Source: Blautia luti (GTDB lineage: Bacteria > Bacillota > Clostridia > Lachnospirales > Lachnospiraceae). Taken from it: DNA of 64,000 nucleotides. The notes beneath the pieces were generated by a model. The model did not search any database. It saw only the letters and a list, made by a program, of their open reading frames with translations, and had not been told where the DNA came from. The position numbers and the translations under genes are program-made. This document shows, piece after piece, positions 1 to 64,000 of the stretch. The DNA lies in assembly GCF_033096465.1 (NCBI RefSeq), contig NZ_AP028156.1, positions 1,692,501-1,756,500 on the forward strand. The letters are read 5' to 3'. Each line of letters starts with the position of its first letter. Position 1 is the first letter of the stretch.

Positions 1-1135
<1,135 letters not shown>

Positions 1136-1208
1136 AGAATCGCAGGAAGTAATGAATCTCAAGGAAATGTCAACATGTATGTAGTTTTGAAGGTGCAAAA
1201 CCTTTAAT

Positions 1209-1282
1209 GGCCCAGTGGCTCAGTTGGTTAGAGCGTCGCCCTGTCACGGCGAAGGTCGAGAGTTCGAGTCTCTTCTGGGTCG
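1209..1282 (+). tRNA. tRNA-Asp (GTC)
   Basis: A complete cloverleaf can be folded. The acceptor arms GGCCCAG and CTGGGTC pair with one G-T wobble, the anticodon loop is CTGTCAC with anticodon GTC, and the T arm contains GTTCGAGTC. The discriminator is G at 1282; no CCA is encoded. The gene lies only about 74 nt after the 23S end and is probably cotranscribed with the rRNA operon. No 5S gene lies between them. Confidence 0.95.
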
Positions 1283-1318
1283 TTAATAGCGGAAACTTCC
1301 GGGGAAACAGATAAAAAT

Positions 1319-1358
1319 AACAGCGTGGTACTTATAAAAAGAGTATCGCGCTGTTTTT
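1319..1358 (+). terminator. Terminator of the rRNA/tRNA-Asp operon
   Basis: A 14-bp stem (1319-1332 with 1342-1355, including two G-T pairs) is followed by a T run to 1358. It lies about 37 nt after tRNA-Asp, as expected for a Rho-independent stop of a stable-RNA operon. Confidence 0.9.
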
Positions 1359-1409
1359 GAATGCAGCAACCATAATTCGACAATCTGCTTAATTTTTTGG
1401 GTTGAAAAA

Positions 1410-1676
1410 ATGCCTCAAAATGCATTAATATATGAATATGACAGAAACTGGAGAAAAAATGATACATGTCTGAAAGCAGACGGAGCAGATCAGGCGAAAC
1501 CGTTTTTTGAAAATAAAGATGAGCAGGAAGCATTCATACAGCGGCACCCCAAGAAGCAGATCAGAGAAATCCGTTTGAAAGAGGGGGAAACACTGAGAGC
1601 TTATCTGGGAATTGACTCAGGAAGTACAACCACCAAATTTGTGCTGATGAATGAAGAGGAAGAAATATCTGCTTGA
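1410..1676 (+). pseudogene. Fragment of a 2-hydroxyacyl-CoA dehydratase activator (BcrA/BadF/HgdC family)
   Basis: The last part of this 88-codon frame reads YLGIDSGSTTTKFVLM. This is the phosphate-binding loop at the start of an ASKHA-type activator domain of 2-hydroxyacyl-CoA dehydratases. The part before it (FFENKDEQEAF, then RHPKK) resembles the linker ahead of the second activator domain in the long fused proteins of Clostridia. Such proteins are several hundred to more than 1,400 residues, whereas this frame stops about 20 residues after the loop. It is best read as a leftover of a deleted gene. Its end supplies the -35 box of the next promoter. Confidence 0.7.
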
Positions 1677-1701
1677 ACTTATGCAATAATATAGGTATAA
1701 T
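1673..1701 (+). promoter_or_regulatory. Sigma-A-type promoter for the radical SAM operon
   Basis: TTGAAC at 1673-1678, a 17-nt spacer and TATAAT at 1696-1701. The -35 box overlaps the stop-codon region of the activator fragment. The predicted transcript has a leader of about 210 nt before the gene at 1919. Confidence 0.7.
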
Positions 1702-1731
1702 AGGAACATTATGGGGTGTTTAGAAGCTCCA

Positions 1732-1835
1732 GGTCAAAAACTCTTATGGCAGCTTGAAAAAAGTTTGTGACCAAATAGATTTTTTGATAAAAAATAAGCT
1801 TCAAAAGTGCCTGCGGTTTTGTACACTTTTGAAGC
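1732..1835 (+). other. Leader with two stable hairpins ahead of the radical SAM gene
   Basis: Two hairpins fall in the untranslated leader: 1732-1742 with 1762-1772 (10 of 11 pairs) and 1798-1809 with 1824-1835 (12 perfect pairs). No T run follows the second hairpin on the plus strand. Read on the minus strand it is followed by TTATTTTTTA, so it could stop antisense transcription. No known riboswitch class was recognised. Confidence 0.5.
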
Positions 1836-1918
1836 CTGTTCAAAGATAATAACTGCATACTCAACCTCAAATTATATAGATGTTTTTTGCGAGTGTGCAC
1901 AAAATCGAAAGGATAAAG

Positions 1919-3790
1919 ATGAGAAAGTTAGCATTAAGTGATGAAATTTTAATGAAAGTTGACAAGGCCGCCCGCTATATTGGTGGTGAAGTTAACTCTA
2001 TAATGAAAGATAAGAACAACGTAGATATCCGATTTGCCATGTGCTTCCCGGATGTCTATGAAATCGGTATGTCCAACCTCGGCATGATGATCCTCTATAA
2101 TATGTTCAACGAACGCGAGGATGTCTGGGCGGAGCGTGTGTTTTCCCCGTGGCTGGATCTGGATAAGATCATGCGTGAGAAAAATATTCCACTCTTTGCA
2201 CTGGAATCTCAGGAACCTGTTAAGGATTTTGATTTTCTGGGAATTACTCTTGGATATGAGATGTGCTATACAAATGTACTTCAGGTTCTGGATCTGAGCC
2301 ATATTTCACTTCTGGCAAAAGATCGTGAAGAGGATGACCCGATCGTGATTGGCGGTGGTGCATGTGCCTATAACCCGGAACCGATTGCAGAATTCTTTGA
2401 TATGTTTTATATCGGTGAGGGGGAAACCGTTTATGATGCTTTATTTGACGCATATAAGGCCAATAAGTCAGCAGGTGGCTCCAGAGCAGACTTCCTGTAT
2501 GCAGCTTCCCAGATTCCTGGAATCTATGTTCCTTCTTTATATAATGTAACTTATAAAGAAGATGGAACTGTCGAATCCTTTACCCCTGTCAGAGACGGAG
2601 TACCGCAGAAGGTATGTAAACAGCTGATTACTGATATCAACAAAGAATACCGCGCTATCAAAGCTCCGGTAGTACCTTTTATCAAAGCTACTCAGGACCG
2701 TGTCACTCTGGAAATTCAGCGTGGATGTATCCGCGGATGCCGATTTTGTCAGGCAGGTATGATCTACCGTCCGACCAGAGAACGTGATGTAGAAACTTTA
2801 AAGGCAAGCGCCAGAGAAATGCTTCAGAATACCGGTCATGAGGAGATTTCCTTAAGTTCCTTAAGTTCCAGTGACTATTCTGAACTGAAAGAACTGGTAA
2901 ACTTCTTAATCGAAGAATTCCACGGAAACGCTGTCAATATCTCCCTGCCGTCTCTTCGTATCGACGCTTTCGCTCTGGATGTTATGAGCAAAGTACAGGA
3001 TATCAAGAAGAGCAGCCTGACATTCGCACCGGAAGCAGGTTCCCAGCGTCTGCGTAACGTTATCAACAAAGGTCTGACAGAAGAGAACATTCTTCACGGT
3101 GCAGGAGAAGCATTCAAGGGTGGATGGAATCAGGTAAAACTCTACTTCATGCTCGGACTTCCGACGGAAACAGAGGATGATATGAAGGGTATCGCTCATC
3201 TTGCTCAGAAGATCGCAGAAACCTATTATGAAGAAGTGCCGAAAGAAAAACGTAACGGCAAAGTTCAGGTCAACGTAAGTACCTCTTTCTTTGTACCGAA
3301 ACCATTTACCCCATTCCAGTGGGCCGGCATGTACAGAGAAGAAGATTTCGTAGAGAAGGCCAAAGTTGTAAAAAGCGAAATCCGCGCACAGGTAAACCAG
3401 AGAAGTATCCGTTACAGCTGGCATGAGCCGGATGTCACAATCCTTGAAGGCTTCCTTGCAAGAGGTGACCGCCGCTGCTCAAAAGTTATCCTCAGAGCAT
3501 ATAAGAAAGGCGCAATCTACGATGCCTGGTCCGAAAGCTTTGACTATAATATATGGAAAGAATCTTTCGCAGAAACCAATACAGACATTGATTTCTACAC
3601 ACTCCGCGAACGTTCCACAGATGAAATCCTCCCATGGGATTTTATTGATGCAGGAGTGACCAAGAAGTTCCTGATCCATGAATGGGAGCAGGCAAAGAAA
3701 GAAACCGTAACACCAAACTGCCGTCAGAAATGTTCCGGCTGCGGTGCTATGCGTTATGGCGGAGGTGTATGTTATGAAAGTAAGAATTAA
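1919..3790 (+). CDS. B12-binding domain radical SAM protein (TIGR03960 type)
   Basis: The product is 623 residues. An N-terminal region resembling a cobalamin-binding (Rossmann-like) domain precedes the radical SAM core, whose iron-sulfur motif is RGCIRGCRFC (CxxxCxxC). The C-terminus adds a cysteine cluster (CRQKCSGCGAM), perhaps a second metal site. The start at 1919 is preferred because AAAGGA lies 5 nt upstream; an in-frame ATG at 1880 has no such site. The gene overlaps the next by 17 nt. In other Firmicutes the two are adjacent or fused. The reaction is unknown to me; a link to RNA or ribosome modification is only suggested by the RNase and ribosomal genes that follow. Confidence 0.85.
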   Translation: MRKLALSDEILMKVDKAARYIGGEVNSIMKDKNNVDIRFAMCFPDVYEIGMSNLGMMILYNMFNEREDVWAERVFSPWLDLDKIMREKNIPLFALESQEPVKDFDFLGITLGYEMCYTNVLQVLDLSHISLLAKDREEDDPIVIGGGACAYNPEPIAEFFDMFYIGEGETVYDALFDAYKANKSAGGSRADFLYAASQIPGIYVPSLYNVTYKEDGTVESFTPVRDGVPQKVCKQLITDINKEYRAIKAPVVPFIKATQDRVTLEIQRGCIRGCRFCQAGMIYRPTRERDVETLKASAREMLQNTGHEEISLSSLSSSDYSELKELVNFLIEEFHGNAVNISLPSLRIDAFALDVMSKVQDIKKSSLTFAPEAGSQRLRNVINKGLTEENILHGAGEAFKGGWNQVKLYFMLGLPTETEDDMKGIAHLAQKIAETYYEEVPKEKRNGKVQVNVSTSFFVPKPFTPFQWAGMYREEDFVEKAKVVKSEIRAQVNQRSIRYSWHEPDVTILEGFLARGDRRCSKVILRAYKKGAIYDAWSESFDYNIWKESFAETNTDIDFYTLRERSTDEILPWDFIDAGVTKKFLIHEWEQAKKETVTPNCRQKCSGCGAMRYGGGVCYESKN

Positions 3791-4481
3791 ATTCAGCAAA
3801 GAGGGTCCGATCAAATTTGTCGGACATCTGGATACCATGCGTTATTTCCAGAAAGCAATCCGAAGAGCAAATCTCCCGGTAGCTTTTTCCGGCGGTTACA
3901 GTCCACATATGATCATGTCCTTTGCAGCACCGCTTGGTGTAGGCACGGAAAGTCTGGGAGAGTACTTCGACCTGGAGCTTACAGAGACCGTTCCTACTGA
4001 TGAAATCACTCGCCGCCTGGAAGCAACTATGGTAGAGGGTGTTCGTGTCATCAGCGCCCGTCAGGTAGAAGATGGAAAAGCAGGCAAAGCAATGTCCCTG
4101 GTGGCTGCCGCTGATTACTATGTAGAATTTCGCCCCGGAAAAGAACCGGAAATCTCCTGGAAAGATAAGATCAATGATTTCCTGGCACAGCCGGAGATCA
4201 AAGTAATGAAGAAAACCAAGCGAAGCGAAAAAGAAATCGATATCCGCCCGTTTATCTATAAAATGGAACTTCAGGGAGATAAAATCTTCCTGATGCTTGC
4301 TTCCGCAAGTGCCAATTACACAAAACCGGAACTGGTAACAGACACATTCTTCTCATGGCTCGGCGTAGAACTTCCTGAGTTTGCTTATTCCATCAAACGT
4401 CTGGAAGTATATGCTGACAAAGGAACAGAAGAAGAACATAAATTTGTAACTCTGGAAGCGTTAGGTGAAGAAGTTGAGTAA
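3774..4481 (+). CDS. TIGR03936-family radical SAM-associated protein (DUF2344)
   Basis: The protein is 235 residues. It opens with MKVRIKFSKEGPIKFVGHLD and continues with GGYSPHMIMSFAAPLGVG, the conserved signatures of the DUF2344 partner of TIGR03960 radical SAM proteins. It starts inside the end of the upstream gene (GGAGG 8 nt before the ATG), so the two are translationally coupled and probably form one functional unit. It carries no cysteine motif of its own and is likely a substrate-binding or accessory subunit. The biochemical role is unknown. Confidence 0.82.
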   Translation: MKVRIKFSKEGPIKFVGHLDTMRYFQKAIRRANLPVAFSGGYSPHMIMSFAAPLGVGTESLGEYFDLELTETVPTDEITRRLEATMVEGVRVISARQVEDGKAGKAMSLVAAADYYVEFRPGKEPEISWKDKINDFLAQPEIKVMKKTKRSEKEIDIRPFIYKMELQGDKIFLMLASASANYTKPELVTDTFFSWLGVELPEFAYSIKRLEVYADKGTEEEHKFVTLEALGEEVE

Positions 4482-5679
4482 ACTGGTCATTACCCAAATG
4501 GATATCCGACAGGTACCCTGTTATGTATGTGCATATGAAGAAGACGGGAAAGTAATGGAACTTCGTATGGAGCCCATAGGCGGAAAATCTTCTCTTGGCA
4601 ATATCTATGTGGGACAGGTTGAAAATGTGGCTGCCAACATCGGCGCTGCATTTGTCCAGATTTCTGCAAACGAGAAATGCTATCTGCAGCTTTCCGATGT
4701 TCCAAATGCGATCTATGCTTCTGTAAAAAAAGGCGACCGCCCGTTAAAAGCAGGAGATGAGATTCTTGTGCAGATCAGCCGTGATGCAATGAAGGGAAAG
4801 CTTCCGGCAGTAACCACAAATCTGAACTTTACAGGCAAATATCTTGTGCTTACAACCGGAGATAAGAAATTCGGATTATCTTCCAAACTTTCCAATGATG
4901 ATCGAAGTCGTCTCAGCAAATGGATGGAAGAGGAAATCAACCGCCCGGATAAAGAATTCGGGATCATTGTTCGTACAAATGCGGCAGATGCTTCAAAAGA
5001 AGAAATCCTGAAAGAACTGAAATATCTGAAAGGCTTATATCATAAAGCCGCTGTAGACGGCAGATCACGCACCTGTTTCAGCTGCGTATACAGAACAGAG
5101 CCTTTTTATATTTCCGCAGTCCGCGACGCCAACAGCCGAAACCTGGAAGAGATCATGACAGATATTCCGGAAATTTCTCAGCAGATTTCTGATTACCTTA
5201 CCAGTAACAGCCCGGAGGAAAAAGAGAAACTTCGTTTCTATGACGATAAACTTCTCCCACTTTACAAACTCCACCGGCTGGAATCTGCACTGGAAGAGAT
5301 CCAGCATGAGAAAGTTTGGTTAAACAGTGGCGGCTTTCTGGTGATCCAGCAGACAGAAGCATTCGTGTCTATCGATGTAAACAGCGGCAAGTTTACAGGC
5401 AAAAAGAAAATGCAGGAAACCTACCGTAAGATCAATCTGGAAGCAGCAAAAGAGATTGCCAGACAATTACGTCTCAGAAACCTGTCCGGAATTATCCTGA
5501 TTGACTTTATCAATATGGAAAACCCGGATCATCAGGACGAGCTGTTCCATGTCCTGCAGAAATATCTTCGCAAAGATCCGGTAAAGGCAAAAGCAGTGGA
5601 CATCACTCCACTGCATATCCTGGAACTTACCAGAAAGAAAGTGCGAAAACCTGTGATTGAGGAAATCAGAGAATTATAG
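4474..5679 (+). CDS. rng: Ribonuclease E/G family protein
   Basis: This is an RNase E/G-type endoribonuclease for rRNA maturation and mRNA decay. An N-terminal S1-like domain (around GNIYVGQVENV and AAFVQI) precedes the catalytic core, where the metal-binding aspartates lie in SIDVNSGKFTG and IILIDFINM. At about 400 residues it is shorter than E. coli RNase G (489) and stops just after RKKVRKP, before the CPxC zinc-link seen in many relatives. The start is probably TTG 4474 (AGG 8 nt upstream), overlapping the previous stop; GTG 4465 in the same frame is also possible. It follows the radical SAM pair in one operon. Confidence 0.85.
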   Translation: MSKLVITQMDIRQVPCYVCAYEEDGKVMELRMEPIGGKSSLGNIYVGQVENVAANIGAAFVQISANEKCYLQLSDVPNAIYASVKKGDRPLKAGDEILVQISRDAMKGKLPAVTTNLNFTGKYLVLTTGDKKFGLSSKLSNDDRSRLSKWMEEEINRPDKEFGIIVRTNAADASKEEILKELKYLKGLYHKAAVDGRSRTCFSCVYRTEPFYISAVRDANSRNLEEIMTDIPEISQQISDYLTSNSPEEKEKLRFYDDKLLPLYKLHRLESALEEIQHEKVWLNSGGFLVIQQTEAFVSIDVNSGKFTGKKKMQETYRKINLEAAKEIARQLRLRNLSGIILIDFINMENPDHQDELFHVLQKYLRKDPVKAKAVDITPLHILELTRKKVRKPVIEEIREL

Positions 5680-5750
5680 TTTACCATAAAATAATTATGT
5701 AAACCAAACAAACATCTGCAATTCTCATCGATATTTTTCCGTAACTGAAT

Positions 5751-5770
5751 AACTGCTCTGCAGTTTGTAT
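5751..5770 (+). terminator. Weak terminator-like hairpin after rng
   Basis: AACTGC (5751-5756) pairs with GCAGTT (5760-5765) across a 3-nt loop and is followed by TGTATTTT. The stem is short, so this is a tentative call. Confidence 0.35.
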
Positions 5771-5821
5771 TTTATCACAGATCCTGACGGATACCGGATT
5801 GAAATTGTACCTGTAAAATAA
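5768..5821 (+). pseudogene. C-terminal remnant of a glyoxalase I-like (VOC) gene
   Basis: The frame YFITDPDGYRIEIVPVK followed by TAA matches the typical C-terminal strand of lactoylglutathione lyase/VOC proteins (DPDGYRIEI). No start or upstream domain remains in the roughly 90 nt before it, so this is a deletion remnant of about 18 codons between rng and the L21 leader. Confidence 0.55.
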
Positions 5822-5855
5822 AAGAAAAAAAATCAAAGAAATTGAAAAAAACTTA

Positions 5856-5884
5856 TTGACAAATCGAATTTTGTCCGCTATTAT
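5856..5884 (+). promoter_or_regulatory. Promoter of the rplU operon
   Basis: TTGACA at 5856-5861, a 17-nt spacer and TATTAT at 5879-5884: a near-consensus sigma-A promoter about 80 nt before rplU. Transcripts would begin just ahead of the L21 leader. Confidence 0.85.
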
Positions 5885-5885
5885 A

Positions 5886-5958
5886 AACTGGATGCCGCAC
5901 AGAGAGGTACAAGCACCGAAAGGTCACCATATCTGGCGAGTAAAGATTATAGGAGGTG
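5886..5958 (+). promoter_or_regulatory. Ribosomal protein L21 leader (Firmicutes type)
   Basis: The untranslated leader of rplU contains the compact paired segments and GAGGTACAAGCACCGAAAGG core typical of the Firmicutes L21 leader. It ends in the AGGAGGTGCC ribosome site. In the known family this leader is thought to bind L21 for autogenous control. Identification is by position and motif, not by a covariance model. Confidence 0.7.
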
Positions 5959-5964
5959 CCACAG

Positions 5965-6270
5965 ATGTACGCAATTATTGCAACAGGTGGTAAACAGTAC
6001 AAAGTTGCTGAAGGCGACGTAATCAGAGTTGAGAAACTCGGTGTTGAAGCTGGTGAAACCGTTACTTTTGATAATGTTATTGCAGTAAGCAATGACGGAT
6101 TAAAAGCTGGTGAAGATGTGAAAGATGCCAGTGTTACCGCTACTGTAGTTGAGAACGGTAAAGCAAAGAAAGTTATCGTTTACAAATACAAGAGAAAAAC
6201 TGGATATCACAAGAAAAACGGTCATAGACAGCAGTACACTAAAGTAAAAATCGAAAAGATTAACGGTTAA
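5965..6270 (+). CDS. rplU: 50S ribosomal protein L21
   Basis: The product is 101 residues and starts [14 protein letters not shown], the invariant opening of bL21, with the basic C-terminal stretch [18 protein letters not shown] that contacts 23S rRNA. The ATG at 5965 is chosen because AGGAGG lies 8 nt before it; the in-frame GTG at 5956 sits inside the ribosome site. First gene of the rplU-prp-rpmA operon. Confidence 0.97.
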
Positions 6271-6282
6271 TCTGGTGTCATT

Positions 6283-6603
6283 ATGATTACAATTACAGTT
6301 AAGAAGAGAAATGGAAATTATCTGGAATTTGTTTCGAAAGGTCACGCCGGATATGCAGAAGAGGGACAGGATATTGTCTGCGCTGCTGTTTCTGTACTGG
6401 TGATTAATACTGTAAATTCTCTTGAAGCATTTACAGACGATCAGTTTGAAGTACAGGAAGATGACGGTTATGTATCTTTTCATTTCACGGCTCCGGTTAC
6501 TGAGAGGGGAATACTTCTCATGGATTCGCTGGTTCTCGGATTAACAGAAATTGAACATAGTTATAACAATCGATATTTGACAGTAAAAGTCAAGGAGGTG
6601 TAA
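6283..6603 (+). CDS. prp: Ribosomal-processing cysteine protease Prp
   Basis: This is a YsxB/Prp-family protease of 106 residues. The catalytic pair sits in [18 protein letters not shown] (His near residue 22, Cys near 34). Prp removes a short N-terminal extension from L27 in Firmicutes. The L27 encoded just downstream has exactly such an extension (NLQLFA before HKKG), so enzyme and substrate are neighbours between rplU and rpmA. Its own ribosome site is weak (GGTG), which suggests coupling to rplU translation 12 nt upstream. Confidence 0.93.
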
Positions 6604-6607
6604 CAAC

Positions 6608-6895
6608 ATGATGAAAATGAACCTTCAGTTATTCGCACATAAAAAAGGAGTTGGTTCTACAAAGAACGGTCGTGATTCCGAATCCAAGAGATTAGGTGCG
6701 AAGAGAGCAGACGGACAGTTTGTTAAAGCTGGAAATATTCTTTACAGACAGCGCGGAACTAAGATCCATGCTGGTGAGAACGTAGGTTGCGGTAAAGATT
6801 ATACTTTATTTGCACTGAAAGATGGTGTCGTAAGATTTACCAGAAAAGGACGCGATAAGAAACAGGTTTCTATCGTTCCAGTAGAAGCAGAATAA
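6608..6895 (+). CDS. rpmA: 50S ribosomal protein L27 with cleavable N-terminal extension
   Basis: The protein is 95 residues. The mature bL27 would begin at [14 protein letters not shown], after the motif MNLQLFA, which matches the Prp cleavage site known from Staphylococcus. The ATG at 6608 is 7 nt after AAGGAGGTG; ATGs at 6611 and 6617 are also in frame. The N-terminus of mature L27 reaches toward the peptidyl-transferase centre, so cleavage is expected to be needed for activity. A terminator follows directly. Confidence 0.97.
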
Positions 6896-6908
6896 TCTGG
6901 TTAAGCGG

Positions 6909-6946
6909 AAGGCTTCAAATCTGACAGGGTTTGGAGCCTTTCTTTT
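6909..6946 (+). terminator. Terminator of the rplU-prp-rpmA operon
   Basis: An 11-bp stem (6909-6919 with 6930-6940, one G-T pair) is followed by TCTTTT. It lies 13 nt after the rpmA stop codon. Confidence 0.9.
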
Positions 6947-7000
6947 AGATTAAAACAGTATTATAATAGAAGAAACTAAGAAATAAATAATCATAAGTAA

Positions 7001-8314
<1,314 letters not shown>

Positions 8315-8355
8315 TGAAAATTAAATTAAACAACAAGGTATGAATCATACAAATC

Positions 8356-8383
8356 GTAAAGCGGACGCTCCTGCCCGCTTTAC
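8356..8383 (+). other. Hairpin between obg and yhbY
   Basis: GTAAAGCGG (8356-8364) pairs perfectly with CCGCTTTAC (8375-8383). No T run follows, so it is more likely an RNA processing or stability element than a terminator. Confidence 0.5.
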
Positions 8384-8411
8384 ATAGCAGAGAATAATAG
8401 AGGAAAAAGAA

Positions 8412-8708
8412 ATGACAAGTAAACAGAGAGCTTATTTAAAAGGCCTTGCAATGACAATGGACCCGATCCTGCAGCTTGGAAAGGGCGGACTTACTCCTGA
8501 GAACACAGCCGCTGTAGATGAGGCACTTGCAGCCAGAGAATTAATTAAGATCAGTGTGCTCCAGAACTGTCTGGAAGATCCGCGTCAGATGGCTGAAGTT
8601 CTGGCAGAGCGTACCCATTCCCAGATCGTTCAGGTTATCGGCAAGAAGATTGTTTTGTACCGCGAAGGCAAAAACGAGAAAAAGAAGATCGAATTACCAA
8701 GAAAATAA
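8412..8708 (+). CDS. yhbY: CRM-domain RNA-binding protein YhbY
   Basis: A 98-residue protein made of one CRM domain; the conserved KGGLTPE-type turn (GKGGLTPENTAAVDEAL) and a LIKISVLQN strand are visible. YhbY-type proteins associate with pre-50S particles. GAGGA lies 7 nt before the start. It is followed after 30 nt by nadD in the same direction, an order common in Lachnospiraceae. Confidence 0.9.
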   Translation: MTSKQRAYLKGLAMTMDPILQLGKGGLTPENTAAVDEALAARELIKISVLQNCLEDPRQMAEVLAERTHSQIVQVIGKKIVLYREGKNEKKKIELPRK

Positions 8709-8738
8709 TTAAATTAAACAAACAAGTACGGAGTTTTT

Positions 8739-9374
8739 ATGGCTGACATCAGAAAAAGAATTGGTATCATGGGCGGTACATTTGATCCCATTCATATGGG
8801 CCATCTGATTCTTGGAGAAAAAGCATACGAACAGTTTCAACTGGATAAGGTACTGTTTATGCCCTCCGGCAACCCACCTCATAAAAAGAACCGTCAGGGA
8901 CGCGCCACAGATGAACAGAGAGTAGAGATGGTTCGCAGAGCTATCTCTGATAATCCTCATTTCGAGTTGTCGCTGGCTGAAATGCACGAAAATGGTTACA
9001 CTTACACATATCATACACTGGAAACACTAAAAACAGAGAATCCTGATACGGATTATTATTTCATAATCGGTGCAGATTCCCTGTATGATTTCGATACCTG
9101 GAGAGAACCGGGACGTATCTGCAGAAACTGTATTCTGGTAACTGCTGTAAGAAACCATTCCACAATTGCAGAACTTGAAACAGAAATGAATCGTCTTTCA
9201 CTCAAATATGACGGTACATTTCTGACTCTGAATACCACAAACATTGATGTATCCAGCAAAATGCTCAGAAACTGGATCAGTGAAGACAAAAGTGTTCGTT
9301 ACTATATTCCAGATCCGGTGATCACATATATTGAAGAAAACCAGATTTACAGTCTGACTGAAAAGAAAGGATGA
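8739..9374 (+). CDS. nadD: Nicotinate-nucleotide adenylyltransferase
   Basis: This 211-residue enzyme makes deamido-NAD from nicotinate mononucleotide and ATP. The nucleotidyltransferase signature GGTFDPIHMGHL (HxGH) is near residue 10. DTWREP and the late SSKMLRNWI and YYIPDPV motifs match NadD. It is coupled to yqeK, which starts 9 nt after the stop. nadD-yqeK-rsfS is a standard Firmicutes group. Confidence 0.95.
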   Translation: MADIRKRIGIMGGTFDPIHMGHLILGEKAYEQFQLDKVLFMPSGNPPHKKNRQGRATDEQRVEMVRRAISDNPHFELSLAEMHENGYTYTYHTLETLKTENPDTDYYFIIGADSLYDFDTWREPGRICRNCILVTAVRNHSTIAELETEMNRLSLKYDGTFLTLNTTNIDVSSKMLRNWISEDKSVRYYIPDPVITYIEENQIYSLTEKKG

Positions 9375-9383
9375 TTTTTCCCA

Positions 9384-9974
9384 ATGGCAGAGTATGATTT
9401 TATAAAAATGCAGAAAAAATTAGCCAAGTATCTGGATGAGGATCGTTATGCTCATACACTGGGAGTTATGTACACCTGCGCAGCACTTGCCATGGTACAT
9501 GACTGCGATCTGATCGTAGCTCAGACAGCCGGGCTGCTTCACGACTGCGCAAAATGTATTCCGAATAAAAAGAAACTGAAAATGTGCAGCCAGCATAACA
9601 TTCCTGTATCTGAATTTGAACAGACACATCCATTTTTACTTCACGCCAAGCTCGGTGCTTATGTAGCCAGAGCTAAATATGATGTCACTGATGAAGAGAT
9701 TCTTTCTGCCATCACCTGGCATACCACCGGAAAGCCTGAGATGACATTACTGGAAAAAATCGTCTATATTGCTGACTATATTGAGCCAAAACGCGATAAA
9801 GCCCCTAACCTTGCAGTTGTCCGCAAGCTGGCTTTTGAGGATCTGGATGAATGTATGTATAAGATTTTGGCAGATACATTGGCTTATCTTGAGGAGAATC
9901 CGAAAGATATTGATAATGCTACAAAAGATGCCTTTTTATATTACAAAGACTTACATATAAAAAGACAGTCTTAG
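9384..9974 (+). CDS. yqeK: HD-domain hydrolase YqeK (predicted symmetrical Ap4A hydrolase)
   Basis: The protein is 196 residues. HD-domain metal ligands are visible as RYAHTLGV, LLHDCAK and the later VYIADYIEPKRD. YqeK proteins cleave diadenosine tetraphosphate symmetrically to ADP, removing a stress nucleotide produced by tRNA synthetases. The gene lies between nadD and rsfS, where it is nearly always found in Firmicutes. Confidence 0.9.
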   Translation: MAEYDFIKMQKKLAKYLDEDRYAHTLGVMYTCAALAMVHDCDLIVAQTAGLLHDCAKCIPNKKKLKMCSQHNIPVSEFEQTHPFLLHAKLGAYVARAKYDVTDEEILSAITWHTTGKPEMTLLEKIVYIADYIEPKRDKAPNLAVVRKLAFEDLDECMYKILADTLAYLEENPKDIDNATKDAFLYYKDLHIKRQS

Positions 9975-10057
9975 GCAGTTTCATATCAGACTGCTGTACA
10001 AATATATCATAGTGAAACAAAATGACCTATTTATTATAGAAAGAAAGGACTATTTTC

Positions 10058-10417
10058 ATGAGTAAAGAACTTGAAATGGCAAAACTTGCCTGCCGCGCCC
10101 TTGATGACAAAAAAGGTAAAGACATTAAAGTGATCGATATCCATGAAGTATCTGTGATCGCTGATTATTTCGTAATCGCAAGTGCATCCAACCAGAACCA
10201 GGTACAGGCTATGGTTGATAATGTAGACGAAACACTGGGAAGAGCAGGATACGAAGCCAAACAGATCGAGGGAACCAGAAATTCAAGCTGGGTTCTGATG
10301 GACTACGGCGATATGATCGTTCATGTATTTGATGAAGAAAACCGTCTTTTCTATGATCTGGAAAGAATCTGGAGAGATGGAAAAGTTCTTGATATTAATG
10401 AATTTCTCGAGAAATAA
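10058..10417 (+). CDS. rsfS: Ribosomal silencing factor RsfS
   Basis: This 119-residue RsfS/Iojap protein binds L14 and blocks subunit joining during starvation. Conserved segments include DIKVIDI, ADYFVIASASNQNQVQAMVDNV, EGTRNSSWVLMDYGDMIVHVF and FYDLERIW. AAAGGA lies 8 nt before the start. An 83-nt gap from yqeK leaves room for a promoter, but none is clear. A bidirectional terminator follows. Confidence 0.96.
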   Translation: MSKELEMAKLACRALDDKKGKDIKVIDIHEVSVIADYFVIASASNQNQVQAMVDNVDETLGRAGYEAKQIEGTRNSSWVLMDYGDMIVHVFDEENRLFYDLERIWRDGKVLDINEFLEK

Positions 10418-10426
10418 TTGATAACA

Positions 10427-10451
10427 AAAGGGAGCAGTCACTGCTCCCTTT
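10427..10451. terminator. Bidirectional terminator between rsfS and lexA
   Basis: An 11-bp perfect stem with a 3-nt loop (AAAGGGAGCAG / TCA / CTGCTCCCTTT) sits between two convergent genes, with A and T runs at its ends. It can serve rsfS on the plus strand and lexA on the minus strand. Confidence 0.88.
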
Positions 10452-10484
10452 CTACGTTTGCCCCAATCATCTCGTTGTCTGTAT

Positions 10485-11105
10485 TTACTGATACAGACGG
10501 AATACGCCAAATACTTTTCCAAGTATCTGAAGATCACCACGAATAATAATAGGATCCATACTGTCATTTTCCGGCTGAAGACGATAGTATCCTTTTTCTT
10601 TGTAAAAAGTCTTAACAGTAGCCCCCTCATCGACCAATGCTACTACTATGTCTCCGTCAGAAGCAGTAGACTGCTGCTTTACAAGTACCTGATCTCCATC
10701 GAAAATTCCTGCATTTACCATACTTTCCCCTTTTACTTTCAGCATAAAACTCTGCTCATTAGGCATAAATTCTGCCGGAATAGGGAAATAACCTTCGATA
10801 TTCTCTACTGCAAGAACAGGCTGTCCGGCTGCTACAGTTCCAACAATGGGAACATTTACTACTTCTCGACGGACCAAATTAAAATTATCATCAATAATTT
10901 CAATCGCTCTGGGTTTCGTCGCATCTCTCCGGATATATCCGTTCTTCTCCAGTGCTTCCAGATGCGCATGCACAGAAGATGTGGATTTCAGATTTACTGC
11001 TTCACAAATTTCACGAACTGCCGGAGGAAAGCCTCTGTTCAGGATCTCATTCTTAATATAGTCAAGGATTTCCTGCTGTTTCTGCGTAATTCTTCCATAT
11101 GCCAT
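10485..11105 (-). CDS. lexA: SOS repressor LexA
   Basis: The product is 206 residues. An N-terminal winged helix-turn-helix (about 1-70, KQQEILDYI and SVHAHLEALEKNGYI) is joined to a self-cleaving peptidase domain: Ala-Gly cleavage bond in VAAGQP, catalytic Ser in GESMVNAG and Lys in ATVKTFYKEKG. RecA filaments trigger cleavage and open the SOS regulon. The start at 11105 follows AGGAGG by 8 nt; an upstream in-frame ATG at 11138 lies inside the promoter. A candidate LexA operator lies upstream, which suggests autoregulation. Confidence 0.97.
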   Translation of the reverse strand: MAYGRITQKQQEILDYIKNEILNRGFPPAVREICEAVNLKSTSSVHAHLEALEKNGYIRRDATKPRAIEIIDDNFNLVRREVVNVPIVGTVAAGQPVLAVENIEGYFPIPAEFMPNEQSFMLKVKGESMVNAGIFDGDQVLVKQQSTASDGDIVVALVDEGATVKTFYKEKGYYRLQPENDSMDPIIIRGDLQILGKVFGVFRLYQ

Positions 11106-11133
11106 AGGTTGTACCTCCTGATTTAATAGTTCT

Positions 11134-11162
11134 ATCATATCATATTTATATCAGAAACGCAA
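11134..11162 (-). promoter_or_regulatory. lexA promoter
   Basis: On the minus strand: TTGCGT (complement of 11157-11162), a 17-nt spacer and TATGAT (complement of 11134-11139). The position is 29-57 nt before the lexA start. Confidence 0.7.
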
Positions 11163-11173
11163 ACAGATATTCG

Positions 11174-11185
11174 GAAAATACGTTC
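11174..11185. promoter_or_regulatory. Candidate LexA operator (SOS box)
   Basis: GAAAATACGTTC matches the Gram-positive SOS box GAAC-N4-GTTC at all but one of the eight fixed bases. It sits 12 nt beyond the lexA -35 box in the gap between lexA and the divergent gene at 11410. Confidence 0.55.
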
Positions 11186-11292
11186 TCGTTTATCCTTTTT
11201 CTTATATGATATATTACAGAAAAATACTCCGATTTTCTTATATATGAAGAATCCTTATATGTGAAGGTATATGTGAAGAATTTATGTTTCGC

Positions 11293-11321
11293 TTGTTTTT
11301 AGAGCTATAAAATGTTACAAT
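11293..11321 (+). promoter_or_regulatory. Promoter for the HlyD-like/sepF operon
   Basis: TTGTTT at 11293-11298, a 17-nt spacer and TACAAT at 11316-11321, about 90 nt before the gene at 11410. Confidence 0.6.
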
Positions 11322-11409
11322 ATTTGGGATATCGGACAGATATTGGGCTTTTTGTTTCAGTACCTGTCTGTAATCGAATTCTTTCACTAATCAAAAGGAG
11401 GCATTTCAT

Positions 11410-12882
11410 TTGCCCGCTAATCATAAAAAAAGCAGACAGATGCCGGGTATTCTGGCCAGGCTTCGAAAGATTTTCGGACTGAATATTGGAACTGTCATGT
11501 TTGGCGTTTTATTTATCTATATGGCATTTAGTGCTATATTGTATCTTACTACTCCTCATATTGAGTCCTACCAGGTAACTTCCGGTCCTTTGTCAAGGAA
11601 TGAAACATATACAGGACTGGCAATACGTGAAGAGTCAGTGTGTAAAGCTGCTTCTTCCGGTTACATTACCTATTATGCAAGGGAGGGAAGCAAGATCAAT
11701 GCATCAGGCGCTGTTTATGGTCTGAGCAGTACGAAGTCCGGTTCTTCCTCTGTCAGTCTTACACCGGAGGAACTTTCCCGTATCAGAAATGATATGATGA
11801 GTTTTTCGAAAAGTTTTAATTCAAGTAAATTTAACAATACATACAGCTTTAAATATGAACTGAAAGGAAATATTCTTCAGTATTCTGAATCTGCCACCGG
11901 CACAACAGCGCCGCTGACTTCTGACGAAAATACCGAAGATGAAAGCAGTTCTGAAAATACCTCTGCCACAGCTGCTTCAGTCAGCTATGGAAATGAAAAT
12001 ATCAGCCGTGCCGAATCTGATGGGATTATTTTATATTCAACAGATAATTATGAGGGAAAAACAATTGATACAGTAACAGCAGAAGATTTTGATCAGAATT
12101 CCTATCATGAAACAGATCTGAAAACTTCTGATTCAGTTAAAGCCGGAGATGATGTATATAGCATAATCACAGATGAACGTTGGAGTCTTCTGATCCCTCT
12201 AAGTGAGAAACAGGCAGAAAAATTAAAAGACCGCTCCACCATTCGTGTAAAATTTCAGAAAGATGATATGACACAGACTGGAGATTTTTCTATTATAACG
12301 ATTGATGGAGAAAGATACGGCCAGATTGATTTCAATAAAGGGCTGATACGCTATGCTTCTGACCGTTTCCTGGATATAGAACTTGTGACAAATACATCCA
12401 CTGGCCTGAAAATTCCACTGTCATCTATTGTCACAAAGGATTTTTATGTAATTCCGGATTCGTATGCAACAACAGATCCCCAGAGTGGTGCTACCGGCTT
12501 TATGCTTGCCACCAAAACAAAGTCAGGCAAAGCTGCTACGACCTTCAAAAGTGCCAGCATATATGCCAGTATTGAAGAGAAATCTTCTTCCGGCTCTTCC
12601 GAAGATCCGGTCAGCAATGATTATGTTGATAAAAGTTCTTTTAAAGAAGGTGATGCCATCGTTAATCCTGATACTGGTGAGAAATATGTTATCGGAGAAA
12701 CAGACACCCTGCAAGGAGTTTATTGTATTAATAAAGGATATGCAGTTTTCCGGTGTATCGAAGTTTTGGATCAGAATGAAGAATATGCCATTGTAGCCAA
12801 GAATACATCCTATGGCCTTTCCAGATATGATCATATTGTAAGAAATGCTGATCAGGTAAAAGAACAGGATATTTTATATTGA
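11410..12882 (+). CDS. HlyD-like membrane-anchored protein of the sepF cluster
   Basis: The protein is 490 residues with a TTG start 7 nt after AAAGGAGG. A basic cytoplasmic N-terminus is followed by one membrane helix (about 33-55). The rest is predicted outside, including a biotinyl/lipoyl-like segment (AREGSKINASGAVYGL), a Ser/Thr-rich linker near 165-195 and a late beta-rich domain. This layout resembles HlyD-family adaptor proteins, but no transporter is next to it. It is the first gene before yggS and sepF, as in many Lachnospiraceae, which hints at a division or envelope role. Function unknown. Confidence 0.7.
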   Translation: MPANHKKSRQMPGILARLRKIFGLNIGTVMFGVLFIYMAFSAILYLTTPHIESYQVTSGPLSRNETYTGLAIREESVCKAASSGYITYYAREGSKINASGAVYGLSSTKSGSSSVSLTPEELSRIRNDMMSFSKSFNSSKFNNTYSFKYELKGNILQYSESATGTTAPLTSDENTEDESSSENTSATAASVSYGNENISRAESDGIILYSTDNYEGKTIDTVTAEDFDQNSYHETDLKTSDSVKAGDDVYSIITDERWSLLIPLSEKQAEKLKDRSTIRVKFQKDDMTQTGDFSIITIDGERYGQIDFNKGLIRYASDRFLDIELVTNTSTGLKIPLSSIVTKDFYVIPDSYATTDPQSGATGFMLATKTKSGKAATTFKSASIYASIEEKSSSGSSEDPVSNDYVDKSSFKEGDAIVNPDTGEKYVIGETDTLQGVYCINKGYAVFRCIEVLDQNEEYAIVAKNTSYGLSRYDHIVRNADQVKEQDILY

Positions 12883-12914
12883 TAGACTAAATATAAATTA
12901 AGGAGGCTTTCCAA

Positions 12915-13616
12915 ATGATAGCTGAAAAATTAGCAGTCGTACAGGAAAATATTAACAAAGCGTGCAAAAATGCAGGACGATCCCCCAAAGAGGTAACGTT
13001 GATCTCTGTGAGCAAAACCAAACCTGTTGAAATGCTTCAGGAAGCGTACGATGCAGGTGCACGTGTTTTTGGTGAGAATAAAGTGCAGGAGATCATGGAT
13101 AAGTATGATCAGCTCCCCTCTGACATAGAGTGGCACATGATCGGACATCTTCAGCGAAACAAAGTCAAATATATTATTGATAAGGTTTCTATGATCCATT
13201 CTGTAGATTCTTTGCGCCTTGCCGAAACAATTGAGCATGAAGCAGCAAAGAAAAACGTATGTATGCCCATTCTGATCGAGGTAAATGTAGCAGAAGAGGA
13301 GAGTAAATTTGGTCTGAAAACAGAAGAAGTTCTTCCACTTATAGAGGAGATTGCTTCTTATTCCCATATTAAAGTAATGGGGCTTATGACAATCGCTCCT
13401 TTTGTTGCTGATCCAGAAGAAAACAGAAGTGTTTTTCGTAAATTAAAGAAATTAAGTGTTGACATTGCAGCCAAAAACATTAATAATATTACTATGAGCG
13501 TCCTGAGCATGGGAATGACAAACGATTATCAGGTCGCATGTGAGGAAGGTTCTACCATGGTACGTGTAGGAACAGGTATCTTTGGTGAGAGGAATTACTC
13601 AATAAAAGAAGATTAG
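12915..13616 (+). CDS. yggS: YggS-family pyridoxal phosphate homeostasis protein
   Basis: A 233-residue alanine-racemase-like barrel protein. The PLP-binding lysine lies in LISVSKTKP. FGENKVQE, EWHMIGHLQRNK, LIEVNVAEE and LSMGMTNDY are family signatures. It controls the free PLP pool rather than racemising amino acids. AAGGAGG precedes the start. Its place just before sepF is the ylmE-ylmF order of Firmicutes. Confidence 0.94.
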   Translation: MIAEKLAVVQENINKACKNAGRSPKEVTLISVSKTKPVEMLQEAYDAGARVFGENKVQEIMDKYDQLPSDIEWHMIGHLQRNKVKYIIDKVSMIHSVDSLRLAETIEHEAAKKNVCMPILIEVNVAEEESKFGLKTEEVLPLIEEIASYSHIKVMGLMTIAPFVADPEENRSVFRKLKKLSVDIAAKNINNITMSVLSMGMTNDYQVACEEGSTMVRVGTGIFGERNYSIKED

Positions 13617-13634
13617 AAAAGATTGGAGATTAAA

Positions 13635-14297
13635 ATGGGCGTTTTAGATAAATTTTTAGATGCCATCAAATTAAATGATGATTATGATGATGACGGATTT
13701 TTAGATGAAGATCTGTTAGATGAAGAAGACGACGGGGATGATTTCCTGGATGATGATTTTGATGACAAACCAAAGAAGAAATTCTTTGATAAATTTGCCA
13801 AGAAAAAAGATTCTGAGGATATTGCAGTTTCTGATGAAATCGAGGAAAAATCTGTAAATACTGCTCCCAAACAGCCAACAGCTGCCAAACAGCAATCTTC
13901 CGCTGCCAAGGCACCTGTTCGTCAGGAGCGTTCAGAACGACTGTCACGCCCGGTCGCATCCTCTAATAAGATCACCCCGATGAGAAACAGCCGTAAAACA
14001 CCTCAGGGAGCTAACATGGAAGTATGTGTGATCAAACCTTCTTCTATGGAAGATACACGGGAAATTGCAGATACCCTGGTAGATAACTCCACTGTTATTT
14101 TAAATCTGGAAGGAATTGATGTAGAACTGGCACAGAGAATCATTGATTTCACTTCCGGTGCATGTTATTCTCTGGGAGGAAGCCTTCAGAAAGTATCCAG
14201 TTACATTTTTGTTCTCGGACCATATAATGTGGATATCACCGGTGACCTTCAGAATATTCTTGGAGGTTCTGCGCCATCTGTAAGAGCAGGATACTGA
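13635..14297 (+). CDS. sepF: Cell division protein SepF
   Basis: The product is 220 residues. The N-terminal MGVLDKFLDAIKL helix is the membrane anchor. It is followed by a very acidic linker rich in Asp and Glu (about 15-55), a basic patch and a Pro/Ala/Gln linker. The globular SepF core runs from about residue 120 (VCVIKPSSMEDTREI to LGPYNVDITGD). SepF polymerises into rings that tether FtsZ to the membrane. ATG 13635 is preferred (GGAG 6 nt upstream); an earlier in-frame ATG lies at 13623. Confidence 0.94.
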   Translation: MGVLDKFLDAIKLNDDYDDDGFLDEDLLDEEDDGDDFLDDDFDDKPKKKFFDKFAKKKDSEDIAVSDEIEEKSVNTAPKQPTAAKQQSSAAKAPVRQERSERLSRPVASSNKITPMRNSRKTPQGANMEVCVIKPSSMEDTREIADTLVDNSTVILNLEGIDVELAQRIIDFTSGACYSLGGSLQKVSSYIFVLGPYNVDITGDLQNILGGSAPSVRAGY

Positions 14298-14304
14298 TCT
14301 CATA

Positions 14305-15057
14305 ATGGAAAAAGACGAATTTTTTCTTAAGAGAATCCGGGAACTGGCAAATCTTTCCTATCAGAGAGATATTGTTACTTTTTCTGATTTTCTGAATCTT
14401 AATGAACAGAATATGGTGAATAGCCTGAAATCACAGCTTCCCGGTATTGTTATGGAAAGCAGTGGCGGCTATGATAATGCGGAGCGTCAGATGGTGGCAT
14501 TTCATCCTGATGCTCTTGCTTTTACGTGGGAATACCCCATCGACTGCCTGAAAATAGAGCCAAAAGCTATTAAATTTTCAGAAGATCTCACTCATAGAGA
14601 TTATCTGGGAGCACTGCTGAATCTGGGCGTGGACAGAAATGTGCTGGGAGATATTCTTGTGCAGAAAAATGCTGCATGGTTTTTCAGCAGCAATAAAATG
14701 ACGGACTTTTTCCTGAAAAATATGTGCCGTGTCCGTCATACCAATATTCTGATTTCAAAAATAGAGAATCCGGATGAATTTCCACGTCCTGAACTTGAAG
14801 CAGTCAGCGGAACCTGTGCTTCTGTACGTTTAGATGCATTGATCGCTCTGGCATTTAAATCATCCCGGAGCAGTATGGTGCCTTTCATTGAAGGAGGGCA
14901 TGTTTTTGTGAACGGAAAGCTGATCACATCTAATGGATATGAACCTAAAGATGGAGATATTATTTCTGTGCGTGGCAAAGGACGTTTTATTTTTGATGGT
15001 GTTTCACATCAGACGAAAAAAGGACGCTGCAGTGTTCGGATTCTACGATATATATAA
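14305..15057 (+). CDS. ylmH: YlmH-type S4-domain RNA-binding protein
   Basis: A 250-residue protein with a C-terminal S4 RNA-binding domain (about 175-235: RLDALIALAFKSSRS, then GHVFVNGKLI) and an N-terminal region of the YlmH type (FSDFLNLNEQ). YlmH relatives bind ribosomal complexes and act in ribosome rescue. The start lies 7 nt after the sepF stop without a close ribosome site, so translation is probably coupled. Confidence 0.9.
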   Translation: MEKDEFFLKRIRELANLSYQRDIVTFSDFLNLNEQNMVNSLKSQLPGIVMESSGGYDNAERQMVAFHPDALAFTWEYPIDCLKIEPKAIKFSEDLTHRDYLGALLNLGVDRNVLGDILVQKNAAWFFSSNKMTDFFLKNMCRVRHTNILISKIENPDEFPRPELEAVSGTCASVRLDALIALAFKSSRSSMVPFIEGGHVFVNGKLITSNGYEPKDGDIISVRGKGRFIFDGVSHQTKKGRCSVRILRYI

Positions 15058-15093
15058 TGATACATTGATTTATCAGACAGGAGGATTAGCAGA

Positions 15094-16185
15094 ATGGCAG
15101 AACAGAAATTACTTGTAAAACGAGAAGGCGACTTTCATTATCCTATTTATTTTGAAAAAGATTTCAGCTTTCTTTCTCAGGCTGTTGCAGCTGAGGGACT
15201 TCAGGATCGAAAAGTCTGCATTGTTACAGACAGTCATGTAGAACCTTTATATTACACAGCAGTCGAGACTGAACTGAAGAAAGTTTCCTCCTGTGTCTTT
15301 TCATTTGTATTTGAAGCAGGTGAACCAAATAAGAATCTTGATACAGTACAGCAGCTTTATAAAACCCTGATCGAACATGAGATGGATCGAAAGGGGCTTC
15401 TGGTTGCATTAGGCGGCGGGGTAGTAGGAGATCTTACTGGTTTCGGAGCAGCTACCTATCTCCGGGGAATTGATTTCATACAGGTTCCTACCACACTTCT
15501 GGCTCAGGTAGACAGCAGTGTCGGTGGAAAAACAGGTGTAGATTTTCAGCAGTACAAAAATATGGTAGGTGCTTTCCATCAGCCACGTCTTGTATATATG
15601 AACATGGTTTCTCTGAGAAGTCTTCCTGCGAAAGAATTTGCCTGCGGTATGGGCGAAATTCTGAAAACAGGACTGATCTGCGACGGAGATTTTTTCAGAT
15701 TTGTATGTTCTAGCCAATCCGCTATCGAACAGATGGATATAGATGTATTGTCCCGTATGATCCGCAGATGTTGTGAAATTAAAGCTGGTGTTGTGGAGAG
15801 AGATCCTAAAGAACAGGGAGAACGTGCTCTTCTTAATTTAGGGCATACTGTTGGTCATGCAGTAGAGAAATTGAAAGATTTTCAGCTCCTTCATGGTCAG
15901 TGTGTCGGTGTTGGTCTGATCGCGGCTGCCTTTCTCTCCATGAAACGTGGGTTATTAACTGAACAGGAATATGAAGAAATCCGCAGAGGCTGCCAGGCTT
16001 TTGATCTTCCTCTTTCTGTTGATTCCCTCAATGCGGAAGATGTTCTTGCAGCCACAAAGAAAGACAAGAAAATGGAAGCAGGACACATTAAATTTATTCT
16101 TATGGATGGCATTGGCAAAAGTTTCATTGACAAAACAGTTACTGACCAGGAATTACTTCAGGCCATCAGGGAGATTCTTATATGA
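15094..16185 (+). CDS. aroB: 3-dehydroquinate synthase
   Basis: This is the second step of the shikimate pathway, converting DAHP to 3-dehydroquinate with NAD and a divalent metal. In 363 residues the family motifs are clear: ALGGGVVGDLTGF (NAD binding), PTTLLAQVDSSVGGKTGVD and metal ligands in LNLGHTVGHA and LLHGQCVGVG. GGAGGA lies before the ATG. The 4-nt overlap with lspA shows one transcript. No other aro genes are nearby. Confidence 0.96.
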   Translation: MAEQKLLVKREGDFHYPIYFEKDFSFLSQAVAAEGLQDRKVCIVTDSHVEPLYYTAVETELKKVSSCVFSFVFEAGEPNKNLDTVQQLYKTLIEHEMDRKGLLVALGGGVVGDLTGFGAATYLRGIDFIQVPTTLLAQVDSSVGGKTGVDFQQYKNMVGAFHQPRLVYMNMVSLRSLPAKEFACGMGEILKTGLICDGDFFRFVCSSQSAIEQMDIDVLSRMIRRCCEIKAGVVERDPKEQGERALLNLGHTVGHAVEKLKDFQLLHGQCVGVGLIAAAFLSMKRGLLTEQEYEEIRRGCQAFDLPLSVDSLNAEDVLAATKKDKKMEAGHIKFILMDGIGKSFIDKTVTDQELLQAIREILI

Positions 16186-16706
16186 CAGTAAATTCAGTGA
16201 AACCGGTCTGGGTACACTGGCTTAAGGGATGCACCATTATTTTTATACTGACATTTCTGGATCAGGGAAGCAAGTATTTTGTTCTTACCAGGTTGAAAAA
16301 CACGCCGGATATCATTTTGATCCCCGGGGTTCTTCAGTTGCATTATCTTGAAAACCGCGGAATGGCTTTCGGTTTATTTGAGGGGAAGATTCCTGTTTTT
16401 GTAATTTTGTGTGTTCTGTTTTTCTGTGTATTTTTTTATGTATATGCACGGATTCCGAGAACAGGTTATTACCTTCCATTGACAATAACTTCTTTAATCA
16501 TGGTATCCGGCGCTTTAGGCAACTTTATTGACAGGGTATTTCGTAAATATGTGGTGGATTTTATCTATTTTTCGTTGATTGATTTCCCTGTCTTTAATAT
16601 GGCTGATATCTATGTTGTATGTAGTGGGATTCTGCTGGTCATTCTGGTGTGCTTTAAATACAAAAACGACGAAGACTATCACTTTTTGCGATTAAAAAAG
16701 GATTAA
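16182..16706 (+). CDS. lspA: Lipoprotein signal peptidase II
   Basis: The protein is 174 residues with four predicted membrane helices. The catalytic aspartates lie in GNFIDRVFRKYVVDF and FNMADIYV, and the conserved N-terminal motifs in LDQGSKYF and LENRGMAFG. It cleaves prolipoprotein signal peptides after lipidation. Its ATG overlaps the aroB stop by 4 nt, and rluD follows after 4 nt. The lspA-rluD pair is common in Firmicutes. Confidence 0.96.
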   Translation: MTVNSVKPVWVHWLKGCTIIFILTFLDQGSKYFVLTRLKNTPDIILIPGVLQLHYLENRGMAFGLFEGKIPVFVILCVLFFCVFFYVYARIPRTGYYLPLTITSLIMVSGALGNFIDRVFRKYVVDFIYFSLIDFPVFNMADIYVVCSGILLVILVCFKYKNDEDYHFLRLKKD

Positions 16707-16710
16707 TATT

Positions 16711-17625
16711 ATGGAAATTCTTAACTATCATGTTTCTGACGGTCAGTCCGGTATTCGGATTGACCGCTATCTTTCTGAAAAAAATGAAGAATTATCACGC
16801 TCTTACATTCAGAAACTTCTGAAAGAACAGAAAATAAAAGTAAATAATGCCCCGGTGAAGGCCAATTATAAGGTTCAAATACAGGATGAGATTTCTGTAG
16901 AAGTACCGGACATGGAAGAGCCGGATATTCTGCCCGAAGATATTCCTCTGGATATTCTCTATGAGGATGAGGACGTACTGATCATAAATAAACCCAAAGG
17001 AATGGTTGTACATCCCAGCGCAGGACATACTTCAGGTACACTGGTAAATGCTATTATGTTTCACTGCAAAGATAACCTTTCCGGTATTAATGGTGTTCTC
17101 CGCCCCGGAATCGTGCACAGGATTGATAAAGACACCACAGGTGCACTCCTTGTATGTAAAAATGATAATGCACACCGGGATCTGGCTGAACAATTAAAGG
17201 AGCATTCTATCAGGCGAAGATATCGTGCCGTTGTATCGGGTGTTCTGAAAGAAGACGAGGGAACAATAGAAGGCCCCATCGGCCGTCATCCTGTTGACCG
17301 CAAAAAAATGGCTATCAATTACAAAAATGGCAAAAACGCAGTTACCCATTACAAGGTTCTGGAACGATTCAGGAATGCCACCTATGTTGAGTGCCGTCTG
17401 GAAACAGGACGTACACATCAGATCCGTGTACATATGACCAGTATCGGGCATCCGCTCCTTGGAGATGAAGTCTATGGTTCCGGTAAAAATCCGTATCATC
17501 TTCAGGGACAGACCCTTCACGCTATGATACTTGGATTTGTGCATCCTTCCACAGGAGAATATATGGAATTCACTGCACCTTTGCCCGAATATTTTATTAA
17601 ATTATTAGATAAATTGCGAAAATAA
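16711..17625 (+). CDS. rluD: RluA/RluD-family 23S rRNA pseudouridine synthase
   Basis: The product is 304 residues. An S4 domain (about 15-75, IRIDRYLSEKNEELSRSYIQ) is followed by the catalytic domain with the aspartate in HRIDKDTTGALLVCKN. RLETGRTHQIRVHM and HPLLGDEVYG complete the family pattern. It probably modifies helix 69 of 23S rRNA, but exact target sites within this family cannot be assigned by sequence reading alone. Confidence 0.92.
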   Translation: MEILNYHVSDGQSGIRIDRYLSEKNEELSRSYIQKLLKEQKIKVNNAPVKANYKVQIQDEISVEVPDMEEPDILPEDIPLDILYEDEDVLIINKPKGMVVHPSAGHTSGTLVNAIMFHCKDNLSGINGVLRPGIVHRIDKDTTGALLVCKNDNAHRDLAEQLKEHSIRRRYRAVVSGVLKEDEGTIEGPIGRHPVDRKKMAINYKNGKNAVTHYKVLERFRNATYVECRLETGRTHQIRVHMTSIGHPLLGDEVYGSGKNPYHLQGQTLHAMILGFVHPSTGEYMEFTAPLPEYFIKLLDKLRK

Positions 17626-17626
17626 T

Positions 17627-17654
17627 TTGCATTTTTCCTCAAATATTGTATAAT
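17627..17654 (+). promoter_or_regulatory. Promoter before the cytidylate kinase-like gene
   Basis: TTGCAT at 17627-17632, a 16-nt spacer and TATAAT at 17649-17654, 38 nt before the start codon. Confidence 0.65.
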
Positions 17655-17691
17655 AATGATACAAAAGACGTGACGGAAGGGAGTGTAGCTT

Positions 17692-18327
17692 ATGAACAGT
17701 ACAAGTTCAATTATTACAATAGGACGTGAATACGGAAGTGGAGGCAGGCAGATAGGGCAGGAAGTTGCAAAATACTTCGGCGTTAAATGCTATGATAAAG
17801 AACTTCTGGAGCATGCAGCCAATGAAAGCGGCATCTGCAAGGAACTTTTTGAAAATCATGATGAGAGGCCTACCAACAGCTTTTTATATTCTCTGGTAAT
17901 GGACACCTATTCTTTCGGTTATTCTTCAGCTGGCTTTACAGATATGCCTATGAATCATAAGGTTTTTCTTGCGCAGTTTGATGCGATCAAGAAACTGGCT
18001 TCTGAAGGCCCCTGTGTTATGGTTGGAAGATGTGCAGATTATGCTTTGGCAGAATACAAAGACTGCTTCAGTGTATTTGTTCATGCAGACACAGACTGGC
18101 GGATCAGCCGTCTGGCTCAGAAGCATAATAAAACACCAAAAGAAGCCAAAGACATGATCAATAAAACAGATAAAAGCCGTTCCAGTTATTACAATTACTA
18201 TACAAATAAGAAATGGGGCGCTGCTGCCAGTTACAACCTCTGTGTAGACAGTAGTAAACTTGGAATTGAAGGCGCAGCTAAAGCTATCATCCAGGCAATT
18301 GAAATATTTGACTCCATGAAAAAATAA
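17692..18327 (+). CDS. Cytidylate kinase-like family protein
   Basis: A 211-residue P-loop protein. IITIGREYGSGGRQIGQ is the kinase-type phosphate loop of the cytidylate kinase-like family, followed by CYDKELLEHAANESG. Later VMVGRCADY and the arginine-rich lid RISRLAQ are visible. These proteins are widespread in Clostridia as stand-alone paralogues of Cmk; their substrate is not established. The gene has its own promoter and is followed by a strong terminator, so it is monocistronic. Confidence 0.85.
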   Translation: MNSTSSIITIGREYGSGGRQIGQEVAKYFGVKCYDKELLEHAANESGICKELFENHDERPTNSFLYSLVMDTYSFGYSSAGFTDMPMNHKVFLAQFDAIKKLASEGPCVMVGRCADYALAEYKDCFSVFVHADTDWRISRLAQKHNKTPKEAKDMINKTDKSRSSYYNYYTNKKWGAAASYNLCVDSSKLGIEGAAKAIIQAIEIFDSMKK

Positions 18328-18334
18328 ATATCAT

Positions 18335-18376
18335 CAAATAAAGGCTTCTGCTGATTTGGGCAGGAGTCTTTATTTG
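18335..18376 (+). terminator. Terminator after the kinase-like gene
   Basis: A long stem (CAAATAAAG paired with CTTTATTTG, continued by CTTCTGC with GCAGGAG) encloses a short loop. The U-rich 3' arm of the stem lies at 18369-18375. It starts 7 nt after the stop codon. Confidence 0.85.
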
Positions 18377-18413
18377 TTCCCTATATTATTTTATTAAAAT
18401 TTCATTAAATCCA

Positions 18414-18442
18414 GAGACATCTATTAAAAAAAATGTTATAAT
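18414..18442 (+). promoter_or_regulatory. Promoter of the AI-2E-type permease gene
   Basis: GAGACA at 18414-18419, 17 nt, then a perfect TATAAT at 18437-18442, 26 nt before the start codon. Confidence 0.6.
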
Positions 18443-18468
18443 CGTACCATCTTAAAAAGGAGGATGTT

Positions 18469-19926
18469 ATGAAGTTTCGTTGGGACAATCGCTATTTGCA
18501 CTGGGGTGTAACCGCTTTTTTGGTAATTGCCGCCAGTATGCTGTTTTATTACGGTATTTTTCACATGAAGACTCTGATCATCGGGATTAAAACTTTTCTG
18601 GGGATTATGGCCCCTATTATTTATGGTGTGATTCTGGCCTATCTTCTCAGTCCGTTGATCAATCTATTTGAGCAGAAACTAATCTACCCACAGCTAAAAA
18701 AACATGAGGTTCATCTGCAGAAAAAAGGAAAACGCGCGATCCGCTGGGCATGTGTTATTCTTTCCATGTTTTTATTCTGGGTGCTCATTTATGCTTTGCT
18801 CATGATGGTACTTCCTCAGCTGATCCGAAGTGTTATGAGTATTATCTACAGCTTTCCATACTATGTAAAGGTTATTGAAAAATGGCTTAATTCTTTTGTT
18901 GAACATGGATGGAACCTGAATTCAGAAACCATTGATATGATCAATCAGTATTCTGCAAAGGCACAGGATTACCTGACTACCAATATTCTGCCGCAGATGC
19001 AGGATATGCTTAAAAACATTTCAGCAGGTATTTTTGATATTCTGACATTTATGAAGAATTTTCTGATCGGAGCGATCGTTGCCTTGTATGTGCTTGCAGA
19101 CAAAGAGAAGTTTGTTGCCAAAAGCAAAATGTTCGTATACGCAGTGCTGCCTCACAAATGGGCGAATCTGCTGATCCATGCCATGCGTTTTACACATAAA
19201 ACATTCGGAGGATTTATATACGGCAAGCTTCTTGATTCAGCCATTATCGGAGTTCTGTGCTATATTGGAATGCTGCTTCTCCATATGCCATTCCCTATCC
19301 TGGTCAGCGTGATCATAGGTGTTACAAATATCATTCCATTTTTTGGACCGTACATCGGAGCTATTCCATGTATCCTCCTGATTTTGGTGGTAGATCCTTT
19401 AAAGGGGCTGTATTTTGCCATCTTTATCCTGCTTCTTCAGCAGTTTGATGGGAATATCCTGGGGCCGAAGATTCTGGGCGAAACTACAGGACTTTCCAGT
19501 TTTATGGTCATTGTTGCGATCCTTATTGGCGGCGGCCTTTTCGGTGTTCCGGGAATGATCGCCGGTGTTCCGGTTTTCGCAGTACTTTATGCAATGGGAT
19601 GGCGTCTGATCGATCATTCTTTAAGCAAACGTAAAATGCCTGTACAGGAGGAAGCCTATGTAAATATTGACTGTCTGGATGATCGGACAGGAGAAGTAGT
19701 TCCTCTTCGTAAAGAAGAACCACGCAAAATATCTCCTGAAAAGCTTGCAGAAAACAGAAACAATTTCTTTATGAAAATATGGAATCCATTTTCCCATCTG
19801 GTTCTGCTTATCTGGAAATATCTGCTTAAGTTTCTTCAGATTGTCTGGGAATATATAAAACAGGCATGGCGCATTTTAAAAGACAGGTATCACCAAATAA
19901 AAACAAAACAGGAGAAGAAAAAATGA
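18469..19926 (+). CDS. AI-2E family (UPF0118/PerM) transporter
   Basis: The protein is 485 residues with about seven or eight membrane helices. A long extracytoplasmic segment lies between helices 3 and 4, and the family motif appears in the second half ([17 protein letters not shown], later [15 protein letters not shown]). The charged C-terminal tail is longer than usual (about 100 residues, rich in Lys, Trp and Arg, with another hydrophobic stretch). Members include TqsA and Na/H antiporters, so the substrate cannot be named. It overlaps dtd by 4 nt. Confidence 0.85.
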
Positions 19927-20369
19927 GATTACTGATCCAGCGTGTAAATCACGCACAGGTTGCTGTAGATGGCAATATCTGCGGTAAAATCGGAAAAGGG
20001 TTGCTGGTTTTTATCGGCGTAGGGCACGAAGATACCAGGCAGATTGCTGATAAATATCTGAAAAAGCTCCTGGGGCTTCGTATTTTTGAGGATGAAAACG
20101 GGAAAACAAACCTGTCACTGGCAGATGTAAAAGGAGAACTTCTGATGATTTCCCAGTTTACGCTTTATGCAGACTGTAAACGTGGAAACCGCCCTGGTTT
20201 CACAAATGCAGGAGCGCCGGATATGGCCAATGAACTTTATCAGTATATGATCCAGGAAGCCCGGAAACAGATCCCGGTAGTGGAAGAGGGGATTTTCGGT
20301 GCAGATATGAAGGTTTCTTTAGAAAATGATGGACCTTTTACCATTATTCTGGATGAAGCAATTATGTAA
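19923..20369 (+). CDS. dtd: D-aminoacyl-tRNA deacylase
   Basis: This 148-residue protein hydrolyses D-amino acids (and glycine mischarged on tRNA-Ala) from tRNA. Signature motifs are MRLLIQRV at the N-terminus, [11 protein letters not shown] (SQFTL catalytic turn), [11 protein letters not shown] and the late NDGPFTIIL (GPFT). The start is placed at MRLL, where ATGA overlaps the upstream stop; an earlier in-frame ATG at 19866 lies within the upstream gene. Confidence 0.96.
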
Positions 20370-20414
20370 AGTTTCTAATTGAATTGTGTTGTCTGAAAAG
20401 GAGAGACATCCTCC

Positions 20415-21947
20415 ATGAAAAAGAGAAGGTATCTGCTTGCTGTGATCTGTCTTTTTATCGCAGTTGTATGTTCCGGGGGGTTCATACAATCTTCTGCAGT
20501 TACAGTTCAGGCGGCAGCAAAAACAACAGGTTTTGTTAAAAAAGGAAATTACTGGTATTTTTATGACAAAAAAGGAAAGCTGATAAAAGGATGGTATCAG
20601 CCTTCTTCCGGCCGTAAATACTATTTTGGAAAAACCGGTGCAGCCAAATCCGGTATCCTTACGATCAATGGGAAAAAATACTGTTTTAACGCAAAGGGAC
20701 GAATGCTGACTACCTGGCAGACGGTAAACGGCAAGACTTATTTCTTTGATGAAAAAAACGGATATATGTATACCGGATGGATTACCACTCCGGCAGGAAA
20801 TAAATACTATTTCTGGAAAGACGGTGTAATACGTTCCGGTTTTCATAAAGTAGGAAAAACCTATTATTGTTTTTCAAATAAGGGTAAAATGCTGAAAAAC
20901 TGCTTTCAGAAGAATGGCAGATCTACCTACTATCTGAAAGCTGATGGAAAGATGGCCAAAGGCCGTTATAAAGTCAAAGGCGTCTGGTATTCTTTTAACC
21001 GTAATAACGGACGACTGGTAAAAAATGGATGGTATAAAGAAACAGATGGTTCCTATTATTACGCTGCAGCTAATGGAAAACTGGTAAAGGGATTCTATAA
21101 ACCGGATGCCTATTACAGATATTTCAGGAAATCTGATTGTAAATTGCTGACTGGCTGGCAGGAGATAGATGGAGAACGATATTATTTTAAATCCACGAAT
21201 GGAATCCGTTATGACAGCTGTTTCCTGACTTTATCCGGACATCGCTATTATTTTCTGTCTGATGGGAAACTCTGTACCGGCAAATGGTTTTCCAAAAATG
21301 GATCTAGGTATTATGCACAACCAAATGGTGTACTGGCTACAGGATGGCTGAAGCTGAACAATAAAAAATATTATCTGAATCCGTCTACCGGTGCCCGCGA
21401 GACAGGGTGGGTGACTATTCGTGGCAAACAGTATTATTTCAGTCCGTCTACCGGAGCAATGGCAGTCAGGCAATGGATTGATAAGAATAATTACGTAGGA
21501 GATGACGGAGCACTGATTCCAGATTATCAAAAGGTTTCTTTCCGCTGGCCATTAAAAGGCTATAAGTATATCAGCAGTTATTTCGGAAAGAGACAGTCAC
21601 CAGGTGGTATTGGCTCCACAAGCCATAAAGGAATTGATATCCCGGCTCCTATAGGAACGCCCATCTATGCAGCTGCCGGCGGCACAGTTGTAGCTTTGCA
21701 AAAGCCTTCTGCAAGCGGCGGAGCAGGGTATTATACCATGATCAACCATGGGAGAGGACTGATCACCGAATATATGCATCAGTCCAAATTCTATCCAACC
21801 CTGAAAGTAGGAGCTACCGTAAGAAAAGGACAGATTATTGGTTATGTGGGAAATACAGGAAACAGTACAGGTGCTCATCTGCATTTCGGTGTTAAGGTAA
21901 ACGGTGTGAATCAGAATCCTTTAAACTATGTGAAACAACCATCCTGA
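20415..21947 (+). CDS. Secreted M23 endopeptidase with cell-wall-binding repeats
   Basis: The protein is 510 residues. A signal peptide (about 1-35, ending near VQAAA) is followed by roughly sixteen glucan/choline-binding-type repeats, each with a GW, YYF or YYY core, up to about residue 370. A C-terminal LytM/M23 peptidase domain carries HKGIDI, GGTVV, HGRGLITEYMHQ and the metal-binding HLHFG. It should bind wall polymers outside the cell and cut peptidoglycan cross-links. AAGGAG precedes the start. Repeat number may vary between strains. Confidence 0.9.
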   Translation: MKKRRYLLAVICLFIAVVCSGGFIQSSAVTVQAAAKTTGFVKKGNYWYFYDKKGKLIKGWYQPSSGRKYYFGKTGAAKSGILTINGKKYCFNAKGRMLTTWQTVNGKTYFFDEKNGYMYTGWITTPAGNKYYFWKDGVIRSGFHKVGKTYYCFSNKGKMLKNCFQKNGRSTYYLKADGKMAKGRYKVKGVWYSFNRNNGRLVKNGWYKETDGSYYYAAANGKLVKGFYKPDAYYRYFRKSDCKLLTGWQEIDGERYYFKSTNGIRYDSCFLTLSGHRYYFLSDGKLCTGKWFSKNGSRYYAQPNGVLATGWLKLNNKKYYLNPSTGARETGWVTIRGKQYYFSPSTGAMAVRQWIDKNNYVGDDGALIPDYQKVSFRWPLKGYKYISSYFGKRQSPGGIGSTSHKGIDIPAPIGTPIYAAAGGTVVALQKPSASGGAGYYTMINHGRGLITEYMHQSKFYPTLKVGATVRKGQIIGYVGNTGNSTGAHLHFGVKVNGVNQNPLNYVKQPS

Positions 21948-21984
21948 GTGTTCCTGTAAAATCAGCGAAAGAAGGTTACATAAT

Positions 21985-22440
21985 ATGTACATATATTTAC
22001 GTAAAGCTCAATATCATGAAACAGATCAAATGGGTATCATTCATCATTCCAATTATGTAAAATGGATGGAAGAAGCCCGGATTGGATATATGGATCAGAT
22101 GGGGTTCAGTTATAAAAAAGTAGAAGAACTGGGAGTGATATCTCCTGTAGTAGAAATTTCTGTTTCTTATAAAAAACAGGTTTCATTTGATGATGAGATT
22201 GAAATCCGTGTAAGTATAAAAAAATATAATGGTATTTCTCTGGAATTTAACTATGAATTCTTTAACCGGACTAAAAATGAAATCTGTACCACCGCATATT
22301 CCAGACATTGTTTCCTGAAGGATGAATGTCTGATTTCTGTTAAAAAGACAATTCCTGAACTGGATCATGCAATATCAGATTGTATGGGATCAAAAACAGA
22401 ACACACCGGAAGAGGCAACAGTAACACAGGAATATCTTAA
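21985..22440 (+). CDS. YbgC/FadM-type acyl-CoA thioesterase
   Basis: A hotdog-fold protein of 151 residues. YHETDQMGIIHHSNYVKWMEEARIGYM is split around the catalytic aspartate (about residue 14) and matches the 4HBT/YbgC family. SPVVEISVSYKKQVSFDDEI follows as the central strand. The last 25 residues (after IPELDHAI) are not family-like, so the C-terminus may be altered by a frameshift. The substrate acyl group is unknown. Confidence 0.82.
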   Translation: MYIYLRKAQYHETDQMGIIHHSNYVKWMEEARIGYMDQMGFSYKKVEELGVISPVVEISVSYKKQVSFDDEIEIRVSIKKYNGISLEFNYEFFNRTKNEICTTAYSRHCFLKDECLISVKKTIPELDHAISDCMGSKTEHTGRGNSNTGIS

Positions 22441-22584
22441 TGAACTGGAAGCAGATGTTTTATCTATTGATTTTCTGATCGCATTTGCAGGTTCAGAAAA
22501 GGGTGAACAGGTATTTGGCGCAGACCGGGCCAAACATATTATAATAAACTTTATATTACTATATTACATAGTAAATAATAACAT

Positions 22585-22634
22585 AACAGATACGTTAAAT
22601 GAGAAACATGGTTTATCGTATCTGTTTTATTTTT
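22585..22634. terminator. Terminator-like hairpin after the thioesterase gene
   Basis: AACAGATACG (22585-22594) pairs perfectly with CGTATCTGTT (22617-22626) and is followed by TTATTTTTTTATC. It lies 145 nt after the thioesterase stop. Confidence 0.8.
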
Positions 22635-22762
22635 TTATCATAGTTTGGTTTATTACTTTATATATGTGTGTTATATGTATACAAAGGGATTTTTACATAG
22701 TTTGATAGTGAAATAAGAGTGTTTTATATCTATACGACAAACGCGAGTTTTTCATATAGATA

Positions 22763-22791
22763 TTGCTTTAAAGCCACTTTCATGGTATAAT
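22763..22791 (+). promoter_or_regulatory. Promoter of the XerS-like recombinase gene
   Basis: TTGCTT at 22763-22768, 17 nt and TATAAT at 22786-22791. The inverted repeat ATATCTATA (22726-22734) / TATAGATAT (22755-22763) ends exactly at the -35 box and could be an operator or a recombinase-binding site. Confidence 0.6.
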
Positions 22792-22830
22792 TTTTGTGTT
22801 GACCAGTTTATATTCTAAAGGAGTTTTTCA

Positions 22831-23910
22831 ATGGACAATTACGCAGATTATAATGATAATAAAAAAGTTACTTACCATGAGCAAACCGATATTCTGAATA
22901 TCCTGAAGCTTCGTGCTGTTTTAAAAACGCTTCCTGATTTCTGTAAGGATTATTTTCGCGCTATGGATCCGCTTACTACTACAAAAACGCGAATTTCCTA
23001 TGCCTATGATATCCGTATCTTTTTCCAGTTTTTGCTGGATGAGAATCCTGTTTTTAAGGATTGTTCTATGAAAGATTTCACTGTGGATGTTTTGGATCAG
23101 ATTAAAGCAGTTGATATTGAGGAATATCAGGAATATCTGAAAGTCTACAAAAACGGGGACAAAACCGAGACAAACGGCGAACGTGGATTAAAGAGAAAAA
23201 TCTCTGCCTTAAGGAGCTTCTATGCATATTATTATAAGCATGAATTTATCAAAACTAATCCAACTGTTCTCATAGACGTTCCGAAAACTCATGAAAAAAG
23301 CATTATCCGACTTGATGCCGATGAAGTTGCTATGCTTCTGGATTATATAGAACACTGTGGCGATGAGCTTACCGGTCAGAAACGTGTTTATTACGAAAAA
23401 ACCAAGGAACGTGATTTAGCGATCGTTACTCTCCTGCTTGGTACAGGAATCCGTGTATCCGAGTGCGTAGGACTGGATGTTGAAGATGTGGATTTTAAAA
23501 ATAATGGAATTAAAGTCACCCGAAAAGGCGGCAATGAAATGGTGGTATATTTTGGCCGTGAAGTAGAAAAAGCCCTGAAAAAATATATAGAAGTCCGTGA
23601 AAATATAGTTTCCATAGCCGGGCATGAACACGCTCTCTTCTATTCTACCCAGAGAAAAAGAATCGGCATCCAGGCCGTTGAAAATCTGGTAAAGAAATAC
23701 TCCCGTGCAATCACGACTACCAAGAAAATCACTCCACATAAGCTTCGCAGTACCTATGGCACTGCTCTGTACCAGGAAACCGGTGATATTTACCTTGTAG
23801 CCGATGTATTAGGCCATAGAGACGTAAATACCACTAAGAAGCATTATGCAGCCATGGATGATGCCAGACGCCGTAAAGCAGCCACTGCAGTTCATTTACG
23901 GGAAGATTGA
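22831..23910 (+). CDS. XerS/XerD-like tyrosine recombinase
   Basis: The product is 359 residues. An N-terminal SAM-like core-binding domain (about 20-140) precedes a catalytic domain with the tyrosine recombinase set: Arg in TGIRVSECVGL, Lys in RKGGNE, HKLR, LGHRD and Tyr in KKHYAAMD. Length and N-terminal layout resemble the single chromosome-dimer recombinase XerS of streptococci (about 356 residues). No phage or element genes flank it, so it is probably a housekeeping enzyme. AAAGGAG precedes the ATG. Confidence 0.8.
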   Translation: MDNYADYNDNKKVTYHEQTDILNILKLRAVLKTLPDFCKDYFRAMDPLTTTKTRISYAYDIRIFFQFLLDENPVFKDCSMKDFTVDVLDQIKAVDIEEYQEYLKVYKNGDKTETNGERGLKRKISALRSFYAYYYKHEFIKTNPTVLIDVPKTHEKSIIRLDADEVAMLLDYIEHCGDELTGQKRVYYEKTKERDLAIVTLLLGTGIRVSECVGLDVEDVDFKNNGIKVTRKGGNEMVVYFGREVEKALKKYIEVRENIVSIAGHEHALFYSTQRKRIGIQAVENLVKKYSRAITTTKKITPHKLRSTYGTALYQETGDIYLVADVLGHRDVNTTKKHYAAMDDARRRKAATAVHLRED

Positions 23911-23928
23911 GTTCTTATATTTATATAT

Positions 23929-23978
23929 GCAGATGTATCCCGGATATCTTTCCCTGACAGAATCCGGGATACATCTGC
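23929..23978. terminator. Bidirectional terminator, 17-bp perfect inverted repeat
   Basis: The arms at 23929-23945 and 23962-23978 are perfectly complementary with a 16-nt loop. The repeat lies between convergent genes, at the point where the window's gene direction flips from plus to minus. Confidence 0.85.
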
Positions 23979-23996
23979 ATTACTTTTCAAATTTAC

Positions 23997-24257
23997 TTAT
24001 TCTTCATCGAAATCCGTCTCAAATACACCCTCAGGAGTGCGCATTGTCAGTACACCGAGATTAAACTCTTCATCCATAACAGTAATATGATATTCAAAGA
24101 TAATATCATCCTCAAATTTGGAAAGTAAAACATAGGATCCGTTCTCTTTTCCTTCAATCTGGTCACAAATGTCTCCATAAACCGCTTCACCGGAAATAGC
24201 TCTTGGATATCCGGCATCTTTAATTTTCTTTTCAATTGTTCTATACAGTTCTTCCAT
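23997..24257 (-). CDS. Small acidic protein of unknown function
   Basis: An 86-residue protein with an excellent ribosome site (AAAGGAG) before its ATG and terminators on both sides, so it is a real single-gene unit. It is predicted soluble, with an N-terminal helix (MEELYRTIEKKIKDAGY), a central beta-rich part (YVLLSKFEDDIIFEYHITV) and an acidic end (FETDFDEE). I do not recognise the family. Confidence 0.7.
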   Translation of the reverse strand: MEELYRTIEKKIKDAGYPRAISGEAVYGDICDQIEGKENGSYVLLSKFEDDIIFEYHITVMDEEFNLGVLTMRTPEGVFETDFDEE

Positions 24258-24540
24258 GTTAATCTCCTTTTATTCTTCTCACTATTTTAGTCTGGCAGAT
24301 AAAATTATCCCCTTCGCTGTTTGCTTATAGCCCAATAATGATTTTGCATTTTGCTAATTTATTGCTTCTGAATTTTTATTCATATATACACTATTTCTTC
24401 ATAATAACAGGTACAGTCACAAAATGCAACTAAAAAGGATATCTGCAATCACAATACAGGCAGATATCCTTTTGTTTACGCTATGTAGTTTTTAGTATCA
24501 AGTTATAATAAAAGACTGTTTTCCTGTTTGTTTTTATTTA
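24258..24540. other. Intergenic region with a terminator
   Basis: The stretch is AT-rich and holds the terminator at 24433-24473, which ends the minus-strand gene to its right. It should also contain the promoter of the gene at 23997, but no convincing -35/-10 pair with 16-18 nt spacing was seen. Confidence 0.5.
24433..24473. terminator. Terminator of the small P-loop gene
   Basis: A 14-bp perfect stem (AAAAGGATATCTGC with GCAGATATCCTTTT), flanked by A and T runs, lies downstream of the minus-strand gene at 24541. Confidence 0.82.
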
Positions 24541-24960
24541 TTATAAAGCCACTGCAATCTTATCGTGGAATGCTTCAGGAACTTCTTCTTTGTCTAAAGA
24601 TACGCTGATTACAAAAGTAACGTTAAACTGTTTGCCAATCTCATCTAACTGTGACAGAGTAGCTGTAATATCTTTGTCTTCCAGTTTCGCAACTTTAAGG
24701 AAGCTGTCAAGATATACCTGTTCAAGATCGTGATCCTGAGAAAGAATACCACAGATAAATCCAACAAATTCATCTGCATTCTTAATCGGGAATCCGGATA
24801 CATCAATGAGACGTACTTTGTTATTGAGTTCGTACATATGTTTTGTGCTCTTGTCTAAGTAGACAATGCTTCCATTTGCCTCTTTTACTGCACCATTTAC
24901 TTTATCTAACAGTACTTTTGTTTTGCCTTTGCCTTTCTTTCCTACAATCAGTTCAACCAT
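24541..24960 (-). CDS. Small P-loop ATPase-like protein
   Basis: The protein is 139 residues. The N-terminus MVELIVGKKGKGKTK is a Walker A loop. LEQVYLDSFL may be the Walker B strand, and TFVISVSLDKEEVP a sensor-like segment. It is often annotated as twitching-motility PilT-like in Lachnospiraceae, but it is far too short for PilT and no pilus genes are near. AAGGAGG lies 8 nt before this start; seven more in-frame codons exist upstream. Function unknown. Confidence 0.78.
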   Translation of the reverse strand: MVELIVGKKGKGKTKVLLDKVNGAVKEANGSIVYLDKSTKHMYELNNKVRLIDVSGFPIKNADEFVGFICGILSQDHDLEQVYLDSFLKVAKLEDKDITATLSQLDEIGKQFNVTFVISVSLDKEEVPEAFHDKIAVAL

Positions 24961-25026
24961 GCTGTTTTCCTCCTTAGACACATATAATATTAATTTTGAC
25001 TAAAAACTTCAATTAATATGTTATAT

Positions 25027-25055
25027 ATTATAGTGCATATTATTCAAAAACACAA
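25027..25055 (-). promoter_or_regulatory. Promoter of the small P-loop gene
   Basis: On the minus strand: TTGTGT (complement of 25050-25055), a 17-nt spacer and TATAAT (complement of 25027-25032), 67 nt before the start codon. Confidence 0.65.
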
Positions 25056-25162
25056 GTGGTATTTGCACTTTTTTGTGAATTTTTATTGAATTTTTTAAAT
25101 TTTATTATTCATTGAACCAAAGAGATGAATTTTTCAGTACCGTCCCTGTTGTCAGAAAATTT

Positions 25163-25711
25163 TTACCTGCCTGCCTTCTGTGTAAGAAAATGAAACAGTT
25201 CCAGATATTCTTTTTCCGTGTATTCAAATGGATGTACTTTATAATCTATAGAAATATGAACCAATGGCTTTTTTGTTGTCTGGGTCTCGTTAAGAAGATA
25301 CGTCAGATCGAACCAGAGCATGTCGTCATCAATTTCTTTTAACTGTTTTTTTTCTTCCTGGGTCAGTAAATTTCCCAGATATTTCTCGTAAATTAAATTC
25401 AGCAGAGATTCTTCCTGTCTTTTGTAGCCTGCCAGAGTCTTTTTGAATGGCCTTGGTACATCGGATAAATAACATTCGCTGGCATCATGGAGAAGGCATG
25501 CCAATGCCATACGGTCAGAACAGCCTCTTGCAAGAGCTTCTCTGGCACAGTTGATACAATGCTGCCCTACAGAAAAGAACGTCTGTACATGACCGTTTCC
25601 GCGGCAGATCAGGGACAGGGCATGTGCGATGTCTTCTATGCAGATCATATCCGGATCAGGATTTACCGGATCGATATGTCTGCCGGTGTAAGTTGTGATA
25701 CAGTCACTCAT
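25163..25711 (-). CDS. HD-superfamily phosphohydrolase (YfbR-like)
   Basis: A 182-residue metal-dependent HD protein: HVQTFFSVGQHC, LLHDASECYLSDVPRPFK and a late DDDMLWFDL supply the metal ligands. The layout resembles YfbR-type 5'-deoxynucleotidases, which remove phosphate from deoxynucleoside monophosphates. Its ATG overlaps the stop of the alarmone synthetase by 4 nt, so both are made from one mRNA and may act in nucleotide-pool control. Confidence 0.8.
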   Translation of the reverse strand: MSDCITTYTGRHIDPVNPDPDMICIEDIAHALSLICRGNGHVQTFFSVGQHCINCAREALARGCSDRMALACLLHDASECYLSDVPRPFKKTLAGYKRQEESLLNLIYEKYLGNLLTQEEKKQLKEIDDDMLWFDLTYLLNETQTTKKPLVHISIDYKVHPFEYTEKEYLELFHFLTQKAGR

Positions 25712-26517
25712 AATTGTTTTCTCCTGTTTTCTCGTGTAATGGGCAGCCCCATAGGAAGAAAGATTCCCTCTTCATCTTCTTCCTCCGGAGAGTTCTGAAT
25801 GATCACGTTTCGGATATTCTGCATCCGTTCATCCAGTGCTGCACTCTGCTTTGCACAGTCAGAAAGTTCATCCTGAAGAAATTTGATCTGATCCGGGGCG
25901 ATATTTTTCTTATATCTCATCTTATGCTCAAGGCTTGCCCAGAAGTCCATTGCTATAGTGCGAAGCTGTACTTCAACAGTTACAAATTTCTTGGTATTCT
26001 GCAAAAAGATCGGTACCTGTACGATCAGATGAAGACTTCTGTAGCCACTGGGTTTAGGATTTTTGATATAGTCCTTTTCCTCAATGAGGGTAATATCGTC
26101 CTGGTTCAAAAAACTTTCTGCGATCTCATAAATGTCGTCAGGAAAAGAACAGATGACTCTGACTCCTGCAATATCATTAATATTTTTTTCTATGGAATCC
26201 AATGTCAGAGGAATATTTTTTCTGCGTATTTTCCGCAGCAGACTGTCATAAGATTTTACCCGGGTCTTGATGCTTTCTATTGGATTTTTATCATACTGCA
26301 AAGAATATTCCTGATTTAAAACCTTGAATTTGGTCTCTATTTCCATAATTGCACATTTATAATAAGACATCAGCAGATCCATGGGCTTTTTGTTCTTCTC
26401 AAGCATCTCCAGGAATTCATCCGAAAGCAGACTGTTTCTTACAAATTCATCCCGCTTTCGTTCGATCAGATTTCTTCCCTGCTCCCTTAAATCTTTTAAT
26501 TCTTCTATGTTTCTCAT
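25708..26517 (-). CDS. relQ: Small alarmone synthetase (RelQ/YjbM type)
   Basis: A (p)ppGpp synthetase without the hydrolase or C-terminal regulatory domains, about 269 residues. Visible motifs are GVRVICSFPDDIYEIAE, KNPKPSGYRSLHLIVQVP and VEVQLRTIAMDFWASLEHKMRYK, which form the pyrophosphate-transfer site and acceptor pocket. ATG 26517 is chosen because GGAG lies 9 nt before it; upstream in-frame ATGs at 26532 and 26526 lack a site. It forms an operon with the HD hydrolase. Confidence 0.9.
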   Translation of the reverse strand: MRNIEELKDLREQGRNLIERKRDEFVRNSLLSDEFLEMLEKNKKPMDLLMSYYKCAIMEIETKFKVLNQEYSLQYDKNPIESIKTRVKSYDSLLRKIRRKNIPLTLDSIEKNINDIAGVRVICSFPDDIYEIAESFLNQDDITLIEEKDYIKNPKPSGYRSLHLIVQVPIFLQNTKKFVTVEVQLRTIAMDFWASLEHKMRYKKNIAPDQIKFLQDELSDCAKQSAALDERMQNIRNVIIQNSPEEEDEEGIFLPMGLPITRENRRKQL

Positions 26518-26535
26518 TTTCTTCATCTCCATTAA

Positions 26536-26572
26536 TTAAAAAACTGCAGTAACCATTTCAGTCACTGCAGTT
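26536..26572 (-). terminator. Terminator of the mre-min-rodA-dacF operon
   Basis: On the minus strand a 9-bp outer stem (ACTGCAGTT family, 26542-26550 with 26564-26572) is followed by TTTTTTAATTAA. It lies between the dacF-like stop and the relQ start. Confidence 0.82.
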
Positions 26573-26597
26573 ATTGTAGCACAAAAATGCCAATTAT

Positions 26598-27821
26598 TTA
26601 ACTGTTAATATTCTGAAGCAGAGAATTCATTTCCTGATACAGAAGATCTTTACTGGAGGCTCCCATCACAATAGATACGAAAGTCTTTCCGTAAGCATTC
26701 TGCGTCAGAATAGCCAGACAATTGCCGGCTGAGTCTGTTGTTCCTGTTTTTCCCCCAAGGATTGTCACATCTTTCGGCGGAGTTGCCTCTCCTGTAAGAT
26801 AATGATCAGTAGCCTGAAGGGTTGTACTCAATGCGGAACCATCTGCACCTGTATAATTAACTGTATAGGAAGACAACTGTGTAATTTCTGTAAATTCCTT
26901 ATACTTCATCGCTTCATTCAACATCAGATAAATATCATATGGTGTGGTATAATGATTTTCATCCTGAAGACCATGTGGATTAGTGAAATGTGTCCCTGTG
27001 CATCCCAGTGCTGCCGCATAGCTGTTCATCATTTGGACAAAATTCTCTGTACTTCCACCCACATATTCAGCGATAGCAGAAGCTGCATCATTTCCTGAAT
27101 ATACCAGAAGACAATGCAAAAGCTGATCCAATGTTACCTGATCACCTGCTGAGAACCCACACACCTGAGAACCTTCTTCCAATGTAACATTTTCCTGGGA
27201 AATCGTTACGTTATCATCCAGTTTCCCACTTTTCAATGCAAGCATTGCAGTCATGATCTTGGTAATACTTGCCGGATAAACCTTATCATAAATTCCCTTT
27301 GCATATAATACTTTATGGTTGTTCAGACTGAACAACAGACCGCTCTGATCATCTTCTAAAGATACATTCTGTATCTTGTCCACATCGCCTTTAGAAGAAA
27401 CACATAATTTCTGGGCAAAAGAGGTTGTTTTCATGTTTTCTTTTGAAGCCAGACTATTCGTAAAAACCTGTGAAGAATCAAATGCCTGAACCGGTTTTCC
27501 GACATAGTTTCCTCTCATGATCTGCATTGCCACATAAGCACCGCCTGCGGCCAGCACCAGTATGAGAAGAAGCAGTATCGTATGGCCGATTCGCTTCCCT
27601 CTGGCACGTTTATAACGGGATCTCTTCTGAACGGCAGCTTTTGCTTTTTTCTGTTCTGTCAGTTCCAGCTGTCGGGAAGGTCTCTGAGACTTTGGAAGTA
27701 CAGTCGTATGAACCGGTCTTGCACTTTCTTTTCTGATATTTCTGTTCCCTGACATATTTTTGTACGGTGTCGCTGACTTTTTCTCAGGTGTCTTCTGAGG
27801 AGATGACTTTCCTAATCTCAT
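26598..27821 (-). CDS. D-alanyl-D-alanine carboxypeptidase (DacF/PBP5 type)
   Basis: A low-molecular-mass penicillin-binding protein of 407 residues. The basic N-terminal tail (about 1-75) and one membrane helix (about 80-103) make it a type II membrane protein. The serine-peptidase motifs are SITK (in YPASITKIMTAML), SGN (in VYSGNDAAS) and KTG (in GGKTGTTDSAGN). It trims the terminal D-Ala of peptidoglycan stems. It overlaps rodA by 4 nt and is the last gene of the elongation/Min operon. The long cytoplasmic tail is unusual for PBP5 relatives. Confidence 0.92.
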   Translation of the reverse strand: MRLGKSSPQKTPEKKSATPYKNMSGNRNIRKESARPVHTTVLPKSQRPSRQLELTEQKKAKAAVQKRSRYKRARGKRIGHTILLLLILVLAAGGAYVAMQIMRGNYVGKPVQAFDSSQVFTNSLASKENMKTTSFAQKLCVSSKGDVDKIQNVSLEDDQSGLLFSLNNHKVLYAKGIYDKVYPASITKIMTAMLALKSGKLDDNVTISQENVTLEEGSQVCGFSAGDQVTLDQLLHCLLVYSGNDAASAIAEYVGGSTENFVQMMNSYAAALGCTGTHFTNPHGLQDENHYTTPYDIYLMLNEAMKYKEFTEITQLSSYTVNYTGADGSALSTTLQATDHYLTGEATPPKDVTILGGKTGTTDSAGNCLAILTQNAYGKTFVSIVMGASSKDLLYQEMNSLLQNINS

Positions 27822-28978
27822 AAGTATTCCTCTCTCCTGTCTATTTCCTTTTTCATGATTTCTTTGTTGTATGTGCTGCTCTGAAGACCTACATTGAGAA
27901 CAAGTCCCATACCAATATACAAACTGATCAGAGAAGTCAGTCCATAGCTTACAAATGGAAGAGGTGTACCTGTATTTGGTGCAAGTCCTGTAGCAACACA
28001 GATGTTAATAAAACTCTGAAGTGCAACCAGACCGCCTACGCCGCAGCAAAGGATCTTTCCTGACAGATCCTTCGCCCGCAGGCTCATCCGGATACATTCA
28101 AAAGAAATTGCCAGCAGCAACAATATGATTACCACACATCCCAGAAATCCATATTCCTCACCTGCAACTGCAAAAATAAAGTCTGTCTGATTCTCAGAAA
28201 CAAAATTACCCTGATTTACAGAAGTTACACTGTCATCACCACTTAATTTCTTTCCAACCAGCTCTCCTGATGCGATAGCAGTTTTGGAATTATTCTGCTG
28301 TTCGATATTATCTGAATATTCTTCATTTTCAGGATACAGGAAAGACATAATACGGTCTCTCTGATAATCTTTGATCAGTTTCTGATCCGGTTGGACCACA
28401 ATTGACAAAAAGATGATCAAAAGCGGTACTGCGATCAGGAGAGCCCCTCCTATGATCTTATAACTTAAACCTGCGATATAGATCATAATACAGAATATAA
28501 CAATAACAGTAATGGTATTTTTCAGGTCAGGCTGCTGCAGAATCAGAAACAACGGTACTGCAAGAAGTATTGCTGACAGTCCAAGAGTTTTCGGTGTATT
28601 CAGATGTTCCTCATTATCCATGAAAAATTTTGCAAAAAACACAATCAGTATAATCTTCGATAACTCTGTAGGCTGAAATGTAAAGGATCCGATACTGATC
28701 CATCTGGCTGCACCGTTGGCACTGTTTCCGGCAATACGTACTATCACCAGCATAACGATGTTAAATCCATACATGATCCACTGAAAATTCATCAGCCAGG
28801 AATAATCCATCAGTGACAATATTAACATAAAGATTACACCCAGAATCACTCCTACAAACTGTTTAGACTTCAGATCTGAAGCAGCAGTTCCAACCAGTGT
28901 AACACCAATCATACTGATGGCAAGCAGAAACACTACCAGTCTGAAATTATAAAATCGTAACTTATATTGCTTTAACAT
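27818..28978 (-). CDS. rodA: Peptidoglycan glycosyltransferase RodA (SEDS family)
   Basis: The protein is 386 residues with about ten membrane helices. SEDS signatures include NGAARWISIGSFTFQPTELSK, QPDLKNTITV and, near the end, LPFVSYGLTSLISLYIGMG. It polymerises glycan strands during side-wall growth together with the class B PBP encoded by mrdA in the same operon. RodA rather than FtsW is favoured by the mre/mrdA/min context. Confidence 0.93.
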   Translation of the reverse strand: MLKQYKLRFYNFRLVVFLLAISMIGVTLVGTAASDLKSKQFVGVILGVIFMLILSLMDYSWLMNFQWIMYGFNIVMLVIVRIAGNSANGAARWISIGSFTFQPTELSKIILIVFFAKFFMDNEEHLNTPKTLGLSAILLAVPLFLILQQPDLKNTITVIVIFCIMIYIAGLSYKIIGGALLIAVPLLIIFLSIVVQPDQKLIKDYQRDRIMSFLYPENEEYSDNIEQQNNSKTAIASGELVGKKLSGDDSVTSVNQGNFVSENQTDFIFAVAGEEYGFLGCVVIILLLLAISFECIRMSLRAKDLSGKILCCGVGGLVALQSFINICVATGLAPNTGTPLPFVSYGLTSLISLYIGMGLVLNVGLQSSTYNKEIMKKEIDRREEYL

Positions 28979-28980
28979 AT

Positions 28981-29223
28981 TTATCTGTCCTTTTTATTCC
29001 GAACAGGAATATACGCATGAAGCACTGCCGGCTCCTGTGAAATCTGTATTTTTACCTGTTCTTCATCAATGGTAAGGTATTTCTTCACGGTATGTATCAG
29101 GTCATTCCGTAACATTTTCATCATTTGCGGAGAGCAGTCTATCCGTTCTGATATAAGGAGCAGTTTCATCCTGTCCCTGGCATATCCTGCGGAGCGTTTC
29201 TTTTCCCTGAAAAAAGCTCTCAC
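28981..29223 (-). CDS. minE: Cell division topological specificity factor MinE
   Basis: The product is 80 residues with a GTG start 7 nt after AGGAGG. It has the MinE layout: an N-terminal amphipathic part, the anti-MinCD helix (ARDRMKLLLISERIDCSPQMMKMLRNDLIHTVKKY, read in two blocks) and a beta domain (EEQVKIQISQE). It drives MinD off the membrane and thereby places the septum. No minC gene is adjacent in the window. Confidence 0.93.
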   Translation of the reverse strand: MRAFFREKKRSAGYARDRMKLLLISERIDCSPQMMKMLRNDLIHTVKKYLTIDEEQVKIQISQEPAVLHAYIPVRNKKDR

Positions 29224-29238
29224 ACAAATTCCCTCCTT

Positions 29239-30027
29239 TTATTTTCTGAACATATTTCCCAGTCTTTTAAAGAATCCCTTCTTCTGGTTAATGTCGCTGA
29301 AAGGAACCTCTTCTCCCATCAAACGCCTGCAGATATTTTGGTACTCCTCTTCAGCCTGAGATCCCTTGCCTGAAAGCGGTTCTCCCTGATTGGTTGCGAT
29401 CACGATCTGCTCGTCATCCAAAATCGTTCCTATGAGATCTACAGCAAGGATTTCAGTCACATCATCCACAGACATCATATCACCTCTGGCTATCATATCC
29501 GGTCTGAGGCGATTTATGATCAAATGAATATCACGGATATCGTTAGCTTCCAACAGACCAATGATACGGTCTGCATCTCTGATCGCGGAAACCTCCGGAG
29601 TTGTAACTACCAGTGCTTTATCAGCTCCTGCAATAGCATTTTTAAATCCCTGCTCAATTCCTGCAGGGCAATCCAGAAGTACATAATCAAACTGTTCTCT
29701 CAGGTCATCTGTAAGCTTGATCATCTGTTCCGGTGAAACAGCTGTCTTATCTTTCGTCTGTGCTGATGGAAGAAGGCACAGATCCGGATGACGCTTATCT
29801 TTGATCAGAGCCTGACGCAGACGGCAGTTCCCGTTTATCACATCTACCAGATTATACACGATCCTGTTTTCAAGTCCAAGAACTACATCCAGGTTACGAA
29901 GACCGATATCTGTATCTACTACCACAACCTTCTTTCCTAGCATGGCAAGACCGGTTCCTATATTGGCAGCTGTCGTAGTTTTACCTACTCCGCCTTTTCC
30001 GGAAGTAATCACAATGACTTCACTCAT
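29239..30027 (-). CDS. minD: Septum site-determining ATPase MinD
   Basis: The protein is 262 residues with a deviant Walker A GKGGVGKTTTAANIG, DTDIGLRNLDVVLG, DCPAGIEQGF and a C-terminal amphipathic helix (KKGFFKRLGNMFRK) that targets the membrane. The start at 30027 (MSEVIVITS) has AGGAGG 10 nt upstream; an in-frame codon 17 residues earlier lies in the gap after mrdA. It is cotranscribed with minE 16 nt downstream. Confidence 0.95.
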   Translation of the reverse strand: MSEVIVITSGKGGVGKTTTAANIGTGLAMLGKKVVVVDTDIGLRNLDVVLGLENRIVYNLVDVINGNCRLRQALIKDKRHPDLCLLPSAQTKDKTAVSPEQMIKLTDDLREQFDYVLLDCPAGIEQGFKNAIAGADKALVVTTPEVSAIRDADRIIGLLEANDIRDIHLIINRLRPDMIARGDMMSVDDVTEILAVDLIGTILDDEQIVIATNQGEPLSGKGSQAEEEYQNICRRLMGEEVPFSDINQKKGFFKRLGNMFRK

Positions 30028-30101
30028 AGTTTCTATTCCTCCTAAAAGATAGCTTCCATACTTCTGGTATTCTCCCAATGTATTTCTGGTTCCATTGTAT
30101 C

Positions 30102-32999
30102 TTAATCATTCGATGTATCGCTGGTATCACTGGCAGCAACACCTGTAAGAATCGTCTGTTCATCTGCCAGCTGGAAAATATATTTGAAAATATCATCAGC
30201 TGCAAGACACGCATTACCGGAACTGTAACCATTCTCGATACGGACAGCAATGGCATACTGTGGATCTGTAGCAGGTGCATAACCGATAAACATACCATGG
30301 TTGGGATGGTAAACACCATCCACCTCGGCTGTACCTGTCTTACCTGCCACCTGGACACCAAGGCCATCAAATTGTTTATGCGTCTGAACTACACGATACA
30401 TACCATCATGGATATCATCCCATACATTCTGTGAAACATCCATAGTGTTGATCACATTCGGTTCATACTCTTTCAGAACAGATCCTTTGGAATCTGTCTG
30501 TCTGTCCAGAAGTGTAAGATCATAAACAGTACCGCTGGTTGCAATAGTAGTTGCATAACGTGCAAGCTGGCTGGTGGTATATGCATTAGTACCCTGTCCA
30601 ATATAGGATGGTACTGCATAAGCATTTGATACCTGTGGAGAAGATTCTGTAAGTTCGATACCTGTTTTCTTGTCCAGTCCTATTTCAGATGCATACTTCT
30701 GAAGTACTGTCAAGCTCCGGTTTTCAGAAAAATCTCCGTTTTCATCCTGGCCAAGTTTAAAACCTACCATATTAAAGTAATAGTTACATGACTGCTCAAT
30801 TGCTTCCCTGATTTCAATTTCCCCATGTCCCTGCTTGTTCCAGCAGTTGATCGCAGGAGTAACCAGGTCAAAGGAGCCTGTACAATTGATATAAGTACTA
30901 TCATCCACTACACCTTCTGACATACCGGCAATGGTAGACAGGATTTTGAAAGTAGAACCCGGTGCAGTAGTCTGCTGTGTTGCCTTATTAAAAAACGGAC
31001 TGGACTGGTCAAGAGAAAGTTTGGCGTAATAGTCAGTGTCCATATTGTTGACCAGACGGTTATTATCATATCCAGGATAAGATACACAGGCCAGTACATC
31101 TCCTGTATTAACATCTGTAATTACTGCAGATGCAGAACAAGGCTCCAGTGCCAGCTGTGCAGGCTCAATCTCCAGAGTATAAATTTTGTTGACCATGAAA
31201 TCATAAGGCGTCATAGCTCCGGAAGCAAGTGACTCATACATGCCGTCATCTTTGGAAAGTACTCCCTGCTCATAGAGAACCAGGCACAGTTCCTGACCGG
31301 AGATCGTATCTTCCTGAAGCATATATTTATACAATAGTTTCGAAAAACTGTTGTCTGTTTTCAGATAATCAATCACATAGCTGGTAAGGGCCTGGTAAAC
31401 CTCTGAAGAATCAAGATATTCTCCTTCTGTAGAGATTTTGGAGATATCAATCCAGTTCTGGCTTGCAGCATAGGTCAGATAATCTTTCAAACTGATGCTC
31501 TTATCATTGGTCCATGCCTGATATGTTGCATCTGAAGTATCAATGGCGTTCTTGGAAATGATTCCAAGGGTATCTCTGAGAAGATCATCACAGATATAAG
31601 TCATGTACTCCTGGATCTGATCATCTTCATCCTTGAGTGCTGCTGGGTTTTCTCCTGTCAGCCTCTCTGTTATTGTATCAAAAACCTGTTGCTGCTTTTG
31701 TTGAAATTTGGCATATAAATTTTTTTCTGTATCAGAAGCATCTGCTTTGCTGAATTTGCTGATATCTATCACACTGTTGGAGACCAGCGCATTGTATACA
31801 TCATAGATAGGAATCTTAATCTGTGCCGCGTCCTGAACACTATAATCATACGTCTTGGTGGCTTCAATCTTGGAAAGAAGAATACCGGCGACTCTCTGTT
31901 TAAGGATTTGATAAACGGCAGACTGCCAGCTGCTGTCTATCGTCAGATATACCTCATTCCCTGCCACCGGCTCCACTCTGGTATCCGAGTCAATTTTTAA
32001 TACTTTTCCAAGATTGTCTACAGTAACAGTTTCTTCTCCATCCTTGCCCTGAAGTGCTGTTTCCATATAATTTTCAATTCCAACTTTACCAACAATAGCA
32101 TCATTTGCATAATCCGGATTCTTTTTACGCAGTTCTTCCAGTTCATCTGCTGATGCCTGTCCTGTGTAACCAAGGATCGGTCCCATACTCACGTCATCAA
32201 TATATTTGCGGACAGAATCTTCCACAATATCAATTCCCTGAAGTTCAGACTGATTTTCTTTAATAGCAGCCACAGACTGTTCACTTACATTTGTTGCAAT
32301 AGTCACTGCCATATATTTTTTGAAACTGTTGGTACTCAGCTCGTAACGAATGATAGCCAGATCCAGAATCTCCTGTCTGGTCAGTTCCAGAGGCAGATTG
32401 TGTGAGGTCAGTTCTTCTTCTGTATAAGCTTTGTCTCCGTCTAACACGATCGAAAATCCGCTGCTTCCTGTAAGGTATTCCATCATCTCATCTGCAGTGG
32501 CTTTTTTTTGTTTTTTTGTAAGGTTATCGATCAGTGCCTGTCCATATATATCTGCACGAAAACGGTTTAATGTAAAACCTTCTTCTACATCAAATTTATA
32601 ATTTCCACTGTCATCCAGTACAATATGGAAATTATTACTGATAGTATCTCCATTAGACTCCAGGATATTAAGCACCTGATAGGCAGTTCCATTTAAAGTA
32701 AGATTTTTTTCTCTGGTAGAATCATAAGTTCCATTGTCTTCAAAGGTAACGGAGTACGCCAGCACGTTTGTTGCCAGCTCTTCGCCATTTTTGTCGTAAA
32801 TATTTCCTCGTGTGCTTTTGATCACACGTTTCTTTGTGGTACGTGATTCAAATTTGCTGATATAATCCTGTCCCTGAATGATCTGAAGCTCAAAAAGCTG
32901 TCGTACCAGAGTTGCAGACATAAACACAAAAACCAGTACCAGTATAGTTGTACGTTTTATGCGTATTTTTCTGAAAAATCGTTTTATTTTAGTACCCAA
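30102..32999 (-). CDS. mrdA: Penicillin-binding protein 2 (class B transpeptidase)
   Basis: The protein is 965 residues, much longer than the usual 600-700. It has a basic N-terminus, one membrane helix (about 14-33) and a dimerisation domain. A large extra domain of roughly 250 residues follows the GNEVYLTID segment (about 355-620). The transpeptidase domain has SxxK (GSTFK), SxN (SCN in EQSCNYYF) and KTG (AGKTGTAEVDG). It cross-links side-wall peptidoglycan with RodA. It overlaps mreD by 16 nt. The insertion seems typical of Lachnospiraceae PBP2, but that is from memory. Confidence 0.93.
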   Translation of the reverse strand: MGTKIKRFFRKIRIKRTTILVLVFVFMSATLVRQLFELQIIQGQDYISKFESRTTKKRVIKSTRGNIYDKNGEELATNVLAYSVTFEDNGTYDSTREKNLTLNGTAYQVLNILESNGDTISNNFHIVLDDSGNYKFDVEEGFTLNRFRADIYGQALIDNLTKKQKKATADEMMEYLTGSSGFSIVLDGDKAYTEEELTSHNLPLELTRQEILDLAIIRYELSTNSFKKYMAVTIATNVSEQSVAAIKENQSELQGIDIVEDSVRKYIDDVSMGPILGYTGQASADELEELRKKNPDYANDAIVGKVGIENYMETALQGKDGEETVTVDNLGKVLKIDSDTRVEPVAGNEVYLTIDSSWQSAVYQILKQRVAGILLSKIEATKTYDYSVQDAAQIKIPIYDVYNALVSNSVIDISKFSKADASDTEKNLYAKFQQKQQQVFDTITERLTGENPAALKDEDDQIQEYMTYICDDLLRDTLGIISKNAIDTSDATYQAWTNDKSISLKDYLTYAASQNWIDISKISTEGEYLDSSEVYQALTSYVIDYLKTDNSFSKLLYKYMLQEDTISGQELCLVLYEQGVLSKDDGMYESLASGAMTPYDFMVNKIYTLEIEPAQLALEPCSASAVITDVNTGDVLACVSYPGYDNNRLVNNMDTDYYAKLSLDQSSPFFNKATQQTTAPGSTFKILSTIAGMSEGVVDDSTYINCTGSFDLVTPAINCWNKQGHGEIEIREAIEQSCNYYFNMVGFKLGQDENGDFSENRSLTVLQKYASEIGLDKKTGIELTESSPQVSNAYAVPSYIGQGTNAYTTSQLARYATTIATSGTVYDLTLLDRQTDSKGSVLKEYEPNVINTMDVSQNVWDDIHDGMYRVVQTHKQFDGLGVQVAGKTGTAEVDGVYHPNHGMFIGYAPATDPQYAIAVRIENGYSSGNACLAADDIFKYIFQLADEQTILTGVAASDTSDTSND

Positions 33000-33511
33000 A
33001 TCGACTCACTTTCTTTCTTTAACGGATTCATTAAGTGATAGTTAATATAGCGAAAGACCCGGTAAACTACCAGGGTCAGAATGATCGTATAAAAAATTTC
33101 CGGAAGTATAATCCTGTACAGATAAGTTCCCAGTCCCAGCCTTCCTCGGAGAAGAAACTGTAGAGCATAAACAGATATCCCATAAAGCAGATCTCCCACA
33201 CCTGCCAGAAGGATCGGAACTTTCAGATCATCATCATAACAGATTCTGTGAGCATATCCGCTTAAAAATCCGATATACATATAGATCAGTGCATAAAATC
33301 CAAACACGGATCCATAAAACATATCAACCAGAAATCCACAGAAAAAGCCGGTCCACATTCCATTTTTCCTGCCTCGCATCAGTCCCATGGAAATACACAG
33401 GACAAGGATCAGATTCGGCGTGATAGATCCGATGGAGATTACATGCATCACTGTACACTGGAGAAGGAAACAGATGAGAATTGTGAAAAAAAGTGTGATC
33501 TTACTCTTCAT
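32984..33511 (-). CDS. mreD: Rod shape-determining protein MreD
   Basis: A 175-residue membrane protein with about five or six helices and the MreD-like stretch TPNLILVLCISMGLMRGRKNGMWTGFFCG (split in the read). Identification rests mainly on hydrophobic pattern and position between mreC and mrdA, since MreD is poorly conserved. It overlaps both neighbours, which implies tight translational coupling. Confidence 0.9.
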   Translation of the reverse strand: MKSKITLFFTILICFLLQCTVMHVISIGSITPNLILVLCISMGLMRGRKNGMWTGFFCGFLVDMFYGSVFGFYALIYMYIGFLSGYAHRICYDDDLKVPILLAGVGDLLYGISVYALQFLLRGRLGLGTYLYRIILPEIFYTIILTLVVYRVFRYINYHLMNPLKKESESIWVLK

Positions 33512-34391
33512 TCTGTCCTCCTTCAGTAATAGAATCCTGCTTATTTACAGTAATAACCAGGACATCCTTCAGATGCTGAAAATCCACAGGTGTAACAATT
33601 GTTCCTGTTTTTGTCAGGTTATTGCTATCCTGCTGAATATCACTTACATAACCGATAAAAAGGCCTTCCACATATTTTTCACTGATATTGGAAGTGACGA
33701 TACGTTCGCCTACTGTAACTTTATTATCCTGATCATATAACTGGCTGAAACTTAACTTTCCCTCATCAATCAGCTCCAGATCACCCTCAACCACACAATT
33801 ATCCTGAGTACTGACAGTCATAGCGCTGACATTGCTGCTGTCATCAATGATAGAACGTACGGTTGCCCAGTGTGTTCCCACTTCTGTGACAATTCCTACC
33901 AGACCTTTTCCTGCGATTACATTGTTATCCACACGGATCCCATCTGCAGAACCACGGTTGATCATAAAAGTATCATACCAGTTTCCCGGATCCTTGGAAA
34001 TGATCTCGGCAGCAACCTTCGGATATTCTGTATACTGCTGATCCAGATTATACATCTGCTGTAATCTCACAAGTTCTGTCTGATCCTGGATCAGTTTATT
34101 GTTCTGTTCTGTCAGACTGTCCACCTGAGCTTTCAGGTTTTCGTTTTCTACAAGTATTTCTTGCTTGTCTCTCATGCTGCTCTGGATTCCTGTAAGAACT
34201 GAACTGATATTGTTGATACTGTTCTCAAAAGGAACGATCAGGGCACCTGCCGCATCCTGTAACGGTGCAGTGGTAATTCCCGAAGCAAAAGTTGCTACAA
34301 TACAGCTGATGCAGAAAATAGTCATGATAGCCAGCAAATGTTTACTTTTTAAGTTTATTCTGAAACGTACTTTCTTTTTCAGGTTCTTCAT
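33501..34391 (-). CDS. mreC: Rod shape-determining protein MreC
   Basis: The protein is 296 residues: a short basic cytoplasmic tail, one membrane helix (about 17-37), a periplasm-side coiled coil (about 65-110, EILVENENLKAQVDSLTEQNN) and the beta-barrel MreC core (PGNWYDTFMINRGSADGI, GKGLVGIVTEVG). It links MreB filaments to the wall-synthesis enzymes encoded downstream. Confidence 0.95.
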   Translation of the reverse strand: MKNLKKKVRFRINLKSKHLLAIMTIFCISCIVATFASGITTAPLQDAAGALIVPFENSINNISSVLTGIQSSMRDKQEILVENENLKAQVDSLTEQNNKLIQDQTELVRLQQMYNLDQQYTEYPKVAAEIISKDPGNWYDTFMINRGSADGIRVDNNVIAGKGLVGIVTEVGTHWATVRSIIDDSSNVSAMTVSTQDNCVVEGDLELIDEGKLSFSQLYDQDNKVTVGERIVTSNISEKYVEGLFIGYVSDIQQDSNNLTKTGTIVTPVDFQHLKDVLVITVNKQDSITEGGQNEE

Positions 34392-34407
34392 AATGCACCC
34401 CTAAAAA

Positions 34408-35421
34408 TTATAGTTTTCTCTGCGTAACCGGCACTGCCCATTTACGCAGGTCTTTATTTCTTATGATTTTCTCCAGACCGGTAACTGCTGATTTCTCATA
34501 AAGATCTGACAGATTAAAGGTAAAACCTGTATAACTTGCCAGATACTGATCAATATAGGGAAGTCTCGTGCTTCCTCCGGTTATGTAGATTCCCTGTCTG
34601 GCTATATGATAGGAAATCTGCGGAGGAATACGCTCCAGAAAAGTTTTCATTTCCTGACCGATTTCATTAACGCAGTTCATGATCCCGTCATTGACTACAT
34701 AAGACGAAATGATTTCTTCTCGTGGTAAACCGGAAATACTGTCAATTCCTACTACCTTGCGTACTCCCTTTTTCTGATCACTGAGACGGCCCATAACCAT
34801 TTTCAGTCTCTTGGCTGTACGTGTACCTATCTGCAGATTATAACGCTTACGTATTTCTGTACAGATAGATTCATTCAGCTGCCTGCCGCCCACAGGAATT
34901 TTTTTGCTGATAATGATCTTTCCACCGGTGATGATGGAAAATTCGGTGCTCTGGGCACCTATATTGACTATCATATTTCCAGCCGGATCCTCCAGATCCA
35001 CTCCCATTGCCAGTGCATCTGCAATGGGAGCTTCTACCATAAATACCCTGTTTTTTCTGAGCCAGTGTCCATTGGCCACATGAAAATAAGCTCTTTTTTC
35101 TACAGCTGTCATATCCAGGGGAACTGTAAAATACATAACAGATCCAAATCCCAGGATGTGATCGATCTTGCGGATCATACTGTACAGTACGATTTCCTGA
35201 AGCTCCAGGTTCGCGATCATACCGAAAGCCATTGGCGAACAGACAGAAATATCTGACGGTGATTTTTCAAACATTTCGTAAGCTTCATTGCCCATGGCAA
35301 TAATCCTGCGGCCTTTAGATGCGACCATGTTTTTTTCCATATAACTTTTGTTTCTAAAAAAAGAATAGACTTTTACAGAACTGCTTCCCAAATCTATCCC
35401 GTATGTTTTCTCAAACAGCAT
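34408..35421 (-). CDS. mreB: Actin-like rod shape protein MreB/Mbl
   Basis: A 337-residue actin-fold ATPase. The phosphate 1 loop is YGIDLGSSSVKVYS and the later motifs are IVNIGAQSTEFSII and ITGGSTRLPYID. The sequence is more divergent than classical MreB (the common GIDLGTANT is GIDLGSSSV) and may be a paralogue. It is the first mre gene, 44 nt after radC, with AAAGGGG before the ATG. Confidence 0.9.
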   Translation of the reverse strand: MLFEKTYGIDLGSSSVKVYSFFRNKSYMEKNMVASKGRRIIAMGNEAYEMFEKSPSDISVCSPMAFGMIANLELQEIVLYSMIRKIDHILGFGSVMYFTVPLDMTAVEKRAYFHVANGHWLRKNRVFMVEAPIADALAMGVDLEDPAGNMIVNIGAQSTEFSIITGGKIIISKKIPVGGRQLNESICTEIRKRYNLQIGTRTAKRLKMVMGRLSDQKKGVRKVVGIDSISGLPREEIISSYVVNDGIMNCVNEIGQEMKTFLERIPPQISYHIARQGIYITGGSTRLPYIDQYLASYTGFTFNLSDLYEKSAVTGLEKIIRNKDLRKWAVPVTQRKL

Positions 35422-35464
35422 TTATCTGCCCCTTTTATTGTTACTGTTTACGGGCAATATCCCG

Positions 35465-36175
35465 TTATCCTGTACATGTCTCCCATAACCCGGTTTCTAC
35501 AAAACTACAGTATCTGTGATCACCAATCACAATGTGATCAAGAAGAGGGATACCCAGTATTTCCCCTGCCTGATAAATTCTTTCTGTAATTTCAACATCC
35601 TCCGGACTGGGAGACGGATCCCCGCTGGGATGATTATGAATCATTATCAGGCTTATTGCATGACGACGTAAAGCTTCTATATAAATTTCCCTGGGGGTTA
35701 CCAGCGAACTGGTTGCGGTTCCTCTGCTTAATATCTTATCTCCCAGAAAATGGCCCTTCACATCGACCATCATACAGATTACAAGTTCCTGCTCTTCATG
35801 TCTTAACTGCTCCATGTAATATGCTGCGATCGACCCCGGACTGTTTAATGAAAGCTGGGATCGGGCAGCAGTTGTAGCAATTCTTTTGGACAATTCTCCG
35901 ATACATTTAAGCTGAACTGCCTTGACACGTCCGATTCCATGAATTTTCATCAGATCTTCCACTGAGATATGTAAAAGTCCCATCAGACCGGAATAGGAGG
36001 ACTTCTCCATATACTGCAAAACTGTCTGTGCCAGTGACAGAGAATTCTGTTCTCTGGTACCACTGCGCAGGATCACAGCCAGCAATTCACTGTCACTGAG
36101 TGTATCTTCTCCCTGATAAAAACATTTCTCATAGGGACGTTGATCCTCAGGTAAATTCTTTATAATGTTTTTCAT
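35465..36175 (-). CDS. radC: RadC/JAB-domain protein
   Basis: The protein is 236 residues. A helix-hairpin-helix region (about 75-90, HGIGRVKAVQLK) precedes the JAB/MPN metal domain with IMIHNHPSGDPSPSPED, the zinc-binding HxHx7Sx2D pattern. Despite the name, a DNA-repair role is doubtful. The start at 36175 (MKNIIKNL) is preferred by homology of the N-terminal part; an in-frame TTG at 36211 adds 12 residues. It lies directly ahead of mreBCD, a common Gram-positive linkage. Confidence 0.92.
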   Translation of the reverse strand: MKNIIKNLPEDQRPYEKCFYQGEDTLSDSELLAVILRSGTREQNSLSLAQTVLQYMEKSSYSGLMGLLHISVEDLMKIHGIGRVKAVQLKCIGELSKRIATTAARSQLSLNSPGSIAAYYMEQLRHEEQELVICMMVDVKGHFLGDKILSRGTATSSLVTPREIYIEALRRHAISLIMIHNHPSGDPSPSPEDVEITERIYQAGEILGIPLLDHIVIGDHRYCSFVETGLWETCTG

Positions 36176-36259
36176 AGCATTGTCCAATGCTCTCTGACAA
36201 CTTCCGGGCAAATTGCAACCTATATTCTAGCATAAAAGCGAAAGGATGTATACTCTCCC

Positions 36260-37846
36260 CTAAAAATTTCTGTATTTTTTAGAAATAGCTTCTGCAATCT
36301 TAATTCCATCCATAGCTGCGCTGGTAATACCGCCTGCATATCCTGCGCCTTCTCCGCAGGGATATATTCCTTCTATATTTGACAACAGATCACTGTCACG
36401 AACAATACGAACCGGTGAAGAAGTACGACTTTCCACACCGCTTAACAATGCATCATTCCTGTCAAATCCGGAGATTCTTTTTCCAAAGGAATGAACCCCT
36501 TCTTCTATGGAATTTCCTACAGTTTCCGGCAATATCGACCGTACATTGGCCAGTGTATATTCTCCTTTCATACATGGAGTGATCTCTTCCAGAGAAACAC
36601 TTGGCTGATTTTTACAGAAATCACCGAAAAGCTGCACTGGAATCTTTCCCTCGCCAAGTTCCCATGCTTTACGTTCCAGTTCTCTCTGGAAACTGACGCC
36701 ACCCAATGGCCCTTTTTCCGGAAAATCCTCGGGAGATACAGTTACGATCATTGCACTGTTGGCATTCCTGGAATCTCTGGCCTGATAACTCATTCCATTT
36801 ACTGCCAGTTTTCCAGGTTCAGAAGATGCATTTACCACATATCCTCCAGGACACATGCAGAAAGAATAAACGCCACGGCCATTTGCACATTTATGTGTAA
36901 CCTTATAGCTTGCAGCTCCCAGAAGTTCATTTTCTGCTTCTCCATAAAGATCCTCATTGATCATGGACTGGGGATGTTCAATACGAAGTCCTACGGCAAA
37001 TGATTTCGGTTCCATGAACACTCCGCGCCTGTGAAGCATTTCAAATGTATCGCGGGCACTGTGTCCCACTGCCAGAACACATACCTGTGCAGGGATTTTT
37101 TCCTGTCCGTTGATCTCAATCTCTGTCAGAGAACCATTTGTAAAATGCAGATCCGTTACTTTGGAACGGAATCTGAAATGACCTCCCATATCTTCAATAT
37201 CCTGACGCATTTTCTGGACAATTCCAATAAGGACATCGGTTCCCAGATGAGGTTTCTGCTGATAGAGAATCTCGTTGGGAGCTCCTGCTTCAACAAAGCG
37301 TTTCAGTACCTCATGATTACGTCCATATGGATCTTTCACAAGTGTATTTAGTTTTCCGTCAGAAAAAGTTCCTGCGCCGCCTTCTCCGAACTGTACATTG
37401 GAATCTGGATCCAATACTCCGTTTTTCCAGAAATTTTCAACCGTTTTCTGACGCTTATCTGCTTCTTCTCCTCTTTCCAGGATCAAAGGACGATAACCTG
37501 CCCGGGCCAGATACCAGCCGCAGAAGATTCCTGCCGGTCCGCTTCCGATAATAACAGGCAGATGCAGCAACGGGATATCTCCAGGTGTTGGGAACTGGTA
37601 TACTTTTTCTTTAGTTACCATAACATTATTATTGTTAACTTTTCTTGCAATCTTTTGTTCATCCCGGATTTTCACATCTACAGTATACACGAAAATTTTG
37701 TCATTTTTGTGTCTGCAATCCAGAGATTGTTTTTTTATCTCATAGGAAAAAGAACATCCTGGATTTTTCAATATTTTGGCAATTTTTTTTTCAAGCTGCT
37801 CCCGGGTATGTCCTACCGGGAGTTTCATCTGGGAAATTCGAATCAT
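36260..37846 (-). CDS. FAD-dependent oxidoreductase of unknown substrate
   Basis: The protein is 528 residues. A unique N-terminal domain (about 1-95, beginning MIRISQMKLPVGH) precedes a Rossmann FAD fold with VIIGSGPAGIFCGWYLARAGY and later VQFGEGGAGTFSDGKLN. The C-terminus has YPCGEGAGYAGGITSAAMDG. Such proteins are widespread in Clostridia and usually called FAD-dependent dehydrogenases. It overlaps the next flavoprotein gene by 4 nt, suggesting joint regulation. No substrate can be inferred. Confidence 0.85.
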   Translation of the reverse strand: MIRISQMKLPVGHTREQLEKKIAKILKNPGCSFSYEIKKQSLDCRHKNDKIFVYTVDVKIRDEQKIARKVNNNNVMVTKEKVYQFPTPGDIPLLHLPVIIGSGPAGIFCGWYLARAGYRPLILERGEEADKRQKTVENFWKNGVLDPDSNVQFGEGGAGTFSDGKLNTLVKDPYGRNHEVLKRFVEAGAPNEILYQQKPHLGTDVLIGIVQKMRQDIEDMGGHFRFRSKVTDLHFTNGSLTEIEINGQEKIPAQVCVLAVGHSARDTFEMLHRRGVFMEPKSFAVGLRIEHPQSMINEDLYGEAENELLGAASYKVTHKCANGRGVYSFCMCPGGYVVNASSEPGKLAVNGMSYQARDSRNANSAMIVTVSPEDFPEKGPLGGVSFQRELERKAWELGEGKIPVQLFGDFCKNQPSVSLEEITPCMKGEYTLANVRSILPETVGNSIEEGVHSFGKRISGFDRNDALLSGVESRTSSPVRIVRDSDLLSNIEGIYPCGEGAGYAGGITSAAMDGIKIAEAISKKYRNF

Positions 37847-39033
37847 CTTTTATACTCCTTTGCTGCATGGATTCCGGCTGCGGCACCGCTGCTCCATGCC
37901 CACTGAAGATTGTATCCGCCGCATGTCCCGTCAATATCCAGGAGCTCTCCTACAATATATACATTGGGACAGAATCTGGATTCCATAGTTTCGTTTACGA
38001 TTTCGCTGGTATCTACTCCTCCGGAACAAACCTGCGCCTGGGAAAAGGATAAACCATCTGTAACTTCCAGTGTATACTCAGTAATAGCAGAAATCAGATT
38101 TTTCTGAGAAGTCAGTACATTGATCAGTTTTTCAGGAAACAGTCCTGTGAGAAGTTCTTTTTCATTTTTGTATGGACAATCTTTTTTTCGCTGGTGAAGA
38201 AGTTCTTTCACCTCATCGACTGTACATTCCGGAAGAAAATTAATTTTCAAAACTGCTTTTTTTCCAGTTTTCACTGCGCAAATTGCATATCTGCTCAGCT
38301 GAAATACAGGAATTCCCGAGATTCCATATTCAGTCAGCTGGAGTTCTCCTTGTTGGCAGCTGCAAAGTTCGTTATCTACCAGCAGGGAAATTCGTCCCTC
38401 GGTTCTGACTCCGGCCCAGCCTTTGTAGCTGTTTCCTTTACATTTTAAAGCTGTAAGAGCCGGATATACAGGAATAATATGATGTCCAAGACTCTTTGCC
38501 AGCTCATAGCCGCTTCCGTCAGAACCGGAAATAGAGGATGCCTTTGAACCATTGGCAAGTATGAGCGCATCTGCTTCGTAGTGCCATCCCTTGGTCAATA
38601 TCTGGAAGTTATTGCCATTTCTGGCAGGTTCTATGGCAGTGACCTGCTCATTTGTCTTTATCTTTACCCCCAGATGGGAAGCTTCCATGCATAATACATC
38701 CACAACACTCTGTGCCTGATTACTTCGCGGATAGAGATATCCATTCCTGTCCAGCGGAAAGATTCCCAGTTCTTTGAAGAACTCTACCGTATCTTTGACA
38801 GAAAACCGCTCAAATGCATCTTTTACAAATTCCGGATGTCTGCCTCTGTATGCATCTTCCGGCATTGCAAGATTGGAAAAATTACATTTCCCGTTTCCTG
38901 TTGCGCAGATTTTTTTTCCTGGTTTCTCATTCTGTTCCAGAACAGTGACTGCTGCCCCGTTTCTGGCCGCCATGATCGCCGCTGTCATTCCCGAAGCACC
39001 GGCTCCTACGATCACTACCTGCCTTTTCTTCAT
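37843..39033 (-). CDS. HI0933/BaiN-family flavoprotein
   Basis: The product is 396 residues. The FAD-binding dinucleotide fold IVGAGASGMTAAIMAARNG is followed by EQNEKPGKKICATGNGKCN, the signature of HI0933-like proteins. The C-terminal TCGGYNLQWAWSSG closes the FAD site. The family includes BaiN, reported in bile-acid 7-dehydroxylation, but most members are of unknown function and no bai genes are nearby. GAGGGTGG precedes the start. Confidence 0.87.
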   Translation of the reverse strand: MKKRQVVIVGAGASGMTAAIMAARNGAAVTVLEQNEKPGKKICATGNGKCNFSNLAMPEDAYRGRHPEFVKDAFERFSVKDTVEFFKELGIFPLDRNGYLYPRSNQAQSVVDVLCMEASHLGVKIKTNEQVTAIEPARNGNNFQILTKGWHYEADALILANGSKASSISGSDGSGYELAKSLGHHIIPVYPALTALKCKGNSYKGWAGVRTEGRISLLVDNELCSCQQGELQLTEYGISGIPVFQLSRYAICAVKTGKKAVLKINFLPECTVDEVKELLHQRKKDCPYKNEKELLTGLFPEKLINVLTSQKNLISAITEYTLEVTDGLSFSQAQVCSGGVDTSEIVNETMESRFCPNVYIVGELLDIDGTCGGYNLQWAWSSGAAAGIHAAKEYKR

Positions 39034-39057
39034 AATCCACCCTCAACTCAATCATTG

Positions 39058-40335
39058 TTATTTTAAAGTCACAAGACCCTTATCTACCATTTTCTGCAGG
39101 GACATCAGTACGCCAAGCTTTGCGTGTTCCCAGGTAAGTCCGCCCTGGAAATATACTGCATATGGCGGTTTCATCGGGCCATCTGCAGAAAGCTCGATGG
39201 AAGATCCCTGTACAAATGCTCCTGCTGCCATAATTACCTGGCTGTCATATCCCGGCATGTCCCAAGGCTCCGGATCTACATAGCTGTCAACCGGTGCTGC
39301 TGCCTGGATTCCTTTACAGAATGCGATCAGTCCCTCCGGTGTGCCAAGGCTTACTGCCTGAATAATATCCTGACGCTCCTCAGTAGAATTCGGGATTACA
39401 GGGAACCCCAATTTCTCATAAACGTTTGCTGCAAATACAGCACCTTTTAACGCTCCCTTGGTAACCATTGGTGCGAGGAAAAATCCCTGGAAGAATGAAC
39501 GGTTTACTCCGAGAGTAGCGCCTACTTCACTGCCAAGTCCAGGACAAGTCATTCTGTAGGACGCGTTCTCTACGCATTCTTTTGTTCCTGCAATATATCC
39601 GCCAATTGGTGCAAGTCCGCCGCCCGGGTTCTTGATCAGAGAGCCGACAACCATATCTGCGCCTACATCACTAGGTTCGATGGTGTCTACGAATTCACCA
39701 TAGCAATTATCTACCATGCAGATTACATCCGGTTTGATACTCTTAACGAAAGCGATCAGTTCACCGATCTGCTTTACGGAAAATGAAGGACGGGTCTGGT
39801 ATCCTTTAGAACGCTGGATCTCTACGAGACGGGTTTTCTCATTGATCGCCTTGCGGATGCTGTCATAATCGAAAGTTCCGTCTTCTAGAAGTTCTACCTG
39901 GCGGTAAGTTACACCGTATTCTGCGAGAGAACCTTTTGATGGACGAATGCCGATGACTTCTTCCAGAGTATCGTATGGTTTTCCAGCAGGCGCCAGAAGT
40001 TCATCACCTGGACGGAGATTTCCAAATAAGGCGATTGCCAGTGCGTGAGTTCCGCATGTGACCTGCGGACGTACCAGACATGCTTCTGTGTGGAACGTAT
40101 CTGCATAGACTTTCTCAAGAGTTTCACGGCCAATGTCATCATAACCGTAACCGGATGAGCTGCCGAAGCACTCTGCGCTTACTTTGTTCTTCTGCATGGC
40201 AAGGAGAACTTTCATCTGGTTGTATTCTGCGGTTTTGTCAAATTTCTCAAATCTTTCTTTTAAGGATTCCTCGATTTTATGACCGAAGTCATACACTTCT
40301 GAGGAGATTCCGAGCTGTGCATACATTTCTTTCAT
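39058..40335 (-). CDS. Methionine gamma-lyase family PLP enzyme (aluminium resistance protein type)
   Basis: A fold-type I PLP protein of 425 residues. VRPQVTCGTHALAIALFGNLRPGDELLAPAG, MVDNCYGEFVD and the PLP lysine region SLIKNPGGGLAPIGGYIAG are visible. The family was first tied to aluminium tolerance and is now usually called methionine gamma-lyase-like; the true substrate is unclear. It lies between miaA and the flavoprotein genes, as in many Clostridia. Confidence 0.88.
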   Translation of the reverse strand: MKEMYAQLGISSEVYDFGHKIEESLKERFEKFDKTAEYNQMKVLLAMQKNKVSAECFGSSSGYGYDDIGRETLEKVYADTFHTEACLVRPQVTCGTHALAIALFGNLRPGDELLAPAGKPYDTLEEVIGIRPSKGSLAEYGVTYRQVELLEDGTFDYDSIRKAINEKTRLVEIQRSKGYQTRPSFSVKQIGELIAFVKSIKPDVICMVDNCYGEFVDTIEPSDVGADMVVGSLIKNPGGGLAPIGGYIAGTKECVENASYRMTCPGLGSEVGATLGVNRSFFQGFFLAPMVTKGALKGAVFAANVYEKLGFPVIPNSTEERQDIIQAVSLGTPEGLIAFCKGIQAAAPVDSYVDPEPWDMPGYDSQVIMAAGAFVQGSSIELSADGPMKPPYAVYFQGGLTWEHAKLGVLMSLQKMVDKGLVTLK

Positions 40336-40368
40336 AATTATTTATTCCTCGTTTATTTTATTGTTTTT

Positions 40369-41313
40369 TTAGAGAATCTTCTTATCTTTACAGATTTCCA
40401 ACATCCTCTCCAGGATCATGTTTTCGTTATAATCGAACTCATCTTTATTCATCCAGATCGTGTCTTTCTCTCTGCGAAACCAGGTAAGCTGACGTTTAGC
40501 AAAGTGTCTGGTATCTCTTTTCAGGATTCTTACTGCCTCTTCCAGCGGATACTCTCCGTCCAGATAAGCAAGGATTTCTTTATATCCAAGTCCCTGCATG
40601 GAAACCATTCCTCTGTGGTATCCCATATCTTTCAATTTCTGTACTTCATCAAGAAGTCCTGCGTTCAGCATCTCATCAATTCGGTCATCAATGCGTTTGT
40701 AGAGAAGTTCTCGTGGAACATTCAGGACAAAATATGCCAGATTGTACGGGGTTTCATGTTCTTTCTGTTCCTGATTGTGTGCTGAAATCGGAGAATGATT
40801 CTGATGATAAAATTCCAGGGCGCGGATTACACGTTTTACATTGTTCGCATGGATTTCCCTGGCGCTGACCGGATCTACTTCCTGCAGCATCTGGTGAAGA
40901 TATTCATTTCCTTTTTCTGCTGCAAGCTGTTCTAATTCCTGACGGTAGCCATCTTTCTGTTCTGCCTGAGTGAAATCAATATCTTTCGTAATTGCCTGTA
41001 TATAGAATCCGGTTCCCCCTACCAGGATCGGGATTTTTCCTTTGGCATAGATTTCTTCCATGGCTGATTTTGCCATCTGCTGGAATTTTACGATATGAAA
41101 TTCTTCCTCCGGCAGCAGTTCATCTACCAGATAATGCTTTACTCCCTGCATTTCTTTCGGACAGATCTTGGCTGATCCGATGTCCATATATTTATATACC
41201 TGCATGGAATCTGCGGAAATGATCTCTCCGTTTACTGCTTTTGCAAGTGCTATGGAGAGATGAGTTTTACCTGCTGCTGTTGGTCCGGTGAGGACAATCA
41301 GTGGCTTCTTCAT
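40369..41313 (-). CDS. miaA: tRNA dimethylallyltransferase MiaA
   Basis: This 314-residue enzyme adds an isopentenyl group to A37 of tRNAs reading UNN codons. The P-loop GPTAAGKTHLS, ISADSMQVYKYMDIGSAK and the late RDTRHFAKRQLTWFRRE match the family. AAGGAG lies just before the ATG. It follows mutL by 9 nt, the conserved mutS-mutL-miaA order. Confidence 0.96.
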   Translation of the reverse strand: MKKPLIVLTGPTAAGKTHLSIALAKAVNGEIISADSMQVYKYMDIGSAKICPKEMQGVKHYLVDELLPEEEFHIVKFQQMAKSAMEEIYAKGKIPILVGGTGFYIQAITKDIDFTQAEQKDGYRQELEQLAAEKGNEYLHQMLQEVDPVSAREIHANNVKRVIRALEFYHQNHSPISAHNQEQKEHETPYNLAYFVLNVPRELLYKRIDDRIDEMLNAGLLDEVQKLKDMGYHRGMVSMQGLGYKEILAYLDGEYPLEEAVRILKRDTRHFAKRQLTWFRREKDTIWMNKDEFDYNENMILERMLEICKDKKIL

Positions 41314-41322
41314 AATATCTCC

Positions 41323-43551
41323 TTATACAATACGTTTGAATTTCTTTTCCAGTTCTGTTTTGGTCATGGAAATGATGGTTGGTCTTCCGTGAGGACAATG
41401 GTATGGATTGTCCAATGTTAAGAGTTCATCGATCAGCATATTTGCTTCCTGCGTGGACATCTGGTGATTGCCTTTTACTGCTGCCTTACATGCCATAGTC
41501 GCAAGTCTGGATGCAAAGATGCCAAGCGGATCTTTGTCTTTCTCGGAAGCAAGGTTGTCCAGCATTTCCAGAAACAGTTCTTCTTCGTCTAATCCGTAAA
41601 GATTGGTAGGTACTGCATTGATACAGTATTCCCTACCGCCGAATGGCTCAATCTCGAAGCCGAAATCCTCGAAATATTTACGGTTTGTTTCGAGGAGTGC
41701 CTCTTCCTGAAGATTCAGGGTTACAATGAGCGGTGGGCTGAGATACTGGGATTCAATGGTCTGTTCACGGAAATGTTTTACAAAACGTTCGTAGTAGACT
41801 TTCTCGTGAGCTGCGTGTTGGTCGATAATGAAAAATCTGTCCTCGAACTGTACAAGCCAATAAGTATCAAAAATCTGTCCGATCAGCTGGTGACGGCTGC
41901 GGGATTCCGGAGCAAGGAGTTTTTCCTCAAACAGTTCAAGCTGCTGAGGTTTAAACTGACTGCCGGTTTCTGCAGATGTAAAATTTTCCTGTCCTGCCGC
42001 ATTCTGCATCGGATTTATCTGTTCTGTATTTCCACTCTCGGATGCATTAGAACTGACAGTATCGTCAGTTTCATGTATATCACGTATAGATACATTTGCA
42101 TCCATTACGTTATTAGCCTGACTGTTTTCCCGGTTATCAGCAGAATAATTTTCCTCTACAGATGGATTTATATTTTGAGCATTAGCTGTCTTCTCCTGCG
42201 GGTTATTATACTGTACGGTCGTTGCATCTGGTTTTTTTTCAGATGCCCCGGAGGCTACAGCTTTTCTGTCACTTAATGTTCCCTCAAAAAGCTGCTCCTC
42301 TGCTTTTGTAAACGGATCTTTTGTTTGGTAGATTCTCTGTTCACGGACTGTCTGTTCTGCCATGGTGATCGTTCCGCGCGGAAGTGGAGTATAAGAAGAC
42401 GTCTCAGAAACACGATTAACTGTATTCGCTACCTGAGTGCGATATTCCGGCATTCCGGCACGGCGTTTCATTTCAAATGGTTCCGGTACATCTCCCGGTT
42501 GCACTGCTGATGATGTTCTTCTTGTGTTTTCCTCTTTTCCAAAAGGAACATTCTGGATCATTTCCCGTGTCGTAAGTACCTTGCGAACAGTTTCATAAAC
42601 TGCATCATAGACTTCCGTTCCTCTGGCAAATCGTACCTCCATTTTGCTCGGATGTACGTTTACATCCAGGTCATTTCCCTCCATCTGAATATGAAGAGAA
42701 ACAAACGGAAATTTGTGCTGCATGAGAAATCCCTTATAGGCATCTTCAATTCCCTTGGCAATAATCCGGTTCTTTACAAATCGTCCATTAATATAATAGT
42801 TTTCAAAAGTACGATTTCCTCTGGAGATTTCCGGCTTTCCGACAAATCCCTCAATCTTCATGAAATCATTTTCATAAGATACCTCAAGAAGTGCCTTGGT
42901 GATATCTCTTCCATATATATTATAGATTACATCTTTCACACTGTAATTACCGGATGTGTGAAGCTTCACCTGTTTGTTCTGAATGTATTTAAAGGAAATC
43001 TCCGGATGGGACAATGCCAGCTGCTCCATCAGTGTGCTGATATAATTTCCCTCCGTTGTATCTGATTTCAGAAATTTACTTCTCGCAGGTGTATTATAAA
43101 AAAGATTTCTTACCAGAAATGTCGTTCCCTCCGGTGCTCCCATATCCTCTAAGGATTCCTCTACGCCGCCGTTAATCACATAACGTACACCGCTTAATGC
43201 CGAGGGTGTCTTCGTGATCAGTTCCACCTGTGCAACTGCAGCAATACTGGATAAGGCCTCACCTCGAAAACCAAGAGAAGCGATGTGTTCCAGATCCTCA
43301 ACTTTCTCAATTTTACTGGTGGCATGACGCAAAAATGCTAGGGGTACCTGGTCTCGTTCCATACCCCCACCATTATCTGTAATACGTATCATCTTTTTGC
43401 CGCCGTCTGTGATCTCCACTGTTACCGCAGTTGCCCCGGCATCAATGGCATTCTCCACAAGCTCTTTTACAATGGAAGACGGACGTTCCACTACCTCACC
43501 GGCAGCGATTTTATCTATGGTCTGCTGGTCTAATACTGCAATTTTTCTCAA
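41323..43551 (-). CDS. mutL: DNA mismatch repair protein MutL
   Basis: The protein is 742 residues with a TTG start 6 nt after GGTGA, 6 nt after mutS. The N-terminal GHKL ATPase has ENAIDAGAT, DNGGGM and GFRGEALSS. A long variable linker (about 380-540) follows. The C-terminal endonuclease domain has DQHAAHEKVYYE, ACKAAVKGN and the CPHGRPT metal site, so this is a nicking-type MutL of a methyl-independent system. Confidence 0.97.
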   Translation of the reverse strand: MRKIAVLDQQTIDKIAAGEVVERPSSIVKELVENAIDAGATAVTVEITDGGKKMIRITDNGGGMERDQVPLAFLRHATSKIEKVEDLEHIASLGFRGEALSSIAAVAQVELITKTPSALSGVRYVINGGVEESLEDMGAPEGTTFLVRNLFYNTPARSKFLKSDTTEGNYISTLMEQLALSHPEISFKYIQNKQVKLHTSGNYSVKDVIYNIYGRDITKALLEVSYENDFMKIEGFVGKPEISRGNRTFENYYINGRFVKNRIIAKGIEDAYKGFLMQHKFPFVSLHIQMEGNDLDVNVHPSKMEVRFARGTEVYDAVYETVRKVLTTREMIQNVPFGKEENTRRTSSAVQPGDVPEPFEMKRRAGMPEYRTQVANTVNRVSETSSYTPLPRGTITMAEQTVREQRIYQTKDPFTKAEEQLFEGTLSDRKAVASGASEKKPDATTVQYNNPQEKTANAQNINPSVEENYSADNRENSQANNVMDANVSIRDIHETDDTVSSNASESGNTEQINPMQNAAGQENFTSAETGSQFKPQQLELFEEKLLAPESRSRHQLIGQIFDTYWLVQFEDRFFIIDQHAAHEKVYYERFVKHFREQTIESQYLSPPLIVTLNLQEEALLETNRKYFEDFGFEIEPFGGREYCINAVPTNLYGLDEEELFLEMLDNLASEKDKDPLGIFASRLATMACKAAVKGNHQMSTQEANMLIDELLTLDNPYHCPHGRPTIISMTKTELEKKFKRIV

Positions 43552-43557
43552 CTTTTA

Positions 43558-46299
43558 TCACCATCTGTTCTTAATCTTGTTCTGCAGGTTATAAAGTGTA
43601 TTCATCGCCTCGATAGGAGTCATATTTCCCATATCAAGACCTTTGATCTCTTCAATGATGTCGTCATCTTTTACGGTATCAAACAGTGACATCTGTGCCA
43701 TATCCATCTGGTCATATACCGGATTTTTCTTCTTTGGTGCTGTTAAATCTTTTACTGCTGCCGTGATATCTGCATCGCTCAGTTCCTCTACCAGCTCTTT
43801 GGCACGCTGGATCACGGAATCCGGAACGCCTGCCAGTTTGGCAACCTGGATACCATAGCTCTTATCTGCACCGCCCTGAACAATTTTACGCAGAAATACG
43901 ATATCGTCGCCTTTTTCCTTGACTGCGATACAATAGTTATTCACCCCCGGGATCTTGCCCTCCAGCTCAGTAAGTTCATGGTAATGAGTAGCAAATAAAG
44001 TCTTGGCACCACAAAGCTTGGCGTTGCTGATATGTTCGATCACTGCCCATGCGATTGCAAGACCGTCGAATGTGCTGGTTCCTCGTCCGATCTCATCAAG
44101 GATCAGCAGACTCTTTGAAGTTGCATTTCTTAAAATATTGGCAACCTCTGTCATCTCTACCATGAAAGTACTCTGGCCGCTTGCCAGGTCATCGGATGCA
44201 CCTACACGGGTAAAAATTCTGTCAACAATTCCGATGTTTGCCTTCTCTGCCGGAACAAAACTTCCAATCTGTGCCATCAGAACGATCAAGGCTGTCTGTC
44301 TCATGTAGGTGGATTTACCTGCCATGTTCGGACCGGTAATGATAGATACACGTTTCTTATTATTATCCAGATATGTATCATTTGCGATAAACATATCGTT
44401 CTCGATCATCTGCTCTACAACCGGATGACGGCCGTTCTTGATGTCGATCACACCTGTTGTATTTGTCTTCGGGCGGACGAAATGATTGCGTTCTGCAACC
44501 AGTGCAAGGGAAGCAAATACATCCAGCGCAGCTACAGCTTTGGCTGTTTTCTGAATACGCACAACTTCTTTGCCGACTGTATCACGTACATTACAGAATA
44601 ATTCATATTCCAGAGCATAAAGTTTATCCTCTGCACCGAGGATCAAATCTTCCAGTTCCTTTAACTCCTGAGTAATGTAACGCTCTGCATTGGTAAGTGT
44701 CTGCTTACGGATGTAGTTATCCGGTACCAGATCTTTAAATGTATTGGTGACTTCCAGAGCATAGCCAAATACACGATTGTACTTGATCTTCATGGTCTTG
44801 ATGCCGGTACGTTCACGTTCCTTTGCTTCCAGTTCAGAAAGCCACTTCTTACCGTCTGTTCTGGAACGGCGGAATTTGTCTACATTTTCATTGTATCCCT
44901 CTTTGATAATGCCTCCATCCTTCTGGGCAAGCGGCGGGTCTTCTACAATGGCACGTTTGATCAGATCAGTCACGTCTTCCAGAGGATCCATGTCTTCATA
45001 AATTTTCTGAAGCAGAGGAGTTTTAAACTCTTTTAATACCTGCTTTATATATGGAAGCATTTCCAGTGAAGATGCAAATGCGATCAGGTCTCGTGGATTC
45101 GCTGACTTGTAGCTGATACGGCTGCTCAGTCGCTCCAGGTCGTAAATTGGTCCGAGATATTCTCTGATCTCATCGCGGAGCATTCCGTTTTTATTTAATT
45201 CTTCCAGTGCTTCGAGACGTTCCTCGATCTCATCTCTGTCGATCAACGGCTGTTCTACATAACCACGGAGAGTTCTGGCTCCCATGGCTGTTTTTGTCTT
45301 GTCCAGTACCCAGAGGAGGGAACCTCGTTTCTGTTTTTCACGCAGGGTTTCTACAAGTTCGAGGTTTCTGCGGCTGGAGCTGTCGATAAGCATATATTTC
45401 TCTGCTGCATATGGGCGAATCGTTGCCATATGAGACAGGGCTGTTTTCTGTGTTTCTTTCAGATAAAGGAAAAGAGCACCTGCTGCAATGATGCCGCAGT
45501 CATAATCTCCGATTCCAAGTCCCTCCAGAGAGCCTACGTGGAAGTGTTCTTTCAGCGTACGGCGGCATAATTCATCATCGAAATACCAGGAATCCAGTGA
45601 AAAGACGCAGATTCCCAGACGGTTCTGCAGGTCATCGGTATCTATATTGGACATATAGAAAGAATCATTGCAGATGATCTCTGCAGGTACGAATTTATTA
45701 ATCTCATCCAGAAGTTTCTGTGGTTTGTCTACTTCTGTGAGGAAGCAGTCACCTGTGGTAATATCTGCAATGGCACATCCAAAATGTTCTTCGATAGAGA
45801 CGATAGACATCAGATAGTTGTTCTTTGTCTCATCAAGGGAAGCCGCATCCAGAGTGGTTCCCGGGGTTACAATCCTTACAACCTCACGCTTTACCAGACC
45901 TTTGGCTTTCTTCGGGTCCTCTACCTGCTCGCAGATCGCTACTTTATGTCCGCGCTCAATAAGGCGGTTGATATAAGTTTCCGCAGCATGATAAGGGACA
46001 CCACACATGGGTGCCCTCTCCTCTAATCCACAATCTTTTCCTGTAAGGGTAATCTCCAGTTCCTTGGTAACAAGCAATGCATCATCAAAAAACATCTCAT
46101 AAAAGTCCCCAAGGCGGTAGAATAAAATGCAGTCTTTATATTGTTCCTTTGTCTTGCAGTATTCCTGCATCATCGGTGATAATACACTAATATTCTCCGG
46201 AAACCCAGTGTTTATGCGGCTTTTAGAAGTCCCAGATGTTGATTTGACCACATTATTACGATAGTTTTTTCCCTCGTTAGTGTTTTTGTCTATACTCAA
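43558..46299 (-). CDS. mutS: DNA mismatch repair protein MutS
   Basis: The product is 913 residues. The mismatch-binding domain carries LFYRLGDFYEMFFDDA; the ATPase has Walker A TGPNMAGKSTYMRQ and LILDEIGRGTSTFDG. The start is a TTG with AGAGAGG 9 nt upstream. The first roughly 38 residues, ending at NISVLSPMMQEY, are an unusual low-complexity extension before the normal MutS start. The integrase gene of a mobile element ends only 42 nt upstream, so the extension and promoter may have been altered by insertion. Confidence 0.95.
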   Translation of the reverse strand: MSIDKNTNEGKNYRNNVVKSTSGTSKSRINTGFPENISVLSPMMQEYCKTKEQYKDCILFYRLGDFYEMFFDDALLVTKELEITLTGKDCGLEERAPMCGVPYHAAETYINRLIERGHKVAICEQVEDPKKAKGLVKREVVRIVTPGTTLDAASLDETKNNYLMSIVSIEEHFGCAIADITTGDCFLTEVDKPQKLLDEINKFVPAEIICNDSFYMSNIDTDDLQNRLGICVFSLDSWYFDDELCRRTLKEHFHVGSLEGLGIGDYDCGIIAAGALFLYLKETQKTALSHMATIRPYAAEKYMLIDSSSRRNLELVETLREKQKRGSLLWVLDKTKTAMGARTLRGYVEQPLIDRDEIEERLEALEELNKNGMLRDEIREYLGPIYDLERLSSRISYKSANPRDLIAFASSLEMLPYIKQVLKEFKTPLLQKIYEDMDPLEDVTDLIKRAIVEDPPLAQKDGGIIKEGYNENVDKFRRSRTDGKKWLSELEAKERERTGIKTMKIKYNRVFGYALEVTNTFKDLVPDNYIRKQTLTNAERYITQELKELEDLILGAEDKLYALEYELFCNVRDTVGKEVVRIQKTAKAVAALDVFASLALVAERNHFVRPKTNTTGVIDIKNGRHPVVEQMIENDMFIANDTYLDNNKKRVSIITGPNMAGKSTYMRQTALIVLMAQIGSFVPAEKANIGIVDRIFTRVGASDDLASGQSTFMVEMTEVANILRNATSKSLLILDEIGRGTSTFDGLAIAWAVIEHISNAKLCGAKTLFATHYHELTELEGKIPGVNNYCIAVKEKGDDIVFLRKIVQGGADKSYGIQVAKLAGVPDSVIQRAKELVEELSDADITAAVKDLTAPKKKNPVYDQMDMAQMSLFDTVKDDDIIEEIKGLDMGNMTPIEAMNTLYNLQNKIKNRW

Positions 46300-46341
46300 G
46301 TATTTAAACCTCTCTTTAAAATTTTATCTCCATTTGCAAAA
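46300..46341. other. Junction between mutS and the mobile element (probable att site)
   Basis: These 42 AT-rich bases separate the integrase stop codon from the mutS start and contain the mutS ribosome site. By position they should include one attachment core of the element. No second copy was found by eye in the window, so the exact core is undefined. Confidence 0.4.
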
Positions 46342-47619
46342 TCAGGTTTCTGTTCCGTATTTTTGAATATACAGTTCGTATTCGTCATCTATATGTTCTT
46401 CTTCAATGTGTGTATAATAATTAGTCATTTTTTCATCAGAGTGTCCAGCTATTTTCTTTACTGTAGCGGCATCCATTCCCGATTGAATGCATCTTGTTAC
46501 AAAAGTATGACGGAAAATATGAGGATGAACATCCATTAAATTCGGATCTCTGTTCTCTTTTTCTGCCAGAGCAATTTCATGCTTATTAACAATCCCAACA
46601 ATCCGCCTGCATTCTGTTTGAGCTGATGATGGAAGATAACTTCTTCCTGAAGATGTTGTAAAAATCAGACCGGGATATTTTTTTAAAAGTATATTTGTTT
46701 TTCCCCAGTTTTTCCCCAGTTTTTCTTTATCACGATCCTGTTTTTCCTTCCAGCTCATAAAAGCAGCAATCACTGCATCCGTTAATGGAACCTTTCTATT
46801 GCTGGCACTTTTCTTTGGTGTTGTAATCTGAATAGTAGAATACCTTTCAGGAAGTTCATTTCCTTTCGAATCATAATATTTTGTAACTCTGTTTAAGGTT
46901 TTATATACACGAAGCTTTTCATGCTTAAAGTCAAGATCACACCATTCTAGGGCAAGTGCTTCCCCTATACGTAATCCTGTATGAAGAAGAATAAAAAAGA
47001 GTTCATAATACCGGGTATTCTTGCAGCTCTCAAGGAAACGATGAGTGTCATATATACTAAGACATTTTTCATCTTCTTGTTCCTGCATTATCTTCTCATC
47101 AGGTATTTCACCCGGTTCTTCTTTAGGCAGTTTAATATCGGCTACGGGATCTATGGGTATCATTTTTCCACCATATGCCTTTTTGAAAAGCTGACGGACT
47201 ACACTTAATGATTGTATTACCGTTGTACGTGCATATCCTTCTTCTTCGAGTCCCTTTATCATGTCAAGAATATGTGTTGGACGGACCTCTATTAACCTCA
47301 TGTAACCAATATATTCTCTTACTCGCTCAAAACCATTTACATAGTTACTTAAAGTGGTTGCTTTAACAGAATGCACCACATAAATAAGCATCCATTTTTC
47401 ATACCACTTTGAAACAGAAATTCTAGGATCATATCCTGCAATTCCGGGGGAAACATTAGCAAGGTAGGCATTTCTTTCTTTTTTTAGATGTTGTAAATTT
47501 GTACCATAAATTGAAAACGTTTTTCCTGTACCGCGAACGAAAATTCTGGCCTCATATCGTCCATCTTTTCTTTGATATAATCCTTTTCCTAATTCTTTAC
47601 CCTTTAAGTTTTTGCCCAT
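46342..47619 (-). CDS. int: Tyrosine integrase of an integrative element (Tn916 Int-like)
   Basis: The protein is 425 residues with an N-terminal arm-binding domain (RKDGRYEARIFVRG), a SAM-like core-binding domain and a catalytic domain: Arg in HTGLRIGEALALEW, Lys in NRKVPL, HIFRHTF, AGHSDEK and Tyr in NYYTHIEEE. The start at 47619 lies after AAAGGA; 12 more codons are open upstream. It is next to xis and faces mutS, the typical end arrangement of integrative and conjugative elements. Confidence 0.92.
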   Translation of the reverse strand: MGKNLKGKELGKGLYQRKDGRYEARIFVRGTGKTFSIYGTNLQHLKKERNAYLANVSPGIAGYDPRISVSKWYEKWMLIYVVHSVKATTLSNYVNGFERVREYIGYMRLIEVRPTHILDMIKGLEEEGYARTTVIQSLSVVRQLFKKAYGGKMIPIDPVADIKLPKEEPGEIPDEKIMQEQEDEKCLSIYDTHRFLESCKNTRYYELFFILLHTGLRIGEALALEWCDLDFKHEKLRVYKTLNRVTKYYDSKGNELPERYSTIQITTPKKSASNRKVPLTDAVIAAFMSWKEKQDRDKEKLGKNWGKTNILLKKYPGLIFTTSSGRSYLPSSAQTECRRIVGIVNKHEIALAEKENRDPNLMDVHPHIFRHTFVTRCIQSGMDAATVKKIAGHSDEKMTNYYTHIEEEHIDDEYELYIQKYGTET

Positions 47620-47689
47620 AACACCACCATCCTTTCTGATGATAATGCATGACACTGGATATATATTTTAGCACAACAAAAAAAAGCTT

Positions 47690-47887
47690 TCAAGACTGCC
47701 GATCTATCCATTTTTGAAATTTTTTCTTATCAATCAGTGTTCTGCGCCCAATCCGTACCATGAAACAGTTTTCATTCATCAATGATCTCATTGTTTTCTC
47801 AGAAAGTCCTGTAAGCTCACAGGCTTCTTTAACGGATATAAGAATTTTATCGTTATTTGCTTCCGGCTGTGTTTTTTTTCGCAACAT
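47690..47887 (-). CDS. xis: Excisionase (Tn916 Xis-like)
   Basis: A 65-residue MerR-like winged-helix protein: ILISVKEACELTGLSEKTMRSLMNE and VRIGRRTLIDKKKFQKWID are the typical excisionase segments. It would steer Int toward excision. The only good ribosome site, GAGGAGG, lies about 42 nt upstream of the ATG, separated by a hairpin, so translation may be controlled by RNA folding. Confidence 0.88.
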   Translation of the reverse strand: MLRKKTQPEANNDKILISVKEACELTGLSEKTMRSLMNENCFMVRIGRRTLIDKKKFQKWIDRQS

Positions 47888-47894
47888 ATATAAC

Positions 47895-47938
47895 CGGTCA
47901 ATATCTGCAGGCAGATGATATTGACCGTTCCTCCTCTC
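47895..47938 (-). promoter_or_regulatory. Hairpin between the xis ribosome site and start codon
   Basis: The arms CGGTCAATATC (47895-47905) and GATATTGACCG (47917-47927) are perfectly complementary. On the minus strand GAGAGGAGG (complement of 47930-47938) precedes it and the xis ATG follows 7 nt after it. It may bring the ribosome site near the ATG, or may serve as an Int/Xis-binding site. Confidence 0.5.
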
Positions 47939-47981
47939 TATTATATAAATTCTAAAAAAGGCTGCCTGCTGGCCTTATAGA

Positions 47982-49541
47982 TTAATCCAATGTTCTACGT
48001 TCCTGTTGGCTGACATAATACTCCACTGCTTCCTGTAAACTGCATCCGGCCCTATGGCTTCGACTTATTACACTGCTTTTATTTATTCCTAATTCCTCAC
48101 AGCATACTTTAAGCGATGGATAAACAGTTCCATGATATTCAAATTCCGGGTTACTTAACATTTTTTTCCTTTTTCTCGTCATAAAATGTGTAAACGATTC
48201 TTCAAGAGAACAATTCTTATCTCGTGCTCTTTGTCTCACACATATATCATCAATACCATATTTTTGACAACATGCCCGGAGACTTCGATATTCTATTCCT
48301 TTAAATGTAAATTTTTGTATTCTTTCGGCAATCATATCTTTATTTTCAATAAAATGCTCCAATGATTCTTCCATAGTACAATTCAATCTATATTTTCTTG
48401 AAGATACACTGTCAGCGTTGACTCCATATTCCAGACAGCATTCTTCCAAAGACCTATAGGTTTTGTCTCTAAAAATAAATACCGCCGGTTGTGTTTCCAT
48501 TCTGGCTTTCTTTATGAAATGATCCAAAGATTCTTCAATGCTGCATTCTGTTGTTTTGGCACGGTTACGCACACTGGAAGCATTAACGCCGTATTCAGCA
48601 CAACATGCTGAAACACTTTTATACCTTTTCCCTTTATAAAAGAATTGCATTTTCGGTGTTTCTGTTTCCTTTTTTTGAATATAATATTTCACAGCTTCTT
48701 CCCATGTACACTTTTTTCGCCAAGCTCTACTGCGTACACTAGATTCATTAATTCCATAGAATTCACAACATTGTCCAAGTGAGATATATTTATTTCCCTC
48801 ATAAAAAAAAGCCTCTTTCGCACGATGCCTTTCTTTAGACATCACCTGATTTTCAGGAATTTCTTCTTTTTTCGTTACTTCTTTTGGCATACAACCTTCC
48901 ATATGAGAGATAATTTCTTCCATAACATCCGCGTGAGGACGTTTCGCTTTAAATACTGCTGAACTTACTGACTTTGGCTTTAATCCATACGCAAGACAAC
49001 ATTCCGTAAAATTTTTGTATTCTTTTCCACGGAATTCAAAGGCTCTTTTCTCTTTAGATTTGATATAATGTGTAATCGCACGTGTAGAAGAAACCCCATT
49101 TTTTTCCATATACAAACGTACTGATATAGGATTTATCTCCAGGTCTTCACAACATTGAGGCAGTGATGGGTATTTCACACCATGATATGTGATTTCATGT
49201 GCCTTTTTCCATTCTATTGCCCGTTCAATCGCTTCCTGTGGTGTGCATTTTCGATTCCACATATCGGTCTTGACAGAATCTTCGTTTAAATCATAAAATT
49301 CGCAGCAGGTCTTAATGCTGGCCCATTTTCGATTTCGGAATATGATCTCTTTACTTTTTTTTAATTCAATAAAATGTGTAATCGCTTCTTCAGTTCTACA
49401 TTTATATTGATTCTGATATGCCATTACGCTACGGTAACATATTCCATAAAAATTACAGCATTTATGCTTACTTTCAAAAGTTCTGCCATTGTACACAAAT
49501 TTGAATTTCTCCATGTAATTTGATCTGATTTTACGTGGCAT
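47982..49541 (-). CDS. Protein of nine tandem CC-containing repeats
   Basis: The protein is 519 residues (start 49541, MPRKIRSNY, with GGAGG 12 nt upstream; 25 further codons are open but run into the upstream terminator). It is built of nine repeats of about 48-60 residues with the pattern F-x-Y/F-x-G-x-x-Y-x-S-L-x3-CC-x-x-YG-I/V-x4-SV-x-x-R, then C-S/T-x-EEA. All nine keep the CC pair. The central part reads like a small helix-turn-helix module, as in NUMOD-type DNA-binding modules of homing endonucleases, but no nuclease domain is present. A DNA-binding or regulatory role in the element is inferred. Confidence 0.75.
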   Translation of the reverse strand: MPRKIRSNYMEKFKFVYNGRTFESKHKCCNFYGICYRSVMAYQNQYKCRTEEAITHFIELKKSKEIIFRNRKWASIKTCCEFYDLNEDSVKTDMWNRKCTPQEAIERAIEWKKAHEITYHGVKYPSLPQCCEDLEINPISVRLYMEKNGVSSTRAITHYIKSKEKRAFEFRGKEYKNFTECCLAYGLKPKSVSSAVFKAKRPHADVMEEIISHMEGCMPKEVTKKEEIPENQVMSKERHRAKEAFFYEGNKYISLGQCCEFYGINESSVRSRAWRKKCTWEEAVKYYIQKKETETPKMQFFYKGKRYKSVSACCAEYGVNASSVRNRAKTTECSIEESLDHFIKKARMETQPAVFIFRDKTYRSLEECCLEYGVNADSVSSRKYRLNCTMEESLEHFIENKDMIAERIQKFTFKGIEYRSLRACCQKYGIDDICVRQRARDKNCSLEESFTHFMTRKRKKMLSNPEFEYHGTVYPSLKVCCEELGINKSSVISRSHRAGCSLQEAVEYYVSQQERRTLD

Positions 49542-49602
49542 AAAAACTTCTTTCCTCCTTTTATCGTGATTGGATCTGATACATGTCAAAACATTTTGCC
49601 AA

Positions 49603-49737
49603 ACAAAAAAAGACACTCCAAGAGTTCATTTTACTCTTTTTGTGTCTTTATCGGTTGATCCGCAGACGCGGTATAAAGTATAAAATTCTGACCTCGTATC
49701 AGAATAAAATTTGTGCGATCTGCCTTGCAAAATGTTC
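49603..49737 (-). ncRNA. Structured leader or small RNA A (promoter plus terminator)
   Basis: The predicted minus-strand transcript begins about 49737 and ends at a strong terminator. It contains TTTGC..GGCAG, a hairpin TTCTGA/TCAGAA, a small GC hairpin CCGC/GCGG and ATCAA before the terminator. Order and several short motifs are shared with the RNA at 57284-57425. It ends 62 nt before the nine-repeat gene, so it is either a free small RNA or an attenuating leader. Confidence 0.5.
49609..49649 (-). terminator. Terminator of RNA A
   Basis: On the minus strand AAAGACAC and AGAGT pair with ACTCT and GTGTCTTT around symmetrical internal mismatches, followed by TTTTTTTGTTT. The outer arms AAAGACAC/GTGTCTTT nearly match those of the terminator at 57290-57326. 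Confidence 0.82.
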
Positions 49738-49743
49738 AATTTT

Positions 49744-49772
49744 ATCGTATCATTCCAGATACTTAATGTCAA
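49744..49772 (-). promoter_or_regulatory. Promoter of RNA A
   Basis: On the minus strand: TTGACA (complement of 49767-49772), a 17-nt spacer and TACGAT (complement of 49744-49749). The promoter of RNA B has the same layout (TTGACG, 17 nt, TACCAT). Confidence 0.6.
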
Positions 49773-49861
49773 TTTCACTACAGGCTTTAAACAGTAGCAG
49801 CTGGGTAGTATTTTACTCGTATTCCTGCGAATACATGCATAAACTGTTGCATTCATGCAAA

Positions 49862-49893
49862 TGCCCCTCCGGTCTTTTCACCGGAAAAGGGCA
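49862..49893 (-). other. Hairpin after the 35-residue peptide gene
   Basis: TGCCC and CCGGT pair with ACCGG and GGGCA around a 6-nt loop, with an asymmetric internal loop. It starts 22 nt after the small ORF's stop. No T run follows, so it may slow transcription or stabilise the 3' end. Confidence 0.5.
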
Positions 49894-49914
49894 CTTACAG
49901 AAGGCTTTTTGTAT

Positions 49915-50022
49915 TCATGTCATACAAAAAATCACATAAATCAAGATTGGAAATGAAACAAACATAAGCCCAAAATCAACAAAGATCAATATCAGCCAAA
50001 GCAACTTTAATTTTTCCTCCAA
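49915..50022 (-). CDS. 35-residue hydrophobic peptide
   Basis: The frame starts at TTG 50022, 7 nt after GGAGG (in CGGAGGATGAGAT). It encodes MEEKLKLLWLILIF followed by a mostly Val/Phe/Leu/Ile segment and ends VIFCMT. The charged N-terminus and single membrane segment are the form of small membrane proteins and of type I toxin peptides. No antisense RNA was identified, so a toxin role is only a possibility. A hairpin follows. Confidence 0.5.
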   Translation of the reverse strand: MEEKLKLLWLILIFVDFGLMFVSFPILIYVIFCMT

Positions 50023-50179
50023 ATCTCATCCTCCGTTTCGAGTATATTTAAGGAATTCCATAAAATCCCTTATACTTAAATAAAAGAGAATTTCAGAGCT
50101 GTTTCTGTAAATATCCCCAAATTTTCACAGGAATTTCATTTTACTGTTAAAGTTACTTTTGTGATATATCAATCTGCTA

Positions 50180-52369
50180 TTATGCGGCCTGTTCTTCCAG
50201 TTCTCGATTCCCAGCCTCCATTAAATCTTCCTCCAGAATTTCAGCAAGCAATTTGTTGCAATACCCAACACCGTTTACACGAACGCCTTTGCTGCGGAGC
50301 TCGTCAATCTCTTTTTTCCTGAGACTCTGACTTTTTACAGCCAGTTTATAATCTTCTTTTGCCAGTTTCTTTTTTAATTGTTTCTGCCATTTTACAAGAA
50401 AATCCCTTGCAAGCTCAATATCTTCATTCTGCTGGTTATAAAAAGTACGTGTCTGCCTTATGGTCCCATCCGGTTCCACTTCAAGCGTATAGTATGCCTC
50501 CGTTGGTTGTTCTGCCTTTCTCAAAAACAGGATATAGGATTCCTGCTGGCTCATTCGTTCATAATAGGTTTCTGTATTATTTACGCAGTGATGCATCAGT
50601 TTTGCTTCATACAAAATGTCATCCACTTTTTCCGGCACAACGATCTGATACTCTTTGTCCGCATATTCATATTTTTTCAAATCCCTGCATATACGATTCA
50701 GACCCGGATACTTCTTTTCCAGCTCTCCGGCTCTTAAAATCAAATCTTTTGCTTCTATCTCTTTTATCATTTCATTATGTCTCTGCATGAGCTTTCGTGC
50801 ACGGTAGATAACAGAATCCTGCACATTCACTCCGACCCGAATTGCCATATTAAGATAATCCTTCCATGTTTTGATCAGGTCTTTCACGGATTCCCCACTT
50901 TCTGCTGCCTGCTTTTCCAGATAATTTTTGATCTGTAAAGGGGCCATACGATCCATAATGAACATAAGATCCGCTGGTTTAAGCTTTTCCCGGCACATCC
51001 ACGAAATCACATCGTCACGGATCAACTTGTTTTGGGCTTTTTCAAGTAATAGCCATTGAAGAAAAATCTCTCCCCCATTGTTTGTACGCAGCCTTTTTAA
51101 GCGGAATCTATCAATTCCCAGTGCTTTTCCAAGGTCTCCGGAATCTTCACAATAGATCTGTGCTTTATTATCCATAATGTCTTCTGCGAGATGATAAAGT
51201 CCTGCTTTAATGAGCCGTTCCAGATAAGGTCTTTCTTTAACCAGTTCAAAAAAACTTACCGGATCTAAATACTTTTTGGTTTTTGCATATTCGTAGAATC
51301 CTGTCCTACGGAATGTCCTGTTTTTAATGCCATACAGTGATTTCCCATAAATATTTCCCATATTATATTTTTCATAGGTCATATAGCCACCGTAACCTGG
51401 ATACAGTGGAACCTGTAATTTACCCTGGATCCAGCGGTTTTCTTTTGTCCAATGATGACGGCCGAAATAATATTCTTTCGTATTTAATTCTTCATCATAC
51501 AGGATTCTCCGGCGCTCAAAGAAAGAATATACTGGTTTTTTATATGAGCTGCTTACTATGAGCATCTGAAGCTGGAATTCTCTCAAAACAAACACATTAT
51601 TTCCACAGGTCTGAAGCAGGTATGCAGTCTCTTTTTGGGTTTCTATATTTTTGGCCCGGCCTAATGCTTTATATTGAATCTGATGTCTGCATTTTGGACA
51701 ATTCCCCACTGCATTATGGTGAGGATGGCTGATTGGAACTTCGCTTTCACACCCACTACAATATCCTGTCTGATCTTTCCTGCGGCTGTAATGATAAAAG
51801 ATAAAATTCTGGGTAATTCCAACTTTTTTCTGCCATCTCAGCCAGTCTTTCGGAATTTTTGGAAGTCTATCCATACACTGATCCCAGCTTGTCAGAATTT
51901 TTTCATATTTCATGCCCAGCCTCCGGTGTCTCTGCTCACGTTGATATACATACAGTGCATAAAAAGCATCGTCATATTCACTTTCAAGATACTTTTGGAT
52001 CAACGCTGTATCCGCCTCTTTCATATAAGAATTTTCCTGATATAACCATTTTGAGAAAATGGTCTTATCCAGCATACTATCTGACCATTTCTTTGTCCGG
52101 TAATCATACCCTTTAAAAATATCGTTCTTTTTATCAATATATAATGTATATACAGGTTTCCGACAGTCCGTGGAAAGATATTCTGCCAGATAAAATGCTA
52201 CTTTTAAAATATTGTTTTCTACTTCTGCACGTAAATATAGCCCTCTCTGATAAATCAGCTGCTCCGTATAGTATCTTTTATCTCTTACTGGCACATCTTC
52301 TTTTGCAAGTTTTATCAGTTCATCCGTAGCTTCCAGCAATTTCATATTACGCAATTCTTTTTTATTCAT
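50180..52369 (-). CDS. PcfJ-like protein, copy 1
   Basis: The protein is 729 residues from MNKKELRN (GGAGAGG upstream). A zinc-ribbon-like segment near 210-240 has CSGCE and CPKCRH. The C-terminal PcfJ hallmark is DILYEAKLMHHCVNNTETYYERM, then YTLEVEPDGTIRQTRTFYNQQNEDI. PcfJ is encoded on conjugative elements such as pCF10; its function is not established. A second, clearly related copy lies directly upstream, so this is a tandem duplication that has diverged. Confidence 0.85.
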   Translation of the reverse strand: MNKKELRNMKLLEATDELIKLAKEDVPVRDKRYYTEQLIYQRGLYLRAEVENNILKVAFYLAEYLSTDCRKPVYTLYIDKKNDIFKGYDYRTKKWSDSMLDKTIFSKWLYQENSYMKEADTALIQKYLESEYDDAFYALYVYQREQRHRRLGMKYEKILTSWDQCMDRLPKIPKDWLRWQKKVGITQNFIFYHYSRRKDQTGYCSGCESEVPISHPHHNAVGNCPKCRHQIQYKALGRAKNIETQKETAYLLQTCGNNVFVLREFQLQMLIVSSSYKKPVYSFFERRRILYDEELNTKEYYFGRHHWTKENRWIQGKLQVPLYPGYGGYMTYEKYNMGNIYGKSLYGIKNRTFRRTGFYEYAKTKKYLDPVSFFELVKERPYLERLIKAGLYHLAEDIMDNKAQIYCEDSGDLGKALGIDRFRLKRLRTNNGGEIFLQWLLLEKAQNKLIRDDVISWMCREKLKPADLMFIMDRMAPLQIKNYLEKQAAESGESVKDLIKTWKDYLNMAIRVGVNVQDSVIYRARKLMQRHNEMIKEIEAKDLILRAGELEKKYPGLNRICRDLKKYEYADKEYQIVVPEKVDDILYEAKLMHHCVNNTETYYERMSQQESYILFLRKAEQPTEAYYTLEVEPDGTIRQTRTFYNQQNEDIELARDFLVKWQKQLKKKLAKEDYKLAVKSQSLRKKEIDELRSKGVRVNGVGYCNKLLAEILEEDLMEAGNRELEEQAA

Positions 52370-52471
52370 TTCCGTCCTCTCCTTCATTTTTTGCTGCATA
52401 TAATGTCATTTTCTCTTTTCTGCTCAAATGCAGCCGGGGAACTCCCTGCCGCATCCATTTTATTTTTTTAT

Positions 52472-54664
52472 TTACGCCGCTATTTCAGTAGGGCTTTCTT
52501 CGTTTTCTGCCGATTCCACTGGTAGGTCCATTAAATCTTTCTCTAAAAGATCAGCCAGAAGTTCCCCAGCAAATGTTCCGCCATGGACAACTACATGCTT
52601 ATCACGTATCTCCTGATAGTTCTGCCGCCTGAGCTTCCTGCTTTCTTCTGTGCTCTTACGATCTTTTTGGGTTAATCGTTTCTGAATTTCCTTCTGCCAC
52701 AATGTTAAAAAAGAAGTCACTTTATCAATGTCCTTATTTTGACGATTAAATTCCGCACGTTTTTGCCGGATAGTTCCATCTGGTTCAACTTCCAGTGTAT
52801 AAAACGGTACTTTCGGATTCTCTTTTTCCCGCAAAAACAGGATATAGCTTTCCTTTGAAACGATCCGGTCAAAATAAGTATCCGTTTTATTTACACAGTG
52901 ATGAAGCGTATCACCTTCATATAGGATGTCATCGATACTCTTTGGCGCAATAACCTGATATTCACCGTCACTGAACTCATATTTTTCTTTCAAATCAATG
53001 AGATGTTTCTGAAATCCGACATACTTTTCTTCCAGTTCCCTGCGTCGGATTCCGCGTTTCATTTCTTCTATCTTCAAAACCGCCTCTTTATGGCGCAGTT
53101 GAAGATCTCTGGTACGGTAAATAATGGAATCATGTATATCCATTCCCAGTCTTTTTGCCATAGAAAGATAATCGTTCCACACCTGCAGCACATGGCTGAT
53201 ATCATCCCCGGATTTTTCTGATTGTTTCACAAGATAATGTCGAATCTGGCAGATGCTCATCTGATCCAGAACAAACTTCAGGTCGTTTGGTTCAAATCCT
53301 TCTTTTACCATCCAGCATATTTCTTCATCCCCGATTGTTTTTCCTGTACTCTTTTCAAGTTGCAGCCATTTAAGTTCTTTTACCCCGCCATTCATATCTC
53401 GGAGTCTTCGAAACTCTTTCTTATCTACGGACAGGAATTCTGTTGGTTTTCTGCCTTTTCTTTTTATTGCATCTGCTGCCCTGTGGTCCAGTACATCATC
53501 AACTAACTGGAAAAGCCCCGCTTTTACAATCTGTTCCAGTACCGGGTATGTCTTCCACAGGTAAAGATATTTTCCCGGATCTATCTTTTTCTGACCAAGG
53601 GCGTACTCACGCAGACCTGTTTCTTTTAATTCATGCCTGGACAGATCCGACAGGGTATATGGATAAACCATTCCTTTATATTGACTGTCACAGCAAGTAT
53701 AATACCAAGAACTTCTACACGAAATCCAACGCATTTCCCGTTGTTTGAACAGATCATAAACGAAATTGGAAATTTCCTCTCCATTTGCAGAGAAGATTCT
53801 TCTCTGCTCTTCATGGCAGGTAGTTTCGCAATCTGTATAGCCGCCCTTTTTATACCACGTTCTGGCATGAAAGATCCGGAGCACAAAACCAGAAGTCTTG
53901 CGTCTCCTCTGGATAAGATAGACTCTGTACCACTTTGTACAAAATCTTCCAGACTTTCCCACAGAACGAAAAGTAATCGGTTGTCCACACACATTGCACT
54001 GTCCTTTCTGGTTATATTTGGGTGAGCGGATAGGAACATGTTTTTTGCAATGTGTACAGTATCCTTCTGTAGCACCATTTTTCTGATACTTGTAGAAGAT
54101 ATAGTGTTCCGTAATTCCATATTTTGAAACCCATCCGATCCAGTTCTTAGGCAGTCCAGATACAGTTTTCATCACCTGGTCCCATGAATCTGTAAGTTTT
54201 TTATCATGACGTATCCTTTGTTCTTTACGGATATTCGCCTGAAACTCTTCCAGTGCCCGGATTGCAGGCTGCATTGTCTTTAAATATTTTTGGATGACCT
54301 TTGTATCACAGTCATTTACATAGATGTTGCCAAGATTAATCCTTACATCCCATAAGATACTTTCAAGAAGTGCCTTTCTCCATTTTTTTAATTTTTCATC
54401 ATAGGTTATAAACCGTCTCTCTTTTCTGCTGATAAACAGACGGTACCTTGGAAAGTTTATATTCTTCTCAATATCCGTTACGGCAAACAGATACACTTTT
54501 AAAATTCCTTTTTCTACTGCTGCCCGACAATACATCCGATATTTTCCGGGTTCACCCCTTTGTTTCTCCAGTGTACTCAAAGATATTTCCGTTTTCTTTG
54601 CATCGGCGATATGTCTGTTCATCACTTTTAATGGTTTTAACTCCATCAACCTCTTTTTTCTCAT
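52472..54664 (-). CDS. PcfJ-like protein, copy 2
   Basis: The product is 730 residues with the same layout as its neighbour: zinc-ribbon-like CTHCKKH and CNVCGQ near 200-235, then the PcfJ C-terminal region DILYEGDTLHHCVNKTDTYFDRI and YTLEVEPDGTIRQKRAEFNRQNKDI. Its ATG overlaps the stop of the upstream gene (ATGA), showing coupling. The two copies share most motif positions but differ widely elsewhere, arguing for an old duplication. Confidence 0.85.
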   Translation of the reverse strand: MRKKRLMELKPLKVMNRHIADAKKTEISLSTLEKQRGEPGKYRMYCRAAVEKGILKVYLFAVTDIEKNINFPRYRLFISRKERRFITYDEKLKKWRKALLESILWDVRINLGNIYVNDCDTKVIQKYLKTMQPAIRALEEFQANIRKEQRIRHDKKLTDSWDQVMKTVSGLPKNWIGWVSKYGITEHYIFYKYQKNGATEGYCTHCKKHVPIRSPKYNQKGQCNVCGQPITFRSVGKSGRFCTKWYRVYLIQRRRKTSGFVLRIFHARTWYKKGGYTDCETTCHEEQRRIFSANGEEISNFVYDLFKQREMRWISCRSSWYYTCCDSQYKGMVYPYTLSDLSRHELKETGLREYALGQKKIDPGKYLYLWKTYPVLEQIVKAGLFQLVDDVLDHRAADAIKRKGRKPTEFLSVDKKEFRRLRDMNGGVKELKWLQLEKSTGKTIGDEEICWMVKEGFEPNDLKFVLDQMSICQIRHYLVKQSEKSGDDISHVLQVWNDYLSMAKRLGMDIHDSIIYRTRDLQLRHKEAVLKIEEMKRGIRRRELEEKYVGFQKHLIDLKEKYEFSDGEYQVIAPKSIDDILYEGDTLHHCVNKTDTYFDRIVSKESYILFLREKENPKVPFYTLEVEPDGTIRQKRAEFNRQNKDIDKVTSFLTLWQKEIQKRLTQKDRKSTEESRKLRRQNYQEIRDKHVVVHGGTFAGELLADLLEKDLMDLPVESAENEESPTEIAA

Positions 54665-55203
54665 AACTCCACCAGCTTTCCAGTCACATCAATCCATGCT
54701 TCCTCCGGATATTTCTGACCATCGATACAGATGACCCCAATTTCCAGGATCTGGCTGTTGCCAGGCTGCTCCTTTAAAAGTAACAGTAAATCGCCCTTTT
54801 GTCCTTTGGCTTTGGGGGATTTTCCACGTACAATACAAAATCCGTTGCAGCTGGTCCCGCTTTCTTTTGCAACATGGGAGTTCCATTTCCGGTTTGGATA
54901 TTTCGACATGTAAGCAGCTCCGTGTAATAACAGGCTTCTCAATTCAATTTTCTTTAACAGGCGCATCTTTGTGCAGGAGATTTTTGAATCTTCTCCATCT
55001 TCATCCAAATCCCCTGATGCATCTACTATGTAATACACGGAATTTTTCCAATTCGGATAATAGCAGAGACAATCCAGTGGGTTTTCTGCACAATGAAATC
55101 CATTTTGTCTACAGTTTGCTTTTTCCGTTTCATTTATGCCATACTCCTGAAACTGAAAGCCCCGACATTTCAAATCCTTTTGAAATCCTTTATATGCGAT
55201 CAT
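54661..55203 (-). CDS. Element-associated protein resembling DUF7666
   Basis: The protein is 180 residues from MIAYKGFQKDLKCRGF (AAGGAG 6 nt upstream). Conserved-looking features are the N-terminal YKGF, QFQEYG, GFHCAENPLDCLCYYP and the later YIVDASGDLDEDGEDSKISCTKMRLLKKI. This pattern is seen in phage and element proteins called DUF7666. The GFHCAENP segment recurs in such proteins, but no activity is known. It is coupled to the second PcfJ copy. Confidence 0.6.
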   Translation of the reverse strand: MIAYKGFQKDLKCRGFQFQEYGINETEKANCRQNGFHCAENPLDCLCYYPNWKNSVYYIVDASGDLDEDGEDSKISCTKMRLLKKIELRSLLLHGAAYMSKYPNRKWNSHVAKESGTSCNGFCIVRGKSPKAKGQKGDLLLLLKEQPGNSQILEIGVICIDGQKYPEEAWIDVTGKLVEL

Positions 55204-55214
55204 ATCTTTCTCCT

Positions 55215-55934
55215 TCAACTCTCTTTCGGCTGCATCATGTCAAACAAGGACATCTGCCCGGAATCTTTTGATTTTTTCCTGCTGATATGCTTTTCTTCCT
55301 GCTCCGCTGCTTCTTTGGGATGCACCTCGGAATCTTTCTTTGTCCCCTGGTTTTTCGGTATTGTTTTCGTTCTCTTATTTACCGAATCCCATTCCTTTTG
55401 AATCTTTTTCTTTTCTTCCTGCTCTTTTTCTGCTATTTCTTTTTCATCATCTTTCGCATAATATTCAAGTACCCAGGGAAAAACCTGGTCGTCGGAGAGT
55501 GCCAGGCCTGTATTGGCCCGAATGCCGTTCTCTCCCTTTTTTTTCGCTTCCTCCAGTGCAATGTTATAGGCTTTTTGCGTCACGTAATCCAAACATCTCT
55601 GAAGCATCTTATGTTTTTTTAACACCTGTGCATCTAAAGCAGAATCCGTTTTGGCAAGATTTACGAGATACTGTCCTATGATGTCTGCAAAGCCTGCATC
55701 CTTTAAGGCAAACATTTCTGCACGCAGTTTTTCAGACGCATTCGCAAACTTTCTTTCCTCAATCGGTATATCAACCAGCCGGTAGCGGCTGCCTTGAATA
55801 AATTCCTCTGTCTGTTTTTTGGAAACTGCATGTGCTTTGGCAAGTTCCCGCACACCATCCATATTCCCGCTCTGGCGGTAATACAATGCTGCTGTATTTA
55901 ATTCTTCTGCAGTTTTTATGATCTCATTTAACAT
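55215..55934 (-). CDS. PcfK/AcrIIA9-like protein
   Basis: The protein is 239 residues from MLNEIIKTAEEL. The central part KMLQRCLDYVTQKAYNIALEEAKKKG, then LALSDDQVFPWVLEYYAKDDEKE, fits the PcfK-like family (a CLDYV-type helix, then a V/I-x-W-x-x-YY-x-DD motif). A highly charged tail ends QMSLFDMM. PcfK-like proteins include AcrIIA9, an inhibitor of type II-A Cas9, so an anti-CRISPR role is possible but not shown. It is close to PcfJ genes, as on conjugative elements. Confidence 0.62.
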   Translation of the reverse strand: MLNEIIKTAEELNTAALYYRQSGNMDGVRELAKAHAVSKKQTEEFIQGSRYRLVDIPIEERKFANASEKLRAEMFALKDAGFADIIGQYLVNLAKTDSALDAQVLKKHKMLQRCLDYVTQKAYNIALEEAKKKGENGIRANTGLALSDDQVFPWVLEYYAKDDEKEIAEKEQEEKKKIQKEWDSVNKRTKTIPKNQGTKKDSEVHPKEAAEQEEKHISRKKSKDSGQMSLFDMMQPKES

Positions 55935-56001
55935 AATCGGTCCCTTCTTTCCTGATAAAAACATGAGGCAGAAGAAAAAATCTCCTGCCTCTGCCTGCTT
56001 T

Positions 56002-56415
56002 TTATGCCGCATTCATTTTCTGTTCAGCCGCTTCCATTTCTTTTTCTACTTCCAATGCAATCCTGCGTCTCTCTGCATCATCAGAATCCAAAAGGCTGAT
56101 CATTTCCAGTACAATACGGCGAACCCATTCATTTTCCTCCCATCCTGCACAGATCTGACGGGCTTTTTCCGTCAGTTCCTTCCAGTCAGCATCTTCCAGA
56201 TCCCTGCCACGATATTCTTTATAGAAAGAATAAATTTCTTTCATGGCTTTCGGTGCCTGAATCTTTGCCGCTTCATCCAAATTGGAGAGGAGTCCCATCA
56301 GCATGGGATGGTTTTTATATTTTTCAATCAAAGGACGGATACCGGTCTGAATTTTACCCGTATAAAGTCCTAAAAAATCATTAAATATTCCTGCAATCAA
56401 TTTCTGATCTGTCAT
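56002..56415 (-). CDS. Element protein of unknown function (137 residues)
   Basis: A soluble, helical, acidic protein. AAGGAAGGA lies before the ATG, and the start overlaps the upstream gene by 35 nt. Features are MTDQKLIAGIFNDFL, YKNHPMLMGLLSNLDEAAK and a Glu/Ala-rich C-terminal helix. I do not recognise the family. Position suggests an accessory role together with the PcfK-like protein that follows. Confidence 0.65.
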   Translation of the reverse strand: MTDQKLIAGIFNDFLGLYTGKIQTGIRPLIEKYKNHPMLMGLLSNLDEAAKIQAPKAMKEIYSFYKEYRGRDLEDADWKELTEKARQICAGWEENEWVRRIVLEMISLLDSDDAERRRIALEVEKEMEAAEQKMNAA

Positions 56416-56716
56416 TCGTTTCCTTCCTTTCTGTTAATTTTCTTACTCTGCGCCTGACCGTAGATGGAAAACACTGAAATGCTTCCGATACTGCATCCTG
56501 GCTGTATCCCTGATCAAGAAGAGCCTTCATAGCCGCTGCCATTTCTGATTCCTTGAGCTTTTTTATGGACGGTTTCCGAACTTTCTTTTTCAGTATTTTC
56601 CGGCAAAGCGGATGATCTGGTCCGTATTCGTACATTGTGCTGGCTTCCGCTGCATTCAAATTGCACAGGATTGCAATCAGCAGACAGTAATATCCCTTAT
56701 ATTCGTCGTCTTTCAT
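56381..56716 (-). CDS. Small element protein with helix-turn-helix-like C-terminal part
   Basis: The product is 111 residues. The N-terminal half (YYCLLIAILCNLNAAEASTM) is hydrophobic-helical. The second half has a basic stretch (KKKVRKPSIKKLK) and DQGYSQDAVSEAFQCFPSTVRRRVRKL, which looks like a helix-turn-helix of the resolvase/sigma region 4 kind. A DNA-binding role is inferred from this pattern only. Confidence 0.6.
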   Translation of the reverse strand: MKDDEYKGYYCLLIAILCNLNAAEASTMYEYGPDHPLCRKILKKKVRKPSIKKLKESEMAAAMKALLDQGYSQDAVSEAFQCFPSTVRRRVRKLTERKETNDRSEIDCRNI

Positions 56717-56761
56717 GCCGCACCACCTTTATTGCCTGGTTTTTAAATGTACATCTTTACT

Positions 56762-57181
56762 CTAATCTGCTTTAAATTCTTTTTGATCAAGACCATTTTC
56801 GAGCAGATATCTTTCCGTACCTTCTGGATCGAGCTGTGCAAGTCGTGCAAGATTAAACTCTACGACATAATAGCTGCCATAATTGATTTTCCTCTTACCT
56901 ATAACTTTTCCGAGTTTATACTTTTCAATAAACGCAACCTTTGCTTTTGCTCCGCAATCCGAGATTATTGCCTGCCCTGGCCTTAGGAATCCCATAACTC
57001 CAATTGTAAGATCTCCGAATAATTCCAGCTTTTCCTCACATTCCTTTTGCTCTTGCCATAATCCGATATACAGGGATCCGTTGTAGTACATATTCACTCT
57101 GACATATAATTCCTCATGTCCACATTCCCAGTCATATCCCAATGGTTTTTCATCTTTTCGAATGCATATAGCCTGTCCCAT
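56762..57181 (-). CDS. Element-associated protein resembling DUF4313
   Basis: The protein is 139 residues with an excellent ribosome site (AAAAAAGGAGG). The pattern YVRVNMYYNGSLYIGLW, FGDLTIGVMGF, AFIEKYKLGKVIGKR and a final acidic helix recalls the small DUF4313 proteins of conjugative elements. The first gene after leader RNA B, it probably opens the element operon running to the PcfJ genes. Confidence 0.6.
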   Translation of the reverse strand: MGQAICIRKDEKPLGYDWECGHEELYVRVNMYYNGSLYIGLWQEQKECEEKLELFGDLTIGVMGFLRPGQAIISDCGAKAKVAFIEKYKLGKVIGKRKINYGSYYVVEFNLARLAQLDPEGTERYLLENGLDQKEFKAD

Positions 57182-57283
57182 ATTCTGCCTCCTTTTTTGA
57201 TTTTCCTGTTCATCTTTTGTGGATTATTTTACATTTCCTCCCTTCCTGTTTTTTTGCACACTTCACATTTCGTTTTTGGACAA

Positions 57284-57425
57284 CAAAAAAAGACACCAAA
57301 AATCTTCTTTTGATTTTTGATGTCTTCCTATTGATAAAAGGCCTTCGCCTAAATGTTGCTCCCGGAACAGCATATCCGGAACAAAAAACTTTGCTGCGTG
57401 GCAAACCATGCATAAAAAATAATCC
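57284..57425 (-). ncRNA. Structured leader or small RNA B (promoter plus terminator)
   Basis: The minus-strand RNA of about 140 nt has the same plan as the RNA at 49603-49737: TTTGCCACGCAG, an imperfect hairpin with CCGGATATGC, a small AGGC/GCCT hairpin, ATCAA, then a strong terminator with AAGACA/TGTCTT arms. It ends about 100 nt before the gene at 57181. No known Rfam class was recognised. Confidence 0.5.
57290..57326 (-). terminator. Terminator of RNA B
   Basis: A 15-bp continuous stem with one G-T pair (57290-57304 with 57312-57326) is followed on the minus strand by TTTTTTTGTTG. Confidence 0.85.
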
Positions 57426-57431
57426 ATTTAT

Positions 57432-57460
57432 ATGGTAACACAATATATTGAATTCGTCAA
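57432..57460 (-). promoter_or_regulatory. Promoter of RNA B
   Basis: On the minus strand: TTGACG (complement of 57455-57460), a 17-nt spacer and TACCAT (complement of 57432-57437). Confidence 0.55.
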
Positions 57461-57839
57461 TAAAATACAGTAAACGAAACACCATATCTTGTTGCTGCAT
57501 CATTTTTTGAGTGCACTTACCATCTTTACTTTTCTTCTATTTTCATGTCCAGCATGCCGATAAATCCTTATAATATGCTGATCTCTCCTGTAATATATAT
57601 TTGACAAATCATCAACGTAAAAAATCCATTGTCTGAATAGTGGACTTCTTTTTTGACTTTAAAAGAATTTTAAAGTTTTTGTTACCATCCGGAATTTTTT
57701 ACGATATATAGTATGAGTAGAAAATTTCCTTTCGGAACACAAAATGAAGAGAACAAATAAAAATATAAAGCAAAACATTTTTATGATATCATTAATCATA
57801 ATTGAAGTAACTCAGAAAATCAGAATTATGGAGAACATT

Positions 57840-58973
57840 ATGAACAGAATATTTCAGAAATTTTTGCAAAGCGTAATTGACCTTTCCTCTGTGGGAGCAA
57901 AGTGCCTCAAAGATAATACACATAATATGGATATGAACCCAACTGTAGAAGCGACCATCCCTGAATGGAAGGTTTATTTTGACGGAAACTTCTGGGAGCC
58001 TTCAGGAAAAGGCCATGCCGGAACAGAACTTCGATTAAATAAGCAATTCGAATGGGCTGGGCATCATTGGATTATTCCTGCGGTGTATTCTTGCAACAAA
58101 GGTCTTGTCTTGGATTTTTGTATGTGTACTCCGGCAGAAGATATTCGCGAATTTATGAAAAAGTGGGATTTAAGCCCCGAAAATGACTCTTGTTTAAATT
58201 TTACGCAAGAACAACAACTGCAAATAGATTTAGACAACCCTCTTTGCCTTGATATTATTCCTTGTTTAAAATTAAATGGAAAAACAATGCAGGCCTCTCA
58301 CAGCTGTTCGGCGGTCTTTAATCCCTGCTTATCGGACGAAACAAACAATGAACTGGAAGCAAAATGGGCGGTGAAACACTACGAATTGGATATCTCCTAT
58401 GGATGGATGATTTTTAGGGCGGCATTTCTGTGGCCAGATAAACGCCGTCCTGCAATAAAATCTCTTTCGCTTATAATGGAGCAACAACCATTCCGTGTAC
58501 CTGGGCCGCATTTTAAGATACACGCTCCTGGTGACCAGTTCACTTTCTCCCATCCGGTCAGTGAAACAGAATATGCATTAACTGTACAAAAATTGGAACA
58601 GCAGACGCTTTCTCAAAACCACGTGGGCTCTGACCGTTGGTTGTATCCCACACATTTTATCTCTATGAGCTATACACTTTCTCCTAAACCAGACAATGAC
58701 ATTTCGATTCATGATTGTGCAGATAGCGATAAACCTTTAGAAGTTGTACCTGTAACAGACTCCTTTACACCGGAAATGCAAAACGATATTGCCTGTATTG
58801 ACATTATCGGTGGTGCAGATGAGCCAACTGTAATCCTGTATAGCGACAGCAATCAGGCAAATCTCCATGTTGCTTGTTCCGCTTTACACTTCAAACCAGT
58901 ATCAGACGACACTGAATGGCGAATTGAGTTTAACATTATTCGTTCTTCGAAAAAAACATTTTTGCTTATATAA
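57840..58973 (+). CDS. Protein of unknown function with a GGADEPT motif
   Basis: The protein is 377 residues from ATG 57840 (GGAG 6 nt upstream; 32 more open codons lack a site). It looks soluble, rich in Trp, His and Cys. The first half contains IPEWKVYFDGNFWEP and a GHAGTELRLNKQFEWAGHHWIIP segment; the second half resembles the first in being beta-rich. Near residue 340 it carries DIIGGADEPTVILY, close to the GGADGPT motif of sodium-pumping decarboxylase beta subunits, which also occurs in unrelated clostridial proteins. No membrane helices are seen, so it is not a decarboxylase. Function unknown. Confidence 0.72.
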   Translation: MNRIFQKFLQSVIDLSSVGAKCLKDNTHNMDMNPTVEATIPEWKVYFDGNFWEPSGKGHAGTELRLNKQFEWAGHHWIIPAVYSCNKGLVLDFCMCTPAEDIREFMKKWDLSPENDSCLNFTQEQQLQIDLDNPLCLDIIPCLKLNGKTMQASHSCSAVFNPCLSDETNNELEAKWAVKHYELDISYGWMIFRAAFLWPDKRRPAIKSLSLIMEQQPFRVPGPHFKIHAPGDQFTFSHPVSETEYALTVQKLEQQTLSQNHVGSDRWLYPTHFISMSYTLSPKPDNDISIHDCADSDKPLEVVPVTDSFTPEMQNDIACIDIIGGADEPTVILYSDSNQANLHVACSALHFKPVSDDTEWRIEFNIIRSSKKTFLLI

Positions 58974-59038
58974 TGCATATTCCACTTCAGTTTGTTTAAC
59001 TTATTTCTAAAGAAATTAACAACTCTCGCCATGTAAAG

Positions 59039-59073
59039 GGGGATGTCGTATCAATACGCCATCCCCGCTTTTT
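59039..59073. terminator. Terminator between convergent genes
   Basis: GGGGATG and CGTAT pair with ATACG and CATCCCC, followed by CTTTTT on the plus strand. It separates the plus-strand gene from the minus-strand GC-rich cluster. Confidence 0.82.
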
Positions 59074-59078
59074 CTGTC

Positions 59079-59246
59079 TTACTGGTCTATTTCATATAAT
59101 TCTTCAACATAAATATTTCCGTCAGGCAGCTCCTCCGTTTTCTGTGAGATCAGAGTGCCTTTTTGTGAGTATGCATAAGCCACCGATGATCCTACAAGCA
59201 AAACTCCTAAAGCACTAAGTATTGTAATCTTTACCTTATGTTTCAT
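59079..59246 (-). CDS. 55-residue exported peptide (doubtful)
   Basis: The frame from ATG 59246 gives a signal-peptide-like start (MKHKVKITILSALGVLLVG, then SSVAYAYS) and a short polar tail ending YEIDQ. There is no ribosome site. Its start overlaps the last codons of the ketopantoate reductase remnant, and a terminator follows directly. It may be a true small protein translated by coupling, or the end of another gene joined here by deletion. Confidence 0.4.
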   Translation of the reverse strand: MKHKVKITILSALGVLLVGSSVAYAYSQKGTLISQKTEELPDGNIYVEELYEIDQ

Positions 59247-59631
59247 GCCCGGCAGAGAGCGCAAAGGCAAACAAGACATTTTTCTCCGGCAGTGCCGCCG
59301 CCAGCGCTCTTGCCTGCACATTGTTACCCACAAAAACAATATTTTTCGTCTGATTCGCCCGCAAGGTTTCCAGAGCAGAATCCAGCTGCGTATATCGCAG
59401 AACGACAAATATCACATCGTACCGGACATTCGGTGCCAGTTCCGTCACCACAGGAATATTGCTGACCGATGTGCGGAGGGAGAATTATTGATCCTTGATC
59501 CGCAGTCCGTTCTTCCTGATTTCCTCTGCCCAGTTTCCCCGGGCAAGCAGGGTCACATCCTTTCCGGCGTGAAACAGATTCCTTGCCAGATTGCACCCTA
59601 AAACACCTGCACCATATACCAGAATTTTCAT
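59236..59631 (-). pseudogene. Ketopantoate reductase-family remnant with in-frame stop
   Basis: The frame begins at ATG 59631, overlapping the upstream methyltransferase stop (ATGA). It encodes MKILVYGAGVLGCNLARNLF, a Rossmann NAD(P)-binding start, and TLLARG. A TAA then appears at about codon 49. Beyond it the same frame continues with the next part of the fold (VRYDVIFVVLRYTQLD and KNIVFVGNNVQARAL, then AFALSAGHE) and stops. Full-length PanE/ApbA proteins are about 300 residues, so both a nonsense codon and loss of the C-terminal half are seen. Confidence 0.75.
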
Positions 59632-60470
59632 TGCTTGCCTCCAAATCTGATCTTTACAATCTGCATCTTCATCATTCCGTCACCGACCCTGGCGAGAAAA
59701 CGGAAAAATCCGCTGACGGATGGGTCTTTCAAATCGGTGTAGCCCAGCATATAGCCGCGGCTCGAGACCCGCAAACGGCTATCCCATGCACCGATCTCTT
59801 GGGGAGCGTCGGAAACCGCGAAATACGCGCCAACATCCTTGATTTGCGCGCTTTTGAGCCATGTTTTTGCGATCATCTTCACCGCTGTCCGGTTGGCTGC
59901 GTCAAATACCAGCACGCCGCCGGGGAAGGCATCCGCCATGGCCCGCACCAATGTCTTAACCTGCTCGGTCAGGAAGTAATAGAACACGCCGGAGGCAAAG
60001 AATACCGCGCCGCCCGAAGCGTCGATTTCAGAAAACCATGCCGTGTCGTTCAGGTCGCAGGGGATATTTTTCTCCCTCTCCCCGGCGGGTAAAAGCTCGT
60101 TGCGCACGGTGATGACATCGGGAAAATCCAAATTGTAGATTTTGCAGCTGCCGTTGTCGCAAGTTCTGCCGGTACAGTCCAGCCCGCAGCCCAGATTGAC
60201 CACCGCCGCATTGGGGTGAGATTTCAGATAATCCCGCACCTCGAAGGCAAGGTCATTCTGCCGCATAGCCACCTCCAGCGAGCCGAAACGCTGCATCAGG
60301 CTGCGGGATTTTTTCTCTGCCTCAGAAAAATCGTAGTTGATCTCGTCAATCAGGCGAACCGTTGTTTCGTCCCGGTAAAGATTCGGGTATAGTTCTGAGC
60401 AGACCTTCCGCGCATACAGCGGAATGATCAGCGTCTCCTGTACGGTGTTTTTCTCGATTTTATATTTCAT
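59628..60470 (-). CDS. LCM/TcmP-family O-methyltransferase
   Basis: The protein is 280 residues from ATG 60470; a GTG at 60479 directly after the upstream stop is also possible. SAM-binding motif I is VVNLGCGLDCTGRT, preceded by RSLMQRFGSLEVAMRQ. IYNLDFPDVITVRNELL and FFASGVFYYFL follow, typical of leucine carboxyl methyltransferase-like proteins. The family methylates carboxyl or hydroxyl groups of small molecules or proteins. It is part of a tightly packed, GC-rich cluster and coupled to the reductase remnant. Confidence 0.82.
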   Translation of the reverse strand: MKYKIEKNTVQETLIIPLYARKVCSELYPNLYRDETTVRLIDEINYDFSEAEKKSRSLMQRFGSLEVAMRQNDLAFEVRDYLKSHPNAAVVNLGCGLDCTGRTCDNGSCKIYNLDFPDVITVRNELLPAGEREKNIPCDLNDTAWFSEIDASGGAVFFASGVFYYFLTEQVKTLVRAMADAFPGGVLVFDAANRTAVKMIAKTWLKSAQIKDVGAYFAVSDAPQEIGAWDSRLRVSSRGYMLGYTDLKDPSVSGFFRFLARVGDGMMKMQIVKIRFGGKQ

Positions 60471-60479
60471 GGGTATCAC

Positions 60480-61253
60480 TCACTTTCTGATAAATGGCAG
60501 TTCCGGCATACAGTCACGCTCGGCGATGTGTGCCAGCATTTCGGCGAACTCCTTTGAATCGCGTATCTGATATTGCATATGCTCGTATCCCTCAAACACG
60601 GGATAATGGCCGCAGGGATAGGCTTCCATCACTGCCTGACGGTATTTGAAATGATCTTCTATGCTGCCAAACTCGAAATAGATATGCCTTTGCAGTTCTT
60701 CGGGAAGGGACGGAAAGGGTTTATCCTCCAGGCTGTCCGAAATCTGCCGCCGCAAATTTGTATAGGTCAGATTTTCCCCTGCGGCGATAAAATACGGCTT
60801 TATGGAATCGTCGTCACACCACAGAATCTTTTTCAGTGTGCCGCCCTTCGACCAGTACAGGCTCTTGATAGCGAAATACAGAAACGGTATCATAATGCGG
60901 CGCATACCTTTTCCGATTTGCGCAAATTGCCCGCCATCAAAGAAAACGTGCCCAACGGGCAGCTTCGTGTTTGTCAAAAATGCCATGGCAAGGTCTGCAC
61001 CGATGGAAGAAGCGACCACCATCGCCAGCCGCTCCACGCCCTGTCGATGCAGAAAGCCCTCCACCTGCCGTATTTCGTCCAGCTTGCTGACATATTTCTG
61101 CCCTTTGCAGTAAACGGTGGAGGTAGGCAGAATACAGAAATACCTATCCTGTAAGTAGTTCGCAACCGGTTCGCTGCTTTCTCCCGTCACGCCCATAGCG
61201 TGAAAGAACAGCACGGCAGGATTCCTCCTGTCGCCATATGTTTGAAACAGCAT
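60480..61253 (-). CDS. Alpha/beta hydrolase
   Basis: A 257-residue alpha/beta hydrolase-fold protein (start ATG 61253 with GAGGTG upstream; GTG 61262 also open). VLFFHAMGVTGES forms the oxyanion-loop strand. The nucleophile elbow reads VVASSIGADLAM, so the usual first Gly of GxSxG is replaced by Ala or Ser. A late YEHMQYQ could supply the catalytic His. Substrate unknown. It lies between the membrane protein and the LCM methyltransferase. Confidence 0.75.
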   Translation of the reverse strand: MLFQTYGDRRNPAVLFFHAMGVTGESSEPVANYLQDRYFCILPTSTVYCKGQKYVSKLDEIRQVEGFLHRQGVERLAMVVASSIGADLAMAFLTNTKLPVGHVFFDGGQFAQIGKGMRRIMIPFLYFAIKSLYWSKGGTLKKILWCDDDSIKPYFIAAGENLTYTNLRRQISDSLEDKPFPSLPEELQRHIYFEFGSIEDHFKYRQAVMEAYPCGHYPVFEGYEHMQYQIRDSKEFAEMLAHIAERDCMPELPFIRK

Positions 61254-61263
61254 TTCTATCACC

Positions 61264-61758
61264 TCATATTTTCATAAAAAGCATCATAATCGCCGCCAGT
61301 GCTGCCGAAATGACTGCCATACCAATTGTGCCGAACAGCCACTTTTTGCCCTTATCCTTGGCTGTAATGTAGGGTTTCAGGTCTTCCGTTCCTGGAATTT
61401 CCCATGCGTTCGTATGTCCTACCCAATAGCCGTCAACCCAAAATCGGTCTATGAGATTCATAACGGACAGTATGACCAGCAGCTGCCAAAAGCCCTGAAC
61501 GAAGCCCTTTGCGCCGTTGAGCGCATAGACGCAGACCAGCACATAGGCGATGTAGCCGGGGACGCAGACAGCTTTGAAAATCAAAGCATTTCGCTTGATT
61601 TTCGCGTGTGTTGTAAGTCCCAGCGTTACGCACCGCTCCTGCACCTCCTGGCTGTAAAGATGCACCATGCCCACCGCGCCCTTGCGGATACCGATGGCGC
61701 AAACCAAAATGAGCAGAACGCCCAGCCCGATGCCTTCCAAAATCACCTGTAAAAGCAT
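61264..61758 (-). CDS. Small membrane protein of unknown function
   Basis: A 164-residue protein with four predicted helices (about 5-25, 62-82, 88-105 and 143-162) and a polar loop with DRFWVDGYWVGHTNAWEIPGTEDLKPY. Its ATG shares a base with the upstream stop (TAATG) and has AGGAGG upstream. It is found next to an ATC-hydrolase-like gene and may be a partner of the cluster enzymes, but I do not recognise the family. Confidence 0.68.
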   Translation of the reverse strand: MLLQVILEGIGLGVLLILVCAIGIRKGAVGMVHLYSQEVQERCVTLGLTTHAKIKRNALIFKAVCVPGYIAYVLVCVYALNGAKGFVQGFWQLLVILSVMNLIDRFWVDGYWVGHTNAWEIPGTEDLKPYITAKDKGKKWLFGTIGMAVISAALAAIMMLFMKI

Positions 61759-62459
61759 TACCGATTCCTCCTGAAGCCCGCCTCATCCCGGTATTCGGGA
61801 TGTCCCTTCAAGTACGGGTTTTTATCGCCGCAGATGGTGTAGTCGCATCGGCAGCCGTCCACGCAGGTGGTCGTCCGCACCAGCTTGGCATGGAGCAGTT
61901 CCATGGACGCATAGTCCACATTGCACAGGGCGGGCATAATATCCATAAGGCCGTGCCGGATGGCAAACTCCGCCGCCGGACACGCCGTAAATTCATAATA
62001 AATAGGCTTGTCGGTCTCATAAGGCGCAACCGACATCTCGTAATCGTGCCATTTGTCGCAGCCGCTTTTCGCACGAACAAACGCCTTGTACATCAGCTTC
62101 CTCCAGAACGGCTTGTTGCAGTCCACGAATTTCAGCTTGCGGAAGGTCGGCAGGATCAGATTTTCCTCCATCTCTTCAATTTCACGGAATGAAGTAGCGG
62201 CTTTGCAGACCACATAATAGCTCAGGATGGCGATGCAGTCGTAGGTGCCGCCTACGCCGTTGTGGAAGTTCTTTTTGCCGCCCAAGTCGGTGCGCCAGTC
62301 GGAGAGAAAGACCGCGTACTGCCGCTGCACCTTTTCCCATACTGTCTCCCGCTCTGCTTCCGGATAGTGCAGGGCGATTTTCGCCAGGATTTCTTTCTTG
62401 CAAGGCTTTGAATACAGCACATGGCTTTTGCGGTCGAACAGAAGCTCGTTGTCCTTCAT
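61758..62459 (-). CDS. L-2-amino-thiazoline-4-carboxylic acid hydrolase-like protein
   Basis: A 233-residue protein. YEFTACPAAEFAIRHGLMDIMPALCNVDY, then the cysteine-rich CVDGCRCDYTICGD near the C-terminus, fit the ATC hydrolase family, which opens a thiazoline ring on the way to L-cysteine. Many members are of unknown substrate, and no cysteine genes are near. AAGGAGGGAGG precedes the ATG. Confidence 0.7.
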   Translation of the reverse strand: MKDNELLFDRKSHVLYSKPCKKEILAKIALHYPEAERETVWEKVQRQYAVFLSDWRTDLGGKKNFHNGVGGTYDCIAILSYYVVCKAATSFREIEEMEENLILPTFRKLKFVDCNKPFWRKLMYKAFVRAKSGCDKWHDYEMSVAPYETDKPIYYEFTACPAAEFAIRHGLMDIMPALCNVDYASMELLHAKLVRTTTCVDGCRCDYTICGDKNPYLKGHPEYRDEAGFRRNR

Positions 62460-62510
62460 CTAATTGCCTCCCTCCTTGTTCTTTCTTGCGTGCATGAGAC
62501 CATCTCAGAT

Positions 62511-63194
62511 TTAACCCGCTTTTCGGCAGACAAACCATGCCATGCTTTTCAGGTTTCCCATGTCCACATCCGTATACATTCCATCCAGCCGTGCTTTCAG
62601 ACTGGAAACCGTCTCATAGGGCGGCGTGAAAAACCCTATCTTTTTATAAACATGCCGGACAAACCAATCCGTCCGCTTATGCTCGCCCTTCACATAAAAG
62701 CAGCCGCAGAATGTCCCGCCGGGTCTCAAGACCCGAAAAACCTCCCGATAAGCGGCCTCCTTGTCCGGAAAAGCGTGAAAGCCGTTCAACGACAAAACGA
62801 TGTCGAAGGTGTCGTCTGCATAGGAGAGTGCTCCCACATCTCCCTGCCGGAAGGTTACATTTTTCAGGTGCAGGCGGTCAGCCTTTTCCCGTGCCTGCCT
62901 CATCATATCGGGCGAATAATCGAGACAGGTAATGTCCGCCTCCGGCATAGTCTGATAAATCGGCATGGTCAAAATCCCTGTTCCCACCGGCACTTCCAGC
63001 AGTTTGCCGGAGAAATGCTCCGGAATACCGGACATTGCCTTTTCCAGATAGGCGTCGTTTTCCACCTTGTTCATTGCCCACACCAAGCGGCACACCGCTT
63101 TCCCGCTCAGAGTAGAGCAGGTGATCATGCCATCATAAAAACTGTTTCCACCCGTCATTCGGTACGCACCGCGAATGGCTTCTTTTCGTTCCAT
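62511..63194 (-). CDS. Class I SAM-dependent methyltransferase
   Basis: A 227-residue UbiE/Methyltransf_11-like protein. The SAM loop is LLEVPVGTGILTMPI (with Val-Gly-Thr-Gly), then ITCLDYSPDMMRQAREKA and a VLSLNGFHAFPDKEAAYRE motif with FRVLRPGGTFCG. GGAGG lies 8 nt before ATG 63194; seven more codons are open upstream. It is the second methyltransferase of the cluster. Substrate unknown. Confidence 0.82.
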   Translation of the reverse strand: MERKEAIRGAYRMTGGNSFYDGMITCSTLSGKAVCRLVWAMNKVENDAYLEKAMSGIPEHFSGKLLEVPVGTGILTMPIYQTMPEADITCLDYSPDMMRQAREKADRLHLKNVTFRQGDVGALSYADDTFDIVLSLNGFHAFPDKEAAYREVFRVLRPGGTFCGCFYVKGEHKRTDWFVRHVYKKIGFFTPPYETVSSLKARLDGMYTDVDMGNLKSMAWFVCRKAG

Positions 63195-63238
63195 GGTTCT
63201 TCCTCCGTGTTTCAATCATCACACGACCGTTTCCAATC

Positions 63239-64000
63239 TCATTTTTTCAAAATGTCCACGATTTTAGCAAAGTCCTCCTTTGCCTCTTTGAAGATCGGCA
63301 GCATACAGTAGCAATGCACCATCTTCGGGCGGGCGGACACCGTATAGAGGACATTTGCCCGTTTGCAGGCTTCCTCAAAGTCCGGCAATGCGCCGTAGAG
63401 CACCTCGTCGGCAGAATAGAAGAAGTGGATATCGCCTACGCCGGTAAAATCTCCCCGGGAGCCGGAGAGCATATAGTCCGGCACATTCTCGCAACCATGC
63501 CGCATGAATTTTTCCACCGTCACCATAAAGGCATAGTCGATGGAAACATCTCTTTCGTTCAATGCCTTCATCCGCGATTTTTCGCCATCGTTCCACGGCA
63601 CTTCGCCGGGAGATACGGCGACGATATGCCGTGGCTGCGGCAGCGGCTCAGGCTGCGCGTTGTTGTGCGCCGCGATCCCCAGGGCCAGCGCACCGCCAGA
63701 GGAAAAACCACAGGTGCTGACATTTCCGCCGCCATACAAGCCGACCATTCTGCGGTAACATTCGTACACCATCGCATAGGTCTCGGTAATACAATGTTCC
63801 ATGCAGAGCGGGTAAAACGGAAACCACACATCACAGCCGGTCTCGCGGCAGAGCTTGCGCATCACAGGCAGGTCGCCCTTATCGGGGCCGATCACCATGC
63901 CACCGCCAAAGAAATAGAGAATCGCGCGCTCGGACGGCTTCGGATGCTCTCGCACGATCAGGCAGGGAAAGCCGTTTACCGCGATCGTTTCATAATATGC
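63239..64000 (-). CDS. Alpha/beta hydrolase (HSL/carboxylesterase type), 5' end outside the window
   Basis: The frame is open to the right edge, so at least 253 residues are seen and the start is missing. YFFGGGMVIGPDKGDL matches the HGGG-like oxyanion loop, though the His is replaced by Phe. The nucleophile elbow is CGFSSGGALALG (GxSxG), and HCYCML supplies a likely catalytic His. The hormone-sensitive-lipase-type architecture suggests ester or amide hydrolysis of a small substrate. Confidence 0.78.
   Translation of the reverse strand, partial: AYYETIAVNGFPCLIVREHPKPSERAILYFFGGGMVIGPDKGDLPVMRKLCRETGCDVWFPFYPLCMEHCITETYAMVYECYRRMVGLYGGGNVSTCGFSSGGALALGIAAHNNAQPEPLPQPRHIVAVSPGEVPWNDGEKSRMKALNERDVSIDYAFMVTVEKFMRHGCENVPDYMLSGSRGDFTGVGDIHFFYSADEVLYGALPDFEEACKRANVLYTVSARPKMVHCYCMLPIFKEAKEDFAKIVDILKK

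Follow-up and report, generated by a model that had tools for sequence, protein, structure and literature searches.

Comparative analysis of the window, that is, the complete 64,000-nucleotide stretch of Blautia luti DNA, supports the existence of a structured RNA family outside Rfam, with covarying stems in many elements, which is represented in the window by two units, denoted A and B. In this family, a TTGACA-17-TAnnnT promoter is followed by a conserved hairpin, usually by a second hairpin, and by an intrinsic terminator located just ahead of an operon. Judging from its presence at five gene blocks of one giant integrative element, the leader looks like a shared switch that decides whether each block is read. 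It would act in cis and terminate by default, the most likely route past its terminator being an RNA-based antitermination similar to that of put, canT or conAn2, a reading to which we assign roughly an even chance. As far as the literature that we searched goes, the silencing and subsequent joint opening of excision, recombination and transfer in the giant elements (well over 100 kb) of gut Clostridia have not been described; a leader shared by each core operon would be a concrete answer to the question of joint opening and would provide a sequence by which such elements could be recognized. It might also add a new RNA antiterminator to the few that are known.

Units A and B in the window

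Unit A occupies positions 49772-49603 of the minus strand. Its promoter, TTGACA-17-TACGAT with a TG ahead of the -10 box (49744-49772), matches the consensus at 10 of 12 positions, and its spacer lacks the dyad typical of the family. In the leader of about 133 nt that lies between the promoter and the following gene, hairpin 2 (TTCTGA/TCAGAA, 49686-49704), a compensated form of TTCCGG/CCGGAA, and hairpin 3 (CCGC GTCT GCGG, 49660-49671), both identified from the sequence and the predicted fold, precede an intrinsic terminator with the arms AAAGACAC...GTGTCTTTTTTT (49605-49649; stem-loop at 49649-49609, T-run to 49605). The ATG of the gene for a 519-aa repeat protein is at 49541, about 62 nt beyond the terminator, so that both the minus-strand promoter and the terminator 62 nt before the repeat gene that were given in the preliminary description hold. 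Unit B displays, as had also been proposed, the same promoter layout (TTGACG-17-TACCAT, 57432-57460, minus strand), with 9 of 12 consensus matches and with the dyad CAATATATTG in the spacer. Its fold includes hairpin 2 (TTCCGG/CCGGGA, 57360-57381) and hairpin 3 (AGGC GAAG GCCT, 57339-57350), and the terminator with its T-run (57284-57329) is delineated by sequence, fold and the alignment of relatives. The near-identity of the outer terminator arms of A and B was correctly recognized, and these arms (AAGACA...TGTCTTTTTTT) recur in most relatives, with the C-type units differing; of the shared motif order that had been described, 'TTTGC..GCAG' and 'ATCAA' are loosely common to A and B but are not family-wide.

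The predicted folding energies are -34.1 kcal/mol for A (z of -3.15) and -46.1 kcal/mol for B (z of -4.63), values that none of 200 shuffles equaled in either case. The region shows no enrichment of promoter-like strings as such (46, with 40.6 expected from shuffles), so the promoters of A and B count only together with the conserved leader, and the case rests on comparison. A scan of the window and of both units detected no Rfam 15 family at the gathering score over the units, the only matches being weak chance ones (best score over B 21.7 bits, with a cut-off of 88); together with the covarying stems found in many elements, this bears out the suggestion of a new class of regulatory RNA.

Relatives and conservation of the leader

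Searches with blastn using A or B returned short pieces, most of them chance matches; in the search with B against 299 genomes of the family, some came from full units elsewhere. The pieces from the B search had GTTCCGG...CCGGAAG in common, and it is through this hairpin pattern that the relatives were found. The pattern is present in 16 of 397 family genomes, with 19 matches compared to 2 for the reversed pattern, and inspection by eye identified full units at 7 of the 19. When the pattern was combined with an upstream TTGAC, a scan of 84,980 species yielded 59 loci, 30 of which contained 31 units that passed a filter for a -10 box at a spacer of exactly 17 and for a terminator, both criteria lying outside the scan pattern. 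Three loci (L121, L134, L148) have the -10 box and failed the terminator rule; nonetheless, L121 and L148 score 58.2 and 53.5 bits with the model. The filtered loci are labelled Lachnospiraceae or other Clostridia, except for an 'uncultured bacterium' (L146) and 'Bacterium D16-56' (L152). Among 83 viral loci there was no full unit: TTGAC precedes the hairpin in 37, a -10 box at spacer 17 is found in 2 of these 37, and a terminator in none. Across the order, model matches at E 1e-4 were confined to 2 of 196 genomes, each belonging to the genus of the window; in the family, 13 of 150 genomes together gave 29 matches at E 0.01, several of them due to chance, and five of the loci (L209, L210, L211, L213, L214) were left out of the inspection of these matches.

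Family membership was assessed with a held-out covariance model (R2) built from 20 relatives, with A and B excluded. In the window, the best match of this model is B, with 85.6 bits (E 2e-14), followed by A, with 27.3 bits (E 0.003; 49602-49754, minus strand), and by a match with 20.6 bits; A is accordingly a diverged member of the family. Model R1, whose training set included A, covers 49602-49742 of the same strand. Further support for the membership of A comes from G028, another genome with such an element, whose xis-int block also has a unit (L243:5681-5832; 54.8 bits, E 1e-7). Units C, D and E of the own genome, which were absent from the training of both models, receive 46, 80.3 and 76.9 bits from the held-out one. 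The models begin downstream of the -10 box, which makes the promoter an independent check: a promoter with at least 9 of 12 matches and spacer 17 lies just upstream of 12 of the 19 hits found without a promoter criterion, compared with 0.97 on average and never more than 5 across 1000 shuffles. The 19 are the 24 inspected hits minus A, B and three that were found via the promoter region (L121, L148, L025). One of the 12 promoter-bearing hits (L212) is devoid of hairpin 2, L220 has a promoter with 8 of 12 matches, and six hits (L206 on both strands, L207, L208, L224 and the second match in L215) have neither promoter nor hairpin. The preliminary description had proposed a covariance-model search and had named a lack of compensatory base changes as grounds for abandoning the idea; the held-out model retrieves both B and A, and compensations are present.

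The statistics for the dyad, pairing, hairpins and gene distance refer to 32 distinct units among 45 (the 46 collected, less L121, which was left out because of its terminator). The leader is about 130-180 nt long in the family and its 5' hairpin is variable. The usual arms of hairpin 2 are TTTGTTCCGG...CCGGAAGnnAAnTTT, in the context GTTCCGG...CCGGAAG, and all six pairs are formed in 14 distinct units chosen independently of the hairpin 2 sequence, whereas shuffled partners pair at 0.89 on average and none of 5000 shuffles reaches 1.0, a figure that is flattered by the picking of the arms as the best local stem. The stem variants TTCTGA/TCAGAA, TTCCGA/TCGGAA, TTTTGG/CCAAAA, GCTCTG/CAGAGT and TTCTGC/GCAGAA read as clear compensations. 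Of the 18 pairs of the terminator, which is predicted to form with a mean probability of 0.98, 11 have changed on both sides with pairing kept. For hairpin 3, the mean z is -1.33 over the 32 units, several of which have a weak one or none, and a helix closing around the terminator barely exceeds permuted partners, with 31 of 2000 permutations as good. In MAFFT alignments of small sets, hairpin 2 of A and L023 is misaligned.

Between the -35 and -10 boxes, the consensus ACnATATATnGTG is present at 7 or more of 9 positions in 27 of the 32 distinct units, and the best dyad center scores 0.63, with 0.48 for the next. Such a putative site would suit a shared DNA-binding regulator. The dyad is absent from five units (L135, A, E (L192), L220 and L226), of which A, L220 and L226 precede xis-int or integrase-like genes in three elements and have kept hairpin 2. 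This loss of the dyad with retention of hairpin 2 in A-type units makes the leader RNA the common part and favors the RNA. An Xre gene beside unit E was considered as the source of the dyad-binding protein and set aside: a relative (42% identical) is found beside the Hungatella units, but G028 and most of the scanned loci have none in the DNA examined.

Five blocks of a giant integrative element

When A and B are included in the model, it detects five units in the own genome, each on the minus strand and with an E-value of 1.4e-5 or below: A at 1742102, B at 1749782, C at 1795530, D at 1843019 and E at 1922644. They extend across 180 kb of chromosome, at the heads of blocks of one giant integrative element that, according to the gene list, reaches from an integrase adjoining the host mutS gene to at least ~1926 kb; the two copies per element originally described are thus at least five, each ahead of a gene block. 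Block A, on the minus strand of the window like block B, begins directly after unit A with the 519-aa repeat protein (47982-49541), in which NUMOD-like repeats and no nuclease domain were found, followed by an excisionase-like gene (HTH_17, Tn916-Xis; 47690-47887) and by the tyrosine integrase that adjoins mutS (46342-47655). Block B (50180-57181) encodes DUF4313, two small proteins, PcfK, DUF7666 and two PcfJ proteins. The remaining blocks, also on the minus strand, follow their units: block C with SSB and RecD2; block D with a 43-aa gene, an unnamed 370-aa protein, ERF and a primase-like zinc ribbon; and block E, the conjugation block, with a 73-aa gene and then a transglycosylase, a TraG P-loop ATPase and a T4SS coupling protein. 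For two of the block D proteins, the labels 'DUF932-like' and 'RecT-like' were discarded, Pfam giving no domain and ERF, respectively.

In G028, units are found at the same five block types, and the proteins are 31-73% identical to those of the own element. G025 also has five units, three of them at the D, C and B blocks and one ahead of an integrase-like gene. The A-type unit of G028 precedes a PcfJ gene, with no counterpart of the 519-aa repeat protein. In L244 (G028:C8:33357-33389 and 33515-33544, minus strand), a C-type terminator is followed by a second CATTTAGAATGA terminator copy and then by the SSB gene. At L125, the 146-aa product of the gene heading the operon carries a bacterial CdiA-CT RNase A-like domain (PF18431), and the first gene at L099 is similar.

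A different promoter-leader-terminator unit lies directly before conjugation genes at L234:4850-5200 (own genome 1920850-1921200, minus strand), at G028:C15:45380-45720 and in L113. It consists of TTGACA-17-TAYAAT, AAARTTYTRTGCATG...CATG..GGAGRGCCAYA, a terminator and a ribosome site; of 387 family genomes, three (own, G028, G204) contain the pattern, with none in the control, and the unit has no Rfam match. Near the element, an ordinary PreQ1 riboswitch (54.9 bits) is located at L234:16081-16125 on the plus strand.

Proposed read-through of the leader and its alternatives

In the reading that we favor, the promoter would start the leader and, in most units, the dyad between -35 and -10 may take a shared regulator. 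The RNA would fold into the variable 5' hairpin, hairpin 2, usually hairpin 3 and the terminator, placed a short distance ahead of the first gene; transcription would halt at this terminator by default, stray transcription from upstream would be stopped there as well, and the operon would be expressed once the polymerase passes it. Read-through would be driven by the leader RNA, with hairpins 1 and 2 acting on the polymerase as put does or with an RNA-binding protein landing there, rather than by an antiterminator hairpin that competes with the terminator. With the leader repeated on five operons, a single signal could open excision, recombination/replication and conjugation together. The anatomy, the family, the covariation, the position at operon heads and the matching five-unit sets of two elements can be read directly from the DNA, and from there we infer the transcript, its default termination, its antitermination by RNA, a trans factor and the signal.

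A start codon with a ribosome site is located 20-51 nt beyond the T-run in 13 of the 32 distinct units, and a promoter-like string intervenes in none of the 13, which supports the attenuating leader of the preliminary description in the form of a cis leader that would need terminator read-through. The distance test found no near start codon in the other 19, so a separate promoter is possible there. The units examined provided no clear evidence of processive antitermination: a terminator internal to block E, taken as a sign of processivity, belongs to a separate promoter-leader-terminator unit, and that argument was withdrawn.

A leader with a terminator ahead of a gene and a conserved hairpin before that terminator is what a classical attenuator or riboswitch would look like, with a ligand or protein shifting the pairing between antiterminator and terminator. 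Yet the leader offers the 5' arm of the terminator no better pairing than simple-shuffled leaders do (mean z of +0.41), and it is common to five unrelated gene blocks, unlike a metabolite switch, so we consider this quite improbable. With no antiterminator partner and a terminator that likely forms, what is left is a leader that acts on the polymerase or binds a protein, leaky insulation, or a factor loaded at the promoter. Insulation, in which the terminator would block stray upstream transcription, the operon would live on leaky read-through and the hairpins would serve some minor function, for example RNA stability, appears unlikely: it fits the high predicted probability of terminator formation and has a precedent in the insulating terminator of Tn916 (excerpts of PMC11658703), but the conservation of hairpin 2 in sequence and structure far exceeds the needs of an insulator. 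We count against our preferred explanation that a leaky insulating terminator would look similar, that several units have a weak hairpin 3 or none, and that A reaches only E 0.003 with the held-out model. To much the same limited degree, we can envisage a protein of the lambda Q or AlpA type that binds at the -35/-10 site, loads onto the polymerase and passes the leader terminator, the short RNA being akin to lambda 6S RNA; the spacer consensus in 27 of 32 units would suit it, and AlpA has the same layout of a -35/-10 site followed by a terminator near the start (PMC7969949). Such a protein requires its site in every target promoter, whereas the site is missing from 5 of 32, including the A-type units of three elements that retain the leader RNA; it also leaves hairpin 2 unexplained, and a plain repressor would need the dyad too.

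A short RNA bounded by a promoter and a terminator could also act in trans, as in the pair of small RNAs initially proposed. This we find very doubtful, because wherever context was examined the units, at least five in the own element, lie on the same strand ahead of a gene block, because the gap to a near start codon is short and free of promoter-like strings in all 13 of the 32 units in which the distance test found such a codon, and because inspection by eye revealed no conserved exposed segment in hairpin loops or linkers. The NTG found about 5 nt past the -10 box in most units might hint at leader peptide control; however, several units have a stop directly behind the second codon of this frame (GTG AAT TAA in L103), others have a long frame, and no conserved peptide is seen by eye, so that this explanation is highly implausible, and a leaderless leader peptide was dropped for want of a conserved frame.

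The put RNA of phage HK022 is present in more than one copy per element. Like the leader described here, it is a short structured 5' RNA of an early operon, and its presumed target, reached in cis, is the polymerase (PMC9378689); the leader differs from put in sequence and host phylum and in ending with its own terminator directly before the gene, and its activity is putative. Tn916, a Gram-positive integrative conjugative element, likewise combines a cis RNA antiterminator, canT, with insulating terminators; going by the description in PMC11658703, canT is 452 bp long (about 341-452 nt of defining sequence), occurs once per element and is far from T1, whereas the present leader is 130-180 nt long, is repeated at least five times per element and has its terminator attached. 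In pLS20, too, an RNA (conAn2) at the start of the conjugation operon is followed by terminators and has a protein partner; again going by description, in excerpts of PMC8955417, this is one system on one operon, with ConAn1. AlpA of Pseudomonas aeruginosa and lambda Q share with the present units the -35/-10 site, the terminator near the start and the control of more than one operon, but the AlpA site, GGGACGN5GGTA, is not a palindrome (PMC7969949), and here it is the leader RNA that is conserved while the spacer site is sometimes lost. Our literature searches, directed at leader RNAs and antitermination in elements of this kind and at the protein families of the element, with most subscription journals outside their coverage, found no description of the leader.

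A more specific and rather unlikely version of RNA-based read-through would be element-wide licensing, in which one RNA antiterminator on at least five operons of the giant conjugative element is read by an element-encoded RNA-binding protein. The candidates are a cold-shock-domain protein (PF00313; own genome 1843378-1843605, minus strand) encoded just upstream of the D-type unit and, in the same block, an S1-domain protein (PF00575; 1846158-1847282, minus strand) that is 75-80% identical in relatives; their link to the leader is a guess. B. subtilis CspB prefers d(GTCTTTG/C) (excerpts of PMC7825780), a consensus that the conserved TGTCTTTTTTT strand of the terminator resembles, so the protein of the element could hold this strand single and keep the terminator open. 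The cold-shock proteins of B. subtilis alter read-through, mostly in favor of termination (excerpts of PMC8307031), which speaks against such a protein as a simple antiterminator. Of the 31 scanned units, 10 have a cold-shock gene 117-266 nt upstream; nine of these are D-type, and for the tenth the downstream DNA is too short to assign a type. The own element and those of G028 and G025 likewise carry such a gene close to their D unit. None is present in the examined DNA of the other 21 scanned units, some with more than 4 kb upstream. A LoaP or NusG-paralogue route found no candidate, since the element has no NusG-family gene and the two NusG matches of the own genome (1525235, 3556082) are outside it. 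Shortly before the S1-domain gene, at L230:11199-11367 (own genome 1847199-1847367, minus strand), there is a TTGACA-17-TAGAAT promoter with a terminator and without the hairpin 2 leader.
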